DNA from: a virus | Virus record (IMG/VR): IMGVR_UViG_3300021964_000164 | Span: 1 to 41,082 of that record | Direction: 5' to 3' (one strand) | DNA: 41,082 bases | Shown here: positions 1-41,082 of the stretch, one piece after another | Layout: each line of letters opens with the position of its first letter | Numbering within the stretch: position 1 is the first letter of the stretch | Position numbers and translations under genes: made by a program | The notes under the pieces: model-generated | Database searches by the model: none | What the model saw: only the letters and a program-made list of their open reading frames with translations | Told to the model about the DNA's origin: nothing

Positions 1-330
1 ACAGGACAGGCTTACTCAGATGAGAATTGTATGAGATTAAAGAATGCGAAGGTACTCTATGATATGGGTATGAAAGTAGCAGCAGTTGCTTTAATGTGCC
101 AAACTAGGTCGGTATACGACGCAATGAAATTTGCAGGAACTCCCTGCCCGATAAATAATCCTGTAACAGGTGAAGGGTTAATAGGACAAGAAGCTACAGC
201 AGAGTGGAGGTTAAATCCTAAAAAGGTTCCGCCTAAACCACCTGCTTCTAATATGAACAGAGGAGTATTCCTTGAGAAATTGGTTGGTGGCATTATGGGT
301 GTGTTGCTTCTCGCTATCCTCGTTATCTGA
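1..330 (+). CDS. Small membrane-anchored protein, 5' end cut by window
   Basis: The reading frame is open from base 1, so the gene probably begins outside the window; the first ATG inside it is at 31, which would give 99 residues. The visible protein is mildly basic and proline-rich in the middle (residues 60-75 from that ATG). It ends with one hydrophobic segment (GGIMGVLLLAILVI), so a single C-terminal membrane anchor is likely. I do not recognise the family. Its 3' end overlaps the next gene by 59 bases in another frame, which suggests tight packing in the late rightward operon. It could be a lysis accessory or virion protein, but nothing in the sequence decides this. Confidence 0.6.
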   Translation, partial: TGQAYSDENCMRLKNAKVLYDMGMKVAAVALMCQTRSVYDAMKFAGTPCPINNPVTGEGLIGQEATAEWRLNPKKVPPKPPASNMNRGVFLEKLVGGIMGVLLLAILVI

Positions 331-1726
331 CCCAGAGATAATTGAGCATCAGATAGCAGATGATGGTTGGGTGGAAGTACCTCTTGACTTTACCTTTCCT
401 TTTTATGGAAATATGTATGTAACAAGTTTTATGTTTTCCAACGGTGTAGTTGGTTTCTTAGAGCCAAATCCTCAAGACTGGGGTTTATGTTGTGATGGTC
501 AAGACTTAAACAACTTTACAGGAAGTAAATTTAACTACACCATTATGCCTTGGCATACAGATTTAATAGACACAGGTATAGGTAGATTTTATACACAAGG
601 TGATGAAACATACCAGAAGTATATGTGGAAAGATTTGTCAGAGTATTACGACAGAAACACAAGCAATACATTTGACTTGACAATATACCCAATGGGTAAC
701 ATAGAAGTTAATTACGAAACTGTACACATAAAGAATCACGGAGTAACAGTAGGTGTAGTTGGAGATTTAAGTGCAGGTGAATATGAACAATGGTTCTATA
801 ATGCACCTAATCAGAATGGAGCAATATACTGGGATAGTCAACAAGCAGACCCAGTAGAAATAGCAAGCGGAGAAAGCGTATGCAGTGTAATACCAGACAG
901 TCATATCAGTTGTTTATACTACCCACAAGTCTATGCTGATAATGTGTATAATCAACAATGTGCATTGGACCCTTTGTACGATTACGGTTGTGATGGATGG
1001 AGTGATGCTTACATAGATGAATATGTTGAGGAAGATGTACCAGAAGTTTGGGAGGATGATGAGGAAAGTATTGAATCAATATTCGTCTTGGAAGAGCCAG
1101 AGGTTTTTCAAGTAATAGAAATAGAACCGTTGGATGATTACACTTTAATTGCTACTACAATAGAAGAAGCTATACCAGAAATGGAAGACTTGTTTGAAGA
1201 GATAGCACAGGAAGAATTAATAGAAGAAATAGAAGCAGAGTTAGAAGAATTCCTAGAGCCAGAGTTAGAAGAAGAACCTTTAGAAGAACCAATAGAAGAG
1301 GAACTTGATGAGCCAGAGCCAGAAGAAGACACCGTACAAGAAGAACAAACAGAAGAAGAGCCAGAACAAGAGGCGATAGTAGAAGTTGTAGAAGAGCCCA
1401 AGCTAGTACAGAAAAAGAAAGAGGCTAGTAAGAAAGAAAAGATGCGTGAGATTATAGGTAACAAGCTAAAGAATCTTGCAGTAGAAATGGGCGAAGCTGC
1501 ATCACTAGAGGAACAACAAAAACTACAAAGCCTAATACTTGCACTCTTAAACTTTAATGCTGGATTCAACAGCTACAACACACAACTACTTATTGATGGT
1601 GTGTTTTATAAAGACAAGGGTATATATTTAGACAAGGATATACCAGACAATCAAAGAGGATTAAGAAACGGTTTGGCTAACGAAATACTACATAATAAAT
1701 TAATGGACTTGCAATGGCAGAAGTAG
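272..1726 (+). CDS. Secreted acidic protein with nidogen-like N-terminal region
   Basis: The start is a TTG at 272, chosen because AGAGGAG lies about 7 bases upstream and the frame then begins with a signal-peptide-like stretch (MRNWLVALWVCCFSLSS). Residues about 25-180 contain FTFPFYGNMYVTSFMFSNG, which resembles the NIDO (nidogen-like) extracellular fold. Residues about 250-400 are extremely rich in Glu, with repeated EE/EP runs. The last 100 residues turn mixed and basic and look like a separate conserved tail. A host-exported or virion-displayed protein is plausible. The function is unknown; the NIDO call rests on pattern resemblance only. It overlaps the next gene by 13 bases. Confidence 0.75.
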   Translation: MRNWLVALWVCCFSLSSLSDPEIIEHQIADDGWVEVPLDFTFPFYGNMYVTSFMFSNGVVGFLEPNPQDWGLCCDGQDLNNFTGSKFNYTIMPWHTDLIDTGIGRFYTQGDETYQKYMWKDLSEYYDRNTSNTFDLTIYPMGNIEVNYETVHIKNHGVTVGVVGDLSAGEYEQWFYNAPNQNGAIYWDSQQADPVEIASGESVCSVIPDSHISCLYYPQVYADNVYNQQCALDPLYDYGCDGWSDAYIDEYVEEDVPEVWEDDEESIESIFVLEEPEVFQVIEIEPLDDYTLIATTIEEAIPEMEDLFEEIAQEELIEEIEAELEEFLEPELEEEPLEEPIEEELDEPEPEEDTVQEEQTEEEPEQEAIVEVVEEPKLVQKKKEASKKEKMREIIGNKLKNLAVEMGEAASLEEQQKLQSLILALLNFNAGFNSYNTQLLIDGVFYKDKGIYLDKDIPDNQRGLRNGLANEILHNKLMDLQWQK

Positions 1727-2265
1727 AATACGGTGGGATTAAAGTAGGTGGTAGTAAGTTACTATTAATCATTCCTTTAATTGGTACAGTACTAGGTGGT
1801 GCTTGGGGCGGATTTGAAGTGTACCAAAGATACCTAGACATGGAAGCCAAAATAGATTCTTACATTGCACCCGATTTGTCAGGCATAGAAAAAGACTTAG
1901 CAGTTATAAACGAACATATGTCTACAGTAAATACACATATGGAGTTTGTCAGTAAAGAGATTGATTTGTTTAAAGAAGAACTAGACTTGATTAAAGCAAA
2001 TGTTGATGAACAGATTACATATGTGAAAGAAGTAAAAAAGGATGTTAGAGAAGACATGAGACACCTTGAAAGTATTGTTAATGATGTAGAAACTAAGTTG
2101 CAAAAACAAAAAGAAAATTTAGCAACAATGATTGACAACGCTGACACAAGGTTTGACCAAAGAAGAGATGCTCTTTATTCTGATACGGATAGAAAGATTA
2201 AAGAAGTAGAAGATAGACTTAACACAAGACTACAAAGAGCCTTAGACAACCCATTAGCAAACTAG
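1714..2265 (+). CDS. Membrane-anchored coiled-coil protein
   Basis: This 183-residue protein has an N-terminal hydrophobic segment (about residues 14-33, LLLIIPLIGTVLGGAWGGF). A long charged helical region follows, from about residue 40 to 175, with heptad-like spacing of L, I and V, so a single-pass membrane protein with an extended coiled coil is expected. It overlaps the preceding gene by 13 bases, consistent with translational coupling. The shape suits a spanin-like or membrane-tethering role, or a virion protein, but no family motif is recognisable and no lipobox or catalytic residue is seen. Confidence 0.75.
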   Translation: MAEVEYGGIKVGGSKLLLIIPLIGTVLGGAWGGFEVYQRYLDMEAKIDSYIAPDLSGIEKDLAVINEHMSTVNTHMEFVSKEIDLFKEELDLIKANVDEQITYVKEVKKDVREDMRHLESIVNDVETKLQKQKENLATMIDNADTRFDQRRDALYSDTDRKIKEVEDRLNTRLQRALDNPLAN

Positions 2266-2274
2266 GAAAATAAT

Positions 2275-2382
2275 ATGCCATACGGACCCGGAACATACGG
2301 AAGTAAAAGAGGTAGACCACCTGTTAAAAAAACTGGTAAGAAAAAAGCTATGACTAAACGACCACATATGAAGAAAAAATAA
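2275..2382 (+). CDS. Tiny basic protein (35 aa), first of three
   Basis: ATG at 2275 opens a 35-residue frame starting MPYGPGTYGSKRGRPP and ending in clustered lysines. The final A of its TAA is the first base of the next gene's ATG. It is about half Lys, Arg, Pro and Gly, and the GRPP stretch resembles an AT-hook minor-groove binding motif. Small proteins with this MPYGPGTYGS opening are, to my knowledge, common in marine phages. A nucleic-acid-binding or DNA-condensing role in the virion is an inference from charge and position in the late operon. Confidence 0.7.
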   Translation: MPYGPGTYGSKRGRPPVKKTGKKKAMTKRPHMKKK

Positions 2383-2642
2383 TGGCTAAAGACTCAAGAC
2401 TAACTAGAGCTGGGGTCTCTGGATACAACAAACCAAAGCGTACACCTAGTCACAAAACTAAAAGCCACGTTGTTGTAGCCAAGGAAGGTGGTAAAGTTAA
2501 GACTATTAGATTTGGACAACAAGGAGTTTCTGGTGACAGAACTGCTACTAAAAGGTCAGCATCATTTAAAGCAAGACACGCTAAGAATATTAAGAAAGGT
2601 AAGATGTCTGCTGCTTATTGGGCTAACAAAGTGAAGTGGTAA
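2382..2642 (+). CDS. Conserved basic marine-phage protein (86 aa)
   Basis: This 86-residue, strongly basic protein includes IRFGQQGVSGDR (from about residue 42) and ends in SFKARHAKNI...AAYWANKVKW. I recognise this C-terminal pattern as conserved in marine phages including cyanophages, where it is annotated as a domain of unknown function. It is joined to both neighbours by one-base stop/start overlaps (TAATG), so the three small basic genes are almost certainly co-translated. There is no catalytic motif. Nucleic-acid binding is suggested by charge only. Confidence 0.85.
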   Translation: MAKDSRLTRAGVSGYNKPKRTPSHKTKSHVVVAKEGGKVKTIRFGQQGVSGDRTATKRSASFKARHAKNIKKGKMSAAYWANKVKW

Positions 2643-2773
2643 TGGCTAGACGAGGATTGTACGCAAACATTAACGCTAGGAAAAAAGCTGGCACAAGTAG
2701 AAGCAAAAAGAAATCTACCATTAGCAAGAAAGCCTATGCTAATATGAAAAGAGGATTTAAAAAAAATGAATGA
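2642..2773 (+). CDS. Tiny basic protein (43 aa), third of three
   Basis: The 43-residue product begins MARRGLYANINARKKAG and is nearly one-third Lys plus Arg. The MARRGLYANI opening recurs in small proteins of marine phages, usually unannotated because of their size. The start overlaps the upstream stop by one base and the 3' end overlaps the next start (2766) by 8 bases, so it sits inside a translationally coupled chain. A DNA-binding or packaging-associated role is a guess from composition. Confidence 0.75.
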   Translation: MARRGLYANINARKKAGTSRSKKKSTISKKAYANMKRGFKKNE

Positions 2774-2975
2774 TGAGCTTAGTAGAATGCAATTACAATT
2801 AGACAAACACTCAGGCCAAATAGCAAAGCTGTTTAGCAAGATTGATGACACTAATTTATGTATACAAAAGATTAATACTTCTTTAATGCAAATTAAATGG
2901 GGTGTCTTTGGTGCATTTGCTTGGTACATAATAGGGCAAGTAGGGATTATAGAGGCAATGAGGTTAACAATATGA
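2766..2975 (+). CDS. Coiled-coil/TM protein, XhlA-like topology
   Basis: The 69-residue protein has a helical N-terminal half (DELSRMQLQLDKHSGQIAKL onward, with heptad-like hydrophobics). One C-terminal membrane segment follows (about residues 45-62, WGVFGAFAWYIIGQVGII). That order is typical of the hemolysin XhlA type of small phage lysis proteins. It overlaps the following membrane protein by 4 bases, and the pair look like a lysis cassette. The assignment is by topology only. Confidence 0.65.
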   Translation: MNDELSRMQLQLDKHSGQIAKLFSKIDDTNLCIQKINTSLMQIKWGVFGAFAWYIIGQVGIIEAMRLTI

Positions 2976-3409
2976 TAGCATTTTTAACTAATGTAGCACC
3001 AATAGCACTAGGTTTTGTGGCTAAGTTGTTTGCATTAAAAAGTCAAGCAGCACAAGAACAACAAAAGCTAATGATACAGTCGTTGCAAGTGCGTAACGAT
3101 TCTATTAACATGGCAAGAGATAGAGCAGACAAAGAAAGCCCAATGGCTGCACTTAACAGACGTGTAATTATATTTGTCATATTAGCTTTAATTATATTTA
3201 CACAAGTAGCTCCGGTGTTTTTTAATGTACCAACAGTAATACCTACTGTAATAGAAGGAGCAAGCATACTTGGATTTGAGTTGACACCTGACACAATAGA
3301 GTATGTAACTGTACAAGCAGGTGCTGTGCTCAAGTTTGATGAAGTATTTGCTTGGGCTACTATGATTATAGAGTTCTATTTTGGAGCTCAATTAGCTAAA
3401 GGAAAATAA
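2972..3409 (+). CDS. Probable holin (multi-TM, 145 aa)
   Basis: The start is placed at ATG 2972 (MIAFLTNVAPIALG) rather than at an upstream in-frame ATG at 2897. It overlaps the previous stop in the usual ATGA-like way, and the upstream extension lacks membrane-protein character. Hydrophobic segments are seen at about residues 1-20, 57-80 (RVIIFVILALIIFTQVAPVF) and 122-140 (FAWATMIIEFYFGAQ). Between them is a charged helix beginning KSQAAQEQQKL. Three membrane segments, small size and position resemble the 3TM holin family of gene-transfer agents and phages. No endolysin is recognisable beside it. Confidence 0.6.
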   Translation: MIAFLTNVAPIALGFVAKLFALKSQAAQEQQKLMIQSLQVRNDSINMARDRADKESPMAALNRRVIIFVILALIIFTQVAPVFFNVPTVIPTVIEGASILGFELTPDTIEYVTVQAGAVLKFDEVFAWATMIIEFYFGAQLAKGK

Positions 3410-3410
3410 C

Positions 3411-4031
3411 ATGGCATTAGAATCGACAACATATATAGATGGGTTAGTAGCAACAAACCCTACAGGCACAGACCCAAGGAGTCAAGGTGATGACCACATA
3501 AGACTAGTTAAGTCTGCGGTCAAAGCTACATTCCCAAGTATTACTGGTGCTGTAACATCCACACATACAGAATTAAATAAATTAGATGGTTATACTGGTA
3601 CAACAACAGAGTTAAACTACAATGATGTACCAACTCTAGGTACAGTAGAAGCCTCAAGAACGGTAACTGCTGATGCTGTAGGTACAACTAAGAAATTAAA
3701 GACACAAGAGCAAACAGAGATTGTTAATGCTATTGGCACAGTTAGCACATCAACTGCAATTAACTTTACATTAGGCAACGTAGTGACTGCTGTACTTGCA
3801 AGTGGTGGAGCATTTACAATCACTAACGCACCAAGTTCTGGTATATATGGCAAGTTTAAATTAATACTAACTAATGGTGGTACAGTAGCAGACCCTTGGC
3901 CTGCAAGCGTTAAGTTTGCTGGTGGCACTACACCTACACTAACAACAAGCGGAATAGACATTCTTACATTTGAAACGATTGACAACGGTGCTAACTGGTA
4001 TGCAGTTGTTGATGGTTTAAACATGAGCTAA
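3411..4031 (+). CDS. Fibre-base / tail structural protein
   Basis: This 206-residue protein opens with MALESTTYIDGLVATNP and then SQGDDHIRLVKSAVKATFPS...ITGAVTSTHTELNKLDG. That is a widespread N-terminal module of phage tail-fibre and appendage proteins. The C-terminal half is rich in T, G, V and A (beta-structure). It is a paralogue of the product at 37250-37831, which shares the ordered motifs YID.LVATNP, GDDHIR, K.TFPSI and TELN. It probably forms or attaches part of the tail. It starts one base after the upstream stop. Confidence 0.75.
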   Translation: MALESTTYIDGLVATNPTGTDPRSQGDDHIRLVKSAVKATFPSITGAVTSTHTELNKLDGYTGTTTELNYNDVPTLGTVEASRTVTADAVGTTKKLKTQEQTEIVNAIGTVSTSTAINFTLGNVVTAVLASGGAFTITNAPSSGIYGKFKLILTNGGTVADPWPASVKFAGGTTPTLTTSGIDILTFETIDNGANWYAVVDGLNMS

Positions 4032-4034
4032 TAA

Positions 4035-5582
4035 ATGCCGGCACAAATAACAGTATTAAATCCTACAGGTATTAATAGAGACATTGACTCGTATGAACTA
4101 CCAGAGACGCAATGGTCTGATGGTAATAATATACAATTTGACAATGACAAAACTGCCAAGGTATTAGGACAACAACAAGTATTTGGTACACCCACGGTAG
4201 CACCTTACTGGTTATTACCTTTTAACACTACAACTACTGATTACTGGCTCTACCCTAGTCTAACTAAAATATACAGAGTAAGCACATCTGGAATTACAAC
4301 AACACACTCTGACATAACACGCACAAGTGGCGGTGATTATTCAGCTACTGCTGATAAAGGATGGAATGGCGGAGTCTTAGGTGGTGTAGCTATACTCAAC
4401 AACGGTGTTGATGACCCACAAATGTTAGGCTCAACTTCATCTGCTTGTGCAGACCTTACTAACTGGCCAGCAAGCACAAGCTGTCAAGTTATCAGGCCTT
4501 TTAAAAGATTCTTAGTAGCACTAGACACAACAGAGTCAGGCACACGTTACCCATTTAGAGTTAAATGGTCACATCCAGCAGAGGGTGGTACAGTACCTAC
4601 AACTTGGGACCCAGCAGATGCAAGTAAAGATGCTGGCTATGTAGATTTATCACAGTCTAATGGTTATGTAATAGATTGTTTGCCACTAGGTGACGTTAAT
4701 ATTATATATAAAGAAGATTCAATATGGTCTATGGCATTTGAAGGCGGGCAGTCTATATTTGGATTTAGGCAACTCTTTGATGATGTTGGTATCCTAGGTA
4801 GGCACTGTGCAAAAAGTTTCGATAATAAGCATTTTGTGGTCTCTGAGGATGATGTATATATACATGATGGACAGACTAAGCAGTCAATCGTAGACCAACA
4901 AATTAGAGATGAGTTGTTTAACTCTATGCACCCAGACTACAAGACGAGAACATTTGTAGCTGCTGACAGAGAAAAGAATGAGATGTGGGTATGTTTTGTA
5001 TCTAACACTAATGACACAAATGCATTTGCAGACACTGCTTATGTATATAACTTTAGAAACAACAGCTGGTCTAAGAGAGATTTACCATATGTAAGTTACA
5101 TTTCTTGGGGCATTGTAGACACAGTGAGTACAAGTGACTGGTCAGAGTCAGGAGACTGGGACACAGACAGTGAGTCTTGGGATTCACCACTTAAACCTAC
5201 ACTACTACTAGCAGCAACAAGCTCTACTAAATTATATGTATTAGGTAGTAATCAAAACGCAGGTACAAACTTTAGAGCATATGTAGAAAAAGAACATATG
5301 AATTTAGGTTATCCGGGAACAAAGACAATACAGAAAATTGTACCAAGAATAAGCGGTACAGGTTCTATAGATTTTTATGTGGGTCAAGAGATGATGCCAC
5401 ACGAAGGCACGACATGGAAAGGACCGTATACATTTACTAGTGGTGTGCATTCAGAGATACCGGTAAGAGCTACAGGAAATTACTTAGGAATTAGGGCAGA
5501 GTCTACTGATGCAAACACATGGTCATTAGCTAACTTAGAAGTACACTGGAGTCCGTCAGGTAATAGAGGTAGGGGTGTATGA
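4035..5582 (+). CDS. Tail/stabilisation structural protein
   Basis: The 515-residue protein begins MPAQITVLNPTGINRDIDSY and contains aromatic, beta-rich repeats (WLYPSLTKIYRVS, FRVKWSHPAEGG, MWVCFVSNTND, SWSKRDLPYVSY). Proteins with this opening occur in marine podoviruses as tail or head-closure 'stabilisation' proteins, roughly equivalent in place to P22 gp10-type tail components. This is recognition of overall pattern, not of a catalytic motif. It overlaps the next gene by 4 bases. A structural role is likely; the exact position in the tail is uncertain. Confidence 0.7.
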   Translation: MPAQITVLNPTGINRDIDSYELPETQWSDGNNIQFDNDKTAKVLGQQQVFGTPTVAPYWLLPFNTTTTDYWLYPSLTKIYRVSTSGITTTHSDITRTSGGDYSATADKGWNGGVLGGVAILNNGVDDPQMLGSTSSACADLTNWPASTSCQVIRPFKRFLVALDTTESGTRYPFRVKWSHPAEGGTVPTTWDPADASKDAGYVDLSQSNGYVIDCLPLGDVNIIYKEDSIWSMAFEGGQSIFGFRQLFDDVGILGRHCAKSFDNKHFVVSEDDVYIHDGQTKQSIVDQQIRDELFNSMHPDYKTRTFVAADREKNEMWVCFVSNTNDTNAFADTAYVYNFRNNSWSKRDLPYVSYISWGIVDTVSTSDWSESGDWDTDSESWDSPLKPTLLLAATSSTKLYVLGSNQNAGTNFRAYVEKEHMNLGYPGTKTIQKIVPRISGTGSIDFYVGQEMMPHEGTTWKGPYTFTSGVHSEIPVRATGNYLGIRAESTDANTWSLANLEVHWSPSGNRGRGV

Positions 5583-6295
5583 GTATAAGGTACACTAAGT
5601 CACCAGTACCTAGTAATCCAGAGGATATACCAGCTTACTTACAAGCAGAGCTAGACAAAATATCTGCTGTAATAGGCAACATAGCTGATGGAAATATAGA
5701 AGTATCTAATGTAGAACCACCTAAGCCAAGAGAGGGAGACCTTAGGTATGCTGATGGTACAAACTGGAATCCGGGTCAAGGTAATAACTTTTATTATTTT
5801 GATGGTACAGATTGGAGAGCATATACTGGTGGAAGTGGTGCAGGAGATTTTGCTAACTTTGGAAGTGCGGTTGACCAAACAGCAGCAGCTATAAATACTG
5901 CCTATCCAATTACTTGGGATTTAACAGGGCCTAAGCAGGGAATTTCTTTGAATGGAAGTGACACTTCTAAGATAGAATTTACACACGCTGGTACATATCA
6001 CATTACTCTTGTAGTAACAGTGTCATCTGGTTCAGCTTCTACAAAGACAATAGAAATATGGCCTAGAGTAAACGGAGTAAACATTGCAAATTCTGGAATA
6101 GTAAGTACAGCACACGAGAATGGGCAGAAGAAAGTATTAGCTAAAAGTGTAATGTTTACCGTAAGTGCAGGAGATTATTTACAAGCTATGTGGGCAGTGG
6201 ATGATACGGATTTATTGCTAGAGCATGAGAATGCATCAGCATTTGCACCAGCAGTATCTAGTTCAACTATAAATATATTACAAGTGAGTCAATGA
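5579..6295 (+). CDS. Structural protein with C1q/TNF-like C-terminal domain
   Basis: This 238-residue product has a helical and Pro-rich N-terminus, followed by the fibre-like stretch PREGDLRYADGTNWNPGQGN (about residues 50-69). The C-terminal half (about residues 95-238) alternates beta strands of the form AGTYHITLVVTVSSGS...SVMFTVSAGDYLQAMW, resembling the C1q/TNF jelly-roll used by phage receptor-binding proteins. The start overlaps the previous stop by 4 bases and the stop overlaps the next start by 4 bases. It is a candidate host-recognition or capsid/tail decoration protein; the fold call is by sequence pattern. Confidence 0.7.
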   Translation: MSIRYTKSPVPSNPEDIPAYLQAELDKISAVIGNIADGNIEVSNVEPPKPREGDLRYADGTNWNPGQGNNFYYFDGTDWRAYTGGSGAGDFANFGSAVDQTAAAINTAYPITWDLTGPKQGISLNGSDTSKIEFTHAGTYHITLVVTVSSGSASTKTIEIWPRVNGVNIANSGIVSTAHENGQKKVLAKSVMFTVSAGDYLQAMWAVDDTDLLLEHENASAFAPAVSSSTINILQVSQ

Positions 6296-6705
6296 TTGAA
6301 GGGATTAAGGGAGAGAGTGTAGAGGCTTGGTGGCCTCTCGTTGAAGAATACTTGATTGCAGCATTGAAACATGGTTTAGGGGAGTATAGTATTAATGACA
6401 TAAAAAGTGCTTGTAAATCAAAGAATATGCAGCTCTGGGTAAAAATAGGTACAGAAGTAGAAGGTGCTTTTGTTACAAAGATAAGCAAATATCCACAGAA
6501 AAACATATTATGTGTATTATTATTAGGTGGAAAAGAATTTATAACATGGAGAGATGAAGCAGATGCACTCCTAAATGCATTTGGAAAAGAAAATAACTGT
6601 GAGTATGTAGAACTATTTGGTCGTAAAGGATGGGGAAAGATGCTTAAGGATATTAACTATAAAGAACAAACAAGATTATTTGCAAAGGAGATAAATAATG
6701 TCTAA
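6292..6705 (+). CDS. GNAT-like conserved phage protein
   Basis: The 137-residue protein follows a pattern I recognise from many phage structural modules: VEAWWPLVEEYLIAALKH, then ...SKNMQLWVKIGTEVEGAFVTK, CVLLLGG, and YVELFGRKGWGKML near the C-terminus. This matches the GNAT acetyltransferase-like fold (strand with M.LW.., then a G-G turn, then E..GR.GW). No clear acetyl-CoA pyrophosphate loop (Q/RxxGxG/A) is visible, so catalysis is doubtful. It is embedded between tail and internal-virion genes with 4- and 8-base overlaps, suggesting a role in assembly. Confidence 0.75.
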   Translation: MIEGIKGESVEAWWPLVEEYLIAALKHGLGEYSINDIKSACKSKNMQLWVKIGTEVEGAFVTKISKYPQKNILCVLLLGGKEFITWRDEADALLNAFGKENNCEYVELFGRKGWGKMLKDINYKEQTRLFAKEINNV

Positions 6706-7492
6706 AGGTGACAATCAAAGTTCAGTAAATGCAGACCCTTGGGATGTTGCTATACCTTATATAGAAAGCGGTTTTAAAGAAGCTGCTAATTTATATAATA
6801 ATAACACCCCACAATATTACACTGGACAAACACAAGCTGGGTTTACACCAGACCAACTAACAGCACAGCAGGGCATTAGAGATTTTGCAACTCAAGGTGC
6901 TCCTAGTATAATGAATCCTGCATTAAGTGCATATCAGCAAGGTACTAGTGCTAACATGCTAGATGTAGCTAACAACCCATATGTAAATGATATGGCACAA
7001 GCAGCAGCAGATAGAGCAATGGCAGGTGTTCAAGATAATTTAGCAAGTATTAGAGGCGGTGCTATTATGTCAGGTGGCTATGGTGGTGGAAGACAAGGTA
7101 TTGCAGAGGGTAATGCAATAGCAGGAGCTGCCGATGCAGCTAACCAAGCAGCAGCACAAATATATAGCAATGCATACGGTCAAGGATTAGGACATCAGGC
7201 TAATACATTAGGTATGACAGGAAGTCTTATGGGTGCAGGTTTTCAACCTTATGGTGCTTTAGGTGCATCTGGTCAACAACAGCAACAAAGAGAACAATCA
7301 CTTATACAAGATGCGATGGCTCAACAAGAGTTTGAGCAAAACTTACCTTACCAACAACTGCAACAATATCAAGCAGGTATTACTCCTTATGCAAGTCTTG
7401 TTGGTGGAGCAGGTCAGAAAGTTAGCACAACTCCGGGTCGTACTCCATTAGAAAACATGGGTACTTTAGCTTCATTGTATGGTTTATTTTAA
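6698..7492 (+). CDS. Gly/Ala/Gln-rich probable internal virion protein
   Basis: This 264-residue protein is dominated by G, A and Q. The centre reads IRGGAIMSGGYGGGRQGIAE and is followed by a helical region and the tract SGQQQQQREQS. Such proteins sit directly downstream of tail genes in podoviruses and are usually structural or DNA-ejection proteins, with a cleavable, glycine-rich hydrophobic character. The start overlaps the GNAT-like gene by 8 bases; the next gene follows after 9 bases with an AAGGAG ribosome site. The assignment is inferred from composition and position. Confidence 0.6.
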   Translation: MSKGDNQSSVNADPWDVAIPYIESGFKEAANLYNNNTPQYYTGQTQAGFTPDQLTAQQGIRDFATQGAPSIMNPALSAYQQGTSANMLDVANNPYVNDMAQAAADRAMAGVQDNLASIRGGAIMSGGYGGGRQGIAEGNAIAGAADAANQAAAQIYSNAYGQGLGHQANTLGMTGSLMGAGFQPYGALGASGQQQQQREQSLIQDAMAQQEFEQNLPYQQLQQYQAGITPYASLVGGAGQKVSTTPGRTPLENMGTLASLYGLF

Positions 7493-7501
7493 GGAGTAAC
7501 A

Positions 7502-9928
7502 ATGGCTAGAACATATGGAGAAATAATTACTGATTATGGAAATAAAGCATTAGATGTTGCAGGTAATGTTACAGATTGGTTTAGTGATGTAGGTAGCAGA
7601 ATAGAAACTCCAGAAGTAGGGATTTGGAATACAGAGCCCGGTAATTATTTTACAAAAGAAAACTGGGGATTGGGTGACAGTAGTCTTATGACAATGGCAC
7701 CAGCAGGTGTTTATGAGTCAGGTTATTTTGATAATCCCTACGATTCAGTATATGGAAGTGTCGGAGATGTTCAAGGTTTTGGCGATGAATTAGATGGTGT
7801 AAGTAGTTTGCCTGTTATAACTATTAAAAAAGGCCCAACACCTTCAGGAATTGATACAGCAGATGATAGATTTAGAAGATATGCAGCAGAAAACCTAACA
7901 AGAAATACAGGAAACGCTTCTAACATTAATAGAAACCCAGCTACTACTATTAGCCCAAGTGGTAGAAGTGGTGGAGGTACTGCGGTAGCTAGTGCAGTTC
8001 CATCAGCACCTGTATTAAGAACTCGTACATTTCCGTTTACCTCTCGCACACCTTCAGGCAGTGTATATGCACCGGATTTGTCTGCATACAATGACTCGTC
8101 TTTATTTAACTACGCTGGCCCGGGTGGTTTAGCTGAGTATACTTATGGACAAGGATTACGCACAGATGGTGCAGACTACAGTATATTTGGTTCACCGGCT
8201 AACATAGCTAATCCATATTTTGCAGGACAATTTAAAGAGCCTCAAGGACCTGCGGATGCTGCAATAAATATGCCAGCAGTTGAATTACCTGAGGGTGTAC
8301 AGCCAGTAACTCCTACAGAAGTAAGTGCAGATGTTAGTATGCCTGCATTTAATGGTATTACACCTAGACCACCTAACTCTGCTGGAGATTTAACATATCA
8401 ACAAACAATAGATGAAATGGGAATCTTTGGACCTAACAACCCACCTCCTAGCACACTATTTCCTAGTCCGGGACAAGCTACAGCTAATGAGCAAAATACT
8501 GTAGCTGGTAATATTGCTGGTACTCCTGATAACAGCATGATGGCTAATCAAGCAGCAGCAGATGCAGCTATGGGTAATAGAATGGGATATCCAGATAATC
8601 TTTTTGCCGGTGCTTCTGCTATGGATGATACTGCTGATATAGAAAGAGGTATACTTACTTCACAGCGTGGTACAACTATGGATGATACTGCTGATATAGA
8701 AGCAGGAATGTCTCGTGTGCCAACAGACATGCAAAGATATTTGGATGATTTTGAAGCTAGAGGTATAAGAGATAGAACAGCTGAGATAATGGACTATGCT
8801 GCAAACAATAACAGAACAGTTGGTGGTGTTACTATATTTGATGAAGGAGACCCAAGACAAATAATTCAAGATGCTATATTAAATCCTGAGACTAGGAGAG
8901 AATATAAACCTGTATATGGTGGCATAGATGGCATACCAGTAGAGCTTGGCCCAGAAAGAAGTTTTTTTAAGGCTGATGAAATAGACATACCAACTCCACC
9001 ATTTAGACCTGAGGGTGTAGAAGGTGAAGATTTTTATCAAGATGTAACAGGTAACTTTTTTAGCATGGAAGATGATTTAGGTACACAACCACTAGGCCCT
9101 AATACTAGAGGAAGTAAAGGTAGCATAGATATTCCTAGTGGTCCTAATGTTAGAGGAACTAGAGGTAACATAGATATTCCTAGTGGTCCTAATGTTAGAG
9201 GAACTAGAGGTGATACAATACCAGCTGACATACCAGCTTTTTTAGATTATGACATAACTAGAGATAATGCAAACTACGAAGCTGCTGTTAATGCAAGAGA
9301 TAATCAATTAAGAAATCAGCTAGATAGTAGACCTGCATATGAAAGAGATAGAATGGAATATTTAGATAACGCATATAGTGCTATTGATGTTAAATATGCA
9401 GGAAGTAAAACAAATGCTAGTCAGCAAGCTGAACTTGTTGAAGTGTTAAATGCTAATTTAGATTCATTTGGCAACGCTGCTGGCAGAGAGAATGCTGCTT
9501 TAGCAAGAGAACAACAAGATATGAGACAAGCTAACGCTACTCCTTTTGTACCTTCGTATGCTAGAGAAATAGAAGGCACTGATATGGGAGAAAGTTTATT
9601 TCAAGGTGTAGATACATCTCCTACTAATACGGTTTATCCCGGAGAAAACAGTATACCTTTTAACCCTAGTAATCCAATAGACCAGCTTGTACTACAAAAA
9701 ACAGCACAAGAAGCACAGATAGCAAGAGCTAAATATGATAATGTACCTGCTAGAGCAGAAACAGGTGGTACTCCAATATCTATATTTAATGTTCCTGCAA
9801 GAGAACCAGTTAGCATGAATCAAATTGTACCTATGGTAGCTAGAACACAAAATAACATGACTGTTCCAGTCATGAGAGACTCGGCATTAGATAGAAGATA
9901 TGGTGGGCCAATGAGGTTTGGAAGATAA
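7502..9928 (+). CDS. Large low-complexity internal virion protein (808 aa)
   Basis: AAGGAGTAAC precedes the ATG. The protein is largely polar and likely extended: long P, S, T, N and G-rich regions (residues about 110-330) and a mainly helical C-terminal third (ENAALAREQQDMRQANATPF and around it). It contains two internal repeats: a 15-residue tandem unit near residues 531-570 and a duplicated MDDTADIE segment near residues 374-400. It has no recognisable enzyme motif. Its place in the four-gene run before the metallopeptidase-like gene suggests a structural or DNA-ejection protein. The repetitive regions may be evolving rapidly. Confidence 0.65.
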   Translation: MARTYGEIITDYGNKALDVAGNVTDWFSDVGSRIETPEVGIWNTEPGNYFTKENWGLGDSSLMTMAPAGVYESGYFDNPYDSVYGSVGDVQGFGDELDGVSSLPVITIKKGPTPSGIDTADDRFRRYAAENLTRNTGNASNINRNPATTISPSGRSGGGTAVASAVPSAPVLRTRTFPFTSRTPSGSVYAPDLSAYNDSSLFNYAGPGGLAEYTYGQGLRTDGADYSIFGSPANIANPYFAGQFKEPQGPADAAINMPAVELPEGVQPVTPTEVSADVSMPAFNGITPRPPNSAGDLTYQQTIDEMGIFGPNNPPPSTLFPSPGQATANEQNTVAGNIAGTPDNSMMANQAAADAAMGNRMGYPDNLFAGASAMDDTADIERGILTSQRGTTMDDTADIEAGMSRVPTDMQRYLDDFEARGIRDRTAEIMDYAANNNRTVGGVTIFDEGDPRQIIQDAILNPETRREYKPVYGGIDGIPVELGPERSFFKADEIDIPTPPFRPEGVEGEDFYQDVTGNFFSMEDDLGTQPLGPNTRGSKGSIDIPSGPNVRGTRGNIDIPSGPNVRGTRGDTIPADIPAFLDYDITRDNANYEAAVNARDNQLRNQLDSRPAYERDRMEYLDNAYSAIDVKYAGSKTNASQQAELVEVLNANLDSFGNAAGRENAALAREQQDMRQANATPFVPSYAREIEGTDMGESLFQGVDTSPTNTVYPGENSIPFNPSNPIDQLVLQKTAQEAQIARAKYDNVPARAETGGTPISIFNVPAREPVSMNQIVPMVARTQNNMTVPVMRDSALDRRYGGPMRFGR
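8621..8701 (+). repeat. Direct repeat of 24 bp (MDDTADIE)
   Basis: The 24-base segment encoding MDDTADIE occurs at 8621-8644 and again at 8678-8701, 57 bases (19 codons) apart and in the same frame. The spacing preserves the reading frame, so it expands the protein rather than breaking it. Confidence 0.85.
9092..9211 (+). repeat. 45-bp in-frame tandem repeat, about 2.7 copies
   Basis: A 45-base unit encodes the 15-residue pattern SGPNVRGTRGNIDIP. Copy one (9092-9136) is degenerate (GPNTRGSKGSIDIP). Copy two (9137-9181) and the partial copy three (9182-9211) are identical over 30 bases. The near-identity of the last two copies points to recent duplication. The unit is rich in R, G and P and may form a flexible linker. 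Confidence 0.9.
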
Positions 9929-9947
9929 TGAATAAAGGAGAAAGATA

Positions 9948-11150
9948 ATGGGTTATTGTACATACAACGGACAAAAAATACCCGGTACTAAAGAGTTTTG
10001 TAATCCTAGTGTAAAAGCTGGAGTTAAATGGGTAGAAGAAGATACAGAGGTTGAAACAACTGGAGGATTTTTAGACGCAGTCTCTAGTTTATGGGATGAA
10101 GACAAACCTGAAAAGTTTACAGAATATGTAGAAAGAAGGTTTGAAGAAGACCCTTATAAACTAGCTTTTGATGCAGCTATGTTAGCAGTGCCCGGTGGTC
10201 TTGCTCTTAAAGGAATAACTGGTGCAGGTAAAATGGCAAACATATTTAAAAAGACTTTTAGAAAACCTACTGATGCTGTTCCGGGAACACCAGCCTCTTC
10301 TACTTTTTCAGGTACAGGTACTTTTACTAAACCTACAGGTGTGCCTATAAATCCTAAAACTGGTCTTCCTATGCCTGCTCAAACTAAAGTACCATCTTAT
10401 CCTATTAATGCACCAAATGCAGGAAAAGTTATTACTACTCCAAGACAAGGAACTTTTGCTAGACCTCTTGCAAATCCTATAAATAGAACAGCAGCTGTAC
10501 CGGGTATACCAGCAGGCACAGCATTTTCTCCGGGTAGACTAGCTCTTACAGGAACTGCTCTTGGAGCTGGTGCTTATGGTGTAGATAGGAATTTATATCC
10601 TATGACTGAACAAGCAAAAGCTATAGCTCAAGAAAATGCTAATGCTTCTATGATGCCTGCAATAGAACAGCTTGATGCAATAAAAGCACAAGACGATGCA
10701 ATAAAAGCAGCTGAAGAATTAAAAATTAAGAAACAAAATGAAATAGACAATATGAGTTTCTTTGATAAATTTAAATTAGGAATGAAAGACCCTACTACTG
10801 CTGCTTTGTTTGGTGCTGGATTAAGAGACATAGGTGGCAATAAACCGGGAGGAAATCAATTAGGCACAATGCAAATGGGATTAGCTAAAGCAGCAGCTTC
10901 TGCTAGTGGTCCAAGTGCATCATTGTTTAATGCAACTAAACTATCAGAATCTGCTTTAATGGATAGGTTTACTGATAGCAAGTCGTTTATAAGTTTCTTT
11001 GGAGATAGCGAAGAAAAAAGAAAAAAGAAAGCAACTTACATGGTTGGAGTGTATAGAAGTTTACAAGCACAATTACTTGCTGCTGGTTTGCCGGCAGATG
11101 ATAAAACAGTAATGGCAATGCTTGAAGAAGAATACGGTAAAAAAGCATAG
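9948..11150 (+). CDS. Probable internal virion / ejection protein (400 aa)
   Basis: The gene is preceded by AAAGGAGAAAG. The N-terminus reads MGYCTYNGQKIPGTKEFCNP, with two cysteines 11 residues from each other's neighbourhood. A hydrophobic stretch (LAFDAAMLAVPGGLALKGIT, about residues 72-91) follows, then a P/T/G-rich linker, and a helical C-terminal half with the charged run IKAQDDAIKAAEELKIKKQN. I do not recognise a family. Size, mixed membrane/helical character and position between two larger proteins fit the set of proteins that podoviruses eject with their DNA. Confidence 0.6.
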   Translation: MGYCTYNGQKIPGTKEFCNPSVKAGVKWVEEDTEVETTGGFLDAVSSLWDEDKPEKFTEYVERRFEEDPYKLAFDAAMLAVPGGLALKGITGAGKMANIFKKTFRKPTDAVPGTPASSTFSGTGTFTKPTGVPINPKTGLPMPAQTKVPSYPINAPNAGKVITTPRQGTFARPLANPINRTAAVPGIPAGTAFSPGRLALTGTALGAGAYGVDRNLYPMTEQAKAIAQENANASMMPAIEQLDAIKAQDDAIKAAEELKIKKQNEIDNMSFFDKFKLGMKDPTTAALFGAGLRDIGGNKPGGNQLGTMQMGLAKAAASASGPSASLFNATKLSESALMDRFTDSKSFISFFGDSEEKRKKKATYMVGVYRSLQAQLLAAGLPADDKTVMAMLEEEYGKKA

Positions 11151-11159
11151 AGGTAAGCA

Positions 11160-14100
11160 ATGGCTGTTAATCCATTTGTAAAAGAAGAGGAAGAAGAAAA
11201 TCCTTTTGCTAATTTTGATTTTGGTGGTGTAAGTTATGAAGAAGTAGGAAATCCTTTTGAGGATTTTAATTTCGCATCTGTAGATTTTTCTGGCAAAGAT
11301 TCTGATTCATTAGGATATTCTTTTGATAGAGCAATGAAAGCTGGTGGTCGTGGACTATCGGAGCTATTGCCACGCATGGGTTTAAATGTTCCTCAAGGCA
11401 TACAAGACTACTCTGCTAAATTACAAGAAGCTGGTGAAACTGGAATGCAAGACTACGCTCCAGAATACCAAGGTGAAATTACACAACAAAGTTTAAAAGA
11501 TGTTCCCGGATTCTTAGGAGAAAAACTAGCAGAGAATGCTACTGCTATGGGTATTACTATGTTTGGTTTAACATTGGGCCAATCGTTAATGAAAGGCCCG
11601 GGTGTTTCTAAGTTAATAGGTGCTGGTATTACAGGTGCTACTGCTGGATTTAACTACTTAATGTTATTAGACGAAGCAGTAGAAACTCATGCAGCAGCAG
11701 CCGGTAAGACTGTAGACGATTTAACCGAAAGTGAAATTGGTAATGCTAGTTTTACAGCTATACAAAACGCAGGTCTTGATTTTATTCTTCCGGGTATATG
11801 GGCAAGGTCTATGAAAAAAGCAGGATTGCCTGCTAAGAAATCATTAAAAGAATTAGCTGATAATTTAAAAACAACTGATAAAGAAAAGATTGGTTCTATG
11901 CTCTATAAAGGAGCAAGACAAACATTAAACTCTGCATTAATAGAAGGTAGTATAGAGTCTGCACAACAAGCCAACATGATGCGTACATCAGTGTTAGGAG
12001 TTGAAGGTATAAATCCTGAGTCTATGTTGACAGATTTTGCTGTAGGTGCAGCAGGTGGTGGTCTGTATGGTACTCCTGCATCTATAAGTGCAGCTACTGA
12101 TGTTAATAGAAGTCGTGCAGCAGATAAAAAATTATTAGATTTTGCTGATGTACAAGCTAAAGTAAAAGCAGGCGAGCGTTATAAAGCAGATGTAAAAACA
12201 TATACTAAAGATTTTGATAAGCTAGTAAAAGAATATGACAGTATTGTTAAAGATGTAAATCTTGGTAAAAAACCAAATGCAGATTTAATTAAAAAGTTTG
12301 AAGCATTACCGGGTACTAAAAAACCATTTGATGTTGAAACTGGAATGGGTAGAATTCGCCCACCTAAATTTGATGTAGAAAGAAATGTTGCAGACATCAT
12401 ACCTAATTTATACAATGCTCCTGAAGAAACTAAAGGGTTGCTTTCTAATATATTAAGTGGATTGTCAGAGTTAGCATTAAAGCGTTCTACTGATGAATTA
12501 ACTGACATTAGAAAAGATGTAAAGACAGGTAAAGACATGGCTGCTTACATGGATATAGCAGGTGCTCTTGCTGATGTTCAAACAGGTAGTGGTGAAAAAC
12601 AAGGCATAACTAAATCTTATGACACTCGTAGGCATCTTTTAATTGGTAAGTATGTTAATAGGTTTGAGCGTATAAGAGATACATGGGTTAGGAAAATACC
12701 ATTTATGGGAGAAATGGGTGGTAGTGTTAGGCCTGCGGTTAATAGATATATAGCTGCTAAGTTAGAAGAAAAGAATAAAAGACCTTTGTACAATCTAGCA
12801 CAAGCTGAAGCTGAAGTATTGTCTTTGATTGGTGCTAACAAAAAAGCATTGCTAGATGAAAGCATTGTAGAAATTGCACAGATACAAGAAGAGATTTGGG
12901 CAGAGTTGTATAGAGTGTTAGGAAAAGATGGCTTAACTATTGGACATCAAAAAGGATATTTAACTCGTAGCATTGATACTAATTTTATTAAAGCAAATGA
13001 AAAGAATCAGCAAGAGTTTTTAAATAGTTTAATTAACGATGTTGGTTTACCTAGAGAAGAAGCTAACCAAGTATTAGAAAACATATTAAATGATGTAGAC
13101 GCTAATGTATTTACTTCTGAACAAATTAGAGCAGGCATTGACCAACAACAAGGACTAGGGCCATCTTCTTTTGAAATAATTAGAGATGGTAGATGGGACA
13201 ATTTAGATACTAAGTTTAGAAACAAAGACACATTACAGTCAATAGAAAATTATTTACTTAGTGCTGTATCAAGAATAGCATCTGCTGAAGCATTTGGTGC
13301 TAATGGTGCTAATAAATATAATGATGCAATAAAAAGATTAAAAAGTACAGGTGCTCTTAATGATGCACAGACTGAAAAGTTGTGGGGTATGTATGATGCT
13401 TATCACAATGTTTACAAAAAACCTAGAACAACTGAGCAAAGAGCATTAGTAAAAGGTATGAAAGGATTAACTACAGTAACTGCTGTTAGTTATCTAGGAT
13501 TGGCTACAATAAGTTCTTGGACTGAACCACTGTGGATACCTCAAAGAAATGGCTGGTATAATATGTTAAAAGCTGCACCATTGGCTGCTGGTTATATGTT
13601 AAAAGGTTTAATGCGTAGTGCTTATGCAGGTGGCGAAGGACAAAAAGCTATGTCATCATTTGGTAGAGATTTATTAAGAGTTATGGGTATGGCTACTAAT
13701 CCCGCTATGGCTGAAAGAATAGACAAACTTATGGCAGGTGACAGAAACATTATATTAAATTATTTCTTCCGTACACCGGCTGCTATGTGGCTAACACAGT
13801 ACACTAATTTTGTCAGGGTGTGGACTTCTGTGGCTGGACTTAAAATGATACAAGAGCAACACAACAAAATAGACACTATGAGTGCTAATAACAAGAAATT
13901 GTTAGAGCAGGAGTTGTTAGAAAATGGTTTAACTTTAGAAGATTTTAGAAAGTTAGGTGCTCTTGCTAATGGTAATATAGAGTCAGCTATTTTAGATGAT
14001 AATTATTTAGAAAGCACATTTACTAACTCAGAAGGAGAAACTGTAACTGTAAGAGATGTGCTAATTCCGTGGATGCGTAAAATAACTACGGATGTGGCAC

Positions 14101-14582
14101 TTGAGCCTACTGCTGGTAATAGACCATTATGGATGTCTAATCCTAATCTTATGTTATTAGCACAGCTTAAATCTTTTCCTATACTATTTGGTAATACTAT
14201 CGCTAGAAGGTTAAATGCTAAAATGAATCCTCAGTTTTGTTCGGCTGATTTCGTTGGTAAGTTAGGAACAATATCTGCTATTAGTGCTGCTATAGGAATG
14301 GCTGCATTAGCTATGGCAGTTAAAGATGCTATTAAAGGAGTGGAAGAAGATAGAGGAGTAATAGAAACTGTTAGTGCGGTAGGTGTTCCGTTGATTGGAG
14401 AAATATCTGATTCACAAATAGGTGGCTATGTAGTAGGCCCGGGCCCTGCATTGGTAGATAACTTTATGAAAAGTTTGTTGGGAGATAATTTCTTAGGTGA
14501 CACAACAGAAGAAATATTTAAGGTAATGTTAAATGCTACGACAGGAAGGATTGGTTCAGAAGCATTTTTAGGAGACAGGTAA
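11160..14582 (+). CDS. Large internal virion protein with membrane segments (1140 aa)
   Basis: This is the largest complete gene in the window. The acidic N-terminus carries repeated NPF.(D/N)F motifs (ENPFANFDF, NPFEDFNF). Hydrophobic segments occur near residues 131-170 (AMGITMFGLTLGQSLM and ITGATAGFNYLMLL), 772-785 (TAVSYLGLATISSW) and 1036-1055 (AISAAIGMAALAMAVK). The rest is mostly helical and charged. The layout resembles the giant ejection proteins of T7-like (gp16-type) and other podoviruses, which cross the envelope with the DNA. No transglycosylase motif is evident. It is directly followed, with a one-base stop/start overlap, by the metallopeptidase-like gene. Confidence 0.7.
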   Translation: MAVNPFVKEEEEENPFANFDFGGVSYEEVGNPFEDFNFASVDFSGKDSDSLGYSFDRAMKAGGRGLSELLPRMGLNVPQGIQDYSAKLQEAGETGMQDYAPEYQGEITQQSLKDVPGFLGEKLAENATAMGITMFGLTLGQSLMKGPGVSKLIGAGITGATAGFNYLMLLDEAVETHAAAAGKTVDDLTESEIGNASFTAIQNAGLDFILPGIWARSMKKAGLPAKKSLKELADNLKTTDKEKIGSMLYKGARQTLNSALIEGSIESAQQANMMRTSVLGVEGINPESMLTDFAVGAAGGGLYGTPASISAATDVNRSRAADKKLLDFADVQAKVKAGERYKADVKTYTKDFDKLVKEYDSIVKDVNLGKKPNADLIKKFEALPGTKKPFDVETGMGRIRPPKFDVERNVADIIPNLYNAPEETKGLLSNILSGLSELALKRSTDELTDIRKDVKTGKDMAAYMDIAGALADVQTGSGEKQGITKSYDTRRHLLIGKYVNRFERIRDTWVRKIPFMGEMGGSVRPAVNRYIAAKLEEKNKRPLYNLAQAEAEVLSLIGANKKALLDESIVEIAQIQEEIWAELYRVLGKDGLTIGHQKGYLTRSIDTNFIKANEKNQQEFLNSLINDVGLPREEANQVLENILNDVDANVFTSEQIRAGIDQQQGLGPSSFEIIRDGRWDNLDTKFRNKDTLQSIENYLLSAVSRIASAEAFGANGANKYNDAIKRLKSTGALNDAQTEKLWGMYDAYHNVYKKPRTTEQRALVKGMKGLTTVTAVSYLGLATISSWTEPLWIPQRNGWYNMLKAAPLAAGYMLKGLMRSAYAGGEGQKAMSSFGRDLLRVMGMATNPAMAERIDKLMAGDRNIILNYFFRTPAAMWLTQYTNFVRVWTSVAGLKMIQEQHNKIDTMSANNKKLLEQELLENGLTLEDFRKLGALANGNIESAILDDNYLESTFTNSEGETVTVRDVLIPWMRKITTDVALEPTAGNRPLWMSNPNLMLLAQLKSFPILFGNTIARRLNAKMNPQFCSADFVGKLGTISAISAAIGMAALAMAVKDAIKGVEEDRGVIETVSAVGVPLIGEISDSQIGGYVVGPGPALVDNFMKSLLGDNFLGDTTEEIFKVMLNATTGRIGSEAFLGDR

Positions 14583-15907
14583 TGAGAAAGTGTATTGACT
14601 TAGAAAGCCAACCGGGATTTCAAAATATCTATGCACCACAAATGCAACAAGCTATTGATAGAGGACTAGCAGGACACAGTGGAGACCCTAAGAATATTGA
14701 CTGGGGTTATGATTTGCCTAAACCACAGACAGAGCCTATAATTAGACCGGGTGACATACCTAGAGTTGAGCCTAAACCACCAAAGCCTCTTGACCCTAAC
14801 ATGCCAGACCCTGTAAATACAACAGGTTCTTACTGGGATACTTTGTTTAATAGGTATGCTATACAGCCAGTAAGAAAATTAATAAATTTATTTCCTAGTC
14901 CTACAATACAAGGCGGTAGTAAAGACTTAGGTAGCTTTAATGGTTTTGCTGGCAAAGGTAATTGGGGTCGTATTAAAACACCAAAAGGATATGGTGGCTA
15001 TGACATTCATGTATTATATCATGAGTATGGTCATGCTATAGACCACATAGGTGGTATGTTAGAGAATGATTCTAAGAATCCATTAAAAGAAACTTCAATG
15101 GAATTGTTAGATGGTATGCAAAAAGATGGTGTAAAGCTAGGGTGGATAATTAATGATTCTGCTATGTATGATTACATAGAAAAAAATGGATTGCATTTTG
15201 TTATTAAGGGCAGTAGAAAAATGAATATTGCTAAAGGAAGTAACAAGGCCGAAGCTGAAAGTAAAATGAAACCGGGAGATAGGTTTAGAATTATAGAATA
15301 CTTAGTTACCCAAGTTAAAAAAGATTTAAACAAAGCTAATTTATCAAAAGACCCTGTTAAAATTAGAAGAGCAAAAGATGAAGTTAAAAAAATTAACGCA
15401 GTATTTGATGCAGATACCAAGAGACAAAAAGATGCTCAAGATTTTGTAAAAGAGTTGGTAGCAATAAGCAAACAGATGAAAAAATCTATGCCTGATTATA
15501 ATGAGACTGGAATGAATGAACACATTGGTGCTTTTACAGACATTATAGATGCTATAAGTGGTGGTGAAATATATGATAGGGAGTTAGCAGAAAAAACTCC
15601 AAACATATATAACTTAGGTAGTCATGGTACTCATCCTTCAGGTTATTATAGCGGTAGACAGACATATGCTGGTTCTGTAAGAAACCATAACATGGACACA
15701 ATCATGGAGTTCAGAAGAGCAGAGGTATGGGCACAACTTTTTTTATTTTATGCACACGATGGTGGTAAAAGCAAGAACACTCAATTCTTAGAACATGCTA
15801 AAAAAACAATGCCTGAAACTTATAAAGCATTTGAAACAGCATTGCAAAGATTAATGACTATACCTCAAAGTGTTGTAGATGATAGTAAGTTCCACAGACA
15901 TACATAA
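14582..15907 (+). CDS. Putative zinc metallopeptidase, virion module
   Basis: The 441-residue protein contains HVLYHEYGHAIDHIGG. H147-E148-Y-G-H151 is a gluzincin-type HExxH zinc site with catalytic Glu148. A second conserved-looking segment, EFRRAEVWAQLFLFYAHDGG (around Glu381), resembles the downstream helix that supplies a third zinc ligand in lethal-factor-like and related peptidases. The N-terminus is Pro-rich and the middle (about residues 230-300) is a charged helical insertion. Its start overlaps the giant ejection protein's stop by one base, so the peptidase may be packaged or may process virion proteins. The substrate is unknown. Confidence 0.7.
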   Translation: MRKCIDLESQPGFQNIYAPQMQQAIDRGLAGHSGDPKNIDWGYDLPKPQTEPIIRPGDIPRVEPKPPKPLDPNMPDPVNTTGSYWDTLFNRYAIQPVRKLINLFPSPTIQGGSKDLGSFNGFAGKGNWGRIKTPKGYGGYDIHVLYHEYGHAIDHIGGMLENDSKNPLKETSMELLDGMQKDGVKLGWIINDSAMYDYIEKNGLHFVIKGSRKMNIAKGSNKAEAESKMKPGDRFRIIEYLVTQVKKDLNKANLSKDPVKIRRAKDEVKKINAVFDADTKRQKDAQDFVKELVAISKQMKKSMPDYNETGMNEHIGAFTDIIDAISGGEIYDRELAEKTPNIYNLGSHGTHPSGYYSGRQTYAGSVRNHNMDTIMEFRRAEVWAQLFLFYAHDGGKSKNTQFLEHAKKTMPETYKAFETALQRLMTIPQSVVDDSKFHRHT

Positions 15908-15918
15908 TGTGGTATAAT
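15890..15918 (+). promoter_or_regulatory. Extended -10 promoter (TGGTATAAT)
   Basis: TGGTATAAT (15910-15918) matches the sigma70 extended -10 TGnTATAAT. A weak -35 (TTCCAC, 15890-15895) lies 17 bases upstream of the hexamer. Transcription would begin near 15925, with GGAG and ATG 15941 downstream. The core is shared with the two promoters at 28831 and 28977. Confidence 0.6.
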
Positions 15919-15940
15919 GTAGATTTTACTTGGAGATTTT

Positions 15941-16147
15941 ATGGATATAGAAGATGAACAAAGAGCGTTGCTATCAAAGGCAATGACAATGTATGCAGAA
16001 AAGTTTGATGATTACCCTGAATTTGGTCACAAGTTTCCAAAACTACATCTAGTTCCTTTTTATGTGTCTGAGATTAATAAGGCTATAAAAACTAACAAGC
16101 CTATTATAGTAGACTGGGCAAAAACTAGCGAAAGATTTATTGACTAA
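15941..16147 (+). CDS. Small hypothetical protein (68 aa), own promoter
   Basis: This 68-residue acidic protein starts MDIEDEQRALLSKAMTMYAE and lacks membrane or catalytic motifs. GGAG lies about 6 bases before the ATG. It is the last gene of the rightward block and appears to have its own extended -10 promoter at 15910. Its last 11 bases overlap, tail-to-tail, the end of the leftward nuclease-like gene (16137-16535), so the two transcripts would be antisense there. Function unknown. Confidence 0.65.
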   Translation: MDIEDEQRALLSKAMTMYAEKFDDYPEFGHKFPKLHLVPFYVSEINKAIKTNKPIIVDWAKTSERFID

Positions 16148-16535
16148 CTGCGTTAAGTAACTTAGCTATGTTAACTAAGTACATCTTAGATGCTTTGTTA
16201 TCCCCACCCATGACAGTGTAAGGTTTCATATCTTCCATTGTCTTTCGTAGTTTGTCAGTGTTAAACACTAGGCTACAACACAACTCTCCATCCTTAACTA
16301 AATTATGTACCCACAACTCAGCCTCTGTGCTAGTTAATCCTGAGGGTTTACCATAGCTCTCTGTCTCAATACAGATGTTACCTGTCGTTGCCCACTTATC
16401 CCTCTCTGTTTTAACTTCACACTTCTTAGCACCTGAGAACATCTCATCTATGTGCTTCTCCCATTGCTGACCAAACTCTAGGTCTACATCAAACTTCTTT
16501 AATTCTTTTATGTCCTTGCTCTTGTTCAGTGCCAA
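16137..16535 (-). CDS. PD-(D/E)XK-like phage endonuclease
   Basis: The 132-residue protein contains DLEFGQQWEKHIDEM (an early acidic helix), then CEVKTERDKWATTGNICIE (about residues 39-57) and SYGKPSGLTSTEAELWVHNL. The E.K core followed by TGN.(Y/C)IE and GKPSG..(T).A..W is a pattern I recognise in small phage nucleases of the PD-(D/E)XK superfamily. It overlaps the RusA-like gene by 47 bases and is the terminal gene of the leftward replication operon. A role in recombination intermediates or DNA trimming is inferred from family and neighbours. Confidence 0.65.
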   Translation of the reverse strand: MALNKSKDIKELKKFDVDLEFGQQWEKHIDEMFSGAKKCEVKTERDKWATTGNICIETESYGKPSGLTSTEAELWVHNLVKDGELCCSLVFNTDKLRKTMEDMKPYTVMGGDNKASKMYLVNIAKLLNAVSQ

Positions 16536-16953
16536 GTTCCTCTCCTTTTATTTCGACAACAACATAGTTGTCTGTATCTAATCCACCAATCTCTGTAGTA
16601 ACCTTAGTTACAATCTCATAGTGGTCATCCTCAATAACCTCACCCTCTACTAATGCATCCATAAGAAACTTATGCATAGTAAATGTGTAGTTATCTAAAT
16701 CCCTTTTGTGTTTTGTATTAAAGTATAGCTTGTAGTGTGGCTGTATGGTCTTATACTTAGGCAGTGTTAGTACCCAGTCCATAACAGTATCATGATAGGC
16801 TCGTTTAACATTGTTCTTTTGTATGTAGTGCATAGGAAAGAAGTTGTTTAAACTAACTAAGTGTTCCCTTTTCTTTTCACCTCTGCCTCTTGTAAATACA
16901 GGCAAGGGTAGAATCCCTTTGTGCTTCATTACTTTCTCCAGTCTGTTCGCCAA
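16489..16953 (-). CDS. rusA: RusA-like Holliday junction resolvase
   Basis: The 154-residue protein carries the RusA signature: KHKRDLDNYTFTMHKFLMDAL followed by EGEVIEDDHYEIV. Aspartates at about 85, 87 and 99, the DD pair at 109-110 and Lys95 correspond to the acidic metal-binding set and the catalytic lysine of the family. RusA-type enzymes cleave four-way junctions as dimers, which would clear recombination or replication intermediates before packaging. The length is slightly above the usual 120 or so because of an N-terminal extension. It lies next to a second nuclease gene. Confidence 0.85.
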   Translation of the reverse strand: MANRLEKVMKHKGILPLPVFTRGRGEKKREHLVSLNNFFPMHYIQKNNVKRAYHDTVMDWVLTLPKYKTIQPHYKLYFNTKHKRDLDNYTFTMHKFLMDALVEGEVIEDDHYEIVTKVTTEIGGLDTDNYVVVEIKGEELGTEQEQGHKRIKEV

Positions 16954-17000
16954 AGTCTTGGGTTTGTTTTTTTCTTTTGTTGTTTTAGTGTTAGGTATAA

Positions 17001-17035
17001 CTTGGAAGTCTCATCCATACGGACAAGACCCCAAG
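17001..17035 (-). promoter_or_regulatory. Intergenic RNA hairpin upstream of rusA-like gene
   Basis: On the leftward strand CTTGGGGTCTTGTC pairs with GATGAGACTTCCAAG: 14 base pairs, one bulged T and a 6-base loop. Three pairs are G-U in the leftward RNA. The 5' side is preceded by TAAAAACT, as in two other leftward hairpins. It is not followed by a T-run, so it is not a standard terminator. Confidence 0.7.
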
Positions 17036-17046
17036 AGTTTTTAGAC

Positions 17047-17289
17047 TTAGTCTTTGAGTTCATCGACTATATCTTTGTCGAGTAATCTCCAAATGATGAC
17101 AGCTGCAATAATGCCAGCCAGTCCACCGTTTCCTAAAGTCCAAACTATGCCTAGTATAGAGCCAATTACATCTCCTGTAAGGAAGGCTACCTTTGGTCCA
17201 AAGATAATCTGTAATATAATTGAAAGGCTTATCAGTTTGATGCCAACATCTATCGCTCCATCAGCACCATTCTTTATCTTATCTAACAT
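17047..17289 (-). CDS. Small two-TM membrane protein (80 aa)
   Basis: MLDKIKNGADGAIDVGIKLI leads into two hydrophobic segments (about residues 16-33 and 42-68, including SILGIVWTLGNGGLAGIIAA). A charged tail (DKDIVDELKD) ends the protein. Glycine spacing and size are holin-like, but it lies in the leftward replication operon rather than beside the late lysis genes. Small proteins with this opening recur in marine phages. A membrane role is safe; a lysis role is speculative. Confidence 0.7.
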   Translation of the reverse strand: MLDKIKNGADGAIDVGIKLISLSIILQIIFGPKVAFLTGDVIGSILGIVWTLGNGGLAGIIAAVIIWRLLDKDIVDELKD

Positions 17290-17325
17290 ATTTTACTCCT
17301 ATATTAGTCTAACATTTTTATAACA

Positions 17326-17340
17326 ATTAGTTGAAGAGCA
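17326..17340 (-). promoter_or_regulatory. boxA-like antitermination element
   Basis: The leftward strand reads TGCTCTTCAACTAAT just after the nrdJ stop, close to the rrn boxA consensus TGCTCTTTAACA. It is weaker than the copy at 28394, so it is a candidate only. Confidence 0.4.
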
Positions 17341-17362
17341 ATGATAAGTACAATAGTTCCTA

Positions 17363-19327
17363 TCACTCTACGTCTCTTTCTTCTTCAACCAAGTCAACAA
17401 GTTCACACACACTACCAGTACACGCTAAAGTCTTAGTGCCTACTGTCATATCTGTTAACTCGTACTCGCTAATCAAATCCCAGTCTACAGACTTAGGCAT
17501 TGTCTTAGCCAGTTCATTGTACTGTTTCTTAGTGCAGTCCTCATAAGGTGCTTGTTGGTAGGAGTGGTCAGAGTGTGGTAAGAAACTAACACCACTGACT
17601 TCATCAAAGTGCTTGTATACCCATGCACCTACTTCCATCCACTCATGTTCTCTTACACTAACAGTAACGCTAGGCTTATGCTCACAGTAATATCTTTGAT
17701 AGGTGAGCCATAGTTCTAGCTGTTCGATAGCAGTCCTGTCGTTCCTAAGTATAGCACCTTCGGGTGCTTTCATTGGGAAGGTAAAGACTTTAACGCTATT
17801 GGGTTTCATTACATCAGCTTCACAAGGTATGCCTTGGTCCTCCATAAGTTGAGCAATAGGGTCTTTAGCATCTGCTCTTACTCTACGGAAATAGTAGTCA
17901 TTGTGCCTAGTGTGTATACCACTTGCACTATCTACTAATTGACTGACTGTGCCACTAGGTTTAATCGCTGTTGTTGCAGTAGCTTGGCTGATACCTAGCA
18001 GTTCTGACCAATGCTCATTAACCTTAATTGTTTCTTTTCTAAGGTCACTGAGAAAGTCAGGTAAACTTCTTTTACCATAGTAGCCTCTGTCTTCACTGCT
18101 ACCATTCATAAAACTATTGTCCATTATACCAGTTAATGATACTCCAAGCAAGGCTTCTTCTTCTGTATTTTTAACCCATTTCGGTCTAAGTCTCTTAATG
18201 TTAGTAAGACTTGCTTGAAATGTGCCCAGTATAGTGGCTAATCTTACCTTACGGAGCATATCTTTCTGTGTGTCTGTTGCTCGTATCACTACCTCTGTTA
18301 AGTTGCAAAATTGACCATCTCTTAGGATGATTTCACTGCATGGATTACAACCAAAGTCATGCTCTGTATCTCTCCTACCTATGGATGCTACTTGTTTGAT
18401 AGCCGCTTCTCTGTTGAAGATGCCACGCTCACCTGACTTAGACTCATAAAGAGAAGCCCATTCCTTCATGAATATACCCATGTCAGGCTTCTCTGTATAG
18501 CATACACTGTTGTTACTGAGTGCCATTTCCGGTGTGTCTGACCACCACTGACCTGACTTAGCGTTACGCATACGCTCATCAGTTAAGTTTGATAGAGATA
18601 TAAGTGCTGACCTACGCACACCACCTACGACTACCACCTCTGCTATCTTACACATCATTCTATGACACTCATAACTTGTTAGCTTTCTTCCTACTGACTC
18701 TTTGAATAGGTTAGTAGCGAAGTTAAATAAATCAAGCAGTGGTTCAGGACCACTTGCTCTGCCTCCAAAGGTAGCTAACCTAGAACCTTTGGGTCTAATC
18801 TTAGAGAAATCCCACTTAGGCATTTCACCATTGTACAAGTAAGTAATAAGTTTTCTAAACGCAGACTGCCATCCTTCCTTGCTGTCTTGTACCACTACTG
18901 TGTCCTCTACATCTATCATCTCCTCAGGTACTTCGGGTAGCTTAGAAATAAATTGTCTTTCTACACTAAATCCTACACCAGTACCATGCATGAGTACATA
19001 TAAACATTCATCAAATGCTTTTGGATGGTCAACACTAAGGTAAGCACAGTTGTATCCAGCTATGTTGTTATCTTTAAGTGCCTTGCCTGAGGTCATCAAT
19101 GCTCTCATGCTTGGCATAACTTCTAGGTTTAATACTGCATCTTCTAGTATCTTCCTAGTCTTGGGTAATAACTCATGGTTACAGTTCTCTTTTAAATGTT
19201 CTTCCATGAAGTCAAAGTATCTAGCAACTGTTTCTTGCCATGTCTCTCTCCTGTTTTTATCAGGTAGCCACCTAGCGTATCTGCTCAGTGCTATAAAATT
19301 TTGGTAGTCGTTGGGTAATGTGTTCAT
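17363..19327 (-). CDS. nrdJ: Class II (B12-dependent) ribonucleoside-triphosphate reductase
   Basis: The 654-residue protein aligns by motif to the monomeric Lactobacillus-type RTPR. C94 (GYNCAYLSVD) and C341 (QFCNLTEVV) are the redox pair. NPCSEI gives thiyl-radical C330 and E332. The C-terminal CTGSVC (C636/C641) is the CX4C pair that reloads electrons. The spacing C330-C341 equals C408-C419 of RTPR. VLMHGTGVGFSVER and KPSGTVSQLVDSASGIH are further class II signatures. It makes dNTPs from NTPs using adenosylcobalamin without oxygen, fuelling phage DNA synthesis. It is slightly shorter than the usual 700-740 residues. The start overlaps the next upstream gene by 4 bases. Confidence 0.93.
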   Translation of the reverse strand: MNTLPNDYQNFIALSRYARWLPDKNRRETWQETVARYFDFMEEHLKENCNHELLPKTRKILEDAVLNLEVMPSMRALMTSGKALKDNNIAGYNCAYLSVDHPKAFDECLYVLMHGTGVGFSVERQFISKLPEVPEEMIDVEDTVVVQDSKEGWQSAFRKLITYLYNGEMPKWDFSKIRPKGSRLATFGGRASGPEPLLDLFNFATNLFKESVGRKLTSYECHRMMCKIAEVVVVGGVRRSALISLSNLTDERMRNAKSGQWWSDTPEMALSNNSVCYTEKPDMGIFMKEWASLYESKSGERGIFNREAAIKQVASIGRRDTEHDFGCNPCSEIILRDGQFCNLTEVVIRATDTQKDMLRKVRLATILGTFQASLTNIKRLRPKWVKNTEEEALLGVSLTGIMDNSFMNGSSEDRGYYGKRSLPDFLSDLRKETIKVNEHWSELLGISQATATTAIKPSGTVSQLVDSASGIHTRHNDYYFRRVRADAKDPIAQLMEDQGIPCEADVMKPNSVKVFTFPMKAPEGAILRNDRTAIEQLELWLTYQRYYCEHKPSVTVSVREHEWMEVGAWVYKHFDEVSGVSFLPHSDHSYQQAPYEDCTKKQYNELAKTMPKSVDWDLISEYELTDMTVGTKTLACTGSVCELVDLVEEERDVE

Positions 19328-19527
19328 TCTTCATCCTCTAGTGGTGCGATTTCAATGTCAACCATCTTATCGCCATTCTCGTCATAATAATCTTTGTACT
19401 TTAATCTTCCATTTCTATGTAGTAGTATTGCTGTTGTTATTCCTTTGTCGTATGCTCTCTTGTGTGTAAAGTAAATAGCAACTGCACCTAGTAACATAAA
19501 AGCTAGGCTTATCTCTATGTATTCCAT
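19324..19527 (-). CDS. Small single-TM protein (67 aa)
   Basis: MEYIEISLAFMLLGAVAIYF forms an N-terminal membrane segment. A basic patch (THKRAYDKG) and an acidic C-terminus (EIAPLEDEE) follow. It is overlapped by 4 bases with nrdJ and by 13 bases with the TTG-started gene upstream, so it belongs to the coupled leftward chain. No family is recognised. Confidence 0.7.
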   Translation of the reverse strand: MEYIEISLAFMLLGAVAIYFTHKRAYDKGITTAILLHRNGRLKYKDYYDENGDKMVDIEIAPLEDEE

Positions 19528-19688
19528 TCGGTCTCCTCAAAGTCCTCTAAGAATCTATCTTTCTTCTCAATAAGTTTACCTTCAAATGCATCAAGTAACT
19601 CATCAGGCTCTATCTCTAACTCATCACAGATTAAACAGGTGTCATAAGTTGCAGAGATAAAAGCCTTCAACTCTGGTAGTAGCTTCAA
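19515..19688 (-). CDS. Small acidic protein, TTG start (57 aa)
   Basis: No ATG opens this frame. TTG at 19688 overlaps the TGA stop of the upstream nuclease gene, the coupling style of the operon. The product is (M)KLLPELKAFISATYDTCL..., with ICDELEIEPDELLDAFEGKL at the centre, ending EETEWNT. The pattern DELEIEPDELLDAF resembles the small acidic 'E.DI.P.ELLE' proteins common beside phage replication genes. It overlaps the next gene by 13 bases. It was supported by an uninterrupted frame and sensible composition; function unknown. Confidence 0.7.
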   Translation of the reverse strand: MKLLPELKAFISATYDTCLICDELEIEPDELLDAFEGKLIEKKDRFLEDFEETEWNT

Positions 19689-20494
19689 AAACTTGCTCCT
19701 TTATTGTCAACAAAATAATTGGTTATCTTGCCTGAGGGAATAGGTCTAGCTTCTAGGCTACCATAACAGTCTTCCTTGAATCCACAAAATGCACAGGTCA
19801 TGCATAGCTTCTCCTCTCCTGACTTAGTCATAGTGGTAGCGTTAGCTATTCTCATAGGCGGTGTATCCGACTCCATTTTATTTTTCAGGTCGACAATAAA
19901 AGTATCTACATCTTGTTCAAGTTCCTGTTTGCACAGCTTGAGAGTTGATTTGTTTTTATTTAAAGCAAGGAAGTATCCATGCTCTCTTTTGTCTCCTTTA
20001 CCATAGGCTGATAGTTGTTTGATGTAGCCAAAGCTGTCATCTTTAATACCATCCTCGTCAAACTTGTTATCCCAAGACCATGCACTAGCAGTCTTTATGT
20101 CTACTAACTCACCATCAATAGTACAATCTTGAGAGCCATTAACACCCTCGACTGTGTGTTGCTTTTGTTGGTCTGTCACTGCGTGTCCTGATAGTTTAAT
20201 CAGAGCCACGAGCATGGCTTCTAACACATGACCTTGTAGAAAGGTAAGGTACACACTCCCATCTATCTCCTCAGGTGTGTACCCCTTCACAGTATACCAC
20301 TGTGCCCTTTCACAACGACCAATGCTAGACATTCTCAGGTCTTTCTTTTGTTCATAAGGCTCAAAGGCATTCTTAATTGCCTGTTCAACCTCTCTACCAC
20401 ATTGCATAGCTATGGTATCTAAGTCTCCGGTGTAATCCTTAGACTTCATTACCTCATATACATCAGGTATTAGTGTTTCTATTGTCTTTTCCAC
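19685..20494 (-). CDS. Cas4/RecB-like PD-(D/E)XK exonuclease with Fe-S cysteines
   Basis: The 269-residue protein starts at GTG, chosen for GAGGAG upstream. It shows the RecB/Cas4 nuclease order: C61 (GRCERAQWY), GHVLEAML (E92), TIDGELVDIKTAS (D127, D132, K134) and YIKQLSAY (Q160). A terminal cysteine cluster follows (C231, C234, C237, C243 in LCMTCAFCGFKEDC). One N-terminal plus three C-terminal cysteines is the 4Fe-4S arrangement of Cas4 and AddB-type enzymes. A 5'-3' ssDNA exonuclease role in phage recombination or host DNA degradation is likely. It sits among replication genes and overlaps its neighbours on both sides. Confidence 0.88.
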   Translation of the reverse strand: MEKTIETLIPDVYEVMKSKDYTGDLDTIAMQCGREVEQAIKNAFEPYEQKKDLRMSSIGRCERAQWYTVKGYTPEEIDGSVYLTFLQGHVLEAMLVALIKLSGHAVTDQQKQHTVEGVNGSQDCTIDGELVDIKTASAWSWDNKFDEDGIKDDSFGYIKQLSAYGKGDKREHGYFLALNKNKSTLKLCKQELEQDVDTFIVDLKNKMESDTPPMRIANATTMTKSGEEKLCMTCAFCGFKEDCYGSLEARPIPSGKITNYFVDNKGASF

Positions 20495-20741
20495 TTTGTT
20501 GCTCCTCTCTTGTTGTAATTTCTATTAGCCGATTTAAGTACCATTGTGCTTTCTTTAAATCTTCTAATCCATTCTTCATTTTGTATCGAGTTACATATTT
20601 TATCACATTACCTTCAAGAAAACTCATGTTTTTTGAAGTGATATAATCAATGCACTCTATCCCTTGTGTGTAATGCTCCGGATTGATGTTGTCTTTCTCT
20701 CTGTTCTCATTCCATTGCACTTTAATTTCGTTATCCTTCAT
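20463..20741 (-). CDS. DUF3310 family protein
   Basis: The core NPEHYTQGIECIDYITSKNM...EGNVIKYVTRYKMKNGLEDL...AQWYLNRLIE is the DUF3310 signature, found in many phages. T7 gp1.7, a nucleotide kinase, has been linked to this family, so a nucleotide-metabolism role next to nrdJ and the polymerase is reasonable. The protein has 92 residues; the N-terminal 20 or so are charged and poorly conserved-looking. It overlaps the nuclease gene downstream by 32 bases and the upstream gene by 11 bases. Confidence 0.85.
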   Translation of the reverse strand: MKDNEIKVQWNENREKDNINPEHYTQGIECIDYITSKNMSFLEGNVIKYVTRYKMKNGLEDLKKAQWYLNRLIEITTREEQQSGKDNRNTNT

Positions 20742-21225
20742 GTTTGCCTAATTCTTCTATGTCCTTTAATTTGCTTATAGGTAGATTATGACAGTCTGTT
20801 GAAACTTTCCAATTATTGTCAGGGTCTATACTCCCCTTCTTTAAAAACTTTGAGTCTGCTAAATACTTTTCTTTTTCTAGGTAGCCTAGTATCCATCCTT
20901 CTGACAAATCATTTTTTATTCGGGTAAAAACGTAAAAGTCACACTTTTGTTTAGTGTTCAGGTCAGCTACAGAACATTCATAATATTCTCTAGGTGCTGA
21001 TGTTACCCTCTTGCTTTTAACATCTATTTTTTTGTTATTAAATACTAAATCATAATCATAAGTATTGTTCAAGGAAATTCCTAGTTCCTCTGCTACAATA
21101 ATCTCACCTAAAAATCCAATTACATTTCCTTTTCCTTGTGTTATTGAATTATTTAAAATACCCATGTCACTTGACATTGAATTAGCCAAGTTAACATTCT
21201 CTTTTGTAATTTTAATGTGTTTCAT
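20731..21225 (-). CDS. PD-(D/E)XK nuclease-like protein
   Basis: In this 164-residue protein GFLGEIIVAEELG supplies an early helix with a conserved Glu. NTYDYDLVFNNKKIDVKSKR follows (the D...(I)DVKSK core), with YYECSVADLN and CDFYVFTRIK as later strands. This is the pattern of small PD-(D/E)XK nucleases of marine phages and resolvase-like enzymes. It overlaps the polymerase gene by 14 bases. It probably acts on DNA during replication or recombination; the substrate cannot be read from the sequence. Confidence 0.75.
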   Translation of the reverse strand: MKHIKITKENVNLANSMSSDMGILNNSITQGKGNVIGFLGEIIVAEELGISLNNTYDYDLVFNNKKIDVKSKRVTSAPREYYECSVADLNTKQKCDFYVFTRIKNDLSEGWILGYLEKEKYLADSKFLKKGSIDPDNNWKVSTDCHNLPISKLKDIEELGKHEG

Positions 21226-22927
21226 TCCAACTTCTCCCTATTTTATACTCTCCAGTTATTGGACAGTTTAGTTTGTAATAATCTGTTGTCTGCTCCATGG
21301 CCTTAACAACCAAAGAACCAATCTCATCTGCATCCTCTGGACTACACTCCAGTTGTATCTCATCATGTATAACACCCAATTGCCTGTACTCTAGGTGTAG
21401 TGCAAGTGAGTGAAAAATAACCCATGCCCTCTTACTTATTATAGCACCCGCACTTTGTAGTAAAAAGTTAAGTGAGGCATGTTCGCTCCTAACTCTGACG
21501 TGTCTGCCATCTAATGCTTTGAGGTATCCCTTGTCTGATGCCTTGCCTACTCTTTCTCTGAGTACTTTAAGGGCGGGTGTATTATCAAGAAAGTTTTTCT
21601 TAAGTACCTTGCCTTCTTCTATACCGCCACCCGCTATACTACCTATCTTCTTGTCTCCCGCACCATAGAGGAATGCATAGATAAATGTCTTAGCCTTATC
21701 TCTTGTGTCTAGTCCGGCTGACTTCTGATTGGCAGTGTGTATGTCACCTGTTAGTATCTCTTGTGTATAGTTCTCATCTCTCATATAGTGAGCGAGGCAT
21801 CTAAGTTCTAGTCCGCTGAGGTCAGCACCTACTAGCACCTTGTCCTCAGGTACAGTAAACAATGCTCTCATCTCAGAGCCATACTCTTTGCCACTAGCAG
21901 TTACTTGTTGTAAGTTGGGGTTACTACTACTCATCCTATGAGTCACAGTTCCCATAGTATGTACTCTGCTATGTATCCTACCTGTTCTCTCATCTATAGC
22001 ATCAAGCCATGAGTTAATCTGACCTTGCCTCTTTTGTAACATAAGGTATCTACCAATGAGTTGTGCCTCAGGTATCTCTACATCCTTGAGTGTGGACTCG
22101 TCAACCTTAGGTCTGCCAGTTTCAGTAAACACCTCAGGCTTCCAACCATAGTGCATAAGATGTCTACCTACCTGTTGTCTACTACCTAAGTTTAGTTCAG
22201 GGTATGCCCAGTAACCATAGTCACCTTCCTCATTGGTATGACATTGCAAGTCTACCTCTGCTTGGTATCCCTTAGTCCTAGTAAAATCTTTCTTGAATCT
22301 AGTCTTAACTGGTGTCTTGCTTTTCCATACAGGCAGTGGCTTGAATGATTTGTGTACTTCTTCTTCTGCTTTTCTTAAGTCATCATTTACTTGTTGTAAT
22401 ATCTCTATTGCACCTCGCTCATCAAAGAGCCAACCAGTTCTCTCTTGCCAAGAGCAGTGCCTCTTAGTAGCGTACTCTAGTTGCTTAGCATCCTCACTTA
22501 ATCTCTTTTGCTTCATGAGTTTGTAGACTTTAGTTGTAATCTCTACATCTCTTAAGCAATACTCAACCATCTCATCACTTAGCTTTGACCAGTCCTCATG
22601 GTCTCCCTTAGGGTATCCTAAGTACTCACCCCAGTTAGCTAGTGAGTGGCCACCCTCTCTGCGTGGACTGTCTAGCTGACTGAGTATCAGTGTGTCCTCT
22701 ATTGTCGTGTTAGCGAAGTCAGTACCCCATAGTCTTGCAAGTACAGGGATGTCAAATGCTATACCATTGTGAAACACCAATATCTGTGAGTCTATCCACT
22801 CGTTAAAGTCTTTAGACTCATAGAATACTTGTGTATCTTCGGTGTATATGTCTTGCACTGCTACGCACCACACCTTAGTGGCTTCTATACCATCAGTTTC
22901 TATGTCGCAACTAAAAGTCTGCGTCAT
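21212..22927 (-). CDS. polA: T7-like family A DNA polymerase
   Basis: The start is taken as ATG 22927 (MTQTFSCDIETDG), because an upstream GTG frame only adds 10 residues inside the primase gene. The 3'-5' exonuclease motifs are present: D8 and E10, VFHNGIAFD (D59), YCLRDVE (D127). Polymerase motif A is DLSGLELRCLAH (D369), motif B KTFIYAFLYGAG (K413, Y417, Y421) and motif C HDE (521-523). The region after motif B tracks T7 polymerase closely. At 571 residues it is shorter than T7 (704), with a reduced thumb region where T7 binds thioredoxin. It replicates the phage genome with the adjacent primase-helicase and SSB. Confidence 0.95.
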   Translation of the reverse strand: MTQTFSCDIETDGIEATKVWCVAVQDIYTEDTQVFYESKDFNEWIDSQILVFHNGIAFDIPVLARLWGTDFANTTIEDTLILSQLDSPRREGGHSLANWGEYLGYPKGDHEDWSKLSDEMVEYCLRDVEITTKVYKLMKQKRLSEDAKQLEYATKRHCSWQERTGWLFDERGAIEILQQVNDDLRKAEEEVHKSFKPLPVWKSKTPVKTRFKKDFTRTKGYQAEVDLQCHTNEEGDYGYWAYPELNLGSRQQVGRHLMHYGWKPEVFTETGRPKVDESTLKDVEIPEAQLIGRYLMLQKRQGQINSWLDAIDERTGRIHSRVHTMGTVTHRMSSSNPNLQQVTASGKEYGSEMRALFTVPEDKVLVGADLSGLELRCLAHYMRDENYTQEILTGDIHTANQKSAGLDTRDKAKTFIYAFLYGAGDKKIGSIAGGGIEEGKVLKKNFLDNTPALKVLRERVGKASDKGYLKALDGRHVRVRSEHASLNFLLQSAGAIISKRAWVIFHSLALHLEYRQLGVIHDEIQLECSPEDADEIGSLVVKAMEQTTDYYKLNCPITGEYKIGRSWNETH

Positions 22928-24569
22928 TATTCCATCCGCCCACATCAGGATTAACACCTTTCTCTAGCCTAGCAGTTTCAGGGTTAAAGTATGTCCAACC
23001 GGCTTCTCCTGTCTGACCTGTTCTTCTTAGCTTGGGTACTCTAATGCGTGTTGAGTTCTTAGTATAGTCATCCTCTGCTAACTTATCTCTTGAGAATAGT
23101 ATGTTGGTGTGACAAGCCTGTGGTATTGCACCACTACCTTTAACATCATACTCACTAATCTTATGAGGATGAGAGCCATCATCAGGCTTCCTTGTATGTG
23201 TACTCAGTATAACTGCACACTTAGTTTCTTTACATAGCTTTATGAATCTGTCCATGACTTCTTCAATGTTCTCATTACTTAGGTTTTTAATTGCAGTATG
23301 CAATGGGTCTACCAATATTATACTACAACCTAATCCTTTTACAAAGTATCTTATCTTAGAAAACATTTCCTCAAGGTCAATGCTACCACCACCATCATTG
23401 TGTAGCTGTATCTTTGTGCCAAATCCTATCTCAATAGCCTTGTCCATGATGTTGTCTACATTTAGTTCTGTTGGTTTAACAAGTTGTAAGTTCTCTGCTG
23501 TGTGTACACTCACTACCTTTCTTATGGTCTCATCAATGTTATCCTCTACCATGAAACAGCCTATCTTCTCATCAGTTTCTGTGGCAAAGTGGTAGATGAG
23601 TTCGTTAAGTATAGTAGTCTTACCAATACTGGTATGTGCTATGATTGACACTAGTTCTCCCTTTGCTATACCACCTCTCATCATATGGTTTAAGTCTCCG
23701 AAAGAGTCAGGCAATGGTACAAGTTCAGTGTTCTTGTAATCAAGCATAGCTTCTCTCATGTCCTCAACAGTAGCTACACCACTTACTGTGTAATCTTTAG
23801 AGTAGTTCCACCACTCGTCTAGGAATTCTCTACCATCACCATTCTTGAGGTAATCACTAGCATCTTTGTGCTTGGCTAGTGTAAGTATCTTACATTTATT
23901 CGGGCCAAGTATAGGTGCTATCTTCTCTACTGCCTCTCTACCGGCCTCGTCATTGTCAAAGCATAATACTACAGTTTCAAATGAGTCAAGCCATTGAAGG
24001 TTAGCCTTAATGTTAGCAGTAGAATGTACACCATTGTTAATGGATACTGATGCCCAACGACTACCAAACATTTCATAGACAGCCATAGCATCTAACTCTC
24101 CCTCACATACTGTGACATACTTGCCACCACCTTGGAACAAGTTCTGTCCAAATAGCATGTTCTGATTCGTTGTATCTCCCTTACCAAAGAAAGTCTTATT
24201 GGATACAATCCTAGTTTTCATACCAACCATATGATTCTTTTGATTGAAGTAAGGGTAATGATGTTTGATTACCTTACCTTTGGCATCTTTCTCACACTTT
24301 ACCTTGTATCTCTCTAAGGTTTCGGCTCTTAGTTTTCTGTCATGTAGTGTGTAATAGTCACCTCTGTACTCATGCTTCCATGAGTCATCATGTTTGTCTG
24401 TGATTTGTATGGGTGTCTTAGTATGTGTTACATAGCCATGCTCACCACAAGCAAAGCAATGTGTTTGTCCATCTGAATACACAGCTAAGTTATCTTTACT
24501 AGTATCCTTGCCATTCTTTGCACAGCTAGGACATTGTTCTTTTCTTACTAATTCGTTCTTACTTTCCAT
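22911..24569 (-). CDS. T7 gp4-like primase-helicase
   Basis: The start at ATG 24569 is chosen because AGAGGAGA lies just upstream. An in-frame ATG at 24614 would put a strong hairpin inside the gene. The 552 residues contain, in order: a zinc ribbon (C13, C16, C38, C41), a TOPRIM domain with CEGELDAMA (E157) and FDNDEAG (D205, D207), and a RecA-like helicase. The helicase has AHTSIGKT (Walker A, 311-318), SIILVDPLH (Walker B, D421) and ILSTHTRKP. It would unwind DNA as a ring and prime the lagging strand, like T7 gp4 (566 residues). It overlaps the polymerase gene by 17 bases. Confidence 0.95.
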   Translation of the reverse strand: MESKNELVRKEQCPSCAKNGKDTSKDNLAVYSDGQTHCFACGEHGYVTHTKTPIQITDKHDDSWKHEYRGDYYTLHDRKLRAETLERYKVKCEKDAKGKVIKHHYPYFNQKNHMVGMKTRIVSNKTFFGKGDTTNQNMLFGQNLFQGGGKYVTVCEGELDAMAVYEMFGSRWASVSINNGVHSTANIKANLQWLDSFETVVLCFDNDEAGREAVEKIAPILGPNKCKILTLAKHKDASDYLKNGDGREFLDEWWNYSKDYTVSGVATVEDMREAMLDYKNTELVPLPDSFGDLNHMMRGGIAKGELVSIIAHTSIGKTTILNELIYHFATETDEKIGCFMVEDNIDETIRKVVSVHTAENLQLVKPTELNVDNIMDKAIEIGFGTKIQLHNDGGGSIDLEEMFSKIRYFVKGLGCSIILVDPLHTAIKNLSNENIEEVMDRFIKLCKETKCAVILSTHTRKPDDGSHPHKISEYDVKGSGAIPQACHTNILFSRDKLAEDDYTKNSTRIRVPKLRRTGQTGEAGWTYFNPETARLEKGVNPDVGGWNNDADF

Positions 24570-24594
24570 CTTTTCTCCTCTCTTAAAATAAACA

Positions 24595-24612
24595 GGGCAA
24601 CCGAAGTTGCCC
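24595..24612 (-). terminator. UUCG-tetraloop hairpin, attenuator-like
   Basis: The leftward RNA forms GGGCAAC-UUCG-GUUGCCC, a perfect 7-bp stem closed by the extra-stable C(UUCG)G loop. UGUUUAUUUUAA follows. It lies between ssb and the primase-helicase gene and could terminate part of the ssb transcript or protect an mRNA end. Confidence 0.75.
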
Positions 24613-24644
24613 ATATTATAACCTACTTTATTTAAAAGTACAAA

Positions 24645-25031
24645 TTAAAATTCAGAAGGGTCGTATTCTTCAACTCCATCTGCCTTCTCATCTACCCTTA
24701 CACGCTCTAAGTAAGTGTATCCATCATAGGGTGCTTTGCCTTTCTTTACAAGCATAGTTACTTTGTCACCAAACAAAGATAGGTGAGTAGCATCTACCTC
24801 ATCCTTATCTGCATTGTAAATCTTAGGCTGACCAAAGTCTACCTTACGCTTAGAAGTAATTTGAGTCTTACCCTCATACTCCTTAGTCACTAAGCCATTC
24901 TTCTCCGCTTCCTTGATACCTGATTTATCTAAGGATACAGTAAGTGTGTACTTACTTTGTCCTTTGAACACATCAGGCTGTGTTACTTTGTTAAACACAA
25001 CTTCACCAGTCAATGATATATAATCACTCAT
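24645..25031 (-). CDS. ssb: ssDNA-binding protein, T7 gp2.5-like
   Basis: The 128-residue protein has an OB-fold-like pattern of strands (ISLTGEVVFNKVTQ, SKYTLTVSLD, KVTMLVKKGKAPYDG). It ends in an acidic tail with terminal aromatic residue (DEKADGVEEYDPSEF). A C-terminal Phe after acidic residues is the hallmark of gp2.5-type SSBs, used to contact polymerase and helicase. AAGGAGATG precedes the ATG. It is the first gene after the promoter at 25228-25256, which fits a need for high expression. The family call is by tail and context more than by strict motif. Confidence 0.85.
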   Translation of the reverse strand: MSDYISLTGEVVFNKVTQPDVFKGQSKYTLTVSLDKSGIKEAEKNGLVTKEYEGKTQITSKRKVDFGQPKIYNADKDEVDATHLSLFGDKVTMLVKKGKAPYDGYTYLERVRVDEKADGVEEYDPSEF

Positions 25032-25090
25032 TTGTACATCTCCTTATAGTTAACATTTAGTGTTACATCTAGCAGTATTCTAAGTAATAC

Positions 25091-25142
25091 TACTAAAAGT
25101 GTAGTAGAAAAAATGGAAGTAAAAACTACTACACTCTTAGTA
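25091..25142 (-). promoter_or_regulatory. 17-bp hairpin in ssb mRNA leader
   Basis: In the leftward RNA TACTAAGAGTGTAGTAG pairs over its full length with CTACTACACTTTTAGTA (one G-U pair), around an 18-base A/T-rich loop. It lies in the predicted 190-base leader of ssb, about 60 bases before the start codon. AGTAATACTA occurs directly repeated at its edges (25083-25092, 25139-25148). Confidence 0.75.
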
Positions 25143-25162
25143 ATACTAAGTAAGTATCATTG

Positions 25163-25179
25163 AATAAATGTTATTTATT
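25163..25179. repeat. A/T-only inverted repeat in the ssb leader
   Basis: AATAAAT and ATTTATT flank a 3-base centre in the A/T-rich stretch 25151-25200. A protein-binding site or duplex-opening region is possible; nothing more can be said. Confidence 0.4.
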
Positions 25180-25227
25180 TATATAAACAATAAAGTGGTT
25201 CAATGTTTTCTTTCTTAGAATATGTGT

Positions 25228-25256
25228 ATTGTAGCATACATAAAATACTCTGTCAA
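25228..25256 (-). promoter_or_regulatory. Strong sigma70-type promoter for replication operon
   Basis: On the leftward strand TTGACA (25251-25256), a 17-base spacer and TACAAT (25228-25233) form a near-consensus promoter. TGC before the -10 also supplies an extended -10. Transcription would start near 25221 and read into ssb, primase-helicase and polymerase. Confidence 0.88.
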
Positions 25257-25258
25257 GG

Positions 25259-25295
25259 CTAATAGTCAATTAATTTTATTTTGCTGATAGTCAAT
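25259..25295. promoter_or_regulatory. Paired 12-bp direct repeats upstream of ssb promoter
   Basis: CTAATAGTCAAT (25259-25270) and CTGATAGTCAAT (25284-25295) differ at one base and are 25 bases apart. They sit immediately upstream of the leftward -35 box. Their position suits operators for an activator or repressor, and the spacing puts them roughly 2.4 helical turns apart. Confidence 0.6.
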
Positions 25296-25328
25296 GAAAA
25301 AATAAAAAATATATACAAAAATACAGAC

Positions 25329-25352
25329 AAAAAAAGAGGGCATTTCTGCCCT
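25329..25352 (-). terminator. Rho-independent terminator of the small early operon
   Basis: In the leftward RNA AGGGCA-GAAA-UGCCCU (25337-25352), with a GNRA loop, is followed by CUUUUUUUG. It overlaps the stop codon of the gene at 25351, so the hairpin begins in the last codon, and it separates the early genes from the ssb promoter. Confidence 0.88.
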
Positions 25353-25590
25353 AAGTTTTCTTTAAATCTTCATGTTTCTGCACTAGGTATCCTAACTTGT
25401 GCATCATACCTAACAGAGAGTCCTCGTCAGCCTCGCTTAAAGCTACTTTTAAGGCCTGTTCTCTTTGTTCCCTTTCAAACTCCTTACTTTCAAGGTATTC
25501 GTCTACAAAATCCATGCTATCGACCTCACCATATTCGTTAACACGACCATTATCTTCACACCAACTAATGTATCTTTTTATTCCACTCAC
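25351..25590 (-). CDS. Small acidic protein (79 aa), GTG start
   Basis: The GTG start overlaps the previous gene's TAG by one base. The protein is acidic and helical (SMDFVDEYLESKEFEREQRE, then ALSEADEDSLLGMMHKLGYL) without cysteines or membrane segments. It is the last gene before the intrinsic terminator. I do not recognise it; small host-takeover proteins often occupy such positions, but that is context only. Confidence 0.65.
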   Translation of the reverse strand: MSGIKRYISWCEDNGRVNEYGEVDSMDFVDEYLESKEFEREQREQALKVALSEADEDSLLGMMHKLGYLVQKHEDLKKT

Positions 25591-25730
25591 TATAATCCTC
25601 CATATCCATCAGGACAACAACATGGACAATAATACTCGTCATCATGTATAAAACAAATATAAATATTAGTCTTATCTCCACAATCTACGCAAGTTCTATC
25701 ATCACTTTCTTCAAGTTCACTTTCGTACAT
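25590..25730 (-). CDS. Cys-rich mini-protein, probable zinc ribbon (46 aa)
   Basis: ATG 25730 opens 46 residues: an acidic N-terminus (MYESELEESDDRT), then C14-VD-C17, C26 and the cluster C35-P-C37-C-C39-P. Two pairs separated by about 18 residues match a minimal zinc ribbon. GGGAGAA precedes the start. Its stop overlaps the next GTG. Zinc ribbons of this size in phages often bind nucleic acid or host RNA polymerase; no specific role is implied by the sequence. Confidence 0.7.
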   Translation of the reverse strand: MYESELEESDDRTCVDCGDKTNIYICFIHDDEYYCPCCCPDGYGGL

Positions 25731-25739
25731 ATGTTCTCC

Positions 25740-25937
25740 CTAAAATTGAGGCTCAAACTCTATGCCTCTATCCACTAAAGACTTGAAATGCTCTGCTTTA
25801 CTTTTGTAAAACCTAGCATCATCAAGTCTATCCTCGAAGTCAGCATCTAAATATAAATTGTACAACCTTTTGTATTCGATTGCACAATCTATAAGTTGAT
25901 GGTTAACTTCCCAATTTCTTCCAGTTAAGTCAGTCAT
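25740..25937 (-). CDS. Small hypothetical protein (65 aa)
   Basis: The start is set at ATG 25937 (MTDLTGRNWEVNHQLIDCAI), where ATGACTGA overlaps the upstream stop, rather than at the far upstream ATG (26033) lying within another gene. The product is helical and charged with several tyrosines (IEYKRLYNLYLDADFEDRL). No family recognised. Confidence 0.65.
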   Translation of the reverse strand: MTDLTGRNWEVNHQLIDCAIEYKRLYNLYLDADFEDRLDDARFYKSKAEHFKSLVDRGIEFEPQF

Positions 25938-26157
25938 TGAGTCTATTATACAACAATTCAAACTCAACATCTTCCCTTGATGGTGTGTTACCACCAAGAT
26001 ATTTCTTGAGTATCTCCTCAGTATCTTCTTCAATAAGCCTAATCTTTTCTATGCGGTCATTGATTTCTTTTCTGAGTTTACTCTTGACTTTGTTCTTCCT
26101 AGTCAGTTCTTGCTCAAGTTCTTTGAGCCATTCGTTACTCTCTGTTGCTCCTTTCAT
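25930..26157 (-). CDS. Small coiled-coil protein (75 aa)
   Basis: Nearly the whole protein is charged helix (WLKELEQELTRKNKVKSKLR, then DRIEKIRLIEEDTEEILKKY), so a coiled coil is likely. It overlaps both neighbours (ATGA-type upstream, 8 bases downstream), showing translational coupling. Function unknown. Confidence 0.65.
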   Translation of the reverse strand: MKGATESNEWLKELEQELTRKNKVKSKLRKEINDRIEKIRLIEEDTEEILKKYLGGNTPSREDVEFELLYNRLND

Positions 26158-26384
26158 GTGTACTCCTTGTCAATGAAATCACCACGACTCATACCTTTGT
26201 CAGCGTACTCATCCTCAATCAAGTGAGCATCATTATCAGTATGCCAAGCTAATTTCTGCTCAAGCTCACTAATATCTGCCCAAAGACTTTTAATCTCTAG
26301 CTTGAGTGCATCATTTTCTTTCTTGAGAGTTCTATTAATTCTCAAGGCCTCATCATTAAAGTGTTTATTGTTATTCGGGTTCAT
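26154..26384 (-). CDS. Small helical protein (76 aa)
   Basis: ATG 26384 (MNPNNNKHFNDEAL) is preferred to the upstream ATG 26438 because GGAG lies 8 bases before it. The region further upstream also forms a hairpin. The middle is a Leu-rich helix (LKKENDALKLEIKSLWADIS) that could form a coiled coil with the next gene's product. No family recognised. Confidence 0.65.
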   Translation of the reverse strand: MNPNNNKHFNDEALRINRTLKKENDALKLEIKSLWADISELEQKLAWHTDNDAHLIEDEYADKGMSRGDFIDKEYT

Positions 26385-26418
26385 TCTAATACTCCAAAAA
26401 AATATAACCAGACAAGTA

Positions 26419-26457
26419 TGTTGACACTTAGATAACACATTGTACTAAATGTCAACA
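26419..26457 (-). promoter_or_regulatory. Intergenic RNA hairpin, 13 bp
   Basis: The leftward RNA TGTTGACATTTAG pairs with CTAAGTGTCAACA, 13 pairs with one G-U, around a 13-base loop. It separates two small genes. The TTGACA inside one arm could also serve as a -35 box, but no convincing -10 follows. Confidence 0.65.
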
Positions 26458-26497
26458 CAGTTTCTTCTACCTTTAGCTTTGTATTCTCATTCAAAAT

Positions 26498-26896
26498 TTA
26501 CCACCAACTATCATAAACTACTTTGTAGCCATCTTTAATTGCTTGTAGTCCATTCTTAACAAACTCAAGGTCATAAGCATCTTGTTCCTTAACTTCTTCT
26601 GTGTCATAGTCATAACTATCATGACCAAAGAAGAAGCCTTGAGTATCAGGTAATTTCTTCTCCTTAATATACTTTTGTAATCTATTGAGGTCAATCTCAT
26701 CTAACTCAATAGGAACACAATTAAATACTTGAGGAATATCACCATTTGGATTTGGGCAACCCTGTTCTTCCCAAAGCATCTGCATAAACCCATGCAATCT
26801 GTTGTGTTTTCTCCAACTAGCAAGGTCAACATCATTTTCATTCTCTTGCCTTAAATCTTCCGACTTAGTTTTCCACGCATACATATCTAATCCCAT
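26498..26896 (-). CDS. Conserved phage protein, MGLDMYAW family
   Basis: The 132-residue protein begins MGLDMYAWKTKSEDLRQE and contains ASWRKHNRLHGFMQMLWEEQ, FNCVPIELDEIDLNRLQKYI and a C-terminal DGYKVVYDSWW. This N-terminus and the 'W.K...LH.WM' pattern occur widely in phages and some plasmids, sometimes misannotated as a kinase. No nucleotide-binding loop is present, so the function remains unknown. AAAAGGAAAA lies upstream, and a hairpin precedes it. Confidence 0.8.
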   Translation of the reverse strand: MGLDMYAWKTKSEDLRQENENDVDLASWRKHNRLHGFMQMLWEEQGCPNPNGDIPQVFNCVPIELDEIDLNRLQKYIKEKKLPDTQGFFFGHDSYDYDTEEVKEQDAYDLEFVKNGLQAIKDGYKVVYDSWW

Positions 26897-26910
26897 ATTT
26901 TTTCCTTTTC

Positions 26911-26979
26911 TTAGTTAATAGGAGTATAGACTATCGCCCTCTAGAGTTAATAGCAATAGCCTATATTTCTAACAACTAA
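26911..26979 (-). promoter_or_regulatory. Intergenic RNA hairpin with outer stem
   Basis: The inner leftward stem TATAGGCTATTGC / GCGATAGTCTATA has 13 pairs, two of them G-U (26925-26937 with 26953-26965). An outer TTAGTT/AACTAA pair (26911-26916 with 26974-26979) encloses it. It ends just before the ribosome site of the MGLDMYAW gene. Confidence 0.7.
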
Positions 26980-27313
26980 TTTATACTTACTTCGGTTATG
27001 TTACTTGACTTAGTTCGCATACTTGTGTACTGCTTTTTATAACCTCATCCCTTTTAATTTTTCTGCTTAGTATAAATAAGTGAGCAGTTTTATTGAAGGC
27101 AAATTGCAGTCATTAGTCATACTCAGGACTCCTCTCTAGATTTTCAGGACTTCCACCAATTGGCACTAGATACCTGTGAGATGTAAGGCACATAAAAGGT
27201 CGTAGCAAATCCATATCCCAATCTTCTATTATGTTTAATATATAATTACTTATATAATACCTTACAAATTTGGGAGCAGTTTATCAAGTCATACTCAGGA
27301 CTCGGAGATGTTC
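26980..27313. other. Gene-poor interval with a 17-bp direct repeat
   Basis: No convincing gene longer than about 35 codons occurs here. The 17-mer AGTCATACTCAGGACTC is present at 27115-27131 and again at 27287-27303. GAGCAGTTT also lies near both copies (27082 and 27274), so a larger block appears duplicated and then diverged. The region is A/T-rich and may be a decayed gene duplication. Confidence 0.6.
27113..27214 (-). CDS. Possible 33-aa ORF
   Basis: ATG 27214 opens MDLLRPFMCLTSHRYLVPIG..., ending in SPEYD. The end coincides with the 17-bp repeat; the other repeat copy would encode SPEYD too but then reads on. GGGAT lies before the ATG, a poor ribosome site. It may be a real micro-protein or chance. 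Confidence 0.3.
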   Translation of the reverse strand: MDLLRPFMCLTSHRYLVPIGGSPENLERSPEYD

Positions 27314-27487
27314 CTATATTAATCTTGAAAAGAAATTGAATTGATTGTTCAACTGGATAAATACTTGTACTTGCCATATCAATACAGCACTATTAAATAT
27401 TATCCCAAAGAAACCAATCCATACTAATATTTTAGCAATCATTTCTTTTTGGCTATGTCTTAACCACACTCTTTTATTCTTTCTCAT
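27314..27487 (-). CDS. Small single-TM protein (57 aa)
   Basis: ATG 27487 (MRKNKRVWLRHSQKEM) is chosen because it overlaps the upstream TAA by one base and the N-terminus becomes a basic cytoplasmic tail. One membrane segment follows (ILVWIGFFGIIFNSAVLIW). Size and topology fit an inner-membrane micro-protein; no family recognised. Confidence 0.6.
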   Translation of the reverse strand: MRKNKRVWLRHSQKEMIAKILVWIGFFGIIFNSAVLIWQVQVFIQLNNQFNFFSRLI

Positions 27488-27705
27488 TACATTTCTCCCC
27501 AACCCGCAGAGGTCAGCCAATCATTATCTGCCTTGACATTTGCCTCGTGGTTTCTAATACTTCTCATCTTTTCCTTATCGTTCTCGCAATCATCACAAAT
27601 TGCAATCCTACCATAAGGATTAGTGTATCCACATTTAGTTAATACAGGCTTATAATCAATGCCCGTATCAATAAAATATTCAACCTCATTAATACATCTT
27701 TCCAT
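27487..27705 (-). CDS. Small Cys-containing phage protein (72 aa)
   Basis: The 72-residue protein has C25 in TKCGYTNPYGRIAICDDCEN and a C-x2-C pair (ICDDC), giving a possible treble-clef or ribbon zinc site. The rest, KEKMRSIRNHEANVKADNDW, is a charged helix. CTAAGGAGAAAG lies upstream, directly after hairpin 27732-27761. Family not identified. Confidence 0.65.
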   Translation of the reverse strand: MERCINEVEYFIDTGIDYKPVLTKCGYTNPYGRIAICDDCENDKEKMRSIRNHEANVKADNDWLTSAGWGEM

Positions 27706-27731
27706 TTTTCTTTCTCCTTAGTTATAAAGAG

Positions 27732-27761
27732 TTTGGACAGTAGCCCTCGATACTGCCCAAA
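27732..27761 (-). promoter_or_regulatory. Intergenic RNA hairpin, 11 bp
   Basis: Leftward TTTGGGCAGTA pairs with TACTGTCCAAA (11 pairs, one G-U; loop of 8). TAAAAAC lies before it, then ACTCTTTATAACTAAGGAGA after it, linking the hairpin to the next gene's ribosome site. Confidence 0.75.
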
Positions 27762-27765
27762 GTTT

Positions 27766-28044
27766 TTACAACTCAGCTAGTAAAAGATTAGCCTTTCTCG
27801 TTGAAATTTCATAACCTTTATGAATAAACTTTCGTTTAATAATTTTATCATCAACATAAAATCTAAACTCTTTCATGCTGTTATCGTAAGTTTTACAAGT
27901 TGTCCTGTGTGTTAGAAAGGGGTGGGAGTTTACGCTACTTGTTCCCACTCTTACTTTAACAACTCCATCTGCTTTTACCCCGTAGGATTTATCAGACTTA
28001 TAAGCACAACTTTTAATTATATTCCATATTGGATATTGTCTCAT
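27766..28044 (-). CDS. Small basic protein (92 aa)
   Basis: The protein is basic and beta-like (GVKADGVVKVRVGTSSVNSH, FRFYVDDKIIKRKFIHKGYE) and ends KANLLLAEL. AAGGAGATAC precedes the start. It is flanked by two members of the intergenic hairpin series. No family recognised; a nucleic-acid-binding role is possible from charge. Confidence 0.65.
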   Translation of the reverse strand: MRQYPIWNIIKSCAYKSDKSYGVKADGVVKVRVGTSSVNSHPFLTHRTTCKTYDNSMKEFRFYVDDKIIKRKFIHKGYEISTRKANLLLAEL

Positions 28045-28072
28045 TTTTGTATCTCCTTGCTAGTTAAAAGAG

Positions 28073-28099
28073 TTGAGGCACTCTTGACGAATGCCCCAA
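28073..28099 (-). promoter_or_regulatory. Intergenic RNA hairpin, 11 bp
   Basis: Leftward TTGGGGCATTC pairs with GAGTGCCTCAA (two G-U; loop of 5). It is preceded by TAAAAAAC and followed by ACTCTTTTAACTAGCAAGGAGATAC, nearly the same trailer as the hairpin at 28292. Confidence 0.78.
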
Positions 28100-28108
28100 G
28101 TTTTTTAG

Positions 28109-28276
28109 CTAGTCCTCATCAATACAATGTATCAGTATTTGAGATTCGGGAACATGGTGTTCATCTGAGGCTTGTTTGATGAGTATGAGTTCAGCCTCTT
28201 TCTCTGTAAATGCCTCGATATATTCCCAATGATTGGTAATGATGTCAAAGCCTATGTGGAAAGTTTTCTTCTCCAT
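28109..28276 (-). CDS. First gene of early leftward operon (55 aa)
   Basis: ATG 28276 (MEKKTFHIGFDIITNHWEYI) is preferred to the in-frame ATG 28315, because AAGGAGATACC lies just before it and the longer form would start inside a hairpin. The product is a small acidic protein with alternating strand/helix character (EYIEAFTEKEAELILIKQAS). As first gene after the early promoter it is a candidate host-takeover factor. No family recognised. Confidence 0.65.
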   Translation of the reverse strand: MEKKTFHIGFDIITNHWEYIEAFTEKEAELILIKQASDEHHVPESQILIHCIDED

Positions 28277-28291
28277 TTGGTATCTCCTTGC

Positions 28292-28350
28292 TAGTTTAAA
28301 CGCAATAAGGCACACGCATAAAACATGTATGCCTTACAACTTTTAAACTA
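28292..28350 (-). promoter_or_regulatory. Leader hairpin of early operon, two-part stem
   Basis: An outer stem TAGTTTAAA/TTTAAACTA (28292-28300 with 28342-28350, 9 perfect pairs) encloses an internal loop. The inner leftward stem TAAGGCATAC/GTGTGCCTTA has 10 pairs, one G-U. The outer 3' arm runs straight into GCAAGGAGATAC, so folding would sit against the ribosome site. Confidence 0.78.
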
Positions 28351-28393
28351 AGTACAAGCTAGGATTTATTGCCCCACTTGTAACGCTAACCAG

Positions 28394-28407
28394 ATTTTTA
28401 AAGAGCA
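28394..28407 (-). promoter_or_regulatory. rRNA-leader-type boxA antitermination site
   Basis: The leftward strand reads TTGCTCTTTAAAAATCTGG. TGCTCTTTAA matches the first ten bases of the rrn boxA consensus (TGCTCTTTAACA), to which NusB/NusE bind in bacteria. It lies about 30-45 bases downstream of the predicted start of the early promoter, as in rRNA leaders. Confidence 0.65.
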
Positions 28408-28445
28408 ACACATGGACAGGAAAACACACGCATTTAATACCTTAC

Positions 28446-28473
28446 ATAATACACACCTTGCTATAAAAGTCAA
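28446..28473 (-). promoter_or_regulatory. Early leftward sigma70-type promoter
   Basis: TTGACT (28468-28473), a 16-base spacer and TATTAT (28446-28451) on the leftward strand. The start would be near 28439, ahead of boxA, the leader hairpin and the first early gene. Confidence 0.7.
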
Positions 28474-28519
28474 GCACTTTCTTCAATTAATTTAAAACTA
28501 TTGCATATAAATATATTAA

Positions 28520-28663
28520 TGAGAACATCTATCATATGCTACTGAGAACCATTCGCAATTAAGAATTATTCCTAGATGAGAACCATTCGCATTAAGCGTA
28601 GATGGTAATTATTCGCATTTGCGAGTCAGTCGCAAGTAAGAATGCAAATGATAGTCATTCTCA
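28520..28663. promoter_or_regulatory. Array of five Fur-box-like repeats
   Basis: Five 15-base sites follow the 7-1-7 Fur pattern TGATAAT-n-ATTATCA. They start at 28520 (TGAGAACATCTATCA), 28543 and 28577 (both TGAGAACCATTCGCA), 28603 (TGGTAATTATTCGCA) and 28649 (TGATAGTCATTCTCA, 13 of 15 counting the C centre of the classical box). They lie between the leftward early and rightward terminase promoters. They could instead be operators for a phage-coded regulator. Confidence 0.55.
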
Positions 28664-28670
28664 TTTAGAA

Positions 28671-28800
28671 AAACCCCGAAAGTCGACCCCCAGACCACCC
28701 AAATCGTGCGTGTGCCCACACACAGAATCTAACCTCCATGTAAAATTATTATTTTTTGAGTAATTTCCCCGCACAGCTACCCCGAATTCGGGCACAATGA
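28671..28800. other. C-rich segment with CCCGAATTCGGG palindrome
   Basis: After the A/T-rich repeat array the + strand turns C-rich (CCCC and CCCACC runs around 28672-28700, CCCCGC near 28768). It carries a perfect 12-bp palindrome, CCCGAATTCGGG, at 28781-28792. No gene is present. It could mark a replication, packaging or recombination boundary; nothing decides this. Confidence 0.4.
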
Positions 28801-28830
28801 ATAAAATACTTACACAAACTAAGAAATTTA

Positions 28831-28839
28831 TGGTATAAT
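28831..28839 (+). promoter_or_regulatory. Extended -10 promoter toward terminase genes (distal)
   Basis: TTTATGGTATAATATT contains TGGTATAAT (TGnTATAAT). TTACAC at 28810 is a weak -35 with an 18-base spacer. The 16-base core is identical to the one 146 bases downstream. Confidence 0.7.
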
Positions 28840-28976
28840 ATTGCTTATATTTTAAGTTAACTAAGCTACTATACCTAGAACCAAACATATAAAGTTACAT
28901 TGAACCCATCATCATTGTTGATATAAATTAAATGAATCACTTTGTATATATTCTAGGAATAGCATAAGCAATTTTA

Positions 28977-28985
28977 TGGTATAAT
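28977..28985 (+). promoter_or_regulatory. Extended -10 promoter at terS (leaderless)
   Basis: The same TTTATGGTATAATATT core recurs here. The expected start (7 bases after the hexamer) is near 28992, two bases from ATG 28994, and no Shine-Dalgarno is visible. No clear -35 is present, which extended -10 promoters can tolerate. Confidence 0.7.
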
Positions 28986-28993
28986 ATTAGTAT

Positions 28994-29581
28994 ATGGCAA
29001 ATAAAGGAACAATTTCTGCTGACTCCGAAAAGGAAATCAAAGAAATAGAAAAAGAATTAGAAGAAGAACTACGCTATGCAGTAGCATCATCTAAAGGTAT
29101 AGTACCAGCAGATGCTGTAATTAAGATTGAGCGTAAGAAAGGCCGACCTACTGGTGGACTTAGTGCAGAATCTAAGAAAGCTGGAGGTAAAAAATCTAGA
29201 ATTAAACGTGGACAAATATATAAACCTACAGATGACGATTATTCTAAGGTAGAAGAAATGGTTTGTATAGGTTTAGACCAGCATACTATAGCCAAGATTA
29301 TGGGTATTTCTAATGCCACCCTAAATAAATATTATGCACACAATTTATCTGTAGGAAAAGAAAAGCGTACCGCAAGGGTTGCCGGAGTTGCCTATGAAAT
29401 GGCAGTTTCAGGTGAATCTCCTAGCATGACTACGTTTTGGTTAAAGACTCAGGCCGGATGGTCTCCGAAACACCACGTTGTTGTAGAAGATAGACAGTTT
29501 GACATACAATGGGCCAGCGATGAAGCTGACATTGCGGATGCAAATCAAATATTAAGGAACAAGGATAGCAAAGTACACTAG
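28994..29581 (+). CDS. terS: Terminase small subunit
   Basis: The 195-residue protein has a charged N-terminal helix (KEIKEIEKELEEELRYAV) and a basic linker. A helix-turn-helix follows, EEMVCIGLDQHTIAKIMGIS...TLNKYYAHNL (about residues 88-117), typical of DNA-recognising small terminase subunits. GESPSMTTFWLKTQAGW is the conserved segment after it. It lies immediately upstream of the large subunit gene and downstream of an extended -10 with almost no leader. It selects phage DNA for packaging. Confidence 0.88.
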   Translation: MANKGTISADSEKEIKEIEKELEEELRYAVASSKGIVPADAVIKIERKKGRPTGGLSAESKKAGGKKSRIKRGQIYKPTDDDYSKVEEMVCIGLDQHTIAKIMGISNATLNKYYAHNLSVGKEKRTARVAGVAYEMAVSGESPSMTTFWLKTQAGWSPKHHVVVEDRQFDIQWASDEADIADANQILRNKDSKVH

Positions 29582-29586
29582 TATTT

Positions 29587-30876
29587 ATGCAAGAGGAGAG
29601 GAAATCTATTGTAATTCCCTATACACCTAGGGATTTACAGAAACACTTACATACTAATCTAGATAGATTTAATGTAGTTGTATGTCACAGAAGGTTTGGT
29701 AAGACTGTATTTGCAATTAATCAGTTAATTAAAAGTTCTGTAGAAGATATACAAGCTGGTAAAAGAGCACCACGCTATGCATACATAGCACCACTGTTTA
29801 AGCAGGCAAAGACAGTAGCATGGGATGAACTTAAAAGACTATGTGCTGTATTTCCTGAAGTAAAGTTTAACGAGGCAGAACTAAGAGCCGACTTTATGGG
29901 AGCGAGGATACAGCTATACGGTGCAGACAATTACGACACTCTCAGGGGAATTTATTTAGATGGGGTGGTGCTTGATGAGTACGCTCAGATGAACCCTAAG
30001 ATGTTCTCTGAGGTTATAAGGCCGGCACTCTCAGATAGGAAAGGTTATGCTATATTTATTGGTACACCTAAAGGTAAGAACGAATTTTATGATTTATACC
30101 ACTCTGCCCCAGAGAAGAAGGGATGGGCTAGATTCTTATACAAGGCGAGTGAAACAGGAATACTAGATAATGAAGAACTGGAACTTGCGAAACAAGATAT
30201 GGCAGAGACTGAATTTGAACAAGAATACGAGTGTTCTTGGTCTGCTGCACTTAGAGGTGCGTATTATGCTAAAGAGATTGAAACTGCTTATGAAGAAGAC
30301 AGAGTGGGGAAAGTCCCTTATGACCCGTCTAAACAAGTAGTAACAAGCTGGGACTTAGGGGTAAGTGATGCAACCTCAATTTGGTTCTGCCAGTTTGTAG
30401 GTAAAGCAGTACATATTATAGATTATTTTGAAGGTTCAAACGAAGGATTGCCATACTATATAGATGTACTTAAAGCAAAAGGCTACAGGTATGGTGCACA
30501 CATAGCACCGCACGATATTGTAGTACGAGAATTTTCTACTGGTAAGTCAAGACGAGACCTAGCATTTGACCTAGGCATTGACTTTCAAGTAGCACCAAAG
30601 TTAAAGGTTATGGATGGTATAGACACTACCAGAACTTACTTAAATAAATGCTGGTTTGATGAAGAAAAAACCAAGAAAGGTTTAGAAGCATTACTACAAT
30701 ATAGAAGTAGTTATGATGACAAGAAAAAGATTTGGTCACAAAGACCAGTCCACGATTGGACTTCACACGCTAGTGATGCGTTTCGCTACTTATGTGTAAC
30801 AGATGTAGTGTTTACAGGTAATGATAGTGTCTGGGGAAGGGAACTCCCTAAGACAGATTTAAGTTGGATAGTATAA
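29587..30876 (+). CDS. terL: Terminase large subunit
   Basis: The packaging ATPase motif is VCHRRFGKT (Walker A, K39), with VVLDEYA as Walker B plus catalytic Glu (D130, E131) and FIGTPKGKNEFYDLY as the coupling motif. The C-terminal RNase H-like nuclease shows SWDLGVSDATS (D256, D261) and HASDAFRYL (D397). All the residues expected for ATP-driven translocation and DNA cleavage are there; 429 residues is compact for the family. It works with terS and the portal encoded just downstream. The ATG at 29587 lacks a strong ribosome site. Confidence 0.95.
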   Translation: MQEERKSIVIPYTPRDLQKHLHTNLDRFNVVVCHRRFGKTVFAINQLIKSSVEDIQAGKRAPRYAYIAPLFKQAKTVAWDELKRLCAVFPEVKFNEAELRADFMGARIQLYGADNYDTLRGIYLDGVVLDEYAQMNPKMFSEVIRPALSDRKGYAIFIGTPKGKNEFYDLYHSAPEKKGWARFLYKASETGILDNEELELAKQDMAETEFEQEYECSWSAALRGAYYAKEIETAYEEDRVGKVPYDPSKQVVTSWDLGVSDATSIWFCQFVGKAVHIIDYFEGSNEGLPYYIDVLKAKGYRYGAHIAPHDIVVREFSTGKSRRDLAFDLGIDFQVAPKLKVMDGIDTTRTYLNKCWFDEEKTKKGLEALLQYRSSYDDKKKIWSQRPVHDWTSHASDAFRYLCVTDVVFTGNDSVWGRELPKTDLSWIV

Positions 30877-30885
30877 GGAGAAGGT

Positions 30886-31023
30886 ATGAATCCAAAATGG
30901 TTAGAAAATAAAATATTAGAAATATTGCAAGAGGTTCGAGACATCAAACATATTATGAAAGCAGTTAGTATGTCACAACCACCGGCAAAACCGGTAAAAG
31001 AACCAGCAAACAAAGGTAAATAA
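30886..31023 (+). CDS. Small helical protein between terL and portal (45 aa)
   Basis: AAGGAGAAGGT precedes ATG 30886. The product is MNPKWLENKILEILQEVRDI..., a helix followed by a Pro/Lys tail (QPPAKPVKEPANKGK). The strong ribosome site and the tight fit between terL and the portal gene support expression. Function unknown. Confidence 0.75.
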   Translation: MNPKWLENKILEILQEVRDIKHIMKAVSMSQPPAKPVKEPANKGK

Positions 31024-31026
31024 TAT

Positions 31027-33075
31027 ATGGCAAAAATGACAAAAAGGGAGCTATCTGCTCACCTAGAGCAAGAAATACAATCTGCTTTAGGTTACAAAGA
31101 CGGAAAGCTCACAGAGCAACGCTCTGATGCACTAGACCGTTACTATGGTAAAAAGTATGGTAACGAGCAAGAAGGTCGCTCACAGATTGTCACAAGAGAT
31201 GTAGCTGATGTAATCGAATGGATTATGCCAAGCCTGATGAAAATATTTACTTCAGGCGATAAGGTAGTACAATTTGAACCACAAGGCCCAGAAGATGTAG
31301 AGATGGCAAAGCAGTCTACTGATTATGTTAATTATGTAATCATGAGACAGAACCCCGGATTTCAAACTATATACCAATGGTTCAAAGATGCACTGCTACA
31401 AAAGAACGGTATAGTTAAACACTATTGGGATGACAGTAGTGAGACATTAAGAGAAGAATATAAAAATCTTACTGAAGAAGAGTTTACTGCTCTTTTAATG
31501 GATGACAATGTCGAGGTAAAAGAACACACAGCTAATGGCGGTGAAGAGAACATGGATGAAACAGCTCTTGCACCACAGGCTGTAACACACGATGTTGTTG
31601 TCAATAGAACATATGAAGATGGACAAGTTCGTATAGAAGTTGTACCACCGGAAGAATTTTTAATAAACAAGTATGCCAAGACAATAGAGGATGCTCGTTT
31701 TGTAGGACACAGGGTAAAGAAAACTAAGTCTGAGTTAATACAACAAGGATACCCTAAAAGTAAAATAGAGAATATATTTAGTAATGACGAAGCGGATTAC
31801 AAAGCTGAAAGACTTTCTAGGTTCTCACACGAACAAGACAATGCACCAGAGGGTGACATTGATGATGGAATTTGGGTTACAGAATGTTACATGCGTGTAG
31901 ACTTTGATAATGATGGCATTGCTGAACTAAGAAAAGTAACGAAGGTTGGAGATGAACTTTTAGATAATGAGGCTGTGGATAGTGTTCCCTTCTCCTCCCT
32001 TACACCTATACCAATGCCTCATAAGTTTTACGGTCTGAGTATATACGACTTAATCTCTGACCTTCAACTCATTAAGACTACACTAATGCGTAACTTGTTA
32101 GACAATATGTATCTAACAAATAATGGGCGATATGAAGTAGTCGAAGGACAAGCTAATTTAGATGACCTAATGACTTCTAGACCGGGTGGTATTGTACGAG
32201 TGCGTACACCGGGTGCTGTTAACCCACTGGGAACACCACAACTAGATGCTAACTCATTCAACATGCTAGGATACTTAGATAGTATTAGAGAAGAAAGAAC
32301 AGGAGTTAGTAAACAATCAATGGGTTTATCTGAAGGTGCGTTAAAGTCACATCAAACTGCTACAGGTGTCGGTCAAGTTATGACTGCTGCACAGCAAAAG
32401 ATTGAATTAATAGCTAGAGTATTTGCTGAAACAGGAATGAAAGACCTAGCAAACTCTGTCTATATGTTAGTACAGAAATACGAAAAGCCTGAGAAATTAG
32501 TTAGATTAAATAACAAATGGACTACACTATACCCACACGAGTGGAAAGAAAAAGTAGATTGTGTAGCACAAGTAGGTCTAGGGTTTGGTAACAAAGATAT
32601 GAACCTGATGCACTTAGGTAGGTTGTCGCAAACAATACAGATGATTGCACAACACCCAGCAGCAGGCATGTTACTTAAACCAAAGCATGTATATAATCTA
32701 GTAGCCGAGCAAATAAAAGCTATGGGTATGAAGAATGTAGATGATTTTATACAAGACCCGGGTGAAGCAGATGTACCACAACAACAAGGACCTAGTCCAG
32801 AAGAGCAAGCTAAGCAAATGGAAGCACAGCTTAAAGCTGAAGAAATAAAAGTCAAACTACAAAAAATACAGCAAGAGTCTGCACTAAGACAACAAGAAAT
32901 GCAAATAGATGCTGAAATAGCACAGCAAAATCTTGAACTAAAAGCACAAGAAGCTAAAGTAGAAATGCAAATTAAAGCACAAGAACTTGAAATTAAAAAA
33001 GCAGAGCTTGCACTTAAACAACAAGAACTTGTATTAGAGAGAGAACAAGAACGAGCTGTTAAAATAGGAGACTAA
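31027..33075 (+). CDS. Portal (head-tail connector) protein
   Basis: The 682-residue protein includes EGRSQIVTRDVADVIEWIMP (residues about 47-66), a well-known opening of podovirus P22-like portals. Further segments are MPHKFYGLSIYDLISDLQLI and GVSKQSMGLSEGALKSHQTA...MTAAQQKIELIARVFAETG. The last 120 residues are a Gln/Glu/Lys coiled coil (QQEMQIDAEIAQQNLELKAQ), the barrel-like extension of P22-type portals. Twelve copies would form the ring through which terL drives DNA. It starts 3 bases after the preceding small gene. Confidence 0.92.
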   Translation: MAKMTKRELSAHLEQEIQSALGYKDGKLTEQRSDALDRYYGKKYGNEQEGRSQIVTRDVADVIEWIMPSLMKIFTSGDKVVQFEPQGPEDVEMAKQSTDYVNYVIMRQNPGFQTIYQWFKDALLQKNGIVKHYWDDSSETLREEYKNLTEEEFTALLMDDNVEVKEHTANGGEENMDETALAPQAVTHDVVVNRTYEDGQVRIEVVPPEEFLINKYAKTIEDARFVGHRVKKTKSELIQQGYPKSKIENIFSNDEADYKAERLSRFSHEQDNAPEGDIDDGIWVTECYMRVDFDNDGIAELRKVTKVGDELLDNEAVDSVPFSSLTPIPMPHKFYGLSIYDLISDLQLIKTTLMRNLLDNMYLTNNGRYEVVEGQANLDDLMTSRPGGIVRVRTPGAVNPLGTPQLDANSFNMLGYLDSIREERTGVSKQSMGLSEGALKSHQTATGVGQVMTAAQQKIELIARVFAETGMKDLANSVYMLVQKYEKPEKLVRLNNKWTTLYPHEWKEKVDCVAQVGLGFGNKDMNLMHLGRLSQTIQMIAQHPAAGMLLKPKHVYNLVAEQIKAMGMKNVDDFIQDPGEADVPQQQGPSPEEQAKQMEAQLKAEEIKVKLQKIQQESALRQQEMQIDAEIAQQNLELKAQEAKVEMQIKAQELEIKKAELALKQQELVLEREQERAVKIGD

Positions 33076-33336
33076 ATGGGGAACAAGGGAGAAGAATTAG
33101 CAAGGGCAGACCAAGCTAAACAGATTTTAGAACATCCTCTTTATATAGAGGCTCTATCTACAGTCAAGGAAGCATTAATACAATACTTACTTGATACTAA
33201 AGTTGCCGAGGAAGTAGAAAGAGATAGGTTATACATAACAATCAAGGCACTGGAGTTAGTTAATCAACATATAACTTCTGTACTTGAAACAGGCAAACTT
33301 GCTGAAAGGGAGCAAGAAAAATTTTTAACACAATAG
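33076..33336 (+). CDS. Portal-adjacent small helical protein (86 aa)
   Basis: This all-helical protein (ELARADQAKQILEHPLYIEA, then IKALELVNQHITSVLETGKL) starts directly after the portal stop. Small helical proteins at this exact place are frequent in marine podoviruses; a role in portal or scaffold assembly is presumed from position. Confidence 0.8.
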   Translation: MGNKGEELARADQAKQILEHPLYIEALSTVKEALIQYLLDTKVAEEVERDRLYITIKALELVNQHITSVLETGKLAEREQEKFLTQ

Positions 33337-33349
33337 AGGAGAAAGACCG

Positions 33350-34393
33350 ATGGATTCTGTAGAGAACACCCAAGAAGGTAGATTTGAAAGAACACAAGCA
33401 GGTTCAGCAGAAGAAGCTGCAAACCAAATCCTAAGTATGTGGGACTCAGAAGAGCAAACCGCAAACGAGGAAACCGAAGCCACTGTTGACGAGGAAGTGG
33501 TAGAGGACACAGAGGAAGCTGAAGAGGTAGAAGAAAAAGCCCCCGAAGAAGAGGGACAAGCTGAAGAAGAAACCGAGGAAGAGGTAGACGAAGAAGAAGC
33601 TGAAGAAGAAACTGAAATAGTAGCCGAAGAAGATTTAAAGTATACCATTAAGGTAGACGGAGAAGAATTTGAGGTTGGTATTGATGAGCTTAAGAACGGA
33701 TACCAAAGGCAAGCTGACTATACTCGTAAGTCTCAGGCACTAGCCGAGCAGCGTAAGGAGACGGAACAAATCCAGTCCGAGCGTATGCAACTAGAGCAAG
33801 AGAGGCAAATGTACGCAAATGGCCTACAAATGTTGCAAGAGCAACAGGCAGCCAAACTGAAAGACTTTGATAGTGTTGATTGGGAAGCATTAAAAGCAGA
33901 AGACCCTTATCAATACATGATAAAGAAAGATGAGTACAGAGATGCACAGGAAAGAGTTAATAATATAGTAGCTGAACAACAAGCTGTTCAACAAGAACAA
34001 GCTAGACAGGCTCAACAAGCAAGAGCACATTTTGTTCAACAAGAATATACTAGATTAATTAATGCTTTACCTGAGTGGGGTGATAATAAATCTACTATAA
34101 GAAAAGACATACAAGAGTATGCTTCTTCAGTAGGATTTAGGCCTGAAGAGATTAACCAGTTAGCAGACCACCGTAGTATTCTTGTTATTAAGAAAGCTAT
34201 GGAATACGATAAACTAACAACAAAGGTTGCTCCTAAAAAGAAGGCAGTCAAAAAAGTACCCAAAGTACAAAAGTCTGGAAGAGGAAATTCAAAGGAAGAT
34301 GTAGCTGCTGAAAAAGCCAAAGAAAAGCGTGCTCGGTTAAAGAAGTCAGGTAAACAAGATGATGCCGCTTCTTTATTTTATGATATGCTTTAA
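33350..34393 (+). CDS. Scaffolding protein
   Basis: The 347-residue protein has a highly acidic N-terminal third (runs of EE and EAEEVEEKAPEEEG). A short domain follows (EEDLKYTIKVDGEEFEVGID), then a long Gln/Glu-rich coiled coil (AEQRKETEQIQSERMQLEQE). The tail is basic (KKKAVKKVPKVQKSGRG). Acidic plus coiled-coil plus basic C-terminus, placed directly before the capsid gene, is the classic scaffold layout; the basic end would dock the capsid protein. AGGAGAAAG precedes the start. Confidence 0.88.
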   Translation: MDSVENTQEGRFERTQAGSAEEAANQILSMWDSEEQTANEETEATVDEEVVEDTEEAEEVEEKAPEEEGQAEEETEEEVDEEEAEEETEIVAEEDLKYTIKVDGEEFEVGIDELKNGYQRQADYTRKSQALAEQRKETEQIQSERMQLEQERQMYANGLQMLQEQQAAKLKDFDSVDWEALKAEDPYQYMIKKDEYRDAQERVNNIVAEQQAVQQEQARQAQQARAHFVQQEYTRLINALPEWGDNKSTIRKDIQEYASSVGFRPEEINQLADHRSILVIKKAMEYDKLTTKVAPKKKAVKKVPKVQKSGRGNSKEDVAAEKAKEKRARLKKSGKQDDAASLFYDML

Positions 34394-34407
34394 TATGGAG
34401 AAATGAA

Positions 34408-35310
34408 ATGCCTACGCAATTCAAAACTTATGATGCAACAGCAATCCGTGAGGATTTGTCTGATGTAATCTACGACATCTCTCCTACTGATACTCCCTTC
34501 CTATCGAGTATTGCAGGTAAAGGCTCAGTTGCTAACACTTACTTTGAGTGGCAAACTGATGCATTAGCTGCTGCTTCTGGAACTAACTATCATGTGGAGG
34601 GTGCAGCTGCTGGTACTGCTGCAACAACTGCTACTACTCGTTTGGGTAACTACACTCAAATCAGTAAGAAAGTTGTTGAAGTTACTGGTACGCACGAAAC
34701 TGTAAACAACGCTGGTAAAAAATCTGAGATGGCTCACCAACTCGCTAAAGCTTCTAAGGAGCTTAAGCGTGACATGGAGACTTCACTTCTAGCTGACAAC
34801 GCTGCTGCTGCGGGTGACGCATCTACAGCTCGTGAGACTCGTGGTGCTGCTAACTGGATTACAACTAACGTAACTGATGCTGGTACTTCTGGTACTAACG
34901 CTGCGGTTGTTGAGGACGACATCATTGCAGTAGCTGAAGCTACTTGGAATGCTGGTGGAGAGCCTTCAACTATGCTACTTGGTGCTACTAACAAGAAGTT
35001 AGTAACAGCTATGTCAGGTCGTGCTGATGCAGTACGTTCAGTATCAGATGACAATATGTCAATCTACAATGCAGTAGATGTATATGTATCGGACTTTGGT
35101 ACATTCAACATTCACTTGGATAGATACTGCGACCAAGACGTTATATACTTCTTAGACCACGACATGTGGTCAGTTGATTACCTTCGTGATTTCCAAACTG
35201 TGGACATTGCTAAAGAAGGTGACTCAGACAAGAAGATGCTTCTAGTTGAGTACGGTCTACGTTGTGGCAACGAAGCTGCTAACGGTAAGATTAGATACAC
35301 TACTGGTTAA
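34408..35310 (+). CDS. Major capsid protein, SU10-like family
   Basis: The 300-residue protein begins MPTQFKTYDATAIREDLSDV and continues IYDISPTDTPFLSSIAGKGS...YFEWQTDALAA, then ISKKVVEVTGTHETVNNAGK. This matches the SU10-type (DUF5309) major head protein, an HK97-like fold. The gene is visibly richer in G+C and uses favoured codons (GCT, AAC, ACT, GGT) compared with its neighbours, as expected for the most abundant virion protein. A hairpin follows the stop. Confidence 0.93.
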   Translation: MPTQFKTYDATAIREDLSDVIYDISPTDTPFLSSIAGKGSVANTYFEWQTDALAAASGTNYHVEGAAAGTAATTATTRLGNYTQISKKVVEVTGTHETVNNAGKKSEMAHQLAKASKELKRDMETSLLADNAAAAGDASTARETRGAANWITTNVTDAGTSGTNAAVVEDDIIAVAEATWNAGGEPSTMLLGATNKKLVTAMSGRADAVRSVSDDNMSIYNAVDVYVSDFGTFNIHLDRYCDQDVIYFLDHDMWSVDYLRDFQTVDIAKEGDSDKKMLLVEYGLRCGNEAANGKIRYTTG

Positions 35311-35321
35311 TATAACCAACT

Positions 35322-35345
35322 ACCACCCTAGGCAACTGGGGTGGT
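35322..35345 (+). terminator. Hairpin after capsid gene, overlaps next RBS region
   Basis: ACCACCCT pairs with GGGGTGGT (8 pairs including one G-U) around AGGCAACT, followed by TTACATT. The short T-run makes it a weak terminator or attenuator. GGGGTGG is also the only purine-rich stretch upstream of ATG 35353, so the stem would hide it. Confidence 0.7.
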
Positions 35346-35352
35346 TTACATT

Positions 35353-35649
35353 ATGGCAATTGATACAAAAATCATAACGAATTTAGACGGAAGCCTTACA
35401 GTAGCAAGTAAGCAAGATGATAAGGCAGTCAAGAAAGTAGCTGACTTTAATAAACAAGATAAGTTCAGTGCTGGTACAAGAAACAAATACAAGGGTGACT
35501 CACAGTTTTCACACCGAGTAGCAAGAATACCTCTGATTGTAGTAGAAAAAATGATGAGGGAAGGTGTGTGGGGAAACCAAGAAAAAATGAAAGAGTGGTT
35601 AAACCACCCAGACAACGCTCCTTGGAGAACTACTAAAGGAAAAGTATAA
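35353..35649 (+). CDS. Small head/neck protein (98 aa)
   Basis: ATG 35353 (MAIDTKIITNLDGSLTVASK) is preferred to the GTG at 35341 that lies in the hairpin. The C-terminal half, SHRVARIPLIVVEKMMREGV...WLNHPDNAPWRTTKGKV, is a motif I associate with small virion proteins next to the capsid gene of marine podoviruses. It overlaps the adaptor gene by one base. A head decoration or head-completion role is inferred. Confidence 0.75.
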   Translation: MAIDTKIITNLDGSLTVASKQDDKAVKKVADFNKQDKFSAGTRNKYKGDSQFSHRVARIPLIVVEKMMREGVWGNQEKMKEWLNHPDNAPWRTTKGKV

Positions 35650-36299
35650 TGGCATTAAGTACATTTACAGAATTAAAAGAGGCAGTAGCAGATTGGTTAG
35701 ATAGGTCAGACTTGACCGCAAGAATACCAGACTTTATTGCACTAGCAGAAGCTAGGATAAATAGGGAGCTACGCATTCGTCCTATGGAAGTAAGAAGTAC
35801 AATGTACACTACAGCAGACCAACAGTATTTTCAACTGCCGGGTGGTTACATTCAAATGCGTAACATACAACTAAACACAAACCCAACCACACCTCTTGAG
35901 TATATTACACCAGAGATGCTAGATAGATTATATGGCAGTACCACAACGGGTAAGCCAAGAGCCTATACTTTGATTGGAGACGAGATTCAGCTAGCACCTA
36001 TACCTGACTCAGCCTACCAAGTAGAAATGGCTTTCTACGAGAAATTTACAGCACTGGGTGATGGCACATCAGGTACTGTAACAAGCAACTGGCTAACTAC
36101 AAATGCACCAGACGTTTTACTGTACGGTGCTCTTATGGAAGCAGAGCCTTTTATAAAGAACGATGAACGCATACCTGTATGGCTAAATGGATATAGCAAT
36201 GCAATAAACAAATTACAACAGCAAGACCAAAGGGATAGACACTCTGGTTCTGCAATGAGAGTAAGAAATATATATTCTGGTGTTGAGGGTAGAAACTAA
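35649..36299 (+). CDS. Head-tail adaptor (SU10/gp4-like)
   Basis: The protein reads MALSTFTELKEAVADWLDRS, RIPDFIALAEARINRELRIR and FQLPGGYIQMRNIQLNTNPT, ending ...GYSNAINKLQQQDQRDRHSG. This is the pattern of phage adaptor proteins that sit under the portal (SU10_adaptor-type). The 216-residue length fits. One-base overlaps with both neighbours place it in a coupled head-completion cluster. Confidence 0.88.
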   Translation: MALSTFTELKEAVADWLDRSDLTARIPDFIALAEARINRELRIRPMEVRSTMYTTADQQYFQLPGGYIQMRNIQLNTNPTTPLEYITPEMLDRLYGSTTTGKPRAYTLIGDEIQLAPIPDSAYQVEMAFYEKFTALGDGTSGTVTSNWLTTNAPDVLLYGALMEAEPFIKNDERIPVWLNGYSNAINKLQQQDQRDRHSGSAMRVRNIYSGVEGRN

Positions 36300-36730
36300 T
36301 GGCACAAAGCACTTGGTCAGCAGATACAGCAACTTGGACTAATACTGTTTATATATGGAGTAATGACACATACCAGTCTACTGCAACTTTAGCAGGTAAT
36401 AGTAGTATAACATCTAGTGCGGTGGCTTTGTTTCCATCAACAGCGACTCTAGCTAGTTCACTAGGTTCTGTAACAGGGGAAGATAAAGACACTAATGTAA
36501 CTTCATTGCTTAATCTAGAAACTGCAATGACTAGCTCAGGTGCTGTAGCTATACCTGTTACTGCAATATTAGATACCGAATTAGGAGATTTTAAAACAAA
36601 CATAAACTTTGAAGAAAGTGTTACTTTGTCTGCTACAACTAGCACTTCTTCAGATAATAGCTTCTTGTGGAATAACATAGAAGAAGACGAGGATACACTT
36701 TGGACAAAGATAAGTGACCCAGATAATTAA
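36299..36730 (+). CDS. Ser/Thr-rich structural protein (143 aa)
   Basis: It begins MAQSTWSADTATWTNTVYIW and is dominated by S, T, A, N and V in beta-like alternation, with an acidic end (WNNIEEDEDTLWTKISD). No enzyme motif is present. Overlap with the adaptor stop and position among virion genes suggest a tail or decoration protein. Confidence 0.7.
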   Translation: MAQSTWSADTATWTNTVYIWSNDTYQSTATLAGNSSITSSAVALFPSTATLASSLGSVTGEDKDTNVTSLLNLETAMTSSGAVAIPVTAILDTELGDFKTNINFEESVTLSATTSTSSDNSFLWNNIEEDEDTLWTKISDPDN

Positions 36731-36746
36731 TATACAGGAGTAAATA

Positions 36747-37238
36747 ATGGCATTGGAAGATGTAAATTTAGGGCTTGCTAACTATTGGAAAGTTACTTGT
36801 CTTGACAAAGACGGAAACGTCAAATGGGAAGAAAACAAAAAGAATATAATTGTTACAGCAGGATTAAACCATATTCTTGATACACAATTTCACGCAGGAA
36901 CACAAGTAACTACTTGGTACATAGGTCTTAAGGGTGCTGGTACTCCAGCTGCTGGTGATACTATGGCATCACATTCTAGTTGGGCAGAGATAATAGATTA
37001 CTCTGGCAATAGAAAAGAATGGACTGAGGGAGCTGCTTCATCTGGTAGTATGACTAACAGCTCAAGCGTAGATTTTTCAATTAATGGCACAGCCACAATA
37101 GCAGGTGCTTTTCTAAACACAGCAGCAACTGGAACAGCAGGTACACTATACGGTGTAGTTGATTTTAGTTCTTCAAGAGCAGTAATCTCTGGTGACACGC
37201 TACAGGTAACGGTAACAGTAACAGCTGCTTCAGCATAA
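36747..37238 (+). CDS. Conserved structural protein (163 aa)
   Basis: Characteristic features are WKVTCLDKDGNVKWEENKKN, then TWYIGLKGAGTPAAGDTMAS...HSSWAEI, and a T/V-rich beta end (AVISGDTLQVTVTVT). The IGLKG...ADTMASH.(S/G)W pattern is widespread in phage virion proteins of unknown detailed role. ACAGGAGTAAATA precedes the start. Probably a tail or head-surface protein. Confidence 0.75.
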   Translation: MALEDVNLGLANYWKVTCLDKDGNVKWEENKKNIIVTAGLNHILDTQFHAGTQVTTWYIGLKGAGTPAAGDTMASHSSWAEIIDYSGNRKEWTEGAASSGSMTNSSSVDFSINGTATIAGAFLNTAATGTAGTLYGVVDFSSSRAVISGDTLQVTVTVTAASA

Positions 37239-37249
37239 AGGAGTAGAGA

Positions 37250-37831
37250 ATGGCTTTAGAGGATTTAACAGGTACTAAGTACATAGATGACCTCGTAGCG
37301 ACTAACCCAGCAGCAGGCGATAATGTCTCTGAGGGCGATGACCATATACGAGGAATCAAAAATGTACTTAAGACTACATTTCCTAGCATTGATGGTGCAA
37401 TAACTGCAACAGACACTGAGCTTAATTATGTAGATGGTGTTACTAGTAATGTGCAGACACAACTTAATGCTAAATTTGCTACAGCAGGTGGTACTTTAAC
37501 AGGTGCTGCCCAAGGCTCTACTGATACTGATACAACAAACACAGGCTCAGTCACACTAGACTTTAGCACTAATCAAAACTTTGTACTTACACTTACAGGT
37601 AATGTAACTCTAGCCAATCCTACTACGGAAACAGTAGGACAGTCTGGCTTTATCACATTCATACAAGATGGCACAGGTGGTCGTACAGTAGGACTAGGCA
37701 CAGACTATGAAACTGCTGGAGGTGCTGGACTGACACTAACCTCTACAGCTTCGGCAACTGACATTGTTCCTTATGTTGTAGTTGCTTTAGGAAGAATTTT
37801 ACTAGGAACTCCACAACTGGCTTTCGCATAA
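37250..37831 (+). CDS. Fibre-base protein, paralogue of 3411-4031
   Basis: The N-terminus MALEDLTGTKYIDDLVATNP, EGDDHIRGIKNVLKTTFPSI and ITATDTELNYVDGV repeats the architecture of the product at 3411. The C-terminal half is beta-rich (FVLTLTGNVTLANPTTET, GRTVGLGTDYET). It is placed immediately before the giant fibre, so it likely forms the attachment or base of that fibre. AAAGGAGTAG precedes the start. Confidence 0.8.
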   Translation: MALEDLTGTKYIDDLVATNPAAGDNVSEGDDHIRGIKNVLKTTFPSIDGAITATDTELNYVDGVTSNVQTQLNAKFATAGGTLTGAAQGSTDTDTTNTGSVTLDFSTNQNFVLTLTGNVTLANPTTETVGQSGFITFIQDGTGGRTVGLGTDYETAGGAGLTLTSTASATDIVPYVVVALGRILLGTPQLAFA

Positions 37832-37832
37832 T

Positions 37833-40800
37833 ATGGCAATAGGTTCACCACAATGGATGTACTCCTCAGGGAGTTATGAGCTAGAGCAGAGTCTTAGATA
37901 CGAAGATGGAAAAAGTCCATCTTTAGAGTGGACACCTAGTTCTAACGGTAATCGTAAAACTTGGACATATAGCACTTGGTTTAAACGAGGCAATGTTAAT
38001 TCTTCTGCTACTAGAGGAATGTTATTATCAGCATATGAAAACAGTTCAAACTACACTTATATTGGTTTTGATGATGGCGGTGGTGGTTATGATAGAATTC
38101 GTGTTTATTCTTTAGAAAGTTCTATACCAAAAATTGATTTTGAAAGCACCGCACAATTTAGAGATGTTTCTGGATGGTATCATCTTGTAGTAAGCGTTGA
38201 CACTACACAAGGAACTTCTAGTAATAGAGTTAAAATTTATGTTAACGGTGAGCAAATAACTGATTGGGCAACTTCAACTGAACCTTCGCAAAATTATGAC
38301 ACAGTAGTTAGTAAAACTATTAGACATAATATTGGTTCATATGTTCAAAGCAGTAGTTTTTATGACGGTTATTTAGCAGAAGTAAATTTTATAGATGGAC
38401 AGCAACTTACCCCAGCAGATTTCGGAGAAACAGGTACATACGGTGAATGGAAGCCTATAGAGTATTCAGGCACTTATGGTACTAATGGATTCTACCTACC
38501 GTTTAAACAAGACTATACAGTAGAAGGTATGAGTACGGTTACTTATAAGGGTAATGGTGGTACACAATATATAGGTGGTACTGGATTTCAGCCTGATTTA
38601 GTATGGATAAAACAAAGGTCAAATGCTGACAGTAATGTTGTATTTGATGCAGTTAGGGGTGTACATAAAAGATTAGTAACAGACTCTACTCCTGCTGAAG
38701 CAGACTGGACAAGTGTTGATAAAGGATTAGATGTTTTTAGTTCTGATGGGTTTACAGTTAAAGATGATTCTGTTGGTAACTATTCTGTTAATAGGAATGG
38801 TGGCACATTTGTAGCTTGGAACTGGGATATGGGTGGCTCTAATGCTACTAACACTAACGGAACTATTACTTCAACTGTCAGAGCAAATCCTACTTATGGA
38901 CAGAGTATTGTTTCTTATACTGGTAATGCTACTGCTGGTGCTACTGTAGGTCACGGATTGTCATCTGCACCTGAGATGATAATTCATAAAAATAGAAGTG
39001 CTGTTGATGATTGGTCAACTTGGCACACAGAACTTGGTACTGGAAAAAAATTATTTTTAAATGGAAGTAACGCTTCTAGTAATACTAGTAACTATCCCAC
39101 ATTACCGACAAGTTCTTTGTTTTATGTAGGTGCTGGGGTTGAAGTTAATGGCTCTGGTAATAATATGATAGCCTACTGTTTCCATAGTGTAACTGGGTAT
39201 AGTAAGATTGGAAGTTATACTGGTTCAGGTTCAGGTGGCTCACCAACAATAACAATAGGTTTTAAACCAGCTTTCTTTTTAGTAAAAAATGCTAGTGCTG
39301 TTGACAATTGGAGATTGTATGACAATACTAGAACTACAAATTTAGGTGAAACAATTCTATATCCAAACCTAAGTGTTGCTGAAGATTCTAGTTCTGATTC
39401 TGCAAACTGGCACTATACTGTAACTGATACAACAATTACTCCAAAAGGGAATAATAACAACGCTTCAGGTAATACTTTTATTTATATGGCTTTCGCTGAC
39501 ACACGAGAGTACGCATACTGGCTAGACCAAAGTGGTAACAATAATGACTGGACAAGTAATAACCTAACAGAGTCAGATATATCTGTTGATAGTCCTACAA
39601 ATAACTTTGCTACGCTTAATCCTTTGGAGGAAGATAGTACAACTACAACATTTTCTGAAGGTAATTTACAAGCAACTATTCCAGTATCAGCTTCAACTGG
39701 AGAGGCTTATTCAACTATTGCTCAAAGTTCGGGTAAATGGTATTGGGAAGTCTACTATAAAAGCAGAACAGCAACTGGAGATTTTCTGCAGTTAGGCTTA
39801 CAAACAACAGATGAATCAAAGTTATACCATATACGAGGTTCAGACGGAGAGCGTTGGGATAACGGCTCGCCAAGTGCAGGAACTTCTACAAGATATACAA
39901 CAGGGGATGTAATAAGCGTTGCTGTAGATTTAGATAATGGCAAGTGGTATATTGCAACTAATAACACTTGGCAAGATGCTGGTAATGGTACTGGCAATCC
40001 TACATCTGGAACTGGGCAGGTTCATTCAAGTCTTAGTGGTGAATTTGAGTTTTTTGCAGGTAATGCCTCAGGTTCTGGAAACCATATTTTTGTAGCCAAC
40101 TTTGGTCAAGACTCCTCATTCGCTGGTAACAAGACAGCACAAGGCAATCAAGACTCTAATGGCATAGGTGACTTCTACTACACACCACCTACAGGTTTCT
40201 TAGCTTTATGTACAAAAAACTTGCCAGATGTAGATGTTGTACCTAGTGAGCATTTTAATACTGTGCTTTATAGTGGTACTGGTAGCAATCAAGATATTAC
40301 TGGTGTTGGTTTTAGTCCAGCTTTTGTTTGGGCAAAAGACAGAACTTTAGCTGCCAGTCATATGTTAACTGATAAAGTTAGAGGTATTTATAAAACAATG
40401 AACTCAAATAGTACTGAGAGTGAAAGCTCATTGGTTACTGCTTTGAGGTCTTTTAACTCAGATGGGTTTAGTGTTGGTAGTAATGCAAATATAAATGACA
40501 ACGGTAGTAACTATGTAGCTTGGAACTGGAAAGCAAACGGTAGTGGCTCATCTAATACTAATGGCTCTATAACTTCTACAGTTAGTGCTAATACAGATGC
40601 TGGGTTTAGTGTTGTTAGTTATACTGGTGGTGGAGCAGCAGCAACTATAGGACACGGTTTATCTTCTGCACCAGAGATGGTAGTTGTTAAAAGAAGAGAG
40701 TCTGGTGGTTGGATAGTAGGTCACGAGTCAGCTGGATGGGGTTATAGAATGAATTTTGAAAGTACAGCAGCAAAAGCTTTAGCTTCTTGGGCGTGGAATG

Positions 40801-41082
40801 ATACTGCTCCTACATCTAGTGTATTTAGTGTTGGTAGTGATAATGATTTAAGTGCTTTAGGTGGAACATATATAGCCTACTGTTTCCACTCTGTAGATGG
40901 CTACTCTAAGGTCGGTTCATATACTGGAAATAATAATGCTGATGGTGTATTTATTTGGACAGGATTCAGACCAGCTTGGGTGATGGTGAAGAGAACTGAT
41001 AATGCTGAGAATTGGGTACTTTATGATAATCTTAGAGCAGGATACAACGCAGATAATGATTATGTATTACCTAATAGTTCTG
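37833..41082 (+). CDS. Giant tail-fibre protein, 3' end cut by window
   Basis: ATG 37833 opens a frame that stays open to the window edge (more than 1080 codons). Residues about 40-200 form a concanavalin A/LamG-like lectin region (RKTWTYSTWFKRGN ... GYLAEVNFIDGQQLTPADFG). A central SPRY-like block begins WYWEVYYKSRTATGD and ends YTPPTGFLALCTKN. On both sides lies a long repeated module with VSYTGN...ATVGHGLSSAPEM and IAYCFHSV.GYSK.GSYTG (first copy about 38530-39340, second from about 40260). This is a receptor-binding fibre; LamG-type domains usually bind glycans. Confidence 0.9.
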   Translation, partial: MAIGSPQWMYSSGSYELEQSLRYEDGKSPSLEWTPSSNGNRKTWTYSTWFKRGNVNSSATRGMLLSAYENSSNYTYIGFDDGGGGYDRIRVYSLESSIPKIDFESTAQFRDVSGWYHLVVSVDTTQGTSSNRVKIYVNGEQITDWATSTEPSQNYDTVVSKTIRHNIGSYVQSSSFYDGYLAEVNFIDGQQLTPADFGETGTYGEWKPIEYSGTYGTNGFYLPFKQDYTVEGMSTVTYKGNGGTQYIGGTGFQPDLVWIKQRSNADSNVVFDAVRGVHKRLVTDSTPAEADWTSVDKGLDVFSSDGFTVKDDSVGNYSVNRNGGTFVAWNWDMGGSNATNTNGTITSTVRANPTYGQSIVSYTGNATAGATVGHGLSSAPEMIIHKNRSAVDDWSTWHTELGTGKKLFLNGSNASSNTSNYPTLPTSSLFYVGAGVEVNGSGNNMIAYCFHSVTGYSKIGSYTGSGSGGSPTITIGFKPAFFLVKNASAVDNWRLYDNTRTTNLGETILYPNLSVAEDSSSDSANWHYTVTDTTITPKGNNNNASGNTFIYMAFADTREYAYWLDQSGNNNDWTSNNLTESDISVDSPTNNFATLNPLEEDSTTTTFSEGNLQATIPVSASTGEAYSTIAQSSGKWYWEVYYKSRTATGDFLQLGLQTTDESKLYHIRGSDGERWDNGSPSAGTSTRYTTGDVISVAVDLDNGKWYIATNNTWQDAGNGTGNPTSGTGQVHSSLSGEFEFFAGNASGSGNHIFVANFGQDSSFAGNKTAQGNQDSNGIGDFYYTPPTGFLALCTKNLPDVDVVPSEHFNTVLYSGTGSNQDITGVGFSPAFVWAKDRTLAASHMLTDKVRGIYKTMNSNSTESESSLVTALRSFNSDGFSVGSNANINDNGSNYVAWNWKANGSGSSNTNGSITSTVSANTDAGFSVVSYTGGGAAATIGHGLSSAPEMVVVKRRESGGWIVGHESAGWGYRMNFESTAAKALASWAWNDTAPTSSVFSVGSDNDLSALGGTYIAYCFHSVDGYSKVGSYTGNNNADGVFIWTGFRPAWVMVKRTDNAENWVLYDNLRAGYNADNDYVLPNSS

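Follow-up and report, generated by a model that had tools for sequence, protein, structure and literature searches.

The DNA analysed here, termed the window, is a stretch of 41,082 nucleotides from a marine phage (virus record IMGVR_UViG_3300021964_000164, positions 1-41,082). Within it, six to seven sites resembling the box recognized by Fur, the iron-sensing ferric uptake regulator of bacteria, are found at 28518-28665. They occupy DNA without a gene, flanked by the predicted early promoter on one side and the predicted terminase promoter on the other. The features of this region are as follows, with bit scores taken from a Fur matrix trained on E. coli K-12 promoters.

28109..28315 (-): first early gene, with a likely start near 28275 after GGAGATACC; no family match
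28446..28473 (-): predicted early promoter, TTGACT-16-TATTAT, leftward into the early genes; a similar TTGACA/TAATAT occupies the same place in relatives
28518..28536 (no strand): Fur-box-like site 1, AATGAGAACATCTATCATA, with the 15-mer TGAGAACATCTATCA at 28520-28534; 9.9 bits
28541..28559 (no strand): Fur-box-like site 2, ACTGAGAACCATTCGCAAT, with the 15-mer TGAGAACCATTCGCA at 28543-28557, the same as in site 3; 11.0 bits
28575..28593 (no strand): Fur-box-like site 3, GATGAGAACCATTCGCATT, with the 15-mer TGAGAACCATTCGCA at 28577-28591; 12.4 bits
28601..28619 (no strand): Fur-box-like site 4, GATGGTAATTATTCGCATT, with the 15-mer TGGTAATTATTCGCA at 28603-28617; 13.0 bits
28620..28634 (no strand): weak degenerate site TGCGAGTCAGTCGCA, 17 bp past site 4; below 8 bits and retained for register only
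28641..28665 (no strand): overlapping double Fur box AATGCAAATGATAGTCATTCTCATT, with the 15-mers TGCAAATGATAGTCA at 28643-28657 and TGATAGTCATTCTCA at 28649-28663; 17.2 and 19.7 bits
28811..28839 (+): late/terminase promoter predicted from sequence, TACACA-17-TATAAT, with an extended -10
28994..29581 (+): terminase small subunit (PHROG 309, E=3.3e-10)
29587..30876 (+): terminase large subunit (PHROG 2, E=2.4e-37), used for collecting relatives

The original prediction had described five 15-base sites of the 7-1-7 pattern in a gap without a gene. All five are present where it had placed them, together with further ones that include the overlapping partner of the best site. Two of the sites do share an identical core, TGAGAACCATTCGCA, and one, TGATAGTCATTCTCA, does match the pattern at 13 of 15 positions (12 of the 14 fixed positions). 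The sole ORF of the gap, 28661-28888 (-), is an unsupported 75 aa, and the two predicted promoters bear out the placement of the array between them. The overlapping pair at 28643/28649, offset by 6 bp, has the 21-bp form that would accommodate two Fur dimers. Among the early genes, Pfam and PHROG scans found no iron-related gene. Elsewhere in the window, a ribonucleotide reductase at 17363-19327 (-) has weak matches to B12-dependent class II domains; the class II enzyme is the type that needs no iron cofactor.

The Fur matrix is a 19-bp palindromic model, seeded with the published consensus and trained only on 12 E. coli K-12 iron promoters. With this small, E. coli-based matrix, which in every bit score presumes a host whose Fur consensus is like that of E. 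coli, seven positions of the array reach at least 8 bits (19.7, 17.2, 13.0, 12.4, 11.0, 9.9 and 8.8), where 0.2 are expected from shuffles. None of 1000 dinucleotide shuffles equalled the array in its site count or in its maximum. The best site, at 19.7 bits, exceeds all 12 training promoters (12.2-19.1 bits), and across the whole window the top two matrix matches and four of the top five fall within the array. Scoring against shuffled controls had been proposed as a check on the prediction, and with this one matrix the array stands far above shuffled DNA. Its match to the 19-bp and 7-1-7 consensus is thus beyond chance, as in a Fur operator.

The same sequence is found at iron-uptake genes in bacteria. 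Among 84,980 prokaryote species genomes, the window's exact 21-mer core, TGCAAATGATAGTCATTCTCA, has two occurrences, each of them upstream of a TonB-dependent receptor gene after which comes exbB, although the two genomes look related and the count is nearer one independent case. The tandem Fur-box pattern has a single match in 185 bacterial genomes of the same class (genome G053), directly before a receptor gene. Gene names at these bacterial matches were taken from translated ORFs and not from a family search. The two genomes bearing TGCAAATGATAGTCATTCTCA (L082 and L083) were considered as hosts and are not likely, having few other boxes. By terminase identity, the nearest isolated phages are Pelagibacter phages (about 53%) and Methylophilales phage Venkman (49%), and a DNA-level search of isolated phages with the region around the array gave no match. 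Binding by a phage-coded regulator had been raised as an alternative; no Fur-family protein was found to be encoded by the window phage, and a phage-coded Fur was rejected as the binder for this reason.

The spacing of neighbouring boxes was analysed with one array per group, in 63 groups without a shared protein of at least 60% identity in the flanks; a 40% cut-off leaves only 28 groups, and the independence of the groups is partial. Spacings cluster at 17, 23, 29, 35 and 41 bp, that is, at 6n-1 (Rayleigh z=22.6, p~1e-10), as in the hexamer-based register of Fur operators (PMC11353095). A 10.5-bp signal is absent over the same 63 groups, and DNA-helix phasing of the boxes was rejected on this ground. 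The window's own spacings (23, 34, 26, 17, 23 and 6) are only partly in the 6-bp register, which is seen here in the pair at 28643/28649.

Arrays of this type recur in other phages. The tandem Fur pattern is found in at least 119 stretches of the viral collection, some contigs of which may contain host DNA, compared to 1 in a complement control of the same composition. Among the matches listed, the array is outside genes in 96 of 115 loci by a simple ORF rule, and the flanking genes, where both were called, are tandem in 25 cases, divergent in 24 and convergent in 10. An origin of the viral arrays as host fragments was also considered and rejected, as no homologue of five E. coli TonB receptors was found near them.

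Isolated phages with dense intergenic Fur arrays include the T5-like phages T5, SPC35, DT57C, phiR2-01 and My1, and also phi92 and PaulScherrer (Bas60), CR9 and the jumbo phage Muenster. Every isolated-phage array tested is far above its own shuffles, and the maxima in T5, SPC35, phi92, CR9, Muenster, My1, phiR2-01 and DT57C reach 20.0-23.1 bits, compared to the lower range of the K-12 training promoters. In T5, SPC35, phi92 and My1, the neighbouring genes converge on the array, so that no promoter is expected there. The T5 array (L375, 9552-9715; best site 23.1 bits) is located inside the annotated injection stop signal at 9140-10149. This recurrence in unrelated phages suggests that many phages may capture host Fur.

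Several individual phages have further features. Close to the T5 array are a match to the DnaA box and the repeated word TGTCGGATTTGCACA. Near the genome end of Klebsiella phage Muenster (L255, 2117-3403), Fur boxes are interspersed with repeats resembling TTCAGTACTGAA. Pseudoalteromonas phage J2-1 (L376, 2464-4188) has seven Fur boxes in 6 kb, one of them directly before an ATG, and these look like promoter-type Fur control in a phage. Finally, 146-kb records labelled as Campylobacter phages (e.g., MG065639 and MG065689) contain Fur arrays of the phi92 type at about 93% identity; these records could be coliphages under a wrong label.

Eighty viral loci share the window's terminase. In the closest relatives the array is retained nearly unchanged across its 150 bp, which answers the proposed check in related phages in the affirmative. 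Box 1 shows one C/T difference, and the other differences are all inside boxes: two C->T changes and one G->A, each of which brings a half-site closer to consensus, and one T->G in box 4, which slightly lowers the score. Three relatives (L231, L235 and L241) have a better TGAGAATCATTCGCA at site 3. Strong Fur sites are present in the gap of about 10 of the 62 relatives with enough upstream sequence, in several distinct layouts, and in 20 long relatives all Fur 15-mer matches are in this one gap, so that the sites are concentrated in one gene-free region, as in clusters of the CtrA kind; for L016 this takes its record as circular, which puts the match some 1.1 kb upstream of the terminase. In L008, L016 and L065, a strong Fur box is found at or near the early-gene leader, a repressor-like position.

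The promoter flank rightward from 28713 is about 82-91% kept in relatives that have no Fur array. Upstream of terS, the slot of relatives that have no Fur boxes is taken up by repeat arrays of other kinds. These are of the TATGTATGAATTCATATATATG type in L011, L022, L054, L066 and L080, of the CCATCCATCCCA type in L025, L026, L061-L064 and L068, and TCCGAGGACTTCGGA in L015 and L031, while L053 has a tandem 27-mer. A 9-mer is present at least three times in 23 of 52 slots, where shuffles give at most 0.07. The window's slot adjoins an AT-rich stretch that is conserved in relatives.

Taken together, the K-12 matrix, the TonB-receptor context, the 6-bp register and the recurrence in unrelated coliphages strongly support the predicted identity of the sites as Fur boxes, the last because the Fur consensus of E. 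coli is known. We give about an even chance to the proposal that the array consists of real host-Fur operators in 6-bp register and that its main effect is titration of Fur during infection. Iron-loaded Fur would bind the array sites, and several Fur dimers would load side by side in the 6-bp register of the protein. As phage genomes accumulate, array sites would come to outnumber the few Fur boxes of the host, and Fur would be drawn away. Its withdrawal would relieve the repression of iron uptake and of other genes under Fur control as infection proceeds, and the early promoter close by may be affected in passing.

Titration is favoured because, across phages and gene orientations alike, the shared feature is a group of strong sites in DNA without genes, and because Fur is known to be titrated by multicopy boxes in E. 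coli, as in the Fur titration assay (PMC6071977). Several strong sites away from promoters are seen in the window, T5, SPC35, phi92 and My1, and not in L008, L016 and L065. The original prediction had offered titration as inference only; since many arrays are not at promoters, the idea is now better supported than that. In small gammaproteobacterial genomes the number of such boxes is low, at about 3-8 each, and may be doubled by one phage genome; a modest phage copy number would swamp the host sites if such a bacterium is the host. On the other side, the single genome copy present at entry would titrate little. Most relatives are without Fur boxes in the gap and some have other repeats there, which may mean that the slot serves a local role, and the leader boxes of L008, L016 and L065 are in a position that a pure decoy would not need.

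These leader boxes speak instead for iron-sensing control of phage transcription, in which Fur-Fe upstream of the early promoter would repress or modulate the early genes, so that infection is delayed or timed by the iron state of the host. That phage expression is tied to host iron was part of the original interpretation, and this part is still live as the main rival, which we consider rather unlikely. The array shares its gap with both the early and the late promoter, in J2-1 one Fur box immediately precedes a start codon and six more lie within 6 kb, and, by analogy, phage promoters are regulated by clusters of CtrA sites situated in gaps and terminal repeats (PMC9437464). However, a Fur-regulated promoter has a box over its -35/-10 elements or start site, and neither promoter of the window, both being predictions, is overlapped by any of its boxes. 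Upstream distances to the inferred early start site are about 79-97 bp for the nearest box and about 200 bp for the strongest, and the arrays of T5, SPC35, phi92 and My1 between convergent genes also speak against such control. The array could instead be a structural or DNA-handling site (entry stop, replication origin or packaging), with Fur as an architectural protein alone or with other host proteins. Arguments for this are the T5 array, located with a DnaA-box match in the injection stop signal, and the other repeat arrays that relatives have beside the conserved AT-rich stretch. We regard this as improbable, since no such role is known for the window phage, the repeat family of the slot varies while the adjoining genes stay, and the boxes lack the single helical phasing that a DNA-bending complex should show; it is chiefly in T5 that a role in entry or as an origin is possible.

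The binder itself could be a different protein, either a repressor from the phage or a host regulator of the Fur family such as Zur, Mur or PerR, given that Fur-family boxes are alike and that the slot of relatives contains non-Fur arrays. This is very doubtful in view of the lack of a Fur-family gene in the phage, the scores of the motif with a Fur-specific matrix, the same word before TonB-receptor genes in bacteria, and the coliphage arrays, which attain the matrix's top scores. Chance A/T-rich repeats without function are hardly credible: boxes 1-4 are individually imperfect, but the shuffles, the recurrence in unrelated phages and the single match of the complement control rule out this origin. 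Returning to titration, a broader and more tentative reading, to which we give somewhat less than an even chance, is that natural Fur sponges would be a widespread and convergent phage trait, with promoter-free arrays in unrelated phages such as T5 and phi92 sequestering the iron regulator of the infected host, and that the slot arrays of the marine relatives would serve other host regulators. If true, host iron control would be a direct target of many phages through DNA alone, with no protein. It would also tie phage infection to TonB-dependent receptors, which are the entry route for many phages.

Titration by the array would resemble the Fur titration assay and synthetic DNA sponges, in which multicopy sites strip a repressor from chromosomal promoters (PMC6071977, PMC7686491, PMC7826281); sponges on 10-12-copy plasmids are effective for other regulators (PMC7686491). 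Those systems are laboratory plasmids, whereas the array is in a phage, and no natural phage example of a regulator-titrating sponge was found in the open-access literature. Likewise, no paper on Fur-site arrays in phages was found in that literature; subscription journals were outside the search, and an earlier description is possible. Extended Fur operators built of GATAAT hexamers or overlapping 7-1-7 motifs (PMC11353095) share with the array the same sequence, the 6-bp register and the overlapping double box, but they are at host promoters over the -35/-10 elements, while the phage array is longer and off promoters. For the T5 injection stop signal, PMC13250531 describes palindromes, DnaA boxes and both direct-type and inverted repeats, and it calls the second-step transfer that follows the signal poorly understood. 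Its palindromes and repeats include a Fur-box array of the window's type, which would make Fur a first named candidate binder for part of this signal, although the window phage has no known two-step entry. Alphaproteobacterial phages are known to have clusters of CtrA-binding sites in their gaps and terminal repeats (Mascolo et al. 2022, PMC9437464), and iron control of the phage would parallel the "lytic deferment" model for CtrA. The regulator there is CtrA (cell cycle), compared to the candidate Fur (iron) here; CtrA sites favour promoters and have been shown to regulate, whereas the Fur arrays are often off promoters and are putative operators. Clusters of host-regulator sites in phage gaps are already known for CtrA; what is new is Fur as the regulator and the placement away from promoters.
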